From assembly GCA_030649205.1 (NCBI GenBank), contig JAUSGE010000038.1, positions 1 to 42,763 of the forward strand: a stretch of 42,763 nt of DNA. The letters are read 5' to 3'. The notes beneath the pieces are model-generated. The model ran no database searches. It was not told the origin of the DNA and saw nothing but the letters and a program-made list of their open reading frames with translations. The DNA comes from a bacterium (lineage in GTDB: Bacteria > Patescibacteriota > Patescibacteriia > Patescibacteriales > GWC2-42-12). The translations under genes and the position numbers were made by a program. Position 1 is the stretch's first letter, and each line of letters starts with the position of its first letter. This document shows, piece after piece, positions 1-42,763 of the stretch.

Positions 1-1870
1 TGGCGTTGTCCACTAAGTTCATGACCACTTGCCTGATTTTCTCTTCATCCAGCTTGAGTTTGGGCAGAGGCTTAGCTGGCGGCTGGTACTCTAAAATCAA
101 ATTTTTCTTTTTGGCATTGCCGGCCAGCTCTTCCACCACGCTGGCCGCCATTTTAGCCAAATCCACTTGCTTAAAATCAAACTGCAAGCGGCCGGATTCT
201 ATGCGCGAGATATTTAAGAGATTTTCCACCAGGTTGATCAGCCGCTCGTTAGACTCGTAAATTTTTTCCAGCGAATCTTTTTCCGGCTCGGTCAGCTCGC
301 CGAAATTGCCTTCCAGCATCATGGATATATAGCCTTTGATCACGGTTAACGGCGTGCGCAGTTGGTGCGAGGCGATGGAGATAAAATCCGACTTGGCCTG
401 ATCTAATTTTTTCAGCTGGGCATTGGCTTTGCGCAGATCGCGCGTGGCTTTTTCCACTTCTTTTTCCAGCCTAATGCCGAATTTTCTGCTCTCTTCATAA
501 AGCAAGGCGTTTTCAATGGCGATGGCGGCCTGCGACCCCACGGCTTTTAGCACTTGCAGATCCTCTTCATTATACATATCCCCGGATTCTTTGGCGCTTA
601 AGACGATCAAGCCGATGGTTTTATCTTTTAAATTAAGCGGCGTGATAATTTCCACTTTTAATTTCATGAGCAAGTCAATAATAAACCTGTGCTTTTCATA
701 ATGCGTCTGCTTCAGCTCTTCCACGATCACCGACTCGCCTGGCGCCAGAAACAATTTAAACAGCTCCGGGTCGTTGGGGAAAACCGTCTGGCCGAAAGTG
801 TTAAAACCCCGATTATACAAAATGCCGAAACTTTGGTTTTTTTCATCATAATTTAAAATGCCCAGAGCTTTAACATGAAAAGCGTTAGTCAGAGTGTCGG
901 AAATAAATTGATAAATCTTTTCCACTTCCAAAGTGGAGCGCAGTTTGTCGCTTAAGCTCACGATCACCTGCCGCGCGTCGTACAAGGAGGAGAAAAAGTA
1001 GCGGTTGGCCAGATGGTAAAAATAATTTTTAATGGGCAGAAACACGGAAATAGCCGCCAGCAGAATAAAGAAGTCCGCCCAATCGGTATAGAGCGCCAGG
1101 TAGCGGTCAAACACATACTTAATGCCGATAGCGGCCAAAATAATTACGGACAAAGACGACAGATAAACCGAATATTTCCTCATCACTAATTTAATGTCCA
1201 TCAACCGGTGCACGACGATGGCGTAGGCTATCATGGCTACCATGAATACAGAAAAAGGCGGCCCCAACCAAATCAATTTATGATTGCCAATAAATGGCAG
1301 TACTAAATTAAAAAATATGCCAAACGTCCCGGGCACGGAAAGACCAAGTAAAATATAAAGCAACTGCACCCGCATAACGCCAGAGGCATACTTATGTTTA
1401 TACCATATAATAACCGTGGAGCCGAAGAAAAAAGTAACAAAATATAAAGCGAAAATTATTTTTTCCCAATTACCCAAAATAACGTCTTTGCCCCATGGTT
1501 GGACGATAACATCTTTGGTTAAAAAAGTTGGCGCAAACAAAAAGAAAAAAATCGCGATAGCGGGAATAAAAATAAAAATTTTTTTATTCCATTTCAATTT
1601 TTTCCCATTGGGAAAATGGAGCACAAAATACAGAAGAGAACAAGCGAGTCCGGTCGCCGCCATATAAGAAAACTTCATCCACCAAAGCGCTTGCTTTAAA
1701 TCCGAGGTATAACGAAACATTGCCAAAACAAAAGCCCACAAGCCAACGAAAAAGCAAACGCCCGCATAAGACAAATTAACCGCTTTCTTTGCTGATCGTG
1801 AAAATATCAAAACCCCCAATATAAAATTAAGTATTGAAGTTGCAAATAATAAAATATTATAAACATCCAT
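1..1870 (-). CDS. Sensor histidine kinase, 7TM-GAF-HisKA-HATPase (3' end outside window)
   Basis: Translated from ATG at 1870, this frame stays open to base 1, so the C-terminus is missing. About the first 230 residues are seven or eight hydrophobic segments typical of the HisKA_7TM sensor module. A GAF-like domain follows (roughly 270-430), with the segment GSQAAIAIENALLYEE leading into a coiled linker. The H-box SIASHQLRTPLTVIKGY carries the phospho-acceptor His502 (codon 365-367). The last visible residues, QVVMNLVDNA, are the N-box of the ATPase domain. It should autophosphorylate and pass phosphate to a response regulator not seen here. The ATG directly abuts the T-run of the upstream terminator, and only AAGGGA inside the hairpin arm resembles a ribosome site. 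Confidence 0.93.
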   Translation of the reverse strand, partial: MDVYNILLFATSILNFILGVLIFSRSAKKAVNLSYAGVCFFVGLWAFVLAMFRYTSDLKQALWWMKFSYMAATGLACSLLYFVLHFPNGKKLKWNKKIFIFIPAIAIFFFLFAPTFLTKDVIVQPWGKDVILGNWEKIIFALYFVTFFFGSTVIIWYKHKYASGVMRVQLLYILLGLSVPGTFGIFFNLVLPFIGNHKLIWLGPPFSVFMVAMIAYAIVVHRLMDIKLVMRKYSVYLSSLSVIILAAIGIKYVFDRYLALYTDWADFFILLAAISVFLPIKNYFYHLANRYFFSSLYDARQVIVSLSDKLRSTLEVEKIYQFISDTLTNAFHVKALGILNYDEKNQSFGILYNRGFNTFGQTVFPNDPELFKLFLAPGESVIVEELKQTHYEKHRFIIDLLMKLKVEIITPLNLKDKTIGLIVLSAKESGDMYNEEDLQVLKAVGSQAAIAIENALLYEESRKFGIRLEKEVEKATRDLRKANAQLKKLDQAKSDFISIASHQLRTPLTVIKGYISMMLEGNFGELTEPEKDSLEKIYESNERLINLVENLLNISRIESGRLQFDFKQVDLAKMAASVVEELAGNAKKKNLILEYQPPAKPLPKLKLDEEKIRQVVMNLVDNA

Positions 1871-1931
1871 AAAAAAATCCCTTAGGAATTTAATATGATT
1901 TACTTTGATATCATATCATTTTCCTAAGGGA
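1871..1931 (-). terminator. Rho-independent terminator between fabH-like gene and kinase
   Basis: A perfect 11-bp inverted repeat (arms 1921-1931 and 1878-1888, TTCCTAAGGGA on minus at the 3' arm) is followed on minus by seven T (1877-1871). It ends transcription of the ketoacyl synthase gene. The T-run touches the kinase start codon, so kinase expression must depend on read-through or on a promoter inside the hairpin loop. Confidence 0.8.
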
Positions 1932-1964
1932 CAGGCAATTGAATGTTAAAAAGGGCAGGTGGGT

Positions 1965-3053
1965 CTACCACCTAATGAGAAAGGAACCGTATTGCCATCC
2001 GGCCCCGACAGCTGACAGTAGAAGGAGATCGCCGCGCTTTATTTTTCCTTCTCTTACCGCCTCGTCGAGAAGGATCGCGATGGAAGCGGCACTGGTGTTG
2101 CCATACTTATCGAGATTGATTAAAATTTTTTCCATCGGTATTTCTGCCTTCTTACTTAGATCCTCCAGTATCCGCAGATTAGCCTGATGAAATAAAAACC
2201 AATCAACCTCATGCAACAAGAAAGGACAAGCTTTTTGCAGACCGCCGATGGCACGCAACATTAGCTTTGGAGCTTCAACTCTCACGGCCTTGGCATCCAT
2301 TTTATACCAATGGTCCTCAACGTTAGAAATCCGTGTAGGATTACGAGAACCACCGGCCGGGTACAACATTGGATCGCGATAACGATCCGCTCCCCAATAG
2401 CTTGCTATTATACCGGGGGTATTCAACTTACCGTTACTGCTATCCTCCCCTTGCATAACAACTGCTCCGGCTCCGTCGCCAAAAATATAGGCGTTAAGGC
2501 TGTCCCGCTCCTTTTGGTCGAAGTCGATATAAGAAGAAACGGAATTGGAAGCAACTATCAACACCTTGTTGACGCTACCTCCTTTAATCATACCCTCAAC
2601 AACTTTCAGGGCATACACCAAACCGCCACAACCTGCCGGAATAGTTAACGCGGCACAGTCATTACTTGCTTCTAACCTTTCGTGCATGACACATCCCGCG
2701 TCAGGGAAAAAGAGGTATTCCGGCGTACAAGTAACCCTGATAATCATATCCAGTTCCTTGGCGGTGATCCCTGCGTTATCAAGGGCACTCTTGGCGGCTT
2801 TCTCGGCAATGTCATTATCGTAATAGCCGTCTCTCATAGTCATGGTTTCATAGTTGAAACCATGCCGCCTTGCATGGATGCCGGTACGACTTTCAATCCA
2901 GCCTGGATCCCTGCTGGTGTACATACTGGATATCATCTTGTTGTCCACCTCATAAGGCGGAACAAAACTTCCGGTACCGATAATGCGAGCCGTTCTCAAA
3001 CTGTAGGTTTCCGCTTTCCCCAAACTATCTAACTCCTTAGCCAATGCTAACAT
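1965..3053 (-). CDS. fabH: 3-oxoacyl-ACP synthase III family protein (KASIII/FabH-like)
   Basis: A 362-residue thiolase-fold condensing enzyme. The FabH hallmarks are present: substrate-entry motif WIESRTGIHARRH near residue 52, nucleophile Cys142 in PAGCGGLVYALK, His289 in HQAN and Asn319 in GNTSAAS, which form the Cys-His-Asn triad. The glycine-rich C-terminus VGAGWQYGSFLIRW is also typical. The family condenses an acyl-CoA or acyl starter with malonyl-ACP; relatives also make acyl esters or specialised metabolites. ATG at 3053 has a strong GGAGGTGA site 5 nt upstream. No other fatty-acid gene lies in the window, so the acyl acceptor is unknown. Function as true FabH is inferred from family only. 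Confidence 0.88.
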   Translation of the reverse strand: MLALAKELDSLGKAETYSLRTARIIGTGSFVPPYEVDNKMISSMYTSRDPGWIESRTGIHARRHGFNYETMTMRDGYYDNDIAEKAAKSALDNAGITAKELDMIIRVTCTPEYLFFPDAGCVMHERLEASNDCAALTIPAGCGGLVYALKVVEGMIKGGSVNKVLIVASNSVSSYIDFDQKERDSLNAYIFGDGAGAVVMQGEDSSNGKLNTPGIIASYWGADRYRDPMLYPAGGSRNPTRISNVEDHWYKMDAKAVRVEAPKLMLRAIGGLQKACPFLLHEVDWFLFHQANLRILEDLSKKAEIPMEKILINLDKYGNTSAASIAILLDEAVREGKIKRGDLLLLSAVGAGWQYGSFLIRW

Positions 3054-3312
3054 GATTTCACCTCCGTAATTTATTTACATTTTCGAAAATTTCTCCTCAA
3101 ACCTACTTACCTTATTAATACCTAACTCTATCTGCACGCGCCTCCGACACGATTAATAAAATTTTTACAAATTTTCAAAGTTCTATTTTTTTAAAATTGT
3201 TATTACGAATAACAACTTATAAAATAATTTTAACAATCAAATCTTAAAATTAAATTAAAAGTTGTCATTTCTGGATTCCCTCTTTCCATGTTGTCTAAAA
3301 AGTCATAAATTC

Positions 3313-3418
3313 GTCATCCCCGTGAAAACGGGGATCCAGAAAGAATTTAATTTTAACCGAATATTTTTTCTGGATTCCTTCCCCGCTTTCGCGGGGACTG
3401 AAGGCCGCGGGAATGACA
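3313..3418. repeat. Palindromic intergenic repeat, two inverted units
   Basis: Unit 1 (3313-3341) reads GTCATCCCCG...CGGGGATCCAGA; unit 2 (3368-3418) is the same element inverted, TCTGGATTCC...GGGAATGAC, with an internal CCCCGC/GCGGGG hairpin. Together they form one long stem-loop. Relatives occur at 15140, 26249, 26621, 35161, 35621 and 38830. Confidence 0.75.
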
Positions 3419-3550
3419 AAGTGACGAAAACAAAAAACCCACCTTAATATAGTGGATTTTAATTAGCTTAAATTATGGCTTATTACTCCTATCTTATTAA
3501 ATAAGCTCCAAGAGCCTAGCTTAAATTTACCGAATAATCGCCTTTTCATA

Positions 3551-3589
3551 TAATGTAAAAGTGTTATTCTGACTAACACTTTTACATTA
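3551..3589. repeat. Perfect 16-bp inverted repeat with 7-nt loop
   Basis: Arm TAATGTAAAAGTGTTA (3551-3566) is exactly complementary to 3574-3589, with loop TTCTGAC. No T-run follows on either strand, so it is not a standard terminator. It lies about 100 bp upstream of the promoter of the three-gene operon and could be an operator or a structured leader element. Confidence 0.6.
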
Positions 3590-3690
3590 GCTCATTCCGC
3601 GTATTCTGTCAAGCCGGGGGTGTGGATAAGTCGGAAAGAGATTATTTTACCTAACTTACATAATATGCATGGCCAAAATATAGACTATGC

Positions 3691-3718
3691 TTGACAAATT
3701 TTATTAATGCACTAAGAT
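3691..3718 (+). promoter_or_regulatory. Promoter of the PRTase-kinase-nucleotidyltransferase operon
   Basis: Consensus -35 TTGACA (3691-3696), 16-bp spacer, -10 TAAGAT (3713-3718). Transcription would start near 3725, giving a leader of about 57 nt before the first start codon; AAGGATAAAAATGT just before 3782 supplies a ribosome site. Confidence 0.55.
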
Positions 3719-3781
3719 TACATCAAATACAAATTAAAAATTGGACATTAACAATTCTATTCCAAATAAGGATAAAAATGT

Positions 3782-4438
3782 ATGAATTCAAACCAAGCGT
3801 CCAGCCTATTTCGTTATGGATTTTACCAATTTAATGAAGTAACCTTCAAAAATGGCAGGGTATCTCCTTATACGGTTCGCCTGCCAAAATTACCACAAAA
3901 ATTTATGTTCCGGGACATGGCTATATCAACATGGAATATAAGACAAATTTCGTTATTTCAAAGCGTCCATTTTATTGGAATCGCAAACAAAGGGGTTCCA
4001 CTAGCTGAAGCAATTTACGAATATGGGTTAAAATTGGGTAAAGATACTCTACTCTCAATTATATATCCACGTAAAATGGAGTCTAGCCCTAAATTTGCTG
4101 GTGATAAAACAAAAATCACTATTTTGGTCGATAATGCGGTAACAACTGGCGAAACGATTGCAAAGGTTCTGGATATTATACGCCCGTTTGGATATAAACC
4201 CACTCTAGTTATTCGCATTTTCGATCGCGAAGATGTTGGCGAGGATGGTTTAAGCACTTTAGAGCGAATCAAAAAAAATAACGGCCTAGAATTGATTTCC
4301 ATTTTTAAACTGAGGGATATTATCTCTTGTCTATGTACGATAGAACTACAAGCTATACTAACATATCAATCATTATATGGCACAGCTTCATTTAGAGAAT
4401 GGATTGGAGGCAAAAAATGTTCTCTGAAACTAATTTAG
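3782..4438 (+). CDS. Orotate-phosphoribosyltransferase-like enzyme (type I PRTase)
   Basis: 218 residues. Residues 112-125 (ITILVDNAVTTGET) are the PRPP-binding loop of type I phosphoribosyltransferases, with Asn118 where most have a second acidic residue. FKNGRVSPY at 22-30 matches the orotate-PRTase signature around the flexible base-binding region, and GIANKGVPLAEA is the pyrophosphate-loop segment. The family transfers a ribose-5-phosphate from PRPP to a base such as orotate. No other pyrimidine gene is nearby; instead it opens an operon with a kinase-like and a nucleotidyltransferase-like gene. A dedicated nucleotide-like metabolite pathway is therefore as plausible as UMP synthesis (inference). 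The 3' end overlaps the next gene by 22 nt. Confidence 0.82.
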   Translation: MNSNQASSLFRYGFYQFNEVTFKNGRVSPYTVRLPKLPQKFMFRDMAISTWNIRQISLFQSVHFIGIANKGVPLAEAIYEYGLKLGKDTLLSIIYPRKMESSPKFAGDKTKITILVDNAVTTGETIAKVLDIIRPFGYKPTLVIRIFDREDVGEDGLSTLERIKKNNGLELISIFKLRDIISCLCTIELQAILTYQSLYGTASFREWIGGKKCSLKLI

Positions 4439-5388
4439 GTTCTTTTCTCCGGAAAGTTTACTCCGGGCACTATTCGCAATTATTGCGTAAAGAGTCTGCT
4501 CTTGCTCTCGCAACACTTCTTCTTGCCGATGAGTCAATTACCCAAGACAAATTAACTCGAGACGAGCTACGTAGCGTGCTTGCTGCGATCTACGGAGATG
4601 ATGTGATCTGGAGAAGCCATGAGGGTCAACTGTGCGGGGCTATTTATTCGGAACTCTTGCAAATTCTTACCGAGATCAAGGCTAATAAACATTTTAAAGC
4701 GGTGGCATATATAACGGGCCTGCTTGGTAAAACAGACGAGTATTTCACCTTTGAAAAATGCCGGCTATGCCAAAGAATTTATTCAAAAACCCTGCGCATT
4801 TTTCATAACCTGGTCCCTAAATTGTCGTTCAGAGGGCAGAATCTCTTTATTGGGATTATTGGGCTTAAGGGCTCTGGCAAATCAAGCGTTCTTCACATCT
4901 TTAAAAAAGAAGGCGAAGAGGTTCTTGAATTATACCGCGAACTTGGTTGTTTAGGAGATAATTATGCTGACAAACTCATAATTCTTCCGCCTAAAGAAAA
5001 TTGGGAAGATGAGCCGCTAAAACTGATCTTGCAACTACGAGGCTTAACTGCACAAACTCAACGAAAAATATTTATCGGCAGCCTGCTTCGTTGGTCTGAA
5101 GTTGAACTACTTTCCCAATATGGAAAAGTGATTTTCATTCATCTTAAATCTGCCAATATGCTCAGACATATTAGAGCAAAAAATCGCGGCCGGCAGATTG
5201 AAAAAACGGCTGACAAGGCTCGTTTGATAGAGCTTGATGCGCATCGGGATGGTTTGTGGCCAACTTATGAACGGAATGACCTGGGCGGTTTGGTATGTAT
5301 ATGCAGTCATACAATCTTGAATAATCAAAGTGCCACAACGAATAATCTTTGCGAACAAATAAAAAATATTATAGAAAAGGAAATTTAG
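4417..5388 (+). CDS. P-loop kinase-like protein of unknown substrate
   Basis: 323 residues from ATG 4417, chosen because GGAGG (4406-4410) lies 6 nt upstream; an earlier in-frame ATG at 4399 has no such site. An alpha-helical N-terminal half (1-140) of unknown fold precedes a P-loop domain with Walker A GLKGSGKS (149-156). Downstream segments (KIFIGSLLRWSEVELL, VIFIHLKSANMLRHIRAKNRGR and a late Asn in SHTILNN) follow the layout of dephospho-CoA-kinase/NMP-kinase-like proteins: a strand with a regulatory residue, a lid rich in Arg, and a terminal nucleotide-base loop. I infer phosphorylation of a small nucleotide-like substrate. The start overlaps the PRTase gene and the stop lies 1 nt before the next start, so translation is coupled. 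Confidence 0.72.
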   Translation: MFSETNLGSFLRKVYSGHYSQLLRKESALALATLLLADESITQDKLTRDELRSVLAAIYGDDVIWRSHEGQLCGAIYSELLQILTEIKANKHFKAVAYITGLLGKTDEYFTFEKCRLCQRIYSKTLRIFHNLVPKLSFRGQNLFIGIIGLKGSGKSSVLHIFKKEGEEVLELYRELGCLGDNYADKLIILPPKENWEDEPLKLILQLRGLTAQTQRKIFIGSLLRWSEVELLSQYGKVIFIHLKSANMLRHIRAKNRGRQIEKTADKARLIELDAHRDGLWPTYERNDLGGLVCICSHTILNNQSATTNNLCEQIKNIIEKEI

Positions 5389-5389
5389 A

Positions 5390-6316
5390 ATGAATTTATT
5401 ATGTCCCGTGATAACAAACTCTGGATGGATTTATTCAATTGGATCTTTATACTTGCAAGGCGATAATATTTTCGGGAGGCCGATGTATTTCCCTAACGAA
5501 ACTGGCAAGCGAGTTTACTTAGGTAAACGGTATGAAAAATTTCTTCGTCATAAAGGGCCGAACCTGCTTCCGACACAACCGTATGCTATATGCGCACAAG
5601 TAGATCCATGGTCCGTTGCGATTCCTTTCGGGCATATTGCTGATTATATTGATACGCGCCAAGAACTTGAATATTGGCTCACTAGCTCCGATCAGCGCGT
5701 TGGCATTGTTAAATACATCTTCAAGGAAGCCGGAATAACGATTCATCGGTGCGGACTCGGCGGATCAGCCAGCTTGGGCTGCGAATCATCGGACAACGAT
5801 ATTGATCTGCTTATTTTTGGCAGTTCAACCGTTCTTTTGTGCAAGCAGGCGATTGAAAGTGCTTTGCGGAGCGGAGATCTGGATCTAATGACACGCGAGA
5901 TTGTGTCTTTATACGTGGAACGCTATGCTCGAATGTACGGCCTAAATCAAGACTACCTTAATTCCGTTTTCTCATACGACCTGACAAAAGTGTACTATCG
6001 AGGGCAAAAAATCTCGTTTATTTTTACTTACAGTGAAGATGAGCGAAAAAAAATTCCTGCCATATTATACGCCAGGAAATCATGCCAAGCTCCGGAAATT
6101 TGCATAAAAGCATATATCATTGACAATACCGCTTCATGGCTTTACCCCAGAAAATATATTGTGAAAAAACCCTCTGGCCAGACCTATCAAGTTTGGTCAC
6201 ACCACTGGCTAAAGGACCCTGTAACTCCCGCGGGGACGCTCGTTGAAGTGATGGGCCGTAATCTGGGCGACGGGATAATTTCTCTGACAGACATGCACCA
6301 TCATATAGCGCCGTGA
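5390..6316 (+). CDS. Pol-beta-type nucleotidyltransferase with N-terminal beta domain
   Basis: 308 residues. GLGGSASLG (122-130) followed by DNDIDLLIFG with Asp137 and Asp139 is the GS...DxD core of the DNA polymerase beta nucleotidyltransferase superfamily. The preceding 110 residues look like a beta-rich module, and the whole layout recalls a predicted nucleotidyltransferase family seen mainly in archaea (COG1665-like); that resemblance is from memory and uncertain. The C-terminus has a Trp/His-rich stretch (SHHWLKDP, DMHHHIAP) that could bind metal. Such enzymes move NMP groups from NTPs to a protein, RNA or small molecule. AAGGAAATTTAG just upstream gives a ribosome site inside the preceding gene. 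Confidence 0.75.
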   Translation: MNLLCPVITNSGWIYSIGSLYLQGDNIFGRPMYFPNETGKRVYLGKRYEKFLRHKGPNLLPTQPYAICAQVDPWSVAIPFGHIADYIDTRQELEYWLTSSDQRVGIVKYIFKEAGITIHRCGLGGSASLGCESSDNDIDLLIFGSSTVLLCKQAIESALRSGDLDLMTREIVSLYVERYARMYGLNQDYLNSVFSYDLTKVYYRGQKISFIFTYSEDERKKIPAILYARKSCQAPEICIKAYIIDNTASWLYPRKYIVKKPSGQTYQVWSHHWLKDPVTPAGTLVEVMGRNLGDGIISLTDMHHHIAP

Positions 6317-6343
6317 CTATTATTTAAGCCTAGCATTTTAGGC

Positions 6344-6377
6344 AACTCTCTAAGTATTCGTATTTAGAGAGTTTTTT
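6344..6377 (+). terminator. Rho-independent terminator of the three-gene operon
   Basis: 10-bp stem AACTCTCTAA (6344-6353) / TTAGAGAGTT (6364-6373) followed by a T-run to 6377. Its stem contains the stop codon and last codons of the convergent Nudix gene. Confidence 0.8.
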
Positions 6378-6787
6378 ATCTTCTTTAAATTTTTTTCAAC
6401 AACATCTTTTTGCTCTGGCAGATACATAACCGGCAGCTCTTCTAATGGAAACCATTTCATTTCCACATTCTTATTATCCAGCTCCGAGGGGATTTCTTCT
6501 TGCGTCGGCGACATAAGAAAATAATGTATAATTTTATTTTCATTCGCCTTTTCGACAAAACGCTCATATGAACCTAGTAAAGAATAAATTTTAAAATAAT
6601 GCAGCCCCGCTTCTTCCGCAACTTCGCGCCTCGCCGCCTGCTCCAACGTTTCGCCTTGTTCAACATGGCCTTTGGCAAAATACCAGTCAGGAAAGCGAAC
6701 ATCCCTAAGGAGAAGGATAAAATACTTGTCATTTTCCTGCCTTACAATTACGCCTCCGGCGGAAATGGCTTTTTTTGGTATTGACAT
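6350..6787 (-). CDS. Nudix hydrolase
   Basis: 145 residues from ATG 6787 (MSIPKKAISAGGVIV, the usual first strand of the fold). An upstream TTG at 6820 would add 11 residues, but neither start has a clear ribosome site. The Nudix box GHVEQGETLEQAARREVAEEAGL matches Gx5Ex7REUxEExGU completely, so the Mg-binding glutamates are intact. It should cleave a nucleoside diphosphate linked to another moiety; substrate unknown, with an MutT/Ap4A-type size. The gene is convergent with the PRTase operon, and TATAAT on minus near 6855 may be its promoter. Confidence 0.88.
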   Translation of the reverse strand: MSIPKKAISAGGVIVRQENDKYFILLLRDVRFPDWYFAKGHVEQGETLEQAARREVAEEAGLHYFKIYSLLGSYERFVEKANENKIIHYFLMSPTQEEIPSELDNKNVEMKWFPLEELPVMYLPEQKDVVEKNLKKIKNSLNTNT

Positions 6788-6960
6788 AAATAGCTTATAT
6801 TTATTCCAGCTATCACTCAACTATTTCTTTACTATTTCAAAATATTTTTGTAATATTATACCAAGGGAGTGAATTGAACACAGCCTCGCTGCATTTGTCT
6901 TAAAGCGGTTTTTTATTATCATAAAAATTAGTTAAATGGATTTCGTAGCCATCTCAATTT

Positions 6961-7524
6961 ATGACAAATCGTTTAAAAAATATCTATACGCTGATTAAAA
7001 AAATAAAACCACTGCACCGTAAGTATGTTTTAAATATTATAAAAAATGAAAGTGAACGCTTTCAGACGGCGCCGGGCGGTCTGTATAAGCACCAAAATTG
7101 GAAAGGCGGATATGTTGATCACTTGATAGAAACAATGTCAATAGCTTGCTTACTTTATGAAGCGATCAACAATCAGAGACGGCTTCATTTCACGCTTTCA
7201 GATATTCTTTATACTCTTTTTTTTCATGATCTAGAAAAAATCTATAAAATGTCCATAGATAAACGAGGTCGGCCAGTTTCCACGCCGCTAAAAAATAATC
7301 CAAATTATCAGTCGGCGATAATTATTGTGAAAAAGCTCAAAATCCCTCTAACAAATGAACAAATGAATGCCCTTAAATATGTGGAAGGAGAAAAGAATGA
7401 TTATCATAAAACTAAGCGTATTATGAATCCCTTGGCCGCGTTCATTCATTGTTGTGATACTATTAGTGCCCGTATTTGGTTTGATGAGCCAAAAAAAAGC
7501 AATAAATTTTTAAATTGCTCCTGA
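6961..7524 (+). CDS. HD-domain phosphohydrolase-like protein
   Basis: 187 residues. Metal ligands of the HD superfamily are visible in order: His54 (GGYVDHLIETM), His89-Asp90 (LFFHDLEKIYK) and Asp166 (HCCDTISARIWFD). The family hydrolyses phosphoesters of nucleotides. The segment WKGGYVDHLIETM resembles stand-alone HD proteins of phages and small genomes. No strong ribosome site precedes ATG 6961. The gene is monocistronic, lying between divergent Nudix and convergent hydrolase genes. Substrate unknown. Confidence 0.75.
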   Translation: MTNRLKNIYTLIKKIKPLHRKYVLNIIKNESERFQTAPGGLYKHQNWKGGYVDHLIETMSIACLLYEAINNQRRLHFTLSDILYTLFFHDLEKIYKMSIDKRGRPVSTPLKNNPNYQSAIIIVKKLKIPLTNEQMNALKYVEGEKNDYHKTKRIMNPLAAFIHCCDTISARIWFDEPKKSNKFLNCS

Positions 7525-7703
7525 ACCGCGATTAAACATAGTCGCATATGGCATAATTTAACTTTAATATCTCTTAGCTAAAATAAACTACCACCGACCT
7601 GTCGGTGAAATTAAAGCCGACACGGCTAATAAAAAATAAAGTTTTCTGAACTTTTTATTCTAGCTTTTCTGCTCCTATATACATAAAATTACAGCCAGCC
7701 TAA
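7525..7703. other. Short non-coding gap with a small hairpin
   Basis: AT-rich spacer between convergent genes. ACCGACCTGTCGGT (7592-7605) is a short perfect hairpin without a T-run; nothing else is recognisable. Confidence 0.4.
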
Positions 7704-8444
7704 TCACAGCCGCCTTTCAGTTAACGCGTTTACAAAAAAATCCGCAGTATTATCAATTGCTTTTTTCATTTGAGGATACGACCAGTTGCTATGATTTTCT
7801 CCTTTTAAAATAATTACTTTGCTCCTGGGCCGCTTAGCCGCGATAATTACCTTTTTTCTTGAGCTGGCCGAAATATGCTCATCTTTTTCTCCATAAATAA
7901 TTAGACGGTCGCCGTCGTAAGATACCAAATTTTTCATAAAGTTATGGCTGGAAGCCTCAACCCAATAATTTTTATTTACCCTTTGCCCGCCTTCTTCCAT
8001 ATATTTCCCGTTAATTTCATGTCTGTCTATCTTTGGATCAGGCACCCATAAGGCTATCCCATAAATATTCTTTCTTATTTGCAAATCTTCCAGAGAATCT
8101 ATAACCGCGGTCGCGCCCATACTTTCACCCATTAAGGCGACTCTAAATTGTTTGCCGATATATTCTTTTGTAAAAGATTGAATTGTTTTAATCCAATCGT
8201 TAAAGGACGAGTCATAAAAATCCCCGCTTGAATTTCCGCTCCCGGGCTGGTCAAAACGCAAGGAAGAAATTCCTTTCTCTGCCAGCTTTCTGGATAGAGT
8301 TACAAATTTCCTGGACGAACCGATGCTGGAAGATCGGAAACCGTGCGCCATTATTACAATGTTTTTACTCTTTCGGTCCGGTTCGGTAAAGACGCAGGAG
8401 ATATTTTCTTCTTTAATTTTTTTATAAAAAAATTTTTCTTTCAT
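7704..8444 (-). CDS. Alpha/beta-fold hydrolase (serine esterase/aminopeptidase-like)
   Basis: 246 residues with an oxyanion segment MAHGFRSSS (32-40), nucleophile elbow GESMG with Ser108, Asp188 in YGEKDEHI and His218 in KGENHSNW, a complete Ser-Asp-His triad. The order and spacing match the S33/hydrolase_4 group of cytosolic esterases and acyl hydrolases. No signal peptide. GGAGA just upstream of ATG 8444 is the ribosome site. Substrate cannot be told from sequence. Confidence 0.87.
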   Translation of the reverse strand: MKEKFFYKKIKEENISCVFTEPDRKSKNIVIMAHGFRSSSIGSSRKFVTLSRKLAEKGISSLRFDQPGSGNSSGDFYDSSFNDWIKTIQSFTKEYIGKQFRVALMGESMGATAVIDSLEDLQIRKNIYGIALWVPDPKIDRHEINGKYMEEGGQRVNKNYWVEASSHNFMKNLVSYDGDRLIIYGEKDEHISASSRKKVIIAAKRPRSKVIILKGENHSNWSYPQMKKAIDNTADFFVNALTERRL

Positions 8445-8543
8445 ATCTCCAAAATTAGTTTTACATTAGCATAAATGTATAAATAGGTCAAGACACCTAA
8501 CGCCCAGAGTCGCTTATTTTGTCGCTTATTTACGAGATTATGC

Positions 8544-8549
8544 TAAAAT
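8544..8549 (+). promoter_or_regulatory. -10 element 6 nt before a start codon (leaderless)
   Basis: TAAAAT (8544-8549) is separated by only AAATAT from ATG 8556, so transcription would begin at or next to the start codon. The same 6-nt spacing recurs at 23743 and 29162. Confidence 0.4.
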
Positions 8550-8555
8550 AAATAT

Positions 8556-9251
8556 ATGGCCACAGTTAAATTTAATTACAATTTGAATAAAGACGCTTGG
8601 AGCTGGGTGTTGATTGCAAAAGACAAGGAAGTCTGGGGCTTGAATTGGCGCGATCAAATTGCTCACATTTCTGATGAGCTTTTAGAAAAGATTGAACACG
8701 CCAGTTTTTCTCGCGCTCAAAAAATAGTTGAGAAATATATTGAGAATAATTCTGTAAAAAAATATAAGAATAAAATCATGCGTCTTGAAATGCAGGCGCT
8801 GGAAAAATCATGGAAAATTATTGAAAAAAAATATTTTGAAGTTATTTCAAAAATTACACAGAGACCTATGTTTGCTGAAAAATTTAGCTGTTATTTTACC
8901 ACCGGGCTGATGTGCCCCTACAATGAAAAAGAGGGCTGGTTTATGGCTTCAATGTGGCACAGTGTCCCATTTTCAATAACGATAATTTGCCATGAAATAA
9001 TGCATTTGCAATTTTTATATTATTATAAAAATTATTTAAAAAAAGCGGGGCTTAATAAAAATCAAATTGAAAACTTAAAAGAATCTTTGACGTTTTTGCT
9101 GAATGAACCGGAATTTAATGAAATTATATTGTGTCAAGACGCCGGCTATCCCGAACACAGCGGCGCCAGAGAAAAACTAAAAAATATTTGGCTAAAAAAT
9201 AAAAATTTCCAAGAATTAATAGACGAAGCAATTACTATAATCAAAAAGTAA
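8556..9251 (+). CDS. Putative zinc metalloprotease-like protein (HExxH), family unknown
   Basis: 231 residues. ITIICHEIMHLQF places a HExxH motif at His146-Glu147-His150, and acidic residues at 184-186 (LLNEPEFNE) could give the third zinc ligand, as in gluzincin peptidases. There is no signal peptide or membrane segment, so it is cytosolic. I do not recognise the family, and proteolytic activity is inferred only from the motif. It probably has a leaderless transcript and is followed by a strong hairpin terminator. Confidence 0.65.
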   Translation: MATVKFNYNLNKDAWSWVLIAKDKEVWGLNWRDQIAHISDELLEKIEHASFSRAQKIVEKYIENNSVKKYKNKIMRLEMQALEKSWKIIEKKYFEVISKITQRPMFAEKFSCYFTTGLMCPYNEKEGWFMASMWHSVPFSITIICHEIMHLQFLYYYKNYLKKAGLNKNQIENLKESLTFLLNEPEFNEIILCQDAGYPEHSGAREKLKNIWLKNKNFQELIDEAITIIKK

Positions 9252-9289
9252 TGTCCGATTTAGAGCTTGTCTTAAACTGTATAAAAGAA

Positions 9290-9317
9290 AAAGGGCGGAT
9301 TTTTTTATCCGCCCTTT
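9290..9317. terminator. Bidirectional terminator between convergent genes
   Basis: Perfect 11-bp stem AAAGGGCGGAT (9290-9300) / ATCCGCCCTTT (9307-9317) with a T6 loop. The minus-strand tail is T-rich (TTTTTCTTTT), so it best serves the GNAT gene at 9440; on plus it also follows the HExxH gene. Confidence 0.8.
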
Positions 9318-9439
9318 CTATATTCGCTTTAGGGCATAAATGGCCGAGAGTTATGCTTGCGGTCAGTAAGGCAGCATTCGGCGACTTTTGTTATTCTGAG
9401 CTAGTAATAACCTTTATTTTTTTATTTCCCCATAATTCT

Positions 9440-9940
9440 TTACCTTTGATAAAGAACCGCGATCTCATTGCACAGGTGAACACCTTCTTTCATCCGGTTT
9501 TTGGAGCACCCGAGGCAATCAGTCAGCACTTTTGGGCCAAACAGCTGGATGCCAACTTCAATGAACCCCAGAGGGAAGAATAGTTTAATGGCTACATTCT
9601 CTGTAGTCAACGCAAAAATATTTAGACTATCCCACTTTCTAAGTTCTTCAACCTTCCGCTGGAGAAGTATAGTTCCAAGTCCTCGGCCTCTAAATTCTTT
9701 TTTGGTCATCAGCGAAATTATTTCCATATTTAAACCATAGAGTTTTGACCCGACGCATCCAATCACCTCCTTCCTTTCATTTATTGCCACTAAAAAATTG
9801 GATATCTGACTATCGACCTCTTCCGGAGAACGATAACATAAATTTTCTCCGCGCGTGAGCTCGCTAATGTCAAAATCTTGTTCTTTGCTGGCTTCCGTGA
9901 TAATAATGTTTTCTGCCTGGCCATTCCTGGTGATTTCCAT
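9440..9940 (-). CDS. GNAT acetyltransferase 1, ArgA-like with C-terminal cysteines
   Basis: 166 residues. Motif A of GNAT enzymes is clear: IISLMTKKEFRGRGLGTILL binds acetyl-CoA through RGRGLG. The C-terminus has DCLGCSKNRMKE followed by HLCNEIAV, the same Cys pattern as the paralogue at 17430 (DCSNC...CNEQAV). This tail is typical, as far as I recall, of short N-acetylglutamate synthase-like proteins. Control by an Arg-type T-box and an Arg-rich leader peptide supports a role in arginine metabolism. Most Patescibacteria lack a full arginine pathway, so the acetyl acceptor is open. AAAGGAG precedes ATG 9940 at good spacing. Confidence 0.82.
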   Translation of the reverse strand: MEITRNGQAENIIITEASKEQDFDISELTRGENLCYRSPEEVDSQISNFLVAINERKEVIGCVGSKLYGLNMEIISLMTKKEFRGRGLGTILLQRKVEELRKWDSLNIFALTTENVAIKLFFPLGFIEVGIQLFGPKVLTDCLGCSKNRMKEGVHLCNEIAVLYQR

Positions 9941-9979
9941 AGTATCTCCTTTTTTGAAGTTAATAATTTTTAAAGAACT

Positions 9980-10052
9980 AAAAAACGGCCATTTTGAGGC
10001 CGTTTGATAGTTTGTAAAGTTATAGATATTTTAAACACTAACAAACAGCCTC
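9980..10052 (-). promoter_or_regulatory. Transcription attenuator (antiterminator/terminator) before GNAT 1
   Basis: Terminator: AAACGGCC (10005-9998 on minus) pairs with GGCCGTTT (9990-9983), followed by a T-run to 9980. Antiterminator: GAGGCTGTTTG (10052-10042) pairs over 11 positions with CAAACGGCCTC (10006-9996), consuming the terminator's 5' arm. The antiterminator's 5' arm lies inside the last codons of the leader ORF, 20 nt after the Arg triplet. AACAG..CC around that triplet can pair with GGCTGTT, giving the 1:2 pause hairpin. All parts of a ribosome-mediated attenuator are present. Confidence 0.8.
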
Positions 10053-10114
10053 AAAAAAATAGTGTGAGTTGAACGGCGTCTGTTGATGATTGTGTATATT
10101 TGATTTTTTGCCAT
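10031..10114 (-). CDS. 27-residue Arg-rich leader peptide
   Basis: ATG at 10114, stop TAA at 10031. The peptide begins MAKNQIYTIINRRRSTHT; codons 12-14 are AGA CGC CGT (10081-10073), and another Arg (AGG) is codon 22. A ribosome waiting for Arg-tRNA at codons 12-14 leaves the antiterminator arm at 10052-10042 free; a ribosome that finishes covers it and allows the terminator to form. No classical ribosome site is present, only GAGG in the preceding T-box terminator arm. The function is inferred from architecture, not from any homologue. Confidence 0.72.
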   Translation of the reverse strand: MAKNQIYTIINRRRSTHTIFLRLFVSV

Positions 10115-10122
10115 ATGATATT

Positions 10123-10399
10123 AAAAAAACCTCGTCTTTAAATAGAAAAAAATTCTATTCAAGGACGAGGTTTAAAATCTCGCGGTACCACCCTGATTCC
10201 CCGATTTAACATCGGAGCGCTCATTAAGCTGTTTGCCTGCGGTAGCTAACCGCTCCGGCCTACTTAAGGTTCAGCCGGCAATCTCCGGAAGCGCGTTCGG
10301 AAACGCTTGGCTTGCCGGGCTCGCAACTGCCCCGGCTCGCTTAAAAGCCAGTCCGCTTCTTACTATTTTCCGTTAACGATTGGATTTATTTTTAAGGTT
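10123..10399 (-). promoter_or_regulatory. T-box riboswitch, specifier CGC (Arg), controls GNAT 1
   Basis: On minus the leader has a stem I with AGUA (10364-10361) opposite GAA-CGC (10298-10293), the loop-E signature followed by the specifier; CGC reads Arg. The distal AG-bulge/loop segment AGCGAGCCGGGG is present, then the T-box core GGGTGGTACCGCG (10193-10181). An 18-bp terminator stem (10170-10130) follows with T7 (10129-10123). Uncharged tRNA-Arg should stabilise the antiterminator. It is nearly identical to the T-box at 17928-18204. Confidence 0.9.
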
Positions 10400-10405
10400 A
10401 ACTAT

Positions 10406-10434
10406 ATAATAAGCTATAAATAACTTGTTGTCAA
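10406..10434 (-). promoter_or_regulatory. Promoter of Arg T-box 1
   Basis: TTGACA (10434-10429), 17-bp spacer, TATTAT (10411-10406) on minus; near-consensus sigma-70 type. Confidence 0.75.
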
Positions 10435-10440
10435 GCTAAT

Positions 10441-10598
10441 TTTTAAAACTAATTTTTAAAGGTGGCAACATTCAAATTGCTATATGCAAAATGATTTTTT
10501 AGCTATATAATAAAATCACGTCGCTTCGGCGTATTAATTAATAATAACTATGCTAAAGGGACTGGCTAAAAACAGGCCCTGAACCGAACAACAAAAGT
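10441..10598 (+). promoter_or_regulatory. Leader region of the arginine decarboxylase gene
   Basis: TATAAT lies in TATATAATAAAAT near 10503-10512 without a good -35. Two small hairpins follow: CGTCG/CGGCG around 10519-10531 and an imperfect GGGACTGG...CAGGCCC at about 10558-10579. There is no clear ribosome site before ATG 10599. Regulation of this gene is not evident beyond its divergent position to the Arg T-box. Confidence 0.35.
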
Positions 10599-11237
10599 AT
10601 GTTCACACCCAAGAAAATGTTCTTTACCAAAGGGGTAGGCGTTCACAAAGACAAATTAGCCGCGTTTGAGCTGGCTTTACGGAACGCGGGTATTGAAAAG
10701 CACAATCTGGTAACCGTTTCCAGCATTTTACCGCCAAATTGCCAGATTGTTTCCAAAGAAAAAGGCGAAAAAATGCTTTATCCCGGCCAGATAGTTTTCT
10801 GTGTTTTGGCCAGAAGCGAGACTAATGAACCCAATCGGTTAATTTCCGCCGCCATCGGCGTGGCCAGGCCAAGCGATGGCAACAATTACGGCTATTTGTC
10901 AGAACATCATGCTTTCGGCGAAGTAGCCAAAAAAACCGGCGAATATGCCGAAGACTTGGCCGCTACCATGTTAGCCACGACTTTAGGCATTGAATTTGAT
11001 GCTAACAGCGCTTGGGAAGAAAGAGAACAAATCTATAAAACCAGCGGCCACATTTTTAAGACCACTCATATTTGCCAATCGGCCGAAGGCAATAAAGACG
11101 GCTTGTGGACTACCGTGCTTTCCGTAGCGGTTTTCTGCGATTTTAATATGCATAAAGACGTGATTGCCCCGATTATTAAAGATGAGATTGAACATAGCGT
11201 GATAAATAATAACGCGAACCATATTGATAAAAATTAA
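10599..11237 (+). CDS. pdaD: Pyruvoyl-dependent arginine decarboxylase
   Basis: 212 residues. [11 protein letters not shown] contains the autocleavage pair Ser41-Ser42 that creates the pyruvoyl group, as in the Methanocaldococcus enzyme (VSSILPP). [11 protein letters not shown] carries the conserved acidic residue of the active site, and [11 protein letters not shown] is another family block. The enzyme converts arginine to agmatine, the first step to putrescine. It faces an Arg-regulated GNAT gene divergently, suggesting a small arginine-handling island. Length is slightly above the archaeal enzyme because of a C-terminal helix ([16 protein letters not shown]). Confidence 0.92.
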
Positions 11238-11256
11238 CCTAATCAAACCAGATTTT

Positions 11257-11290
11257 AACAACCCCGGCCTTTATTAAGACTGGGGTTGTT
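11257..11290. terminator. Terminator between arginine decarboxylase and phosphatase genes
   Basis: 9-bp stem AACAACCCC (11257-11265) / GGGGTTGTT (11282-11290) followed on plus by TATTTAT. It overlaps the stop codon of the convergent gene. Confidence 0.7.
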
Positions 11291-11708
11291 TATTTATCAG
11301 TAAAATAACTTTGGCCTTGATAGCATCCCTGATTTTTCTAAAATTATCCAAGTCAGTGCCATAAGGATCATCAACCGGCCAAAAAGTTATTTTGGAAGAC
11401 TTTAGTAAAAACTCCGGGCACTGCTCTTGACGGCACATAATAATAACTTTATCGCTCTGCCGTACCATTTTTTCCGTAATATATTTAACTTTATTTTGGG
11501 ATATATCCAGGCCGTCTTCTGTCATCGCTTGAATTGCTTCTTCGGCCGGCTGGCCGTATTTAAGCGGGGTAAAAGCTAAAACTCCGGCGCTGAAACCGGC
11601 CCGGGAGTTGGTAAAACTATTATAATAGGCTTCAGCCATTTGGCTGCGCGCCACGTTTCCGGCGCAAATGAATAAAATTTTAGGCCATTGCCTTTCTTTC
11701 GCTTTCAT
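11274..11708 (-). CDS. Low-molecular-weight protein tyrosine phosphatase/ArsC-like
   Basis: 144 residues. CAGNVARS at 15-22 is the CX5R(S) phosphate-binding loop, and WPVDDPYG gives the general-acid Asp of the LMW-PTP fold. The family dephosphorylates phosphotyrosine proteins or reduces arsenate. The arsenate-reductase redox Cys pair is not clearly present, so phosphatase is the better guess. Its stop lies inside the shared terminator, and the upstream tandem Nudix gene ends 21 nt before its start, so they may be co-transcribed. Confidence 0.85.
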   Translation of the reverse strand: MKAKERQWPKILFICAGNVARSQMAEAYYNSFTNSRAGFSAGVLAFTPLKYGQPAEEAIQAMTEDGLDISQNKVKYITEKMVRQSDKVIIMCRQEQCPEFLLKSSKITFWPVDDPYGTDLDNFRKIRDAIKAKVILLINKQPQS

Positions 11709-11729
11709 GTTAAAGATATTATCATTTTT

Positions 11730-12548
11730 TTAAATAATTCCCATAGCCTTTGCCCGCCTAAAACCATTTTTAATCATGCGGCTCATGGCCGGCCAGACGA
11801 ATTCATGCTGATCAATTTCGCCTTCATTGATCCATTTTAGCTTGGTATGTTCATTGCTTATTTTTATTTCCCCTTCTATCTCAATCAAATTCACTGCGCC
11901 GCAAACCGCGAAGCCGGCGCGAGTGTGCCAAGCCTCATAATCAATCACGCCTGATACTTCAAAATTATCTACACCTAATTCTTCTTTAATTTCCCGACGA
12001 AAAGATTCTTGGCCGTTTTCGTTGTTATTAATCCTGCCTCCGGGCAGGTCCCAAACATCGGGCTTTTTATCAACTTCAAGAATCAAGCATTTTTTATCGC
12101 GGATAAATATGCCCTTTTGGCTGATGACAAATCTTTCGTGCTCGCCGCTGAATTTATTGGCGTAGCCGGAAATTTCGTTATACAGCGGCTGGATAGAATC
12201 AAACTTTTTAAAATCAAACGGGTCAATCCATCGCCAATCGCTATGCTCCTCGCTCAATTTAACTTCGCCCGAGAGATAATCGCAAATAAAAGTAATGCCG
12301 ATTTTTTTATCGCCGTTAGCCTTAGCAAAAGTAAAAACATTGAACGGTTCGCCGACTTCAACTTCCAGACCGGTTTCTTCCCTGATTTCTCTTGTTAAGG
12401 CGGCCTGGGGAGAAGCTCCCTTTTCCACGGCGCCGCCCGCGGTTTCCCACATTCCTGGCTGATGGTCATCCTCGGCGCTTCGCTTAACGATTAATATTTT
12501 TCCGTCGCCGCGCCTGATTATTCCTTTGGCGGCTAGTTTATGTTTCAT
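11730..12548 (-). CDS. Tandem Nudix protein (two Nudix domains)
   Basis: 272 residues with two consecutive Nudix folds. Box 1 (about 39-61) is GGAVEKGASPQAALTREIRE followed by ETG; box 2 (about 170-192) is GGRINNNENGQESFRREIKE followed by ELG. Both keep the REUxEE metal core, so both sites may be active. Most Nudix enzymes have one domain; a fused pair suggests an internal duplication or a bifunctional enzyme. Substrates unknown. It starts just downstream of a 13-bp inverted repeat and runs toward the phosphatase gene. Confidence 0.88.
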   Translation of the reverse strand: MKHKLAAKGIIRRGDGKILIVKRSAEDDHQPGMWETAGGAVEKGASPQAALTREIREETGLEVEVGEPFNVFTFAKANGDKKIGITFICDYLSGEVKLSEEHSDWRWIDPFDFKKFDSIQPLYNEISGYANKFSGEHERFVISQKGIFIRDKKCLILEVDKKPDVWDLPGGRINNNENGQESFRREIKEELGVDNFEVSGVIDYEAWHTRAGFAVCGAVNLIEIEGEIKISNEHTKLKWINEGEIDQHEFVWPAMSRMIKNGFRRAKAMGII

Positions 12549-12560
12549 ATTTATTTTTGC

Positions 12561-12593
12561 ATGGTTTATAGTTTATCATCAACTATAAACCAT
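12561..12593. repeat. 13-bp inverted repeat between Fic and Nudix genes
   Basis: ATGGTTTATAGTT (12561-12573) and its exact complement (12581-12593) with a 7-nt loop. There is no T-run on minus, so it is a weak terminator at best; it may be another dispersed palindrome. Confidence 0.55.
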
Positions 12594-12623
12594 AAATGTT
12601 TGCCAAAAAATTATCCTTTTTCG

Positions 12624-13688
12624 TTATTTTACTATCTTATATCTGGTCGCCCGCCCTTCGCCTATCCGCTCTATCTTTTTCATTTCCAATAATTTATTTA
12701 ATATTTGCGTTATTGTCGGTCCGACAATTTTAAGATTGTCCCGCAATTTTTTCGGGGTGGCAATATCATGTTTATTAAAATAATTCCAGACGGCCAATTG
12801 TTTTTCGGACAGTAAATTTACGATTGATTCTTTAGATAATAGCCCAATCGCCATTTGCGTTTGTTTTAACAAAATATTTAAGAAAAATAACAGCCATAGA
12901 CTGATGTCTTCTCTGTCGGTTTTCCAAGTTTTTTGCGACTTATTTAGCGCTAAATAATATTCATTTTTATTATCTTCAATAAATTTTTCATGCGAAACGT
13001 AGGGCATATATTCATAGCCGCTTTTGAGTAATAATAAGTTGGTCAGCACTCGCGAAGTACGGCCATTACCATCTTGGAATGGGTGAATAGACAAAAATTC
13101 AAAAATAAAATTACCAATAATAATTAATGGGTGAATTTCCTTTTTTTTTAATAAGTCTATAACTGCGTCTAACAATTCGCTCATTTCCTTGCCGACCAAA
13201 TGCGGCGGAGTGGGATCAAATAGAACGCCAACCACATTACCGCCAGCGTCTCTGGCTTCCACGCGATTACTACCGAATTTATACTCGCCGCGATGCCGGG
13301 TATCTTTCTCCGAATATTTCAAAAGCTCACTATGAAAATGTTTGATCGTGCTTTCGGATAATTCCAAGTTTTTGTATGAATCAAAAACATTAGTTAAAAG
13401 TTCGGCATAACCAGCCACTTCCTGTTCGTCGCGAGTAATTAACTTTTGGATTTTTAGTCCTTTTAAGAGCTTCTCGACTTGTTCATCGGTAAGCCGCGCG
13501 CCCTCAATGCGGGTGGATGCGCCAGAAGAAGTAATAATAACTGATCTTTTCAGCATGCTTAAAGCTTGGGGCGACAAATTTGTCCCCATTTTCCACTGGC
13601 CTTTAAGTTCGTCAATTTGGGAAATCAGTCCGTAAATTTTATAGGTGGCCTCCGGCGAAAATGACAACCTTTGACTAAATTTAGACAT
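12624..13688 (-). CDS. fic: Fic family protein with N-terminal inhibitory helix and C-terminal wHTH
   Basis: 354 residues. The catalytic motif HPFQDGNGR is at 202-210. STRIEG at 58-63 fits the [ST]xxxE[GN] inhibitory motif, making this a class II, self-inhibited Fic enzyme that transfers AMP from ATP to protein hydroxyls. The last 65 residues (from about LLSEKQLAVWNYF) form a winged helix-turn-helix, which may bind DNA or a partner. AAGGT precedes ATG 13688, and a consensus promoter lies upstream. No separate antitoxin is needed or seen. Target unknown. Confidence 0.92.
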   Translation of the reverse strand: MSKFSQRLSFSPEATYKIYGLISQIDELKGQWKMGTNLSPQALSMLKRSVIITSSGASTRIEGARLTDEQVEKLLKGLKIQKLITRDEQEVAGYAELLTNVFDSYKNLELSESTIKHFHSELLKYSEKDTRHRGEYKFGSNRVEARDAGGNVVGVLFDPTPPHLVGKEMSELLDAVIDLLKKKEIHPLIIIGNFIFEFLSIHPFQDGNGRTSRVLTNLLLLKSGYEYMPYVSHEKFIEDNKNEYYLALNKSQKTWKTDREDISLWLLFFLNILLKQTQMAIGLLSKESIVNLLSEKQLAVWNYFNKHDIATPKKLRDNLKIVGPTITQILNKLLEMKKIERIGEGRATRYKIVK

Positions 13689-13717
13689 ATTTTTACCTTA
13701 TATACCAGCTATATATG

Positions 13718-13746
13718 ATTATATGCAATTATATTTGATTTGTCAA
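13718..13746 (-). promoter_or_regulatory. Consensus promoter of the Fic gene
   Basis: TTGACA (13746-13741), exactly 17 bp, TATAAT (13723-13718) on minus. The AT-rich, partly palindromic sequence around the -10 (ATATGATTATATGCAATTAT) could be an operator for the Fic wHTH. Confidence 0.8.
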
Positions 13747-13808
13747 ATATGTCTTCAATTATTTGTCATACTAATATTTTAGCAAGGATATTTTTATTTG
13801 TCAGCAAC

Positions 13809-15110
13809 TCATAATAAGCAAATCCGCCCGGCCAAAAAATCCTGATAAGCTGACATGTCAAAATGGCCGTGGCCGCTTAAATTGAACAGGATCGTCTTGG
13901 CTTCTCCGGATTGTTTGCATTTTTCCGCTTCGTCGAAAACCGCCTTGATGGCGTGCGCCGATTCGGGCGCCGGAATTATGCCTTGATTTTTGGCGAATTT
14001 AACCGCGGCTTCAAAGACCGGCAGCTGATCGTAAGCCACGGCTTCAATTATTTTTTCCCGATAGAGCAAGCTGACGAGCGGCGCGGCGCCGTGGTAGCGC
14101 AGTCCGCCGGCGTGGATCGGCGATGGCACGAAATCATGGCCCAAGGTATACATCATGAGCAACGGAGTTAAGCCAACCGTATCGCCGAAATCATAACCAT
14201 ACTTGCCCTCGGTCAAAGTCGGGCAGGATCGCGGCTCCACGGCAATAGCCCGCAATTTATTTTTTCCGCGCTTTAATTTATCTTGCAAAAAGGGAAAGCT
14301 GATACCGGCGAAATTACTGCCGCCGCCATGGCAGCCGATGATAATGTCCGGATAATCCCCGGCCCGCTCCATCTGGCTTTTCGCTTCCAGGCCGATGATG
14401 GTTTGATGAAGCAAGACATGGTTAAGCACCGAACCCAGCGCGTAATTAGTGCTATCATTTTTAGCCGCCTCTTCCACGGCTTCGGAAATCGCCATGCCCA
14501 GACTGCCCGGCGTGTTCGGATCCTGGGCTAAAATTTTACGGCCTGATTCGGTTCGGTCGGACGGGCTGGCGACGCAGTCGGCGCCGAAAAGATTCATCAT
14601 GATCCGGCGGTAAGGCTTCTGCTCATAGCTGGCTTTAACCATGTAGACCGCGCACTCCAAGCCGAATAAATTGCAGGCGAAGCTCAAGGCCGAGCCCCAC
14701 TGGCCGGCGCCGGTTTCGGTGGTTAATTTTTTAATGCCGGCTTGTTTATTGTAATAGGCTTGGGCGATGGCGGTATTGGGCTTATGGCTGCCGGTGGGGC
14801 TGACGCCTTCGTACTTATAATAAATCTTGGCCGGGGTGCCTAATTCTTTTTCCAGCCGTTCGGCCCTGATCAACGGGCTGGGCCGGTAAATCTGGTACGC
14901 TCGCCGCACCTTATCGGGGATTTCAATTTGCGATTCCATAGAAACTTCCTGCTTGATTAATTCCAGGGGAAAAATAGCGGCTAAATCTTGCGGGCCGATC
15001 GGCTGCTTCGTCGCCGGATGGAGCGGGGGCTGTAACGGCGCCGGCAAATCCGGTACGATATTATAGTAATGAGTCGGCGCGTCTTTTTGTTCTAAGTGTA
15101 TTATTGGCAT
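13809..15110 (-). CDS. trpB: Tryptophan synthase beta-like protein, TrpB2 type
   Basis: 433 residues, the longer TrpB2 form. [11 protein letters not shown] has the PLP Lys110, [12 protein letters not shown] has the catalytic Glu132, and [11 protein letters not shown] is the PLP-phosphate loop. TrpB2 condenses indole (or a related acceptor) with serine and does not need TrpA; no trpA or other trp gene is present here. The N-terminal 60 residues ([16 protein letters not shown]) are typical of TrpB2. No ribosome site is visible, and TATAAT at 15131-15126 lies 15 nt before ATG. A Trp-type T-box lies 500 nt upstream, but a hairpin separates it from this gene. Confidence 0.92.
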
Positions 15111-15139
15111 ATAAGTAGATTAATAATTATAAACATCCT

Positions 15140-15175
15140 CGTCATTCCTGCGTAGGCAGGAATCCAGAAACGAGG
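15140..15175. repeat. Palindromic intergenic repeat
   Basis: GTCATTCCTGCGTAGGCAGG continuing to AATCCAGAAA; same family as 3313, 26249, 26621, 35161, 35621 and 38830. It sits in the trpB leader. Confidence 0.75.
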
Positions 15176-15277
15176 TGACGCCAAAATTCACTGCCTTTAT
15201 TTTTAAAATAGTATTTTTTCATAAATTTTATACTTTCCATCTCTTAAATATAGCCAAGCTAAATTTAAAGGATGGAA

Positions 15278-15302
15278 GGGCAAGAGTTTTAAGCTCTTGC
15301 CC
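15278..15302 (-). terminator. Hairpin after the two small Cys-rich genes
   Basis: 9-bp stem GGGCAAGAG/CTCTTGCCC with a 7-nt loop, 6 nt after the stop codon at 15308. The minus-strand tail (TTCCATCCTTTAAATTT) is only moderately T-rich, so some read-through into trpB is possible. Confidence 0.6.
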
Positions 15303-15307
15303 CGCGC

Positions 15308-15436
15308 TTATTCTACAAATGCCAAGCGCCGGTAACGCTTAATTCCGCCTCGTCCAGCCAGCAACTGCTTTACAACATCTTCTTTCACGCAAAACATGCA
15401 ATGACCGTTCTTTTCACAAAATTCGGTTAAAGACAT
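15308..15436 (-). CDS. 42-residue Cys-rich small protein
   Basis: ATG at 15436 with a perfect GGAGG 8 nt upstream, stop at 15308. The start MSLTEFCEKNGHCMFCVKED has three Cys and one His in ten residues (C-x5-C-x2-C with His between), a possible metal knuckle; the tail GIKRYRRLAFVE is basic. It follows the 40-residue zinc-ribbon gene by 22 nt in the Trp T-box transcript. I do not recognise it. A regulatory or RNA-binding role would fit size and charge, but this is a guess. Confidence 0.6.
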   Translation of the reverse strand: MSLTEFCEKNGHCMFCVKEDVVKQLLAGRGGIKRYRRLAFVE

Positions 15437-15458
15437 TATGAATCCTCCGTTCTAAAAG

Positions 15459-15581
15459 TTATTTTCCGCCCCAGCCTACTGTTCGCGGTTTCACTTCTTT
15501 GCCGCATTTAGGACAAACAAATTTTCCCTCTTTATTCATTTCAACTTTCGTGCCGCAGCTTTGACAAATAATGTAGCTCAT
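15459..15581 (-). CDS. 40-residue zinc-ribbon small protein
   Basis: ATG at 15581 preceded by AGGAGGG, stop TAA at 15459. MSYIICQSCGTKVEM and FVCPKCGKEVK give two CxxC knuckles about 16 residues apart, a rubredoxin-like zinc ribbon filling the whole protein. The single Trp is near the end (VGWGGK). It is the first gene after a Trp-type T-box. In Bacillus, the small zinc protein anti-TRAP is likewise made under a Trp T-box, but its sequence and cysteine layout differ, so this is only a parallel. Confidence 0.7.
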   Translation of the reverse strand: MSYIICQSCGTKVEMNKEGKFVCPKCGKEVKPRTVGWGGK

Positions 15582-15623
15582 TTTCCCTCCTAAATTAAAA
15601 GAGCAGCTTAAATATATTCACAA

Positions 15624-15922
15624 ACAAAAAATCCCCGTCTCTTCGCGCAATCAAAAAAATCGCGTGAAAGGACGAGGAATTTTACTCGTGGTGCCACCTT
15701 TGCTTCAGGAAACAAAAAAACGCCGGGAAAGCGCCATTTTATTTCCGCTCATTGACTCCGTCCCGCCCGCTGGCGGGATGACATCAATTATCCTATGGTT
15801 ACGGAGGAAGCCGGGTTTTCACTGACGCGAAAACCACCCTGCTGATTTTTATCAGCTAAATCAGACCCAGTCCCGAATTGCTTCGGGATCTGACTTATGG
15901 GTTTTATGTTTGTTAATCAACT
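15624..15922 (-). promoter_or_regulatory. T-box riboswitch, probable Trp specifier (UGG), short stem I
   Basis: The T-box core AAAGGTGGCACCACGAG (15700-15684) is followed on minus by a terminator: CCTCGTCCTTTCACGCG (15677-15661) pairs with 15647-15633 and a T6 tail follows at about 15632-15627. Stem I is very small: AAGTCAGA pairs with TCTGATTT, TCCCGAA pairs with TTCGGGA around a GCAA loop, and the 3' bulge CTGGG (15870-15866) offers TGG, the Trp codon. The long distal AG-bulge arm seen in the two Arg T-boxes is missing. Further hairpins (GCTGAT/ATCAGC; GGTTTTC/GAAAACC) lie between. Uncharged tRNA-Trp should turn on the small genes downstream. Confidence 0.85.
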
Positions 15923-15928
15923 GATTAC

Positions 15929-15957
15929 AATATATAGCAAACTAAAATTGCTGTCAA
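15929..15957 (-). promoter_or_regulatory. Promoter of the Trp T-box
   Basis: TTGACA (15957-15952), 17-bp spacer, TATATT (15934-15929) on minus. Confidence 0.75.
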
Positions 15958-15960
15958 GGG

Positions 15961-16584
15961 CTAAGCCAAGCTAAACTCAATCAAAGCCTTTTTTATTGTC
16001 TTATCATCAACTTTAAAGCCTTTTAAAAATTCAACTTCTTCCCGGTAATCAATGTCCGTGAAATAGCCTAATTGTTCGCGAAAAATTCTTTCATTAAACT
16101 CTTGGGCGAAAATATCTTTCGCCCGGTCTGTCATTTTTTTAACAGAAAGATATTTATTGATGATAAAATACAAGTCAACATAATCTTTCCATTTCGCCCG
16201 CCGGCCCAAGGCGTAAGCTTTCATCGCCGCCAAAGTAAGCAGGTCCGGCATTCTTAAAATTTTATCAAAATGTTCGGAAAAAGAAAGTTTAAAGGGGTAA
16301 TGGAAAAAAGTAAATTGCACATTATTCACAAAAAAGGTGAACTGCCCGGCTTCGTCTTTATATACTTTGCCGATTTTATAATGATTTCTTGCTATCGTTT
16401 GTCTGATCTTTTCGTTACTGAATTTTTCAGTGGAAAACAAGTCAAAATCAATTGACCGGCGATGGCCGATCTGCAAAGCAATGGCGGTGCCGCCCACCAG
16501 ACCGAAATCTTTAAAAAATTTCTTAACCAGCGGCAATAATTTAACCTGTTCCTCGGTTAATATTTCTTTATGCGTATTTGGCAT
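15961..16584 (-). CDS. AbiEii/AbiGii-type nucleotidyltransferase toxin
   Basis: 207 residues. FGLVGGTAIALQIGHRRSID then FDLFS is the nucleotidyltransferase core of the AbiEii family: GG-T-A-L for the GS loop and SxDxDLF for the metal aspartates. The Lys/Asp block WKDYVDLYFI is also typical. AbiEii proteins are the toxic partner of type IV abortive-infection systems and can act on tRNA or bind GTP (family knowledge). The start overlaps the upstream 90-residue gene by 17 nt, the usual antitoxin-toxin arrangement. Its stop directly abuts the Trp T-box promoter. Confidence 0.88.
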   Translation of the reverse strand: MPNTHKEILTEEQVKLLPLVKKFFKDFGLVGGTAIALQIGHRRSIDFDLFSTEKFSNEKIRQTIARNHYKIGKVYKDEAGQFTFFVNNVQFTFFHYPFKLSFSEHFDKILRMPDLLTLAAMKAYALGRRAKWKDYVDLYFIINKYLSVKKMTDRAKDIFAQEFNERIFREQLGYFTDIDYREEVEFLKGFKVDDKTIKKALIEFSLA

Positions 16585-16840
16585 GTTTATTAAAATAAAG
16601 AGTAAAAAAATGTTTAGTCTTTTCAGAGTAGTTCTGACGGCCGATTGCCGACGGCTTTGATTTGGCGCGGAAAATTTTCGCGGTCTTTTTCATGCCTAAA
16701 ATTTTAATCATTTCCTGCACATCGTCCCAGTCGCCATAATTTAAAACATGCTCCACGATAGACTCTTCGGAGAGATTGTCCAAGTTTTTCACATACCAGA
16801 TTAAATGCGGCCTTTTTTTAATGAATTGGTGGATGGTCAT
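16568..16840 (-). CDS. Antitoxin-like protein paired with AbiEii (DUF6922-like)
   Basis: 90 residues. ESIVEHVLNYGDWDDVQEMI and the preceding HLIWYVKN segment match, as far as I recall, the small DUF6922 proteins found next to AbiEii toxins. The basic C-terminus (KKTAKIFRAKSKP...) could contact DNA. It overlaps the toxin by 17 nt and shares an ATGA-type 4-nt overlap with the upstream GNAT gene, so all three are translationally coupled. Antitoxin function is inferred from context. Confidence 0.7.
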   Translation of the reverse strand: MTIHQFIKKRPHLIWYVKNLDNLSEESIVEHVLNYGDWDDVQEMIKILGMKKTAKIFRAKSKPSAIGRQNYSEKTKHFFTLYFNKHAKYA

Positions 16841-17337
16841 GGCTTTATTTTAGCATATAAATAACAATCTTTCATCTGCCCGCCCCTGTTCCTTAATATT
16901 CCCCTTAACCGCCCTTCTTTAATGTAGTCGTTTTTTACGGCCACTTTTTCACTGGCTTTATTTTCCGGCTGCATCAGTATTTCAATCCGCTTCAGTTTTA
17001 ATTTTTTAAAACAAACCGCCTCGGCTAATTTAACTGCCCGGCTGGCCAGGCCCCGGCCCCAATATTTCTCGTCAATAAAATAGCCGAGCTCGCCGATGTA
17101 TTTGCGATGAAAATTTATTTTTACGCCGATGGCGCCCACGGTTTCTTTACCATAAATAATCGCGTAGTTCCAGCCCGTATTTTCTTTCTGCCGTTTAGCA
17201 TTGCCTCTTAGCCACTTTATTTCATCAGCGACTGATTTTGGCCGGATGTCAAAAAAGGTAAAATTGGGATTGCTTAAAATCTCGTAAAACCTTTTTGCGT
17301 CGCTTACTTTCTGCGGCCTTAATGTTATTTTCGACAT
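16837..17337 (-). CDS. GNAT acetyltransferase, RimJ/RimL-like
   Basis: 166 residues from ATG 17337 (MSKITLRPQK); an upstream GTG at 17349 would add four residues and has no better ribosome site. The acetyl-CoA motif is LGYFIDEKYWGRGLASRAV, with GRGLAS as the pyrophosphate loop; ILMQPENKASEKVAVKNDY is the RimJ-type alpha-4/beta-6 segment. The group acetylates N-termini of ribosomal proteins or small amines. It heads an operon with the AbiE-like antitoxin and toxin, an unusual third partner. TTGGCA with TATAAA upstream (17382-17354 region) is a plausible promoter. Confidence 0.85.
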   Translation of the reverse strand: MSKITLRPQKVSDAKRFYEILSNPNFTFFDIRPKSVADEIKWLRGNAKRQKENTGWNYAIIYGKETVGAIGVKINFHRKYIGELGYFIDEKYWGRGLASRAVKLAEAVCFKKLKLKRIEILMQPENKASEKVAVKNDYIKEGRLRGILRNRGGQMKDCYLYAKIKP

Positions 17338-17390
17338 AAAATTAATCACTTGTTTTATATTAATACTTTATCATATTTGCCAACAATTTT

Positions 17391-17423
17391 CAATAAAAAA
17401 CCCGGCGAGTTAACGCCGGGTTT
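17391..17423 (-). terminator. Rho-independent terminator of GNAT 2
   Basis: 10-bp stem AAACCCGGCG/CGCCGGGTTT (arms 17398-17407 and 17414-17423) followed on minus by TTTTTTATTG. Confidence 0.85.
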
Positions 17424-17429
17424 TAAATT

Positions 17430-17918
17430 TCAGTCAAGCAGGAGCTCAACCGCCTGCTCGTTGCATTTTTTATCGCCTGGACCGGCGGCGTTGCGCGGAC
17501 AATTGCTGCAATCCATCCAGACTTTAAATGACAGCCTGTTGTAGTGGACGACTTTAAAATTGATGCGGGTAAAAACTTTTGGCGCCACGGTCATGGCGAA
17601 AAATCTTTTAATGCCCAGATTTTTGCACCTTTCAATATTTTCCTGTATTAATTTGGTGCCGACGCCTTGGCCTTGAAAGCGCTTCAAAGTAGCCAAGCTG
17701 ATAATTTCCGCGCTTTCATCCATCCAAATCTTAAAGCCGCAGGTCGCGACAACCTTTTCACCCCTAACCGCCACTGAAAAATTTGTCAGCAGATCAAGTA
17801 TCTGCCCCTTGCTTTTCGGCAGCATAACGCCCTTGCTCGCATTCCGATTAACCAAATTCAGCATTTGGCCCACGTCTTTCACCGTTGCCTGGCGAAATGT
17901 TAGATCCTCTTTTTTCAT
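17430..17918 (-). CDS. GNAT acetyltransferase 2, ArgA-like with C-terminal cysteines
   Basis: 162 residues, paralogue of the GNAT at 9440. IISLATLKRFQGQGVGTKLI is the acetyl-CoA motif. The tail DCSNCPRN...KKCNEQAVELL repeats the Cys pattern of the first copy and resembles short N-acetylglutamate synthases. FTRINFKVVHYNRLSFKVW precedes it. ATG 17918 lies only 9 nt past the T-run of its own Arg T-box terminator, with no ribosome site between; GAGG in the terminator arm is the only candidate. The two copies differ widely in sequence while their T-boxes are almost identical, so the T-boxes are either under strong constraint or were exchanged recently. Confidence 0.82.
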   Translation of the reverse strand: MKKEDLTFRQATVKDVGQMLNLVNRNASKGVMLPKSKGQILDLLTNFSVAVRGEKVVATCGFKIWMDESAEIISLATLKRFQGQGVGTKLIQENIERCKNLGIKRFFAMTVAPKVFTRINFKVVHYNRLSFKVWMDCSNCPRNAAGPGDKKCNEQAVELLLD

Positions 17919-17927
17919 ATATGATAT

Positions 17928-18204
17928 AAAAAACCTCGTCTTTGAATAGAAAAAATTCTATTCAAGGACGAGGTTTAAAATCTCGCGGTACCACCCTGAT
18001 TCCCCGATTGATATCGGGGCGCTCATTAAGCCGTTGGTCCGCGGCGGCTAACCGCTCCGGCCTACTTAAGGTTCAGCCGGCAATCTCCGGAAGCGCGTTC
18101 AGAAACGCTTGGCTTACCGGGCTTGCAACTGCCCCGGCTCGCTAAAAGCCAGTCCGCTTCTTACTATTTTCCTTCAACGATTAGGTAATTTTTAAAATTA
18201 ATTA
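17928..18204 (-). promoter_or_regulatory. T-box riboswitch, specifier CGC (Arg), controls GNAT 2
   Basis: Almost base-for-base the same as the T-box at 10123-10399: GAA-CGC specifier segment at 18100-18095, distal loop region, T-box core GGGTGGTACCGCG (17996-17984), and an 18-bp terminator stem (17973-17934) with T6. Differences are a few loop and stem bases (for example TCTG instead of TCCG before the specifier), which spare the motif. Confidence 0.9.
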
Positions 18205-18206
18205 CA

Positions 18207-18234
18207 TTATTACACGCAAAAATTTTATTGTCAA
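18207..18234 (-). promoter_or_regulatory. Promoter of Arg T-box 2
   Basis: TTGACA (18234-18229) and TAATAA (18212-18207) with 16 bp, or AATAAT with 17 bp, on minus. Confidence 0.6.
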
Positions 18235-18331
18235 TAATTGGCTGGTTTATCGTAACAATCCATTGACATTATAGTAACGATCTAACCAGTCTTACATCCG
18301 TAAAAGCCGGAACATAAAACGGCTCAAGCTA

Positions 18332-18424
18332 TTAATGCAGCTTGAAATCAATCTCGGTTCTGGCGGCGCCGGGCAAATTATCGCCCTGGTAAATATTAAA
18401 ATTTTGCGCGATTAATTTAATCAT
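18332..18424 (-). CDS. 30-residue small ORF after the STAS gene (doubtful)
   Basis: ATG 18424 to TAA 18332, 24 nt downstream of the STAS-like gene on the same strand. It starts MIKLIAQNFNIYQGDNLPGA. The composition looks protein-like, but there is no ribosome site and I know no homologue. It may be the tail of a decayed gene. An imperfect inverted repeat CTGGTTTATCG/CGATCTAACCAG lies beyond it (about 18241-18290). Confidence 0.3.
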   Translation of the reverse strand: MIKLIAQNFNIYQGDNLPGAARTEIDFKLH

Positions 18425-18447
18425 GCGATTTCATTATAGCCGTCCTA

Positions 18448-18729
18448 CTATAACTTCAATCCCGAATATTCCACCAATGTTTTTAGAGTCGCCTTGACGG
18501 AAGAGTTATCCGTATTGGCTAATTTTATATTATTAAACTCATGAGCGAGCTTAGTAATAACTTCATCCGCCCAGGAAGGAGCTAAAACTTTAACGCCGGA
18601 AAAATCTATTTCAATGGCTTCGTCTTCGGGTAGCCCTTTGGTTAAATAAGCGGACATAGCTAAATAAGCTTCGCGGCCGGCCGGCCGGGAAACTAAAATT
18701 TCTCCGAATTTTTTTAATTCAACGCGCAT
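18448..18729 (-). CDS. STAS-like protein (DUF4325)
   Basis: 93 residues. EAIEIDFSGVKVLAPSWADE followed by a helix matches the DUF4325 STAS-like core, in which a hydrophobic strand leads to a [SP]-S-[FW]-A-D-E loop. STAS proteins act as partners or phosphorylation targets of GHKL kinases. The start overlaps the upstream HATPase gene by 11 nt, so the two are made together and probably form a switch. Confidence 0.8.
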   Translation of the reverse strand: MRVELKKFGEILVSRPAGREAYLAMSAYLTKGLPEDEAIEIDFSGVKVLAPSWADEVITKLAHEFNNIKLANTDNSSVKATLKTLVEYSGLKL

Positions 18730-19306
18730 ATTTATATGTAATGAGAGCTAAACTCCCTGTTATATTCTCGTTAACTTCTTCAACTATCATTTTGTCATTC
18801 AGCTCCGCCCTGGCTTGTCCTGTTACAAAAAGCAGATGCATTTTTCTGTCTTTGATATTTTCTTTGACAAATTTAAGGCCATTGCCCCGCGGCTCCGGCG
18901 CCCGGCCGGATATTCTTTCATTAAAAGCGGTAATCAGCGCTTCGCTATCATTTTTTAATTCTGGTTTTACTCTTTTTAGAGTCGCCAATAATCCTTGGCC
19001 CCGATCAGCCAAAGCTATTTTTATTTCTCCGTCTGCTAATTCATAACCAAAAAATACGCCCATAACATCCGGCCAGCTGCCTAGATTATGATCAAATGAA
19101 TTATTGCCAATTTCGCCGGCAATCGCGGTTAAAATATAAACATCTTCTTCGCTTATTTTCTTTGCGTTTAGCAGGCTATTTGTCATTTTATCAAGTCGAG
19201 CCTGAAAAATATCGCGGGTGGCGCAATATTCTTCTTTACAATCTGACAGATTATTTTTGTCGGCTTTAGCCCAGGCAAATACTTTTTTTTCCAGTTGATT
19301 ATCCAT
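18719..19306 (-). CDS. GHKL (HATPase_c) ATP-binding protein, anti-sigma-kinase-like
   Basis: 195 residues. N-box EIGNNSFDHNLG, G1 box ALADRGQGL and G2 box PEPRGNGLKFV appear in the right order for a GHKL ATPase. There is no His-phosphoacceptor domain, so it resembles stand-alone kinases such as SpoIIAB/RsbW-type switches rather than a sensor kinase. The N-terminal 60 residues are helical. It is paired by overlap with a DUF4325 STAS protein. The regulated process is unknown and no sigma factor is adjacent. Confidence 0.82.
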   Translation of the reverse strand: MDNQLEKKVFAWAKADKNNLSDCKEEYCATRDIFQARLDKMTNSLLNAKKISEEDVYILTAIAGEIGNNSFDHNLGSWPDVMGVFFGYELADGEIKIALADRGQGLLATLKRVKPELKNDSEALITAFNERISGRAPEPRGNGLKFVKENIKDRKMHLLFVTGQARAELNDKMIVEEVNENITGSLALITYKYAR

Positions 19307-19338
19307 ACAAAAATTTTACCATACATACCGAAAATTTT

Positions 19339-19380
19339 CAATAAAAGAAAGGCCGGTAGCAAACATCTGCTACCGGCCTG
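19339..19380 (-). terminator. Rho-independent terminator of proB
   Basis: 12-bp stem AGGCCGGTAGCA/TGCTACCGGCCT (19350-19361, 19368-19379) with minus tail TTTCTTTTATTG. Confidence 0.85.
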
Positions 19381-19392
19381 TTTTATCTGACT

Positions 19393-20139
19393 TTAAACCA
19401 CAAAACGCGTACCCACACGCTTATGCTCAAGTACTAATTCTACCAGACGGTTATCCTCCTTTCCACTGATTATGTAGGTAGATATTTTATGGGCCATGGC
19501 AATTTCTCCGGCCTTTAATTTGCTTATCATTCCGCCTACCCTGAATTGGGAATCGGTCAGGGATGCCAATCTCGTTAGGTACGGGGTTATAACTTTAATC
19601 TCGCTGATTAAATCACCAAACTCATCGGCGAAGCCGGAAACATTGGTCACTAGAACCAGCTGATCAGCCGACAGCAACACGGCCACGGTCGCGGCTAAAA
19701 TATCATTATCGCCAAAACTGATTTCTTCCGTGGCAGTAGAATCGTTTTCGTTGACGACAATAAATGCGTTTATGCCAATCAGCTCTTCTATGGTATTCTT
19801 AAAATTATTTGAACTCTTTGGATTATGAAAATCGGCGTAGCTTACTAAGAGCTGCGCCACCGGACCATCATTAACAAAAAGGTCATACGCGCTAATCAGT
19901 TTGGGCTGACCGATCGCGGCTAGAGCTTGCAACTTCGCCAATTCCTTGGGCCGTTTTAACAGCTTTTGTCTGGACATGCCGGTAGCAATAGCGCCCGAGC
20001 TGACCACTACCAAGCTATATTCATTTCTGATTAACAAGAGCTGTTTGGTTATTTTTTGCACCGCGGCATAGTCTAAACAGCCATTTTCATCTTGCAGAAT
20101 ACTTGATCCAACTTTTACCACTATGAGTTTTCTTCCCAC
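19393..20139 (-). CDS. proB: Glutamate 5-kinase, catalytic domain only
   Basis: 248 residues. VVKVGSSIL, VVSSGAIATG, VNENDST and FGDNDILAATVA are the amino-acid-kinase motifs of ProB; VGGMISKLKAG is the ATP-site block. The C-terminal PUA domain of the usual 367-residue enzyme is missing, as in many short forms. It phosphorylates glutamate at the gamma position, the first step to proline. It starts at GTG 20139 with GGAG 8 nt upstream. proA is not in the window; the gene sits beside proS. Confidence 0.9.
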   Translation of the reverse strand: MGRKLIVVKVGSSILQDENGCLDYAAVQKITKQLLLIRNEYSLVVVSSGAIATGMSRQKLLKRPKELAKLQALAAIGQPKLISAYDLFVNDGPVAQLLVSYADFHNPKSSNNFKNTIEELIGINAFIVVNENDSTATEEISFGDNDILAATVAVLLSADQLVLVTNVSGFADEFGDLISEIKVITPYLTRLASLTDSQFRVGGMISKLKAGEIAMAHKISTYIISGKEDNRLVELVLEHKRVGTRFVV

Positions 20140-20232
20140 TATACAATCTCCTTTTTAGGTTTGGAAAAATTTCACATTCCGCTTTCTATAGCTGAAAATT
20201 TTAATGTACCTAACCCCCTTTCTTAATGTTAT

Positions 20233-21918
20233 TTAAATATATTTCTCTAAATCTTTCATTCCCACAATTTCACTCTCTTTACTGCCGCGCCGCTTCACCT
20301 CCACTCCGCCGGCTTTTAGAGATTTTTCGCTCACCACCGCGCGGTACGGCGCGCCGATTAAATCAGCGTCCGCGAATTTTTCTCCGGCGTTGACGTCGGT
20401 GCGGTCGTCATACAAAACTTCCACGCCCTGACTTTGCAGTTGCTCATACAATCTTTCAGCTTCAGCATAAATCTTTTCTTCTTTGCCTAAAGCGATCAGA
20501 TGGATTTTATACGGCGCCGCGGTTTCCGGCCAGATTATGCCCTGGTCGTCATGGTATTTTTCCACTACTGCGGCTAGGGTGCGGTCAACGCCAATGCCAT
20601 AACAGCCCATGTAATAGAATTTTTCTTTGCCGTCTTTATCAATAAATTTGGCGTCCATTTTTTTAGAGTAGTGATAGCCCAGCTGGAAGATGTTGCCCAC
20701 TTCAATACCTTTGCCGGCCAGCAGTTTCTGGCCGGTTAAACTTAAATACCCGGCTTGAGCCAAAGCGATATCTCCTTCAATGCCCGACTGGTAATCACGA
20801 TCAATATTGATATTCAGCAGATCCTGATTTTTTTTATTAGACCCGCCGTAAGCATTTTTAATCGTACGCAAAGAATCATCGGCCACTACTTGCACTTTTT
20901 TATCAATCCCCACCGGCGAAATAAAGCCCGGCTCACTGCCCAGTTCTCTAATTTCGTCATCGGTGGCGTGCCTTAATTCAATCGCGCCGGTTAAATTTTT
21001 CAGCTTGATTTCGTTAACCGTAAAGTCGCCTCTGATTATAGCTAAAATATATTTACCTTTTTCTGAAACGTACAAAACGTCTTTAATCTGCCGCCACAGA
21101 GGCAGTTTGTGGAACTTAACTCCGTCTGCCATGGTTTTACCGCGGGGCGCGGCAACTTGTTTTAGCGGCAACTCTTTATCATCGGCGTTTTTTTCATCTT
21201 TTAAAAATTTGGCCACGTCTTCATGCGCCGCGTATTTATTGTCATCGGTGTATAAATAACGGCTCTCGCCAACCTCGCTTTCCATGATAAATTCATGACA
21301 ATACTCGCCGCCAATATAGCCGTTATCCGATTCCACAATTATGGTTTTGAGTCCCAAGCGGTCAAAAATTCTAGAATAAACTAGCTTCATTTTTTCATAT
21401 TCTTTTTTAAAATCCGCCTCATCAGCATGAAAAGAATAGCCGTCTTTCATTAAAAATTCCCGCAAGCGCAGAAGGCCGCCGCGGGCGCGCATCTCATCGC
21501 GGAATTTTTGGGAAAATTGATAAATCTGAAAAGGCAGATCGCGGTAGCTTAAACTGAATTTTTTCACCAAATCCACCATCATTTCTTCGGCCGTGCCGCC
21601 TAAAGCGAACGACGAGCCGTTGCGATCCTTAATGGTCATTAATTCAAAACTGACCGACTCGGTACGGTTGGTTTTTTTCCATAATTCCAGGGGATGCAGG
21701 ACCGGCGCTAAAATTTTCTGCGCCCCGGCCTCGTTCATTTCTTCTTCAATTACCTTAACCATTTTATCCCGCGCCATCATGCCCAAGGGCAGATAAAAAA
21801 ACCGTCCGGCCGCTGATTCGCGGATAAACCCGGCCTGATAGAGCAGTTTATGGCTGGCGATTTTAACGTCCCGAGGCGTGGTTTTAATGGTTTTGCCGAA
21901 TAATTTTGAGTATTTCAT
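20233..21918 (-). CDS. proS: Prolyl-tRNA synthetase (bacterial type, with INS domain)
   Basis: 561 residues. Class II motif 2 (KFRDEMRARGGLLRLREFLM) and motif 3 (GYGIGVDRTLAAVVEK) are present. Residues about 230-390 (from FLKDEKNADD to DRDYQSG) are the YbaK-like editing insertion, with the GxGG-type ANAYGGSN-like loop seen here as NAYGGSN. The C-terminus GVEVLYDDR...GAPYRAVVSEK is the anticodon domain. A typical full-length enzyme. It lies 27 nt after the phosphoesterase gene. Confidence 0.95.
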   Translation of the reverse strand: MKYSKLFGKTIKTTPRDVKIASHKLLYQAGFIRESAAGRFFYLPLGMMARDKMVKVIEEEMNEAGAQKILAPVLHPLELWKKTNRTESVSFELMTIKDRNGSSFALGGTAEEMMVDLVKKFSLSYRDLPFQIYQFSQKFRDEMRARGGLLRLREFLMKDGYSFHADEADFKKEYEKMKLVYSRIFDRLGLKTIIVESDNGYIGGEYCHEFIMESEVGESRYLYTDDNKYAAHEDVAKFLKDEKNADDKELPLKQVAAPRGKTMADGVKFHKLPLWRQIKDVLYVSEKGKYILAIIRGDFTVNEIKLKNLTGAIELRHATDDEIRELGSEPGFISPVGIDKKVQVVADDSLRTIKNAYGGSNKKNQDLLNINIDRDYQSGIEGDIALAQAGYLSLTGQKLLAGKGIEVGNIFQLGYHYSKKMDAKFIDKDGKEKFYYMGCYGIGVDRTLAAVVEKYHDDQGIIWPETAAPYKIHLIALGKEEKIYAEAERLYEQLQSQGVEVLYDDRTDVNAGEKFADADLIGAPYRAVVSEKSLKAGGVEVKRRGSKESEIVGMKDLEKYI

Positions 21919-21944
21919 ATAAATTGATTTTAGAAAAGTTTGCG

Positions 21945-22439
21945 CTAACTGTCAATTAATTCCAATATCTTTAGCTCCAGCCCGCCGCTAACGCTGTCAT
22001 AAACCGCGAAGCTGGCTTTATTAAACACGCCGCCCAGCGTGCCCGGATTGGCGGTAATAACATCATCTTCTTTCTCAACCCAGGGCTCGTGAGTATGGCC
22101 GTAAAAAATCAGGTCGCATTTTTTTATTTTTAAAACTTTGTCCATAAACCAGGGCTCATGGCACAGCCCGATAGTTTTGCCGTCAAGCTCAAATATTCCA
22201 AATCTTCCCAGATAATTTATGTTTTTATATTTCTTTATCTCCGCTTCATCATAGATTTCCAGATTGCCGCGCACCAGATACATGGTTTTAAAATTGTCGG
22301 CCAGATATTTAAGCGTTTCCGCGTTGGCAATGTCGCCGCAGCAGATGGCGTTATCTATGCTCTGACTTCTTCCCCAGTTTAAGCATTTTTCCAGGTTAAC
22401 CAAATTGTCGTGGATATCGGAGATAATTAAAAATTTCAT
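21945..22439 (-). CDS. YfcE/MJ0936-type metallophosphoesterase
   Basis: 164 residues. The calcineurin-like metal motifs appear in order: SDIHDN (D-x-H), CGDIAN (GD), VRGNLE (GN, with Leu where His is usual), CHEPW, GHTHEP (GHTH) and NPGTLGG. This matches small archaeal/bacterial cyclic-phosphodiesterases. GNLE in place of GN[HC][DE] is an active-site variation worth noting. It is probably the first gene of an operon with proS. Confidence 0.9.
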   Translation of the reverse strand: MKFLIISDIHDNLVNLEKCLNWGRSQSIDNAICCGDIANAETLKYLADNFKTMYLVRGNLEIYDEAEIKKYKNINYLGRFGIFELDGKTIGLCHEPWFMDKVLKIKKCDLIFYGHTHEPWVEKEDDVITANPGTLGGVFNKASFAVYDSVSGGLELKILELIDS

Positions 22440-22454
22440 ATTTCTGTTTATCCA

Positions 22455-22599
22455 AGCGGACTGAAAGAAATTGTTTTTCCTGCTTAGACGAAATTTGTGT
22501 ATTTTTTTTAAAATTATTCAAAAAAGAAGACTTGAATAATTTTAAAAAAAATTACTACAATTTCGTATGCGCGATAAAAACAATTTCTTTCAGTCCGCT
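22455..22599. repeat. 145-bp nested palindrome
   Basis: Outer arms of 24 bp (22455-22478 and 22576-22599) are perfectly complementary and begin AGCGGACTGAAAGAAATTG. Inner arms TAAAATTATTCAA (22509-22521) and its complement (22532-22544) extend through poly-T/poly-A runs, and ACGAAATT partners lie between. The whole intergenic region folds as one long hairpin. It follows the transporter stop by 8 nt. Confidence 0.75.
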
Positions 22600-22606
22600 A
22601 TAAATG

Positions 22607-23743
22607 TTATTTAAACACATTCCAAATCTCATACATTAACCCCAGCAAAAATAAAAGCGACAAGCCGAAGCCGATTAGATCATTAATTTTATTTTTTATG
22701 CAGGATTGGCGCTCGCACTTTTGCTTAATCCTTAAGGCCAGATAAATCACCGCTATGCCGAGAATGCCGCCGGAAACCGCGCCGGTCAGGCTGACCACCT
22801 TAGTGATGTCGCGCCAGCCAAAAAGATAAAGAAAAAACGGCGCCAGGCCGGCCAAAGCCCAGGCCAGATGCTTATTAATTTTAAAATCCCACCAAAAGAT
22901 TTCCCGCGTTGACTCCATGGTGGCGATCATGGAAGTGATAATGGCGAACAAACCGAACAGCAAAGCCGCTCTAAGCAAGGCCGGACTGAAAAAACCGCTT
23001 AAGCCGGCTAAAGTGTCCGGCGTGGTCTGACCGCCGGTTACGCCCACAATCACGGCCACGAATAGCATCATCAGGCCGGCGGCCGAAAACGTTCCCCAGG
23101 CAATAGCGCTCTTGATTTTCTCTTTCTCTCTGGCCAGCAGTTTGCAGATGTCCGGAATCACCACCATGCCGCTGACCGCGAAGAAAATCGGCCCGTAAGG
23201 CAAAAAAACGTTCGGCCAGCTGATCAGGCTGTAATTGGACAGGTGCGCCAGGCCCAAACCTTTATAGCTAATCAGCAAAATGATCAAAATCAAAAAGGCC
23301 GTCATGATAAATTCGGCCTCGGCCATGATTTTTATGCCGCATAAAACAATAAAGGCTTCCAGCGCGAATAAAATCGAGGCATAGAACGCCAAGCTGCCGC
23401 CAAAAATCGGATTTAACAGCTGATGCAAAAACAAGCCGCCCACGATGATGTAAGCCAAAGTAGCGCCGTACTCGCTGAAGATCGCGATGATTAAAGTTAA
23501 ATATTTGCCGTACTTGCCATTATGTTTTTCCATATAACCGGGCAAGCGGTGATCGCCTTTAGAGGACAAAATAATTTCCGCGAACAGCAAATGCAGATAA
23601 TACTGCAGAGCGGCCAGCGCCACAAAATAAAAAATCAGCGGCACAAGGCCGGACTTGACGATGACATAAGGAATGGCGAACAGCCCCACGCCGATAATCG
23701 TTCCCATTAAACTGGCCACGGCTAAGAGATAATTTTTAGTCAT
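22607..23743 (-). CDS. Aromatic/branched amino-acid permease-like transporter
   Basis: 378 residues from ATG 23743; an earlier in-frame ATG at 23809 would read through the preceding terminator hairpin. About eleven hydrophobic segments are visible. The first, SLMGTIIGVGLFAIPYV, carries the GTxIGxGxFxxP signature of the HAAAP/APC amino-acid permeases. The fold imports amino acids by proton or sodium symport in the cytoplasmic membrane; the nearby Trp and Arg circuits do not reveal its substrate. TATAAT ends 6 nt before ATG, suggesting a leaderless transcript. Confidence 0.83.
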   Translation of the reverse strand: MTKNYLLAVASLMGTIIGVGLFAIPYVIVKSGLVPLIFYFVALAALQYYLHLLFAEIILSSKGDHRLPGYMEKHNGKYGKYLTLIIAIFSEYGATLAYIIVGGLFLHQLLNPIFGGSLAFYASILFALEAFIVLCGIKIMAEAEFIMTAFLILIILLISYKGLGLAHLSNYSLISWPNVFLPYGPIFFAVSGMVVIPDICKLLAREKEKIKSAIAWGTFSAAGLMMLFVAVIVGVTGGQTTPDTLAGLSGFFSPALLRAALLFGLFAIITSMIATMESTREIFWWDFKINKHLAWALAGLAPFFLYLFGWRDITKVVSLTGAVSGGILGIAVIYLALRIKQKCERQSCIKNKINDLIGFGLSLLFLLGLMYEIWNVFK

Positions 23744-23764
23744 ACAATAATTATAGCGTAAAAA

Positions 23765-23797
23765 GACACTCGGTGTCCAAAAAGGACACCGAGTGTC
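23765..23797 (-). terminator. Palindromic repeat copy 1, acting as terminator of the translin gene
   Basis: 14-bp perfect stem GACACTCGGTGTCC / GGACACCGAGTGTC with loop AAAAA, followed on minus by TTTTTACG. The same 14-bp arms recur at 33236-33267 inside a coding gene. Confidence 0.8.
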
Positions 23798-23811
23798 TAA
23801 GTTTTTCATGC

Positions 23812-24381
23812 CTATTTTCTCAAATTTATCTCGTAATTAATCTGCTCAATCTTGCGCAGATGGCCTTTGGCTTGGTCATATTTCGTGCGCAAATAGCTTC
23901 TCATGTCAAATTCCACCAGCTCGGCCATAACGTCTTCCGCGATCTGGTGGACTTTTTTCACTTCCGCTATTTTACCCCGCGTGGCCAGTTTAATGGCTTG
24001 GCGAACCAGCTCGCCCAGCAAATCGCAAATGCCGCCCAGATAGCTTTCATAATCAACGGTTAGGCCTTTGATTTTATCAATTTTTTGACCGGTCATGACT
24101 GAATAAAACATTTTGGCTTCAACATATTCTTCCACGGCCGCTTTGTAGGCGCCCTCGGTGGCCAACCGGGCATAGCTGAATTTTTTTTCCAAATTTTTTA
24201 AAATCTCGTCAATCTCCTCCAAAGTTTTGCCGGCGCCGGCCAGGTCGTCGCGATGCAAAGAAAAAATCGCTTTCTTGGCGTCATGCAGGACCGCGTTGGC
24301 AACGCTGATAATCTGCCGCCGCTCGCCGGCGTGCGCGTCAAACTCTTTTCTTAACTGCTGAATAAATTTTTTGTTTATCAT
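23812..24381 (-). CDS. Translin family protein
   Basis: 189 residues from ATG 24381; upstream in-frame codons fall in a palindromic repeat and were excluded. All-helical. FSLHRDDLAGAGKTLEEI, AAVEEYVEAKMFYSVMTGQ, VDYESYLGGICDLLGELVRQ and MAELVEFDMRSYLRTKYDQA follow the translin/TRAX pattern block by block. Translins bind single-stranded DNA/RNA as octamers, and TRAX relatives are RNases. The TRAX catalytic Glu/Asp set is not clearly complete. It is a less common family in bacteria. It ends in the terminator-like repeat at 23765. Confidence 0.82.
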   Translation of the reverse strand: MINKKFIQQLRKEFDAHAGERRQIISVANAVLHDAKKAIFSLHRDDLAGAGKTLEEIDEILKNLEKKFSYARLATEGAYKAAVEEYVEAKMFYSVMTGQKIDKIKGLTVDYESYLGGICDLLGELVRQAIKLATRGKIAEVKKVHQIAEDVMAELVEFDMRSYLRTKYDQAKGHLRKIEQINYEINLRK

Positions 24382-24387
24382 ATTCAA

Positions 24388-24535
24388 ATTGTCATTGCGA
24401 GCGACCGAAGGGAGCGAAGCAATCTCACGAACAAAAAACTCTATCCAAACTCGCAATCCGTGAGATTGCGAGCTTGTCCCGAACGACAGCGAAGGATCCG
24501 CGTTCGCCGAGTACGGCTCCTCGCAATGACAGTAA
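24388..24535. repeat. Compound palindromic repeat (GTCATTGCGAG type)
   Basis: Outer arms GTCATTGCGAG/CTCGCAATGAC (24391 and 24532 ends) flank internal arms GCAATCTCACG (24418-24428) and CGTGAGATTGC (24468-24478). A related half-copy is at 38714-38755. Confidence 0.75.
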
Positions 24536-24537
24536 AG

Positions 24538-26235
24538 TTACTCCGACACTCTAAAAACTTCATCCACGGAAGTAATCCCGTCCAGCGCTTTTAACAGCCC
24601 GTCCTGCGCCATGGTAATCATGCCGTTCTTCTTGGCGTTATCGCGCATGTCGTATTCGCTCACCTGCCCGCTTAAAATCAATTTTTCAATTTCCTGACTC
24701 ATGGTCAAAACTTCATAAATGCCCATCCGGCCTTTGTAGCCCAAGCCCTGGCAGGCTTCACAGCCCCCGCCCTGATAAAATTTTAAATCATTAAAATCAA
24801 TATTTTTTTTATCTTCTTCTTTGAGCTCCGCCAGCAAATCTTTAACCCTTTTTAGATTATCATCATCCAGTGTTGCTTCGTGCTTGCACTGCTGGCAGAT
24901 TTTCCTGACCAGCCGCTGGCCGATCATGGCGTTTAAGGCCGGCGCCAGCAAATAAGGCTTGGTTCCCATGGAAAGAAACCGCGGCACGGTGCCGGCCGCG
25001 TCATTGGTATGAATAGTGGACAAAACCAGGTGGCCGGTCAATGAGGCTTGAATGGCGATCTCGGCCGTATCCAGATCGCGGATTTCTCCGACCATGATGA
25101 TATCCGGGTCCTGCCGCACGATAGAACGCAAACCTTGGGCAAAAGTGTAGTTTTTGCCGGTTTGCGATTGATTAACACCGTTCAGCTGATATTCAATCGG
25201 ATCTTCAATGGTAATAATTTTAGTTTCCGGATTGTTCAATTTTTTTAAAATCGCGTAGAGCGTCGTGGTTTTGCCCGAGCCGGTCGGACCGGTAGTAATA
25301 ATCATGCCATTGGGCCGCTCCACTTCGCGTTTCAGCTGATCAAAAGCGCGGCCGCGGATGCCCAAGTCGTTAAATTCCAGGCCCACGGCGCTGGAACGGA
25401 GTAGCCGCATCACCACGCTCTCGCCGAAATTAGTGGGCAAAAATGAGGCGCGAATATCCACCCGGTCGTCTGTTAAATAAATTGACAGCCGACCGTCTTG
25501 CGGCTTATCGGTCACGTTAATTTTTACCGCGGCTAAAAGTTTCATGCGGGAAATAATTTTTTCCCAGGACGACTTATCTATGACCGCCACGTCATGCAGA
25601 ACTCCATCAATTCTGAATCTGACTTTTATGGCCTGTTCCTCGGCCTCAATATGAATGTCGGAAGAATTTGATTTAACGGCCGCGGCTAAAATCATGGTAA
25701 CGATTTCGGTAATTTGCGCCTGGCTGATTACCGCCTGCAAATCTTTAAAACTTGATAATTTTTCTCCGTATTTATTTAATTCTTCTTCCGTGATTTTTAC
25801 GCCTCGCACAATTTCACGAACTTTAGGTATGGTTTTGTACATTTTCAGGCCGTAAGCAAAACTGTTTTCGCTCACCAGATAAATTTTTACATCGGAAAAA
25901 TATTTTTCTCCCAGATTTTTCGCCAGCTCTTTCACGGCTGAATCATCCGGCGCCAGGCCGGCCAAACGGATATTTTTGCCGTCATAGAAAAAACAAATGG
26001 TTTTCAGCTGTTCGGCTTCGGTTTCGCCAAGCAAAACCAAGGCCTCCGGACTAATGGGAAAACCGGCTAAATCAACATAAGGCCAGCCGGCCTGATCCGC
26101 CGCCTGTTTGGTCAGCCGCTCCAGCTCTTTAATTTTGATTTTTTTCTCCTGGCCGGCGAACTTGGCCGTGGCGCTGTCGTCAGTACCAGCTTGCGCCGCG
26201 CCGTCGCCGATTAAATCTTCAATTGATTGTGGCAT
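24538..26235 (-). CDS. pilB: Type IV pilus assembly ATPase PilB/GspE
   Basis: 565 residues from ATG 26235 (MPQSIEDLIG); earlier in-frame codons belong to a palindromic repeat. An N-terminal GspE_N/MshEN-like domain (about 30-150) precedes the secretion ATPase core: Walker A GPTGSGKTT (316-324), Asp box TIEDPIEYQ, Walker B DPDIIMVGEIRD, His box LTGHLVLSTIHTND. CQQC and CEACQGLGYKGR form the zinc-binding C-terminal element typical of PilB. It powers pilus extension at the inner membrane. No pilC or pilT is adjacent. A partial copy of its 5' end lies upstream. Confidence 0.95.
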   Translation of the reverse strand: MPQSIEDLIGDGAAQAGTDDSATAKFAGQEKKIKIKELERLTKQAADQAGWPYVDLAGFPISPEALVLLGETEAEQLKTICFFYDGKNIRLAGLAPDDSAVKELAKNLGEKYFSDVKIYLVSENSFAYGLKMYKTIPKVREIVRGVKITEEELNKYGEKLSSFKDLQAVISQAQITEIVTMILAAAVKSNSSDIHIEAEEQAIKVRFRIDGVLHDVAVIDKSSWEKIISRMKLLAAVKINVTDKPQDGRLSIYLTDDRVDIRASFLPTNFGESVVMRLLRSSAVGLEFNDLGIRGRAFDQLKREVERPNGMIITTGPTGSGKTTTLYAILKKLNNPETKIITIEDPIEYQLNGVNQSQTGKNYTFAQGLRSIVRQDPDIIMVGEIRDLDTAEIAIQASLTGHLVLSTIHTNDAAGTVPRFLSMGTKPYLLAPALNAMIGQRLVRKICQQCKHEATLDDDNLKRVKDLLAELKEEDKKNIDFNDLKFYQGGGCEACQGLGYKGRMGIYEVLTMSQEIEKLILSGQVSEYDMRDNAKKNGMITMAQDGLLKALDGITSVDEVFRVSE

Positions 26236-26248
26236 AAAAAAAATAATT

Positions 26249-26323
26249 GTCATTCCCGCGCAGGCGGGAATCCATTTCCTAATTATCATTATACCCCATT
26301 ATCCCAATAAAAAAAAGACGGGT
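26249..26323. repeat. Palindromic repeat plus promoter/terminator-like module, copy 1
   Basis: GTCATTCCCGCGCAGGCGGG continues to the ATTATACCCCATT segment and an A-run with AGACGGG. On minus this gives a TATAAT -10 upstream of pilB. Copy 2 is at 26621-26696 and the terminal part recurs at 29169-29203. Confidence 0.7.
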
Positions 26324-26379
26324 AGAAGACCGCCTTTTAATAAATTACCTCGTCGCAGGCGGACTGGATAAATGACTAG

Positions 26380-26613
26380 TCAAGGATTTTCAGTTTCTAG
26401 CTTGCGAAGACGGAACACGAACTGGTCGTCCCCGCGCCACCCACCGTCTGGCTCGGCGTCGGCGCTGTCCGCCGCCTGCTTAGTCAGCCGTTCCAGCTCT
26501 TTAATTTTAATTTTGATTTTTTTCTGCTGGCCGGAAAATTTAGCCGCCGCGCTCTCATCGCTAGCCGCCGGTTCGCCAGCCTCGCCGCCCATTAAATCTT
26601 CAATTGATGGCAT
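26380..26613 (-). pseudogene. Partial duplicate of the pilB 5' end
   Basis: From ATG 26613 the frame reads MPSIEDLMGGEAGEPAASDE and then KIKIKIKELERLTKQAAD, matching residues 1-47 of PilB with about two-thirds identity. It then loses similarity near 26460 and stops at 26380. The similarity continues upstream into the repeat and promoter-like module, so a block of roughly 230 bp containing leader plus first codons was duplicated and has diverged. It is unlikely to be functional except as a short helical peptide. Confidence 0.7.
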
Positions 26614-26620
26614 ATATTTT

Positions 26621-26696
26621 GTCATTCCCGCGCAGGCGGGAATCCACTTCCTTATTATCATTATACCCCATTCCCGCAATAAAAAAAAGACGGCTG
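26621..26696. repeat. Palindromic repeat plus promoter/terminator-like module, copy 2
   Basis: Nearly identical to 26249-26323 and in the same position relative to the duplicated pilB start; on minus it again carries TATAAT after GGAATGGGG. Confidence 0.7.
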
Positions 26697-26877
26697 TCAT
26701 ATCAACAACTATACACACTATTCTGTAATTGACTTGCCACTCTAAATAAAACAAAAAAATCTATAATCTGGACAAATGCGTTATTTTTTGCTTAAATAAA
26801 TCTTAATTGCCTTAATAGTAAGAAACAATGACAATTTAAATCGATCTTTTTACAATTAGCGAATAAGGAGAAATAAA

Positions 26878-27705
26878 ATGGAGCAAGGACTTTTTGAAGT
26901 TTTTGGTGACGGCAAAATTGGTCTAAAAGCGGCTGACTTAAACCAACATGCCATGCTACTGGAAAGCGTCGGCACGCAAATTCCCAAAGGATTCGTAATC
27001 GCGACAGGGATATTTGACGAGCTACGGGATGAACTTAATCTGTATAATGGACATCCAGATTATACTTGCCCTGATTTTCTTTCGCCCATCAATGAAGCGA
27101 TTCTGGACAAAATGACTGTGGACACACCCTACGCTATTCGCTCATCGGCGCTTTCTGAACACGGCGGCACGGGCATCTACAAAACGACTTTCTTTTGGCC
27201 AACCGGCGATAGGCACAAAGATTTAAAAAAACTTTGGGATTGCGAGCTTGCTGTTTACGCCAGCGAGTTCACCGAGGACGCCATATTATGGCGAGAAAAA
27301 ATTAAAGCTCTAGCCGGAATGGCGATACTGATTCAGCCAGTCATCGGATTCCATTTTGAAAATTATTTTTTGCCGGCATTGGCGGGAGTAGCCTACACAT
27401 CCTATAACGGCCTGCCAACTGTGCGCGCCGTTATCGGCCTTGGCACAAAAGCTGCCAATGGCGGCGGTGTTATTTTCAATTATCCGTCCGACCATGTTGC
27501 CCATTTTCAGCGAGAAATGTGGGAACAGGAAGATGCCGATGCGCTAACTGTTTCCGGTAAAGGACAAACCCACACGCAATTTGAGGAAATTTTCCATGAA
27601 ATCGCGCTTCTGGCTTTTGCGGAACCTTTTTGCCGGTTCTTATTTCCGCGTACTTGGCCGCCGCTTCCACTTCAGGGGCGTTGTGCAAGCCGTATTTTTG
27701 TTTGA
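26878..27705 (+). pseudogene. Truncated PEP-synthase/pyruvate-phosphate-dikinase-like gene (N-terminal part)
   Basis: The first about 240 residues resemble the ATP-binding N-terminal domain of PEP-utilising enzymes: GLKAADLNQHAML parallels GGKAANL, QIPKGFVIATG parallels VPxGFxxT, and PYAIRSSALSEHGGTGIYKT parallels RSSAxxED...G.xxT. The swivelling His domain and PEP domain are absent. Near 27603 the sequence switches to unrelated DNA, and the last about 30 residues are antisense to another gene fragment. AAGGAG lies well placed before ATG 26878. It may still be translated, but full catalysis is impossible. Confidence 0.65.
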
Positions 27706-27790
27706 GGAAGTTAGGGTTTTCCAGCATAAAAATAAATTTTAATTCGCCGCCGCGCAAAAGGGCCGAACCCGAATATCCTGCTTTAGGCTT
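27603..27790 (-). pseudogene. 5' fragment of a conserved Patescibacteria gene
   Basis: On minus, a frame reading AGYSGSALLRGGELK, then FIFMLENPNFLKQKYGLHNA and PEVEAAAKYAEIRTGKKVPQ, matches from memory the N-terminus of a large hypothetical protein common in Patescibacteria. The likeness ends after QKPEAR at about 27603, where the truncated PEP-synthase-like gene begins. Only about 60 residues remain and the first ATG in frame is at 27727. It overlaps the 3' end of the methyltransferase gene. Family assignment is from memory and should be checked. Confidence 0.55.
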
Positions 27791-28559
27791 TTCTGTTCCT
27801 GAAATAATGTTGGCTGATTATTATATTTTTTAATTCTATTATTTATAATATTATAATAATCTTTATTTATTTCAAAGCCGATATATTTCCTGTCATTTTT
27901 CAGACAAGCGATGGCGGTTGTTCCCGTGCCCATAAACGGATCAAAAACTAACCCGTCCGCCGGACAGCTGGCCTTAACCATTCTTTCAATTATCTCCAGC
28001 GGCTTTTGCGTGGGGTGTTTTTCTCTTTCCGAGTCTTGCGCGTGTATTCTTGAGGTGCTCCATAAATCCTTGGGATTGTAGCCCATTTCCAGCCATTTTT
28101 TTCCGACAAAAATGGATCTGGTCCTGGCCTTTTTGGTTTCTTCATCATAAGGAATTCTGATGCTGTCTATGTCAAAATAATAATCATTATCTTTTACAAA
28201 AAAGCCTATATTATCATGAACCGAAGAAAATTTTCTGGTTGACCCCCCCATGCTGGGCACCCGCCTGTCCCAGATAATCTCATTAACCATTCTTAACTTT
28301 CTTTTTAGATAAACGAATATTTCGGGCGAGTATTGCCAGCTTAAAAAAATATAAAAACTGCCGGTTTTTTTAATTTCGGCAAAACAGCGTCTATCCATTG
28401 ATACGTCCAATCTAAATATTCGCCGGATGACTTTTGACCAGAGTCATTGCCATAATCTTTGCCTAGACAATAAGGCGGATCGGTTAATATTAAATCAACA
28501 GAGTTATCGCTTATCTTATCAATTCCCGACAGAATGTCTTCGTTAAAAATTTTATTCAT
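27739..28559 (-). pseudogene. DNA methyltransferase (beta class), split by a -1 frameshift in A7
   Basis: Starts MNKIFNEDILSGIDKI at 28559 with the catalytic LTDPPYCLG motif. The frame breaks at seven A (28371-28365): PKLKK continues in the -1 frame as TGSFYIFLSWQYSPEIF. The second part has the target-recognition region, REKHPTQKPLEIIERMV and VFDPFMGTGTTAIAC (AdoMet site), ending at 27739. DPPY before FxGxG makes it a beta-type N6-adenine or N4-cytosine enzyme. The last about 13 residues come from the adjoining gene fragment. It pairs with the endonuclease gene 3 nt upstream. It could be a real mutation, a sequencing error, or slippage on A7. Confidence 0.85.
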
Positions 28560-28562
28560 AGT

Positions 28563-29162
28563 TTATTTTAAAATTATGCTTTTTGATTCTCCCTTTAGCT
28601 TCTTTAGAAATTCTTTTCTTGTTCTGTAAATTTTATTATGCTTATAAGTTGCCTGGATTTTATCATTTCTTGGGTTAACATAAATCGGCAAAAATTGGGG
28701 TGAAAAAACTTCTAAATAATCTTTAATAAAACTTATTTTTATATTCTCAAATTTAATGCCGAAACAGGCGTAAATCAAAGTATAGTTTTTATTGACGCTA
28801 TATTGAAAATACAATTTTTCAACCGCCGATATGTGATTTTTATTTTCTTTGCCTTCAATGTTATGGATTTTAACATTTACAAAATAACTTCTTTTATTAA
28901 CAATTATTTCACAATCATGAAGCGAGGTATCTGGAAAATCAAAATTGACTTTATCCACTCCGAGTTTTTTGGCGTTATATTTTGTCTGCTGGGTGATTAC
29001 TTGCTCAACCAGCCAGCTGACCGATCTGGTGTGTGCCTTTAAGCCGTAAGGCAAAATCTTACTGTCGGTAATGTCAAAACTTGGCAATATTAACAATAAT
29101 TTTAGGTAAATATCTTTTATAAAATTCAGATCTTTTTCAATTTGTCTGATTTCGTTATTCAT
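28563..29162 (-). CDS. Probable type II restriction endonuclease
   Basis: 199 residues from ATG 29162; a TATAAT sits 6 nt upstream, so the ATG at 29180 that overlaps it is rejected. KILPYGLKAHTRSVSWLVEQ and then TSLHDCEIIVNKRSYFVNVK suggest a PD-(D/E)xK fold with Asp in LHDCE and NVK as the catalytic half-sites. The family resemblance is moderate. It is placed directly before a DNA methyltransferase on the same strand, the usual restriction-modification order. If the methyltransferase is really dead, an active nuclease would be lethal, so the pair is probably silent or the frameshift is bypassed. Confidence 0.68.
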   Translation of the reverse strand: MNNEIRQIEKDLNFIKDIYLKLLLILPSFDITDSKILPYGLKAHTRSVSWLVEQVITQQTKYNAKKLGVDKVNFDFPDTSLHDCEIIVNKRSYFVNVKIHNIEGKENKNHISAVEKLYFQYSVNKNYTLIYACFGIKFENIKISFIKDYLEVFSPQFLPIYVNPRNDKIQATYKHNKIYRTRKEFLKKLKGESKSIILK

Positions 29163-29168
29163 AAAAAT

Positions 29169-29218
29169 ATTATACCCCATTCCCGCAATAAAAAAAAGAC
29201 GGGCCTAAACCCGTCTTT
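29169..29218 (-). terminator. NIF3 terminator fused to the endonuclease promoter
   Basis: On minus: stem AAGACGGG/CCCGTCTT (29217-29210, 29203-29196), T-run to about 29189, then GCGGGAATGGGG and TATAAT (29174-29169), 6 nt before ATG 29162. The terminator and -10 module are a third copy of the sequence at 26290-26323 and 26661-26696. Confidence 0.75.
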
Positions 29219-29232
29219 TCTGATAATAATCT

Positions 29233-30177
29233 TTATTTTTTCCTCTTCACCCTGATTAGCCCTGACAAGGGAATGATTTGCGCTCCTTTGCCTTCCAGCT
29301 CGTCTAAAAACAGATTCAATCCCAGCGAATCCGAGGCCATATGGCCGGCGATTACCACGTTGACATGATATTTTTCCGCTTCTTTCCTGTGCTCCTCGCC
29401 CATATGCATACCGATGACCGTGCCGATGCCGGCTTGCGCCATCTTTTCATAAATTTCTTTGGAGCCGCTGGTACCGCCGGTAAATTCGGTGACGGTAATT
29501 TTGCCGCAGCTGGCGTCGGGCGAACCGACGAAAATTTTCGGTCCGGCGTTATATTGGACCGCTTGTTTAAACTCCGGTATTTCTTTAAGCAGCTCAATCA
29601 CCTCGCCCACGGTTTCAGGCTTTATATTTTTCAAGGCTTTAACCAAAAAATTAGCGCCCAGATTATCGGCCGGCGTGTGGACGCAAATGAAGTCCAAGTT
29701 TAACAGCCTGGCGATGTCCACCGAACGGTTATGGTTAATCGGCGACAAACCGCGGCTGACTTCGGAAATTCTCGGCTTAATCAGCGACTCGGCGATGTTT
29801 ATCGGCACGCCGTAATCGGCCAAAACCTCGGCCTGTAAATCCATCACGCCGGATAAATCCGCCAATGCTTTGCCTTCGGGATGATGAGCAATCACCAAGT
29901 CAGCGCCCAGCTTGTCCGCTAACAGCAATTCCGCTCCTTCCATATCAACTCCGACCATAATTTTCTTAATCTGCCGGTTGCCGCCTTGAACCAAAATTCT
30001 GGTGTCGCTGTAAGGGTTGGTTAATTTTTCCTGATCAAATTCTTTCTTTTCCTCGGCGCTCATTTTTTCATATTGCTTCTTAAAGCGCGCCAGATATTTT
30101 TTTACCTTTTGCTCGCCCCGCAGATCGGCTTTAATGCCAAGTTTGATCGCCAAGTCATAAATTTGTTGTGTGGTCAT
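29233..30177 (-). CDS. NIF3-like dinuclear metal protein (DUF34)
   Basis: 314 residues. DLVIAHHPEGKAL holds the paired His ligands, and HVNVVIAGHMASDSLGLNLF holds the C-terminal GH-SD motif of the NIF3/YbgI family. CVHTPADN is the middle block. The N-terminal 70 residues, rich in Lys/Glu, extend beyond common bacterial members. NIF3 proteins bind two metals, and the role is poorly defined (GTP cyclohydrolase I type 2 annotation is doubtful). It ends in a clear terminator and starts 5 nt after the M24 peptidase gene. Confidence 0.88.
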   Translation of the reverse strand: MTTQQIYDLAIKLGIKADLRGEQKVKKYLARFKKQYEKMSAEEKKEFDQEKLTNPYSDTRILVQGGNRQIKKIMVGVDMEGAELLLADKLGADLVIAHHPEGKALADLSGVMDLQAEVLADYGVPINIAESLIKPRISEVSRGLSPINHNRSVDIARLLNLDFICVHTPADNLGANFLVKALKNIKPETVGEVIELLKEIPEFKQAVQYNAGPKIFVGSPDASCGKITVTEFTGGTSGSKEIYEKMAQAGIGTVIGMHMGEEHRKEAEKYHVNVVIAGHMASDSLGLNLFLDELEGKGAQIIPLSGLIRVKRKK

Positions 30178-30181
30178 AAAT

Positions 30182-30916
30182 TTAAATTTTAATTATATTT
30201 TTTTGAATTCTTGCGGTGACAATTAATTTAAAATTCTCATCTATGTAAAAATCAATTTCGCTTCTAACCCCGAATTTATTTTTAAAATATATTCCCGGCT
30301 CTATCGTATAGCCGATGTTCAAGGGCAGAGGCTGGCGGCCTTTGCGGCTAATTCTGGTTCTCGCGCCATGCGGGCTGGTCAACCCCAGCGAATGGCCGGT
30401 ACTGTGCAAAAATTTTTCTTCCAGCCCGCGCTTATCCAGATAATTTCTCACCACGGCGTCAATCTCTTTGCCGGCCGGCACTATTTTCTTTTTTAAATTT
30501 ATTTGCAAAAACTTCACCGCCTTATCTCTGGCCTCGGCCACAGTTTTAAATGCGTCAGCGTACGCTCGCGGCGGCTTTTTGCCATAATACAGCATCCAGG
30601 TAATATCCGCAAACGGCGCGCCAATTTCGGCTAATTTTGCCCAAATATCAATCATGATTAAATCGCCGTTTTTCAGTCCGCGCGGCTGTTCGGCGTAAAA
30701 ATGAACATTGGCCGTGTCATTGCCGAACGCCACAATTGATTTTTGTTTGTCTGATATTAAGTGATATTTTTCGTACTGCCGTTTTATGAATTGCCGCGCC
30801 GCAACATCAGTAATGTCCAAATTATTTTTTATGTACTCAACAATTTCATCTATTATAATATTCAGTAATCTTGCCGCTCGCTTATGTTGGTTAATTTGTA
30901 TTTTAGTCCAGGTCAT
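30182..30916 (-). CDS. M24 family metallopeptidase (aminopeptidase P-like)
   Basis: 244 residues, only the pita-bread catalytic domain. Metal ligands are visible as LIMIDIWAK (Asp), PFADITWM (Asp), STGHSLGL (His), YTIEPGIYF (Glu) and VRSEIDFYI (Glu). This set is that of Xaa-Pro peptidases and methionine aminopeptidases; the short N-terminus without the creatinase domain is typical of small genomes. Cytosolic. It is the first gene of a probable operon with NIF3. Confidence 0.88.
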   Translation of the reverse strand: MTWTKIQINQHKRAARLLNIIIDEIVEYIKNNLDITDVAARQFIKRQYEKYHLISDKQKSIVAFGNDTANVHFYAEQPRGLKNGDLIMIDIWAKLAEIGAPFADITWMLYYGKKPPRAYADAFKTVAEARDKAVKFLQINLKKKIVPAGKEIDAVVRNYLDKRGLEEKFLHSTGHSLGLTSPHGARTRISRKGRQPLPLNIGYTIEPGIYFKNKFGVRSEIDFYIDENFKLIVTARIQKNIIKI

Positions 30917-30934
30917 GATAAATAAACTTTTAAT

Positions 30935-31843
30935 TTACTTTTCCATTCCCCTTAGCGCCGCGACTCTTTCTTCAATCGGCGGATGCGTCATAAACAATTT
31001 CGTCAGCCAGCTTATTTTATGTTTTTCATCCTCCTTAAACGGCGAAGCGATATACAGATGCGCCGTGGCGCGATTGGCCGCTTCCAGGGGCTCGCGGTCA
31101 GCCGAAATTTTTTCCAGCGCCGATGCCAAGCCTTCGGGGTAGCGGGTCAGCAAAACGCCGTCCGCGTCAGCTAAAAATTCCCGCTTGCGCGAAATTGCCA
31201 GTTGCATCAGCATAGCGAACAGCGGCGCCAAAATGGATAAAACAATAGCCACAATCATCATAATCATGGCCAGCTGGCCGCCTTCCCTGCTATCTCTCTT
31301 TCTGGCGCCCCAAAAAGTCCAGTGTCTGAACCAGTCGGCTAAAAGCACGACCACGCCCACCAACACGGTTACCAGGGTTGACAGTAATATATCGCGGTTG
31401 CCGATATGCGACAGCTCGTGCGCGATTACTCCTTCCAGTTCGGTCTTATTCAGTTTGGAGAGCAGTCCGGCCGTTACCGCGACAACCGCGTGCTTGGCAT
31501 CTCGGCCGGTGGCGAACGCGTTGGGAGCTGTATCAGCTATAATATAAATTTTGGGCACTGGCAATCCGGCCGTAATGCAGAGATTTTCCACCACATGATA
31601 TAATTCGCGATTGGCGTCATGATCAATTTCACGCGCCCCGCTCATGGCCAAAACGATTTTATCGCTCCACCAGTAGCTTACAAAACTGGAAACGATGCTG
31701 AAAATCACCGCAAAATACAAAATCGCGCTGTCATTTAAAGCATAGCTAAAGACATAGCCGATTAAGATAATGGCGATAAAAAAACTGCCGATTAACAACC
31801 AAGTCTTACGAGTATTGGAGTCAATTTGAGTGTAGATCGTCAT
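30935..31843 (-). CDS. htpX: Protease HtpX homolog (M48)
   Basis: 302 residues. Two N-terminal membrane helices (15-35, 40-60), zinc motif HELSH at 142-146, a further hydrophobic pair (153-170, 192-218) and the third ligand Glu222 in RKREFLADADG. HtpX degrades misfolded membrane proteins with its active site facing the cytosol. The gene follows lemA by 20 nt, the common lemA-htpX pairing. Confidence 0.95.
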   Translation of the reverse strand: MTIYTQIDSNTRKTWLLIGSFFIAIILIGYVFSYALNDSAILYFAVIFSIVSSFVSYWWSDKIVLAMSGAREIDHDANRELYHVVENLCITAGLPVPKIYIIADTAPNAFATGRDAKHAVVAVTAGLLSKLNKTELEGVIAHELSHIGNRDILLSTLVTVLVGVVVLLADWFRHWTFWGARKRDSREGGQLAMIMMIVAIVLSILAPLFAMLMQLAISRKREFLADADGVLLTRYPEGLASALEKISADREPLEAANRATAHLYIASPFKEDEKHKISWLTKLFMTHPPIEERVAALRGMEK

Positions 31844-31863
31844 GAAAATTATTAATTAAAAAT

Positions 31864-32421
31864 TTAGAATTTCACTTGTACCGCTTCCTTTTCCTTCTCA
31901 TCCTCTATTCCGAAAAATTCCCTGGCCTTAAAGCCCAGCATGCCGGCCATAACATTGGTGGGAAAAACCTGAAGTTTGGTATTGAAGTCGCGCACATTGC
32001 CATTATAAAAGCGGCGCGCGGCCTGAATTTTATCTTCCGTGTCGGTCAGCTCTCTCTGCAATTCTAAAAAATTCTGGTTGGCTTTTAAATCCGGGTAAGC
32101 CTCGGCCAAAGCAAAAATTGATTTTAAAGTTTGGCTTAGAGCGTTTTCGGCCTGGGCTTTGTCCTCGGCCGTGCCGGCTTGCATGGCTTGGTTGCGCGCT
32201 TTGATCACCGCGTCAAAAGTTTCTCGTTCATGCGCGGCGTAGCCTTTGACCGTTTCCACCAAATTGGGAATCAGATCATAGCGCCGCTTTAACTGCACGT
32301 CAATGTCCGACCAGGCCTCCTCCACGCGCACTTTTAAACGGACTAAACTGTTGTACATGGCGATGACTGCAAAAATAATCACAACAATGATCGCCAAAAC
32401 AATCCAAATAAATGTGTTCAT
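31864..32421 (-). CDS. lemA: LemA family protein
   Basis: 185 residues. One N-terminal membrane helix (4-26), then the helical LemA domain with YNSLVRLKVRVEEAWSDIDV, KRRYDLIPNLVETVKGYA and FNTKLQVFPTNVMAGMLGF. The family is membrane-anchored with the helical bundle exposed, function unclear. It is co-transcribed with htpX. Confidence 0.95.
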   Translation of the reverse strand: MNTFIWIVLAIIVVIIFAVIAMYNSLVRLKVRVEEAWSDIDVQLKRRYDLIPNLVETVKGYAAHERETFDAVIKARNQAMQAGTAEDKAQAENALSQTLKSIFALAEAYPDLKANQNFLELQRELTDTEDKIQAARRFYNGNVRDFNTKLQVFPTNVMAGMLGFKAREFFGIEDEKEKEAVQVKF

Positions 32422-32433
32422 AAATTTTTATTT

Positions 32434-32487
32434 ACCCCGTTAAATCCCGCCTTAGCGGGTCTGCCAAGGGGCAGAATTTAACAGGGT
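32434..32487. repeat. Three-way-junction-like palindromic element
   Basis: Outer arms ACCCCGTTAAAT (32434-32445) and ATTTAACAGGGT (32476-32487) enclose two hairpins, CCCGC/GCGGG (32446-32459) and CTGCC/GGCAG (32461-32474). It lies between the PP-loop gene (overlapping its last codons) and lemA and may stop transcription of the former. Confidence 0.6.
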
Positions 32488-33569
32488 GAATTAATTATAT
32501 TAAATTTCACTTTCTTCCCTCTCGCCTTAGTCGCGTAGTATCCGGTTAGAATTAAGCCCAAATTAATTATTTCTTCCGCGCTTTTCTTCTCGTCCAATTT
32601 AAATTCGCTCATCTTCAATTCCACAGGAACATCTATTTCCCGCGTTTCATCCATAATTCGTAATTCATGACTCATGATTCTTAAAAGGCTTGTCGGCCCA
32701 TTTTCATCAGCCAACCTCATCAATACATCTCCGCTTTTGGCCAATTCTTCCAGCTTCTCATTATCTTTTTCATCTCTTCCCACTATCATCAATATGTTGC
32801 ACATTTTTTCCGCATTAGTCCGCATCAGTCCGCATAAATCCGCATTGGCTTTTAGCCAGTTAATCCGTCCCCATTTTAAAAGCTCAATATCATTGCCTTG
32901 ACATTCCGGCCAAAGTTCAAACATTTTTAATAATTTTTCGCTAAACCTCGGATCAGTTAACAGACAGCCACCGCCCGGACTGGCATATTCCTTAATATTA
33001 TATTTTTTTACCAGCTCCAGCTGGCGCGCCCGCGACCGTCCACTGATATCCAACAGCCTGCCGCGGTTCACCATACCAGTTTTTTCAGGTTCCGATTCAT
33101 CTAACAATTTGGCCGACAGCGGCCTGATTAATTTTCCGGCTAGACCTGATTCTTTTTCCACTATTTTCAAGGCTTCTTTATTTTGCGACATGGGCCGCTC
33201 GCCCAACACTTCGCCGGTCGCCACAAAGTCGTATGGACACTCGGTGTCCCCTTGGACACCGAGTGTCTTATTAATCATTATCTCTCCGGCTTTTTTTAGC
33301 ATCAGCGCGTGGCAGTCAATGCACGGATTGATGTTTTTGCCATAACCGTGTTTGGGATTTTTTACCATGGCCAGATGCTCTTCACTAAAATCTATTTCAA
33401 TCAATTCAATGCCTAATTGCCCAGCCACCTTCTTGCCTTTAGCCGTGCCGAAAAAACAGCTTTTAAACGACAAACCCGTAACTTCAATACCCTGCTCCAT
33501 TAAAACCCGCGCCGCCAGCATGGAATCCAGCCCGCCTGATAATAGTACTAATGCCTTAATCTTGGACAT
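32478..33569 (-). CDS. PP-loop ATPase, tRNA-2-thiouridine/4-thiouridine synthase-like
   Basis: 363 residues. ALVLLSGGLDSMLAARVL is the PP-loop that adenylates a substrate. GYGKNINPCIDCHALMLKKA has the paired Cys of sulfur-handling members, and FVATGEVLGERPMSQNK and YASPGGGCLLTDPRFS are family blocks. The architecture matches MnmA/ThiI-related proteins that thiolate tRNA. Between GEIMI and DFVATGEV there are about 15 residues (NKTLGVQGDTECPY region) where relatives, as I recall, have about five; this stretch is encoded by a palindromic repeat (33236-33267). LRIMSHELRIMDE near the end may be another repeat insertion. Confidence 0.83.
   Translation of the reverse strand: MSKIKALVLLSGGLDSMLAARVLMEQGIEVTGLSFKSCFFGTAKGKKVAGQLGIELIEIDFSEEHLAMVKNPKHGYGKNINPCIDCHALMLKKAGEIMINKTLGVQGDTECPYDFVATGEVLGERPMSQNKEALKIVEKESGLAGKLIRPLSAKLLDESEPEKTGMVNRGRLLDISGRSRARQLELVKKYNIKEYASPGGGCLLTDPRFSEKLLKMFELWPECQGNDIELLKWGRINWLKANADLCGLMRTNAEKMCNILMIVGRDEKDNEKLEELAKSGDVLMRLADENGPTSLLRIMSHELRIMDETREIDVPVELKMSEFKLDEKKSAEEIINLGLILTGYYATKARGKKVKFNIINSPC
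33236..33267. repeat. Palindromic repeat copy 2, inside a coding gene
   Basis: 14-bp arms identical to those at 23765-23797, with loop CCTT. In the gene's frame it encodes KTLGVQGDTEC and keeps the reading frame open. Confidence 0.85.
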
Positions 33570-33572
33570 ATA

Positions 33573-34868
33573 TTAATAATAACCTTGCAAATCCACAAAA
33601 TCATTATTGGAAATTCCTAAACCTAAATTTCGCATGACGCTGAAAGCATCAGCCGGCCTTCCTAAAAAATATCTTTTTCCATTTATGACATACCAGGCCT
33701 CTCCTTTATTTTGAACTTGTAACAATATTTTGCCATTTTGTTTTTTTGTGAATTTGCTGTCATAGGCTAATTTACCCAAACCGTCAGGAGATTCGGAACC
33801 GGTTAAATTGCCTAAGCCGATGGGAATTTTTTGTAAATCAATATTAGTGATCCCAACGCTTTGTTCTCTCATTATCTTGAAAGCATCGTCCGGTCTGCCT
33901 AAATAAAAAATTTTATTCATTCGCGGATGAACATAATAAGCCGCTCCGTTATCTTCGGTTTTTATAACTATTCTCCCTTTAACTCTTTCATAAATATAGG
34001 TTTTCTTGTCCGTCATCGCGCCGTTATTGTAATACGTGTATTTGTCCTCGGCATAGTCTCCGCCGCTCTTTGCCCTGAAAGTAGCTATATCTTTAACATC
34101 CATTTTTTTACCGAGGTAATATGCGGTAACTTTATCTTTGGCGTAAATTTCGCTTAACGGCCTCAAACTATCACTCTGGCAATTGCTCATTGTATATGTT
34201 TTATCTGAATGATAATCATTATAATAACAATTATTTTCATCAACCGAATAATTTAAGGTCAATAATTTAAAACTGTTAGGATCCGCGCCTTTAATTTCTT
34301 GATCTTTAAAATAAACATTACTATTATCTTTGGCATAATAGCAAGACTGTAATACCTTAAAGCCTGCGTCAGCCACAGCTATCGGCCTATCGTCATAATA
34401 CCATTTGCCATCGCGATTTTTATAGCAGGTATATGGATCCTTATTTCTATCATACAAAGTTACAAAGCTGATCATTTTAGACGGGCCATAATATAAACCG
34501 CCGCTTGCGCCATAATTTCTGCCTTTTCTAACTTCTACGTAATAAGTAAAATCCGCGTCTAAATTATTTAGACTCGCCATACTGCCAAAAGTACTGCCAG
34601 TCGCTTCACCATTGATCACGCCATCTGTTTGCCAAGCCGATTCCGATAACTTACTTTCCACTTTGGAATAACGGTATTCGCCATTTCCCGGAAAACTAGT
34701 AGATTGCCAGTATATTTTAGCTGAATTTGAGGTTATCTCGGATACTTCTGTTTTTGCGATAATCATTTCGTCGGCCGGAGTTAATATGTCTTGAGCGACT
34801 GCGTAATCGCTGACGCTAAACTGTGCCGCAATTAACACAGATAAAACGAGAAAGATTTTTTTGCTCAT
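33573..34868 (-). CDS. Secreted DKNYY-repeat surface protein
   Basis: 431 residues. Signal peptide about 1-25 (KKIFLVLSVLIAAQFSVS, then VAQ). Residues about 35-138 look like a fibronectin type III domain (SEITSNSAKIYWQS...YYVEVRKG). DKNYY-type repeats follow (YAKDNSNVYFKDQEI, DENNCYYND, YAKDKVTAYYLGKKM, AEDKYTYYNNG). The C-terminus has two copies of a module ending in YLGRPDDAFKIMREQSVGIT and FLGRPADAFSVMRNLGLGIS. Such modules are frequent in Patescibacteria surface proteins; a role in the cell surface or attachment is inferred. Confidence 0.8.
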   Translation of the reverse strand: MSKKIFLVLSVLIAAQFSVSDYAVAQDILTPADEMIIAKTEVSEITSNSAKIYWQSTSFPGNGEYRYSKVESKLSESAWQTDGVINGEATGSTFGSMASLNNLDADFTYYVEVRKGRNYGASGGLYYGPSKMISFVTLYDRNKDPYTCYKNRDGKWYYDDRPIAVADAGFKVLQSCYYAKDNSNVYFKDQEIKGADPNSFKLLTLNYSVDENNCYYNDYHSDKTYTMSNCQSDSLRPLSEIYAKDKVTAYYLGKKMDVKDIATFRAKSGGDYAEDKYTYYNNGAMTDKKTYIYERVKGRIVIKTEDNGAAYYVHPRMNKIFYLGRPDDAFKIMREQSVGITNIDLQKIPIGLGNLTGSESPDGLGKLAYDSKFTKKQNGKILLQVQNKGEAWYVINGKRYFLGRPADAFSVMRNLGLGISNNDFVDLQGYY

Positions 34869-34889
34869 ACTATAAAAATTATTGTTTAA

Positions 34890-35150
34890 TCATTTTAATC
34901 CAATCACCTGCCACCCATACTTTTCCACCTCTTCCTCCGGAAAAATATTGCATTCTTTAGTTTTTATAACATAGCCGACTTCTTTTTCAATCTGCCTGCC
35001 CGTATAATCTTGAGTCTGCTTGTCCCATTCGCGCAACACCAAAGTATCGCCCGAACTACACTCCCAATCCGCCAATCTCAACTCAAAATTCTTCTCGCCG
35101 GAGATTATTTTTTCAAAATATTCCGGCTAAACTTTTTTCTCAATTTTCAT
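34890..35150 (-). pseudogene. DUF3850 (ASCH/PUA-like) protein with UAG at codon 8
   Basis: From ATG 35150 the frame reads MKIEKKV, then TAG (35129-35127), then PEYFEKIISGEKNFELRLAD and on to stop 34890. Relatives, as I recall, have KVWPEYFEKI at this point, so TAG replaces a TGG Trp codon by one base. The remainder is intact, including GDTLVLREWDKQT and YGWQVIGLK. Translation could restart only from a weak internal codon (35081 start), losing the first strand. The domain is a small putative RNA-binding fold. Confidence 0.75.
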
Positions 35151-35160
35151 ATCTTTCTTT

Positions 35161-35190
35161 CGTCATCCCTGCGAAAGCAGGGATCCAGAA
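35161..35190. repeat. Palindromic intergenic repeat
   Basis: CGTCATCCCTGCGAAAGCAG followed by GGATCCAGAA; same family as the copies at 3313, 15140, 26249, 26621, 35621 and 38830. Confidence 0.75.
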
Positions 35191-35196
35191 ATTTTA

Positions 35197-35616
35197 TCAA
35201 ATCAATTTTCTCAGCTCTTCCGGATAAAATTTCTCTTTTAATACTGCCTTTTTATTTAACCAGTAAGCTTTCTGGGGATGCCGACTATCCAAAATTTTCA
35301 TTTCCTCTTTTTTATAAATATTTTTATCCTTAAATTCAGCTTTATAAACCAAAATAATTTCGTGCATACCCTTGCCTTCATAATTAAAGAGGTTTTCTAT
35401 CAAGCCTAAATATTTAACATTTTTAATTTCCGCCTTTATTTCTTCCTTAACTTCTCTTTTTAAAGCCTCTTTTCCAGTTTCGCCGAATTCTATGCCTCCG
35501 CCGATTAATCTATAAAAATTTTCCTTTTTATGATAGTCATATCCGGCGATCACTAAAATTTTATTATTTTTCATGGCTACCAGCAAAGCAACTGGCCTTA
35601 TTTTGTTTTCTCTCAT
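35197..35616 (-). CDS. Nudix hydrolase
   Basis: 139 residues. The Nudix box GGGIEFGETGKEALKREVKE followed by EI is complete. The N-terminus RPVALLVAMKNNKILVIAGYD is the first strand pair. Size and sequence resemble MutT-like housekeeping or ADP-ribose-type hydrolases; substrate unknown. It lies between two palindromic repeats and is the fourth Nudix domain in the window. Confidence 0.88.
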   Translation of the reverse strand: MRENKIRPVALLVAMKNNKILVIAGYDYHKKENFYRLIGGGIEFGETGKEALKREVKEEIKAEIKNVKYLGLIENLFNYEGKGMHEIILVYKAEFKDKNIYKKEEMKILDSRHPQKAYWLNKKAVLKEKFYPEELRKLI

Positions 35617-35620
35617 AACT

Positions 35621-35670
35621 TCTGGATTCCCCCGCTCAGGCGCTGGCGCGCTGAGCGGGCGGGAATGACG
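35621..35670. repeat. Palindromic intergenic repeat, inverted and longer
   Basis: TCTGGATTCCCCCGCTCAGG, then a CGCTGGCGCG centre, then CTGAGCGGGCGGGAATGACG. Same family, with an enlarged stem, immediately downstream of ileS. Confidence 0.75.
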
Positions 35671-35673
35671 ATA

Positions 35674-38600
35674 TTAAATCTTTTTTATTCCCAACTTCAC
35701 CGCTTCCCCGTTCACCTTTACTTCTTCTCCCTCAATTTTGCTTTCCACAATCTCCTCGCTCAAAGTATCTTTTTTCAACTCCTCGGCCATTTGTTCAAAA
35801 ACTTTCTTCACTAATTCCGAGTCGCTCTGCCAGGATAAAATAATTTTATCTTTAATGGTCAGACCAGCCTGTTTGCGCCTGGCATTAACCATACGCACAA
35901 TCTCCCGCTTCAGCCCTTCCAGCTTCAGTTCCTCGGTTATAACAGTATCTAATTCAACCTTCAACTCTCCTTTACCCTTTTCCGCAACAACTTCTTTCAC
36001 ATTCAATTCGTCTTTAATTAATTTTAAATATTCTCCCTTAATTGAAAATTGAAAATTGAAAATTGAAAATTTTTGCAATGTTTGTCTGACCTTTATTCCC
36101 GCCTCATCTCGCTTGGCCAGCCCCAGCTCCACAATCTTCCTGACCGTTTCCATCTCTCTCAACACCTGGACATCTTCCGCTTCCAGTGGATCATCGTATT
36201 CCACCCAGGCCGTTAAATGAACGGATTTATTTTCATCTTTAAAATCATAACCCGTAACTTTCTGCCAAATTGTTTCAGCCATAAACGGCATGACTGGAGC
36301 AATAATTTTGGCTAATTCCGATAAAATATATTTGGTGACACCCAAAGCCGCCTGTGCTGAGCCTGCCGAAGCATCTTTAAATCTCTCCCTTGACCTTCTA
36401 ATATACCAAGTGGAAAAATCATTAATAAATTCGCTGATCGGCCGTGTGGCTTTGGGCAGGTTATAATTTTTCATGTTTTCTGTTACCTCTTTAGCCAAAA
36501 CGTTCATTTTCGCGATAATCCACTTATCTAGAACATTTTCACAGTTTGGCAAGGAGCATTCTCCGCTTCTCACTTCTAACTTCTCGCTTCTATCTTCTCC
36601 TGCGTACATTTCATAAAACTTATAAACATTCCACAGAATCATGATATTTTTACGAAAAACATCGCGCAGATCCCGTTCATTAAAAAATAAATTTTCCGCG
36701 GCCATCAGCGACGAACTCATTAAATAAAAGCGCAACGCGTCCGCGCCGTACTCGTTAATCACTTTCCACGGGTCGGAATAATTCTTTTTTGACTTGCTCA
36801 TTTTCTCGCCTTTTTCATTTAAAATTACGCCGGTGGCAATGACATTTTCAAAACTATGGGAGTTAAACAAGGCCGCGCTCATGACATGCATGACGTAAAA
36901 CCAGGCGCGCGTTTGGGAAATATATTCGCTGATAAATTGCGCCGGAAAATTATTTTCAAATTTTTCTTTGTTGGCAAACGGATAATGCATCTGGGCGAAC
37001 GGCATGGAACCTGATTCCACCCAGCAGTCCAGCACCTCGCTGATCCGTTTCATCTCCCCGCCGCATTTGGCGCACGGCCAGCTTAATCCGCCGACTTTAT
37101 GAATATGAATATCCGTAATATTTTTTGTTCCGCTCTTGTCCTCCAGCTCTTTAACCGAGCCGATAATTTCCTGTTCGCCGCAGTTTTCACAGCGCCAGAC
37201 CGGAATCGGCGTGCCGAAATAGCGGTTGCGCGAAATATTCCAGTCCGGCGCCTGCTCTATGCCTAAAGCAAACCGGCCGCGTTTTAAATGTTCGGGAAAC
37301 CAGTTGATCCGCTCGTTTAATTCCAGCATTCTTTTTTTGAGTTTAGAGACCGCGATGAACCAGGCCGGAATGGCGTTATAATATAACTGCGTCTCACAGC
37401 GGTGGCAATGCGGATAGGAGTGGGAGGTCTGCTCGGTAGCGAAAACCAAGCCGCGCTTATCTAAATCTTCAAGTATCATTTTATCCGCCTTTTTAAAATA
37501 AATACCCTTGAATTGCGGTACCGCTTCATTAAAATGGCCTTTTTCGTCCAGCATCGGCACGGCCGGCAAATCATATTTCAGGCCCAGACTGTAATCATCC
37601 TCGCCGTAAATCACGGCCGTATGCACTACGCCGGTGCCGTCTTCGGTAGTGACAAAATCAGCCGGAAAAATTTTATAAACAGATTTGCCGCTATTTTTTA
37701 AAGCTGAAATATCAAACAGCGGCTCATATTCCAATCCCACTAAATCCTTGCCTTGAATTTCTTTGATTATTTTATATTCCTCTTTTATAATCTCCAGCCT
37801 GTCCTTAGCCACAATATATTTTTCATCACTCCCCTTAATACTTAACACTTGATACTTAATACTTTCCCCCACGGCCAGCGCCACATTGCCCGGCAGAGTC
37901 CACGGCGTCGTCGTCCACGCTAAAATATAAACGTCTTCACCCCCCTTCCAAAGGGGGGTTAGGGGGGGGTTATCAATTACCTTAAACTTAACATACACGC
38001 TCTTCTCCGTTATCTCTTTATAACTATTGTCCATGGCCACTTCAAAATTGGAAATCGGGGTTTCGCATCTGGGACAGTACAGCTGAACTTTTCGGCCCTG
38101 GTAAATCAAATCTTTCTCCCATAAATTTTTAAAGCCCCACCAGACCGATTCCATGTATTCCACATCCATGGTCTTGTAAGAATTTTTAAATTCCACCCAG
38201 CGGCCGATGCGCCGAATCATCACTTCCCAAATGTCCGCGTATTCCAAAACCCGCGAACGGCAGGTTTCGCAAAATTGCGCTACGCCGATTTTTTCAATTT
38301 CTTTTTTGCCGCTGATTTTTAAATCCCGCTCAATAATATTTTCAATGGGCAGGCCATGGCAGTCCCAGCCCCAGCGCCGCTCCACGCGCCAGCCTTGCAT
38401 GGTCCAAAATCTGGGCATGACGTCTTTGGCAATGCTGGACAGCAGGTGGCCATAATGCGGTTCGCCCGTGCCGAACGGCGGCCCGTCATAAAAAACATAA
38501 TTCCTCCCCTCTTGAGAGGGGTTAGGGGTGTGTCCCCTCTTGAGAGGGGTTAGGGGTGTGTTTTCCACGGACTTTTTAAAAATTTCCGCCTGGTCCCAAA

Positions 38601-38703
38601 AATTCAAAACTTCCTCCTCCATGGAGTCGAACGGGTTCCCCTCTTGAGAGGGGATTAGGGGGTGTGTTTGAGTGTGTGTATTTTGTTTATTTTCTTTCTG
38701 CAT
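35674..38703 (-). CDS. ileS: Isoleucyl-tRNA synthetase with repeat-encoded insertions
   Basis: 1009 residues. GTGEPHYGHLL is the HIGH site (about 78-88), KGEKMSKSKKNY the KMSKS loop; YCPRCETPIS and HRCETQL are zinc/editing-domain landmarks, and DPLEAEDVQVLREMETVRKI begins the C-terminal region. Low-complexity stretches encoded by palindromic or tandem repeats interrupt it: THPLIPSQEGNP (about 13-24), TPLTPLKRGHTPNPSQEG (49-66), NPPLTPLWKGGED (about 244-256), YQVLSIKG (about 281-288) and FSIFNFQFSI (about 877-886). All keep the frame and lie at the N-terminus or in linkers. No ribosome site is evident before ATG 38703. Confidence 0.95.
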   Translation of the reverse strand: MQKENKQNTHTQTHPLIPSQEGNPFDSMEEEVLNFWDQAEIFKKSVENTPLTPLKRGHTPNPSQEGRNYVFYDGPPFGTGEPHYGHLLSSIAKDVMPRFWTMQGWRVERRWGWDCHGLPIENIIERDLKISGKKEIEKIGVAQFCETCRSRVLEYADIWEVMIRRIGRWVEFKNSYKTMDVEYMESVWWGFKNLWEKDLIYQGRKVQLYCPRCETPISNFEVAMDNSYKEITEKSVYVKFKVIDNPPLTPLWKGGEDVYILAWTTTPWTLPGNVALAVGESIKYQVLSIKGSDEKYIVAKDRLEIIKEEYKIIKEIQGKDLVGLEYEPLFDISALKNSGKSVYKIFPADFVTTEDGTGVVHTAVIYGEDDYSLGLKYDLPAVPMLDEKGHFNEAVPQFKGIYFKKADKMILEDLDKRGLVFATEQTSHSYPHCHRCETQLYYNAIPAWFIAVSKLKKRMLELNERINWFPEHLKRGRFALGIEQAPDWNISRNRYFGTPIPVWRCENCGEQEIIGSVKELEDKSGTKNITDIHIHKVGGLSWPCAKCGGEMKRISEVLDCWVESGSMPFAQMHYPFANKEKFENNFPAQFISEYISQTRAWFYVMHVMSAALFNSHSFENVIATGVILNEKGEKMSKSKKNYSDPWKVINEYGADALRFYLMSSSLMAAENLFFNERDLRDVFRKNIMILWNVYKFYEMYAGEDRSEKLEVRSGECSLPNCENVLDKWIIAKMNVLAKEVTENMKNYNLPKATRPISEFINDFSTWYIRRSRERFKDASAGSAQAALGVTKYILSELAKIIAPVMPFMAETIWQKVTGYDFKDENKSVHLTAWVEYDDPLEAEDVQVLREMETVRKIVELGLAKRDEAGIKVRQTLQKFSIFNFQFSIKGEYLKLIKDELNVKEVVAEKGKGELKVELDTVITEELKLEGLKREIVRMVNARRKQAGLTIKDKIILSWQSDSELVKKVFEQMAEELKKDTLSEEIVESKIEGEEVKVNGEAVKLGIKKI
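37940..37970. repeat. Palindromic repeat inside ileS
   Basis: ACCCCCCTTCCAAAGGGGGG followed by TTAGGGGGGG; encodes the NPPLTPLWKGGE stretch. Confidence 0.75.
38506..38561. repeat. Two tandem 28-bp repeats inside ileS
   Basis: Identical units 38506-38533 and 38534-38561, each CCCCTCTTGAGAGGGG plus TTAGGGGTGTGT. In the gene they encode the TPLTPLKRGHTPNPSQEG stretch (two frames of the same unit, since 28 is not a multiple of 3). Confidence 0.85.
38638..38667. repeat. Third copy of the ileS repeat
   Basis: CCCCTCTTGAGAGGGG plus ATTAGGGGGTGTGT; encodes THPLIPSQEG at the N-terminus. Confidence 0.8.
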
Positions 38704-38713
38704 ACAGTTCTTT

Positions 38714-38857
38714 GTTATTGCGAGAAGCCCGTACTCGGGCGACGAAGCAATCTCATTTTCTATAACTTTAACCTAAATTTAGCAAAATGTCAAAAAAACT
38801 TTTTTGTCATCGCGGCCTCCCTTCTTCTTGTCATTCCCGCGCAGGCGGGAATCCAGA
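38714..38857. repeat. Two intergenic palindromic repeats upstream of ileS
   Basis: 38714-38755 carries ATTGCGAGAAGCCCG...CGAAGCAATCTCA, a short version of the 24388-24535 element. 38830-38857 is a GTCATTCCCGCGCAGGCGGG copy. Nothing else is recognisable between ileS and the MNT gene. Confidence 0.7.
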
Positions 38858-38971
38858 AATTATTTTCACAAAAAACCGCCTCTCGCTAATCGTTTTTTGA
38901 CTAGATATTTTTATTCTGGTATATTAAAATCACTTAAAGGTACGCGATTTATCTTTACGAAGCACAAATTT

Positions 38972-39267
38972 ATGTCAAAAAAAATTCAACAATTACAAAA
39001 AAAATTATCCCAATATTAAAAAAAAACGATGTCATTAAGGCCTCGGTTTTTGGCTCATTCGCTCGCGGCGAAGAAACACCAGGAAGCGATATTGATATTT
39101 TGGTTGAATTGCGGAAAGACAAGAGTTTGCTGGACTTAATTCATCTAAAAAATGAGCTGGAAGATTTGTTGCGGCAAAAAGTTGATTTATTAACTTACGG
39201 CGGGATCAATCCCCGCCTAGAAAAATATATTTATAAAGATGAAGTTAAGATATATGGAGAAAGATAA
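38972..39267 (+). pseudogene. MNT-type nucleotidyltransferase, frameshifted in an A8 run
   Basis: ATG 38972 gives MSKKIQQLQKK; at eight A (38997-39004) the frame must slip by -1 to continue as IIPILKKNDVIKASVFGSFA and RGEETPGSDIDILVELRKDK, ending at 39267. FGSFARG...SDIDILV is the minimal-nucleotidyltransferase core (GS and DxD). This is the antitoxin (an AMP-transferring enzyme) of HEPN/MNT toxin-antitoxin pairs. Without slippage it would end at 39019. It overlaps the HEPN remnant by 14 nt. Confidence 0.8.
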
Positions 39268-39427
39268 CATTGCCAGCATTCATATTCCTTGGCGCGATAT
39301 CGCTGATTTTAGAAACGTTTTGATCCATGAATATTTTGGCGTTGACAAAGAAAAAGTTTGGGCCGTGGTTAAAAATGATCTGCCTGGCTTAAAAAAAGAG
39401 ATAAAAAATCTGGTAAACTTATTTTAA
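39254..39427 (+). pseudogene. HEPN (DUF86-like) toxin, N-terminally truncated
   Basis: 57 residues from ATG 39254 (another start at 39239). HIPWRDIADFRNVLIHEYFG followed by VDKEKVWAVV is the C-terminal half of DUF86-type HEPN ribonucleases, including RNVLIH (Rx4-6H catalytic motif). The N-terminal two helices, about 45-50 residues, are missing, so the dimeric toxin fold cannot form normally. Together with the frameshifted MNT gene this is a decayed toxin-antitoxin locus. Confidence 0.75.
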
Positions 39428-39489
39428 AAAAAATACCCCGCCAACCGCGGCAAAGCTCTACTGCTAATTTCTACCCAAGTAGAAAAAAG

Positions 39490-39517
39490 TTGACACCTTT
39501 TTTGACTATGGTATAAT
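39490..39517 (+). promoter_or_regulatory. Promoter of the AAA/DUF4143 ATPase
   Basis: TTGACA (39490-39495), 16 bp, TATAAT (39512-39517). A hairpin TTTCTAC-CCAA-GTAGAAA lies just upstream. Confidence 0.75.
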
Positions 39518-39546
39518 TTAGTTAATAATAAAATTAATAGAAAATT

Positions 39547-40719
39547 ATGTTGACCAGATACCTGCATTCATACGTCGCCAAAGACTTGCTGAAAAAAATG
39601 GTCTTTATCGGCGGCCCCAGGCAGGTCGGCAAGACTACTTTGTCAAAGATAATCGGCAATAAGGAATATAAAAAATTCCTTTATCTTAATTGGGATAACC
39701 GCGAGGATAGAAAAAAAATTATCAACGGCGAATTTAAGTCTGACGCCAGACTGATTATTTTTGACGAATTGCACAAATACCGCTCATGGAAAAACTATAT
39801 TAAAGGCGAATTTGATAAGTATGGAGAAAAATATCATTATCTGATAACCGGCAGCGCGCGTTTAGACATCTACCGGCGGGGCGGGGATTCTCTTTTAGGC
39901 CGGTATCATTATTACCGGCTACACCCCTTTTCTTTACGGGAAATTCTGGGTGTTTCCCCTAATTTGCGCATTGGCCAAGAATTGGATTTTTTAAATGACA
40001 AAAAGAACAAAAGTATTTTTAATGATTTGTCGGCCTTCGGCGGTTTTCCCGAGCCATTTCTTGAAAAGGACGCTGTTGTTTTGCGCCGTTTTCATAATGA
40101 AAGAATTGACCGTCTGATCAAAGAAGACATCCGCGATATTGAGCCGATAAAAGACTTGTCGGCCTTGCAGGTTTTGGCCGAAATTTTGCCGTCTAAAGTG
40201 GGTTCGCTGTTATCTTTGAACGCTTTGCGCGAAGACTTGGGGGTGGCCCATAAGACAATAACGCAATGGGTGCTGATACTGGAAAGGTTCTATTATCATT
40301 TTAGAATTTACCCCCTGACCTCAACTGTTTTTAAATCTTTGCGCAAGGAGCCCAAGCTCTACCTTTGGGATTGGTCTCAACTGGACAATCCGGCGGCCAG
40401 GCTGGAAAATATCGTGGCCAGCCATCTGCTTAAAACCGCTCATTTTTTACATGATGTGTTTGGCTACAAGGCCGAGCTGTTTTTTTTGCGCGATCGCGAG
40501 GGCCGGGAAGTTGATTTTTTGCTGGCGATTGATAAAAAACCCTGGCTGGCGGCGGAGGTAAAGTCGGGCGAAGAATCAGGTTTAAAAAATTTGATATATT
40601 TCGGGAATAAACTGAAGATTCCCCAGCTCTACCAGGTAGTCGGCGCGGACAATGTTGATTACAGAAAAGATAAGGTAAGAATTATCAGCGTTGATAAATT
40701 TTTAAGCGGCCTGGTTTAA
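39547..40719 (+). CDS. AAA ATPase with C-terminal DUF4143 domain
   Basis: 390 residues. Walker A GGPRQVGKTT (about 23-32) and Walker B ARLIIFDELHK (AAA_14), with sensor YHYLITGSARLD. The C-terminal DUF4143 half contains EVDFLLAIDKKPWLAAEVK, a PD-(D/E)xK-like site with Asp and ExK. PTITQ-like helices (ALREDLGVAHKTITQWVLIL) between suggest a winged helix. The family is widespread and often mobile or horizontally spread, and its function is unknown. It is a monocistronic gene with its own promoter. Confidence 0.9.
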   Translation: MLTRYLHSYVAKDLLKKMVFIGGPRQVGKTTLSKIIGNKEYKKFLYLNWDNREDRKKIINGEFKSDARLIIFDELHKYRSWKNYIKGEFDKYGEKYHYLITGSARLDIYRRGGDSLLGRYHYYRLHPFSLREILGVSPNLRIGQELDFLNDKKNKSIFNDLSAFGGFPEPFLEKDAVVLRRFHNERIDRLIKEDIRDIEPIKDLSALQVLAEILPSKVGSLLSLNALREDLGVAHKTITQWVLILERFYYHFRIYPLTSTVFKSLRKEPKLYLWDWSQLDNPAARLENIVASHLLKTAHFLHDVFGYKAELFFLRDREGREVDFLLAIDKKPWLAAEVKSGEESGLKNLIYFGNKLKIPQLYQVVGADNVDYRKDKVRIISVDKFLSGLV

Positions 40720-40721
40720 GT

Positions 40722-40787
40722 AAAAAAAAATACCCCACCAGCCGCGGCAAATCATTAGTTGATTTGCGCGCGGTGGCGGGGGTTAGG
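40722..40787 (-). terminator. Terminator of the secreted protein gene
   Basis: A long stem: CCCCACCAGCCGCG with GCGCGGTGGCGGGG (imperfect), topped by GCAAATCA/TGATTTGC (40747-40754, 40760-40767), followed on minus by nine T (40730-40722). A half copy of the same sequence (ACCCCGCCAACCGCGGCAAA) lies at about 39435-39454 without its partner arm. Confidence 0.8.
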
Positions 40788-40797
40788 TTGAGGTGTT

Positions 40798-42414
40798 CTA
40801 TATTATTGTAAAAACACCACTATTCATATTAGGTGTAAGTTCAATTACTTTTCCGGAACTTGACCCGGTCGCCTTTACCTTAGACAGGTTCAGTCCAAAT
40901 TGGTGTCCGGCTTCGGCGTTAGCGCTTACATCGGCATAAATGCCTAAGCGCGCAGTGGTGCCTTCCGGAATGCATATGGTCCGGAATAATTTGGCCAGAC
41001 CATTTGTTAAAAAGGCAGACGCAATCCATGACACGGTGGGACCGGTTAAAGCTAAAGAGCCCAGATCCGAATCATTGCTTAACCCGAATCTTTGAAAGTC
41101 AATCTCCGTAATACAAAAATCTTCACCCGAAGCGGAAAAATCCATGTCCATGATATGATTTACGATTGATCCCTTCAAAAGGGTGGCTGGCTTTAGATAG
41201 TCTCTGGTGATATCTAACCGACCGCTTTCAGCGATGTAGATTGACTGGCCTTCAACATTTTCATCCTGATAGAAGGATAACATTGTTGAAAGATCAATTG
41301 CCCCGACGGTTACCCTGATTGGATCAATCTGCTGATCGCTAGTATGAAGACTGGAATCGGCGAAAATTTCCAGTTCTTTGGTCTCTCCGGCCTCAATCAA
41401 TCCCCCTGCATAAAAAGGATAGGAGCTATTATTACTTAAACCAGCTACTACCCTGTCATACGGAAGACCATTAAAGCGAACCCAGAGGTTAGAAAAAAAA
41501 TCGCCCTGATTGCCAATATGAACCGTTACAAATTTAGTGGTCATTTTCTTCTTCGTAACATTTGATACGAAGTAAGAGGCAATCTTCACGGCGGCCTGGC
41601 CTCTTATTCCTGTAGGATCGTCCTGACTTCCATCCGTAAAGTTAGGATTCTTGTCCACCAGCAATCCCTTATTTTCCATTTCATACCCCACTTTTACATG
41701 GAGTATACCGGTGTCGCTCAACGGGGTATAGGGAATTACCACCTCCGTCCCATCAATGGCTTCAAGAAGATTAAAATTTGCCTTGAAGCCGTGTATATCG
41801 CCATTTGAATCCGTAATATACACGTCCGGGTTAGTTTTTTTGGTGGGGAGACTTTGATCTATACTAATGTCCCCTTTACCATCCAACCAAGCGCCGCAAT
41901 AATCAGAATATTGCGTGCCATCGCTATATTTAACGATCGTCTGATAGCACTCTCCTGGCTGGTAATTTCCAGGAACTCCGGGAACAGACAGCTGAAAACG
42001 AAGCTCATCGTTTAGACGAAGTATGGGATTGAAGCTGGTCACTCCGCCTCCGACGACATTCATATCGCCTTCTGCATGCATAACATAATCCCAACCTCTA
42101 TAGGCATATGTTACTGTATTATAACGCCCGGCTTTTAATTCCCATTCAGCGTCATATTCGCCGCCAGTTACATCAACGGTAAAATCGTAGTTAGCCGTCC
42201 AATCCTGGCTACCTTCTTTATACGAGATGAACTCCATCTTGGTAACCTGTTTTTTTACTTTCTGCTCCAGCAAGTAAATATCATACTTGCTTAATTCCTG
42301 GGGCGCCTGAATAACTGGTCCGCCACCATCACCACTGCCGCCTGCGCAAGCGAAAGAATAAACAAATACCAAAGCCAATACTGCGAATAAAACGCCTGAT
42401 ACAAATTTCTTCAT
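40798..42414 (-). CDS. Secreted beta-rich protein of unknown function
   Basis: 538 residues from ATG 42414, chosen for AAGGAG 9 nt upstream; an in-frame start at 42471 lies before the signal peptide. KKFVSGVLFAVLALVFVYSF is a signal sequence, followed by ACAGGSGDGGG; the Cys is not in a good lipobox. The rest is beta-strand-rich with many Gly, Asp and Tyr, suggesting several beta-sandwich domains, ending VIELTPNMNSGVFTII. I recognise no family. It is likely exported to the surface, as with the DKNYY protein. Part of the upstream ORF (42428-42646) may belong to the same transcript. Confidence 0.72.
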   Translation of the reverse strand: MKKFVSGVLFAVLALVFVYSFACAGGSGDGGGPVIQAPQELSKYDIYLLEQKVKKQVTKMEFISYKEGSQDWTANYDFTVDVTGGEYDAEWELKAGRYNTVTYAYRGWDYVMHAEGDMNVVGGGVTSFNPILRLNDELRFQLSVPGVPGNYQPGECYQTIVKYSDGTQYSDYCGAWLDGKGDISIDQSLPTKKTNPDVYITDSNGDIHGFKANFNLLEAIDGTEVVIPYTPLSDTGILHVKVGYEMENKGLLVDKNPNFTDGSQDDPTGIRGQAAVKIASYFVSNVTKKKMTTKFVTVHIGNQGDFFSNLWVRFNGLPYDRVVAGLSNNSSYPFYAGGLIEAGETKELEIFADSSLHTSDQQIDPIRVTVGAIDLSTMLSFYQDENVEGQSIYIAESGRLDITRDYLKPATLLKGSIVNHIMDMDFSASGEDFCITEIDFQRFGLSNDSDLGSLALTGPTVSWIASAFLTNGLAKLFRTICIPEGTTARLGIYADVSANAEAGHQFGLNLSKVKATGSSSGKVIELTPNMNSGVFTII

Positions 42415-42427
42415 GACCACTTTCTCC

Positions 42428-42646
42428 TTAATAAAGTTTACCTTTAACAATAACTGTGCCAGTTTGTGCAACCGGCGTTGACTGTACTTCCTGTTCTCGG
42501 CGAACAGGACTTGGAGTTGCTACTATAGCTTCCTGCTTGGGTGTTGGTTTGGCTACAGCAACTTCAGGCTTTTTATCGCCCTTTGTTGCTGACACCACTT
42601 CTCCCTTCTGCGGCGTATAAACAGGGTCATACAGAATATTGCTGGA
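42428..42646 (-). CDS. C-terminal remnant of a Pro/Thr/Val-rich protein
   Basis: The frame is open from the TAG at 42649-42647 to stop 42428 (72 codons) without ATG. It reads SSNILYDPVYTPQKGEVVSA, then AKPTPKQEAIVATPSPV and AQTGTVIVKGKLY. The low-complexity Pro/Lys/Thr composition looks like a linker or tail. The GTG codons near 42610 could start a short protein. It stops 13 nt before the secreted protein's start, so it was probably upstream in that operon and is now cut, possibly by the adjacent insertion sequence. Confidence 0.4.
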   Translation of the reverse strand, partial: SSNILYDPVYTPQKGEVVSATKGDKKPEVAVAKPTPKQEAIVATPSPVRREQEVQSTPVAQTGTVIVKGKLY

Positions 42647-42675
42647 CTAAGCTGGAAAATTTAAGTTGACACGGG

Positions 42676-42713
42676 TATAATGATAATCATAATTAAGCTA
42701 ACGATTATCATTA
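42676..42713 (+). promoter_or_regulatory. -10 element and hairpin before a probable transposase
   Basis: TATAAT (42676-42681) overlaps an 11-bp perfect inverted repeat TAATGATAATC (42678-42688) / GATTATCATTA (42703-42713) that runs into the ATG. TTGACA at 42666 is too close to act as the -35. The hairpin could limit translation of a transposase. Confidence 0.45.
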
Positions 42714-42763
42714 TGACAATTGAAAAATCAATTTTGGAATTAATTCTTCCGGAGGGAATCCTT
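42713..42763 (+). CDS. Start of a probable transposase (3' end outside window)
   Basis: ATG 42713; 17 codons visible, MTIEKSILELILPEGIL. The LxLLLPEGIL opening recalls the N-terminal part of ISAon1/ISL3-type transposases common in Patescibacteria; this is a recollection on very little sequence. If right, the left end of an insertion sequence lies near 42650-42675. Confidence 0.4.
   Translation, partial: MTIEKSILELILPEGIL

Follow-up and report, generated by a model that had tools for sequence, protein, structure and literature searches.

The at operon of Bacillus subtilis (rtpA, anti-TRAP) reportedly carries a T-box for tRNA-Trp, which is followed by a Trp leader peptide (Chen and Yanofsky, Science 2003, cited in PMC11255114). 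Both stages switch on at starvation, and the leader peptide controls the translation of rtpA. The locus analyzed here has the same basic design, in that a T-box and a leader ORF for one and the same amino acid are placed in series on a single transcript, but it senses arginine rather than tryptophan, it belongs to the Patescibacteria, and its second stage is an intrinsic transcription terminator, whereas that of rtpA is a translational control. The Shine-Dalgarno site of the regulated gene, GNAT1, lies downstream of this second terminator. The principle of combining a T-box with a leader peptide is already known from the at operon, and the statement in a preliminary description of this DNA that no tandem for one amino acid had been described was too strong. 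The same description took T-boxes and leader attenuators to be normally found in separate lineages, but here they are not confined in this way: a single taxonomic order has both, as does even a single window (the whole stretch of 42,763 nucleotides that was analyzed). New are the amino acid arginine, the two transcription terminators in series, the occurrence in Patescibacteria, and the presence of serial leader attenuators in four relatives. The locus represents a second, independently built case in which a T-box is stacked with a leader peptide of the same amino acid specificity, now with two transcription terminators.

With the classical ribosome-dependent amino-acid attenuators of the trp, his, and leu type, the locus shares several regulatory codons in a row, mutually alternative 2:3 and 3:4 hairpins (together with a 1:2 hairpin that is only predicted), and a stop codon placed such that the ribosome can cover region 2. 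The family to which its leader belongs differs from them in being devoted to arginine, in its occurrence in Patescibacteria, and in lacking any matching Rfam family; moreover, most homologues of the leader appear to start translation at or beside the first transcribed base. Tandem T-boxes, which are common in Bacillota (trp, ilv/leu, thrS; PMC12452182), likewise perform two serial checks of tRNA charging for one amino acid, each with a terminator, but there both stages are T-boxes, whereas the second stage in the window needs a ribosome. In Salmonella, the speF leader orf34 resembles the ORF described here in that its Arg codons, two in number, are consecutive, and arginine is sensed by ribosome pausing; orf34 acts via Rho, RNA structure (unmasking of the ribosome-binding site), and RNase G (PMC6386406), instead of the intrinsic terminator/antiterminator switch of the window. 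No paper joining the term T-box riboswitch with Patescibacteria was found in the literature searched, in which subscription journals were mostly not included, and no Arg leader attenuator of this type was found among the papers listed. This family of Arg leader attenuators is revealed in a phylum with hardly any described RNA regulation.

The source genome (1.22 Mb, 98% complete) is a draft in 50 contigs. Read from position 10434 on the minus strand, the locus is composed of a promoter, a T-box, a terminator, a 27-codon leader ORF, a second terminator, a Shine-Dalgarno site, and GNAT1 (Table 1). The consensus promoter, the Arg T-box with its GAA-CGC specifier, and the terminator with its T7 run had been correctly located in the preliminary description, and the leader ORF with its three Arg codons matches it base for base. 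The second terminator was likewise found as claimed, with a hairpin at 10005-9983 and a T run to 9980, and the proposed antiterminator arms (10052-10042 with 10006-9996) are present within a longer pairing (10054-10039 with 10009-9994). A paralogous T-box (T-box 2), which had been overlooked, lies directly 5' of GNAT2, a paralogue of GNAT1, about 8 kb from T-box 1. The two elements are approximately 90% identical over approximately 300 nt, and the similarity continues past the terminator to the ATG. An aligned TTGACA promoter is also present 5' of T-box 2 and of a T-box in genome G006, which stands 5' of the GNAT2 orthologue. The sole candidate for an internal promoter of the leader (10142-10115, 9/12 matches) was rejected, as its -10 box touches the ATG and is too close for the leader to be transcribed.

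Table 1 Features of the arginine-responsive locus and of its paralogue in the window
Feature	Position	Strand	Basis or remark
Sigma-70-type promoter TTGACA-17-TATTAT	10406..10434	-	11/12 consensus match
T-box 1, Arg-specific T-box leader RNA	10158..10385	-	RF00230, 106.5 bits
Specifier codon CGC (Arg) after GAA	10293..10295	-	RF00230 alignment; conserved in T-box 2 and G006
UGGU bulge of the T-box (pairing with ACCA of the tRNA)	10187..10190	-	Sequence; tRNA-Arg(GCG) A73
Intrinsic terminator 1, that of T-box 1, with T7 run at 10129-10123	10123..10173	-	Sequence; conserved in T-box 2 and G006
Leader peptide ORF MAKNQIYTIINRRRSTHTIFLRLFVSV, 27 codons and stop	10031..10114	-	Sequence; homologous leaders in relatives
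Regulatory codons AGA CGC CGT (Arg-Arg-Arg, codons 12-14)	10073..10081	-	Arg run at matching place in homologues
Region 1, 5' arm of putative 1:2 pause/protector hairpin, overlaps Arg codons	10069..10088	-	Truncated-leader fold, -12.3 kcal/mol
Region 2, antiterminator 5' arm, ends just 5' of leader stop codon	10039..10054	-	Covarying 16-bp helix
Region 3, antiterminator 3' arm, overlaps 5' arm of terminator 2	9994..10009	-	Folds and covariation
Second intrinsic terminator (3:4)	9980..10005	-	8-bp stem, 5 GC pairs, T tail
GNAT1, regulated gene, GNAT acetyltransferase	9440..9940	-	Pfam PF00583; Shine-Dalgarno GGAG at 9949-9946
T-box 2, paralogous Arg T-box	17961..18186	-	RF00230, 109.3 bits
GNAT2, starts right after T-box 2 terminator	17430..17918	-	69% identical to T-box-controlled GNAT of G006

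We consider it quite probable that the locus functions as a two-stage transcription attenuator in which both stages respond to the same signal, and that it arose by acquisition of a T-box from the GNAT2 locus. In the first stage, uncharged tRNA-Arg(GCG) would be bound via the CGC specifier and the UGGU bulge and would prevent formation of the first terminator. In the second stage, a ribosome would translate the leader; when arginyl-tRNA is scarce, it would stall on AGA-CGC-CGT and leave region 2 free, the 2:3 antiterminator would form, and GNAT1 would be transcribed. When arginyl-tRNA is abundant, the ribosome would reach the stop codon and cover region 2, with the consequence that the second terminator forms. 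As both stages would be on at arginine starvation, the output is expected to be the product of the two, i.e. a response that is stricter, resembles an AND gate, and leaks little, although this logic is inferred. The mechanism is well supported by the comparison of sequences but has not been shown by experiment. If correct, the locus offers natural parts with which the value of serial sensing (a steeper response, a lower leak) could be tested.

The antiterminator and the second terminator are mutually exclusive, and the antiterminator is backed by covariation. The duplex between the leader and the terminator arm has a predicted energy of -25.0 kcal/mol compared to -6.9 ± 1.8 kcal/mol in 5000 dinucleotide shuffles, none of which was as strong. 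In an alignment of ten leaders, pairing in the 16-bp antiterminator amounts to 91%, and two-sided changes occur in 7 of the 16 pairs, which was equalled by none of 500 shuffles. A chance pairing was excluded by these dinucleotide shuffles together with the covariation. In constrained folds, in which a stalled ribosome was represented only by an unpaired footprint, a ribosome on the Arg codons led to the antiterminator when the RNA extended up to region 3, and a ribosome at the stop codon led to the terminator. When the whole RNA was allowed to fold, the terminator re-formed in both leaders of G110 and in that of G552. If no ribosome is included, the window leader at full length has an antiterminator-like minimum-energy fold, so that the off state is not assured in the absence of translation. 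Folding alone, without a covariation test, predicts a 1:2 hairpin for the window and also for several relatives, whose arm sequences differ. Control by a conserved peptide instead of the RNA was also considered and rejected. In one leader of G394 (contig C33), the RNA TTGTTTGTTAGTGTTTAA is retained but is read in another frame, from which it follows that the conserved 3' end of the leader reflects the RNA arm.

Stand-alone forms of the second stage were detected in relatives. When the 541-nt element was used as a DNA query against the taxonomic order, its leader portion, not its T-box portion, was matched in G023 and G044, where the same leader (up to the stop codon, MKLCKQPNLINRRRNSDFVLRLFVSV and MKNIQTITIRRRRNSRFYLRLFVSV, respectively) stands 5' of a GNAT gene of the same family and is served by a promoter of its own immediately at the ATG. 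A pattern of the conserved RNA arm alone revealed further leaders with Arg runs in G393 (GRSRRLR) and G394 (QRRRP); in the latter, the frame of the leader is shifted with respect to the arm. The covariance models R1 and R2 yielded Arg leaders in G047 (RCR), G039, G110, G514, G552, G183, G219, G394 (contig C69), and G395, and, for G108 and G110, also leaders of proB that contain Pro and Arg codons. As both models include the Arg codon columns, their hits are not independent of the Arg run; the pattern search and the DNA search with promoterless arms are less affected. The leader on contig C69 of G394 stands alone 5' of a similar GNAT gene. Leaders with RRR or similar runs span several families and orders and are also found outside the class, and no Rfam T-box was detected near the leaders in those loci of relatives that were scanned. 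An exact 18-nt pattern occurred at 91 places in GTDB genomes, almost all of them by chance, the true ones being G023, G044, and the Komeilibacteria loci; in viral contigs, the same pattern gave no convincing attenuator. Leader, Arg run, and antiterminator are thus kept in relatives, with covariation, and the lack of conservation that, according to the preliminary description, would have refuted the idea of a tRNA-Arg sensor and an Arg-codon leader attenuator in series on one RNA was not encountered. As stand-alone and stacked forms coexist, the evolutionary step between them can be compared directly.

Some of the related loci differ in what follows the leader. On contig C33 of G394 (L050, 1340-1495), a full RRR leader with terminator has no gene on the same strand behind it, and the next gene is convergent; it is either an orphan attenuator or the result of gene loss. 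In G393 and G183 (L049, L227), the RRR leader is followed by a gene for a conserved protein of about 180 amino acids, for which no Pfam match was found in G393, and then by an Asp/Glu racemase; judged by this arrangement, the two may form an arginine-regulated pair whose role is unassigned. Similar antiterminator/terminator leaders without Arg runs are located before GNAT-like genes in G358 and G407 (L229, L231).

The weakest link of the model is the translation start of the leader, and both the translation of the leader and its response to arginine are only inferred. In most first-stage leaders, the -10 box is located 6 to 10 nt 5' of the ATG and a Shine-Dalgarno site is absent, which points to a start of translation at or beside the first transcribed base, as far as can be inferred from sequence. 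Second-stage leaders, including that of the window, cannot use such a promoter-adjacent start, and the window leader has lost what most of its homologues possess; apart from a GAGG 15 nt upstream, its ATG also lacks a Shine-Dalgarno site. It is therefore conceivable, albeit unlikely, that only the T-box works and that the leader has remained untranslated ever since the T-box replaced its promoter, the second stage being a relic with mere read-through or with termination at a constant rate. Read-through would be in line with the ribosome-free fold described above, which favors the 2:3 pairing. However, the reading frame of the leader, its Arg run, the antiterminator arms, and the position of the stop codon are all intact in spite of a drift of about 10% between the T-box copies. 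Furthermore, initiation at the leader ATG is plausible because its context is the same as that of the GNAT2 start codon. GNAT2 itself has no Shine-Dalgarno site other than a GAGG, which is located 15 nt upstream of its start and belongs to the terminator arm; this arm is freed when the antiterminator of T-box 2 forms, and the T-box might in this way affect the translation of GNAT2, too.

The opposite possibility, that only the leader attenuator regulates and that T-box 1 is a degenerate copy which merely provides a promoter with constitutive read-through or termination, is improbable. A single feature speaks in its favor, namely a UAA in the lower stem I motif instead of the UGA found in T-box 2, in the T-box of G006, and in the family consensus. 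Against this, T-box 1 scores 106.5 bits, above the curated (gathering) cut-off of 93 bits for RF00230, and has retained a strong terminator in addition to its specifier and T-box bulge. This terminator is formed by a CCTCGTC/GACGAGG hairpin followed by T7, and in the RF00230 alignment its CTCGTCC segment doubles as the 3' arm of the T-box antiterminator; the two structures compete for this common segment, as is required of a member of the T-box class. Among the Rfam tRNA hits of the genome, ARAGORN identified five tRNA-Arg genes with the anticodons GCG, CCG, TCG, TCT, and CCT and none for an ACG isoacceptor. Because of its anticodon, its A73, and the lack of an ACG isoacceptor, tRNA-Arg(GCG) fits the specifier and the T-box bulge as well as codons 13 and 14 of the leader; the AGA at codon 12 is decoded by the tRNA-Arg with the anticodon TCT. 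Sequence and comparison show the existence and the specificity of both devices.

Among the relatives compared, the leader attenuator mostly occurs with its own promoter and without a T-box, and the tandem of T-box and leader was seen in one genome only. The simplest account of these data would be that GNAT1 was once preceded by an older stand-alone Arg leader attenuator, whose promoter gave way to a copy of the GNAT2 T-box together with the ATG context downstream of it. Which way the duplication went is an inference, in which T-box 2 likely represents the source lineage of T-box 1; a tree of the GNAT proteins is too weak to tell the older paralogue and does not contradict the copying of the T-box. 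That the tandem is a mere misassembly of the T-box 2 repeat onto the leader locus, as might be feared with two elements of about 90% identity only some 8 kb apart on a draft contig, can hardly be maintained, as the differences are spread over the whole element and both flanks are unlike, so that the collapse of a repeat does not account for either copy. The GNAT1 protein has weak N-acetylglutamate-synthase-like matches; its matches to NCBIfam models of amino-acid N-acetyltransferases lie below their cut-offs (best match PRK07757), and a search for related loci with this protein found none. An argininosuccinate synthase, present in 14 of 14 control genomes, was not found in the genome; complete arginine synthesis is therefore unlikely, and a tie of GNAT1 to arginine synthesis is unproven. 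A gene for a pyruvoyl-dependent arginine decarboxylase (10599-11237, plus strand) is divergent from the attenuator and GNAT1, i.e. GNAT1, expected to be induced by arginine starvation, is located beside it.

Serial arrangements of leaders were also seen in other genomes. On contig C23 of G110, the leader MNKLISQIVRRDSFKHV with its own terminator is followed by an RRR leader (RR then RRR), and in G393 MNILNVNINIIRRTSE is followed by MKKINYIQSILGRSRRLRIILRSFVSV (RR then RSRR); the first-stage duplex of G393 was equalled by 1 of 3000 mononucleotide shuffles. G395 contains MKYIQNTFRRWHTESVSAIL and then MITYSAYNNCSRRWSRILSAH, both with Arg-Arg-Trp, and the amino acid sensed could therefore be Arg or Trp. 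In G108, two Pro/Arg leaders stand in series 5' of proB. Of all serial cases seen (G110, G393, G395, G108, and the window), only the window has a T-box as first stage. We lean slightly towards the view that the stacking of attenuators for one and the same amino acid in series on a single transcript ("cascaded attenuation") recurs in Patescibacteria, that the stacks are built from leader modules, the first of which would start translation at the first transcribed base or close to it, and that in the window lineage a T-box was swapped in as first stage. The proB gene codes for glutamate 5-kinase, and leaders rich in Pro and Arg codons precede it at L035 (1450-1750, contig C15 of G108) and L175 (G110).

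Two weaker T-box matches were noted. One, in the window itself (15907-15665, minus strand; 38.5 bits, below the cut-off), is located 5' of two very short ORFs, of which one is zinc-ribbon-like and the other reads MSLTEFCEKNGHCMFCVKEDVV..., and of a gene for a TrpB-like PALP enzyme. The other (L003, G000:C30:19888-20125) precedes a threonyl-tRNA synthetase-like gene.
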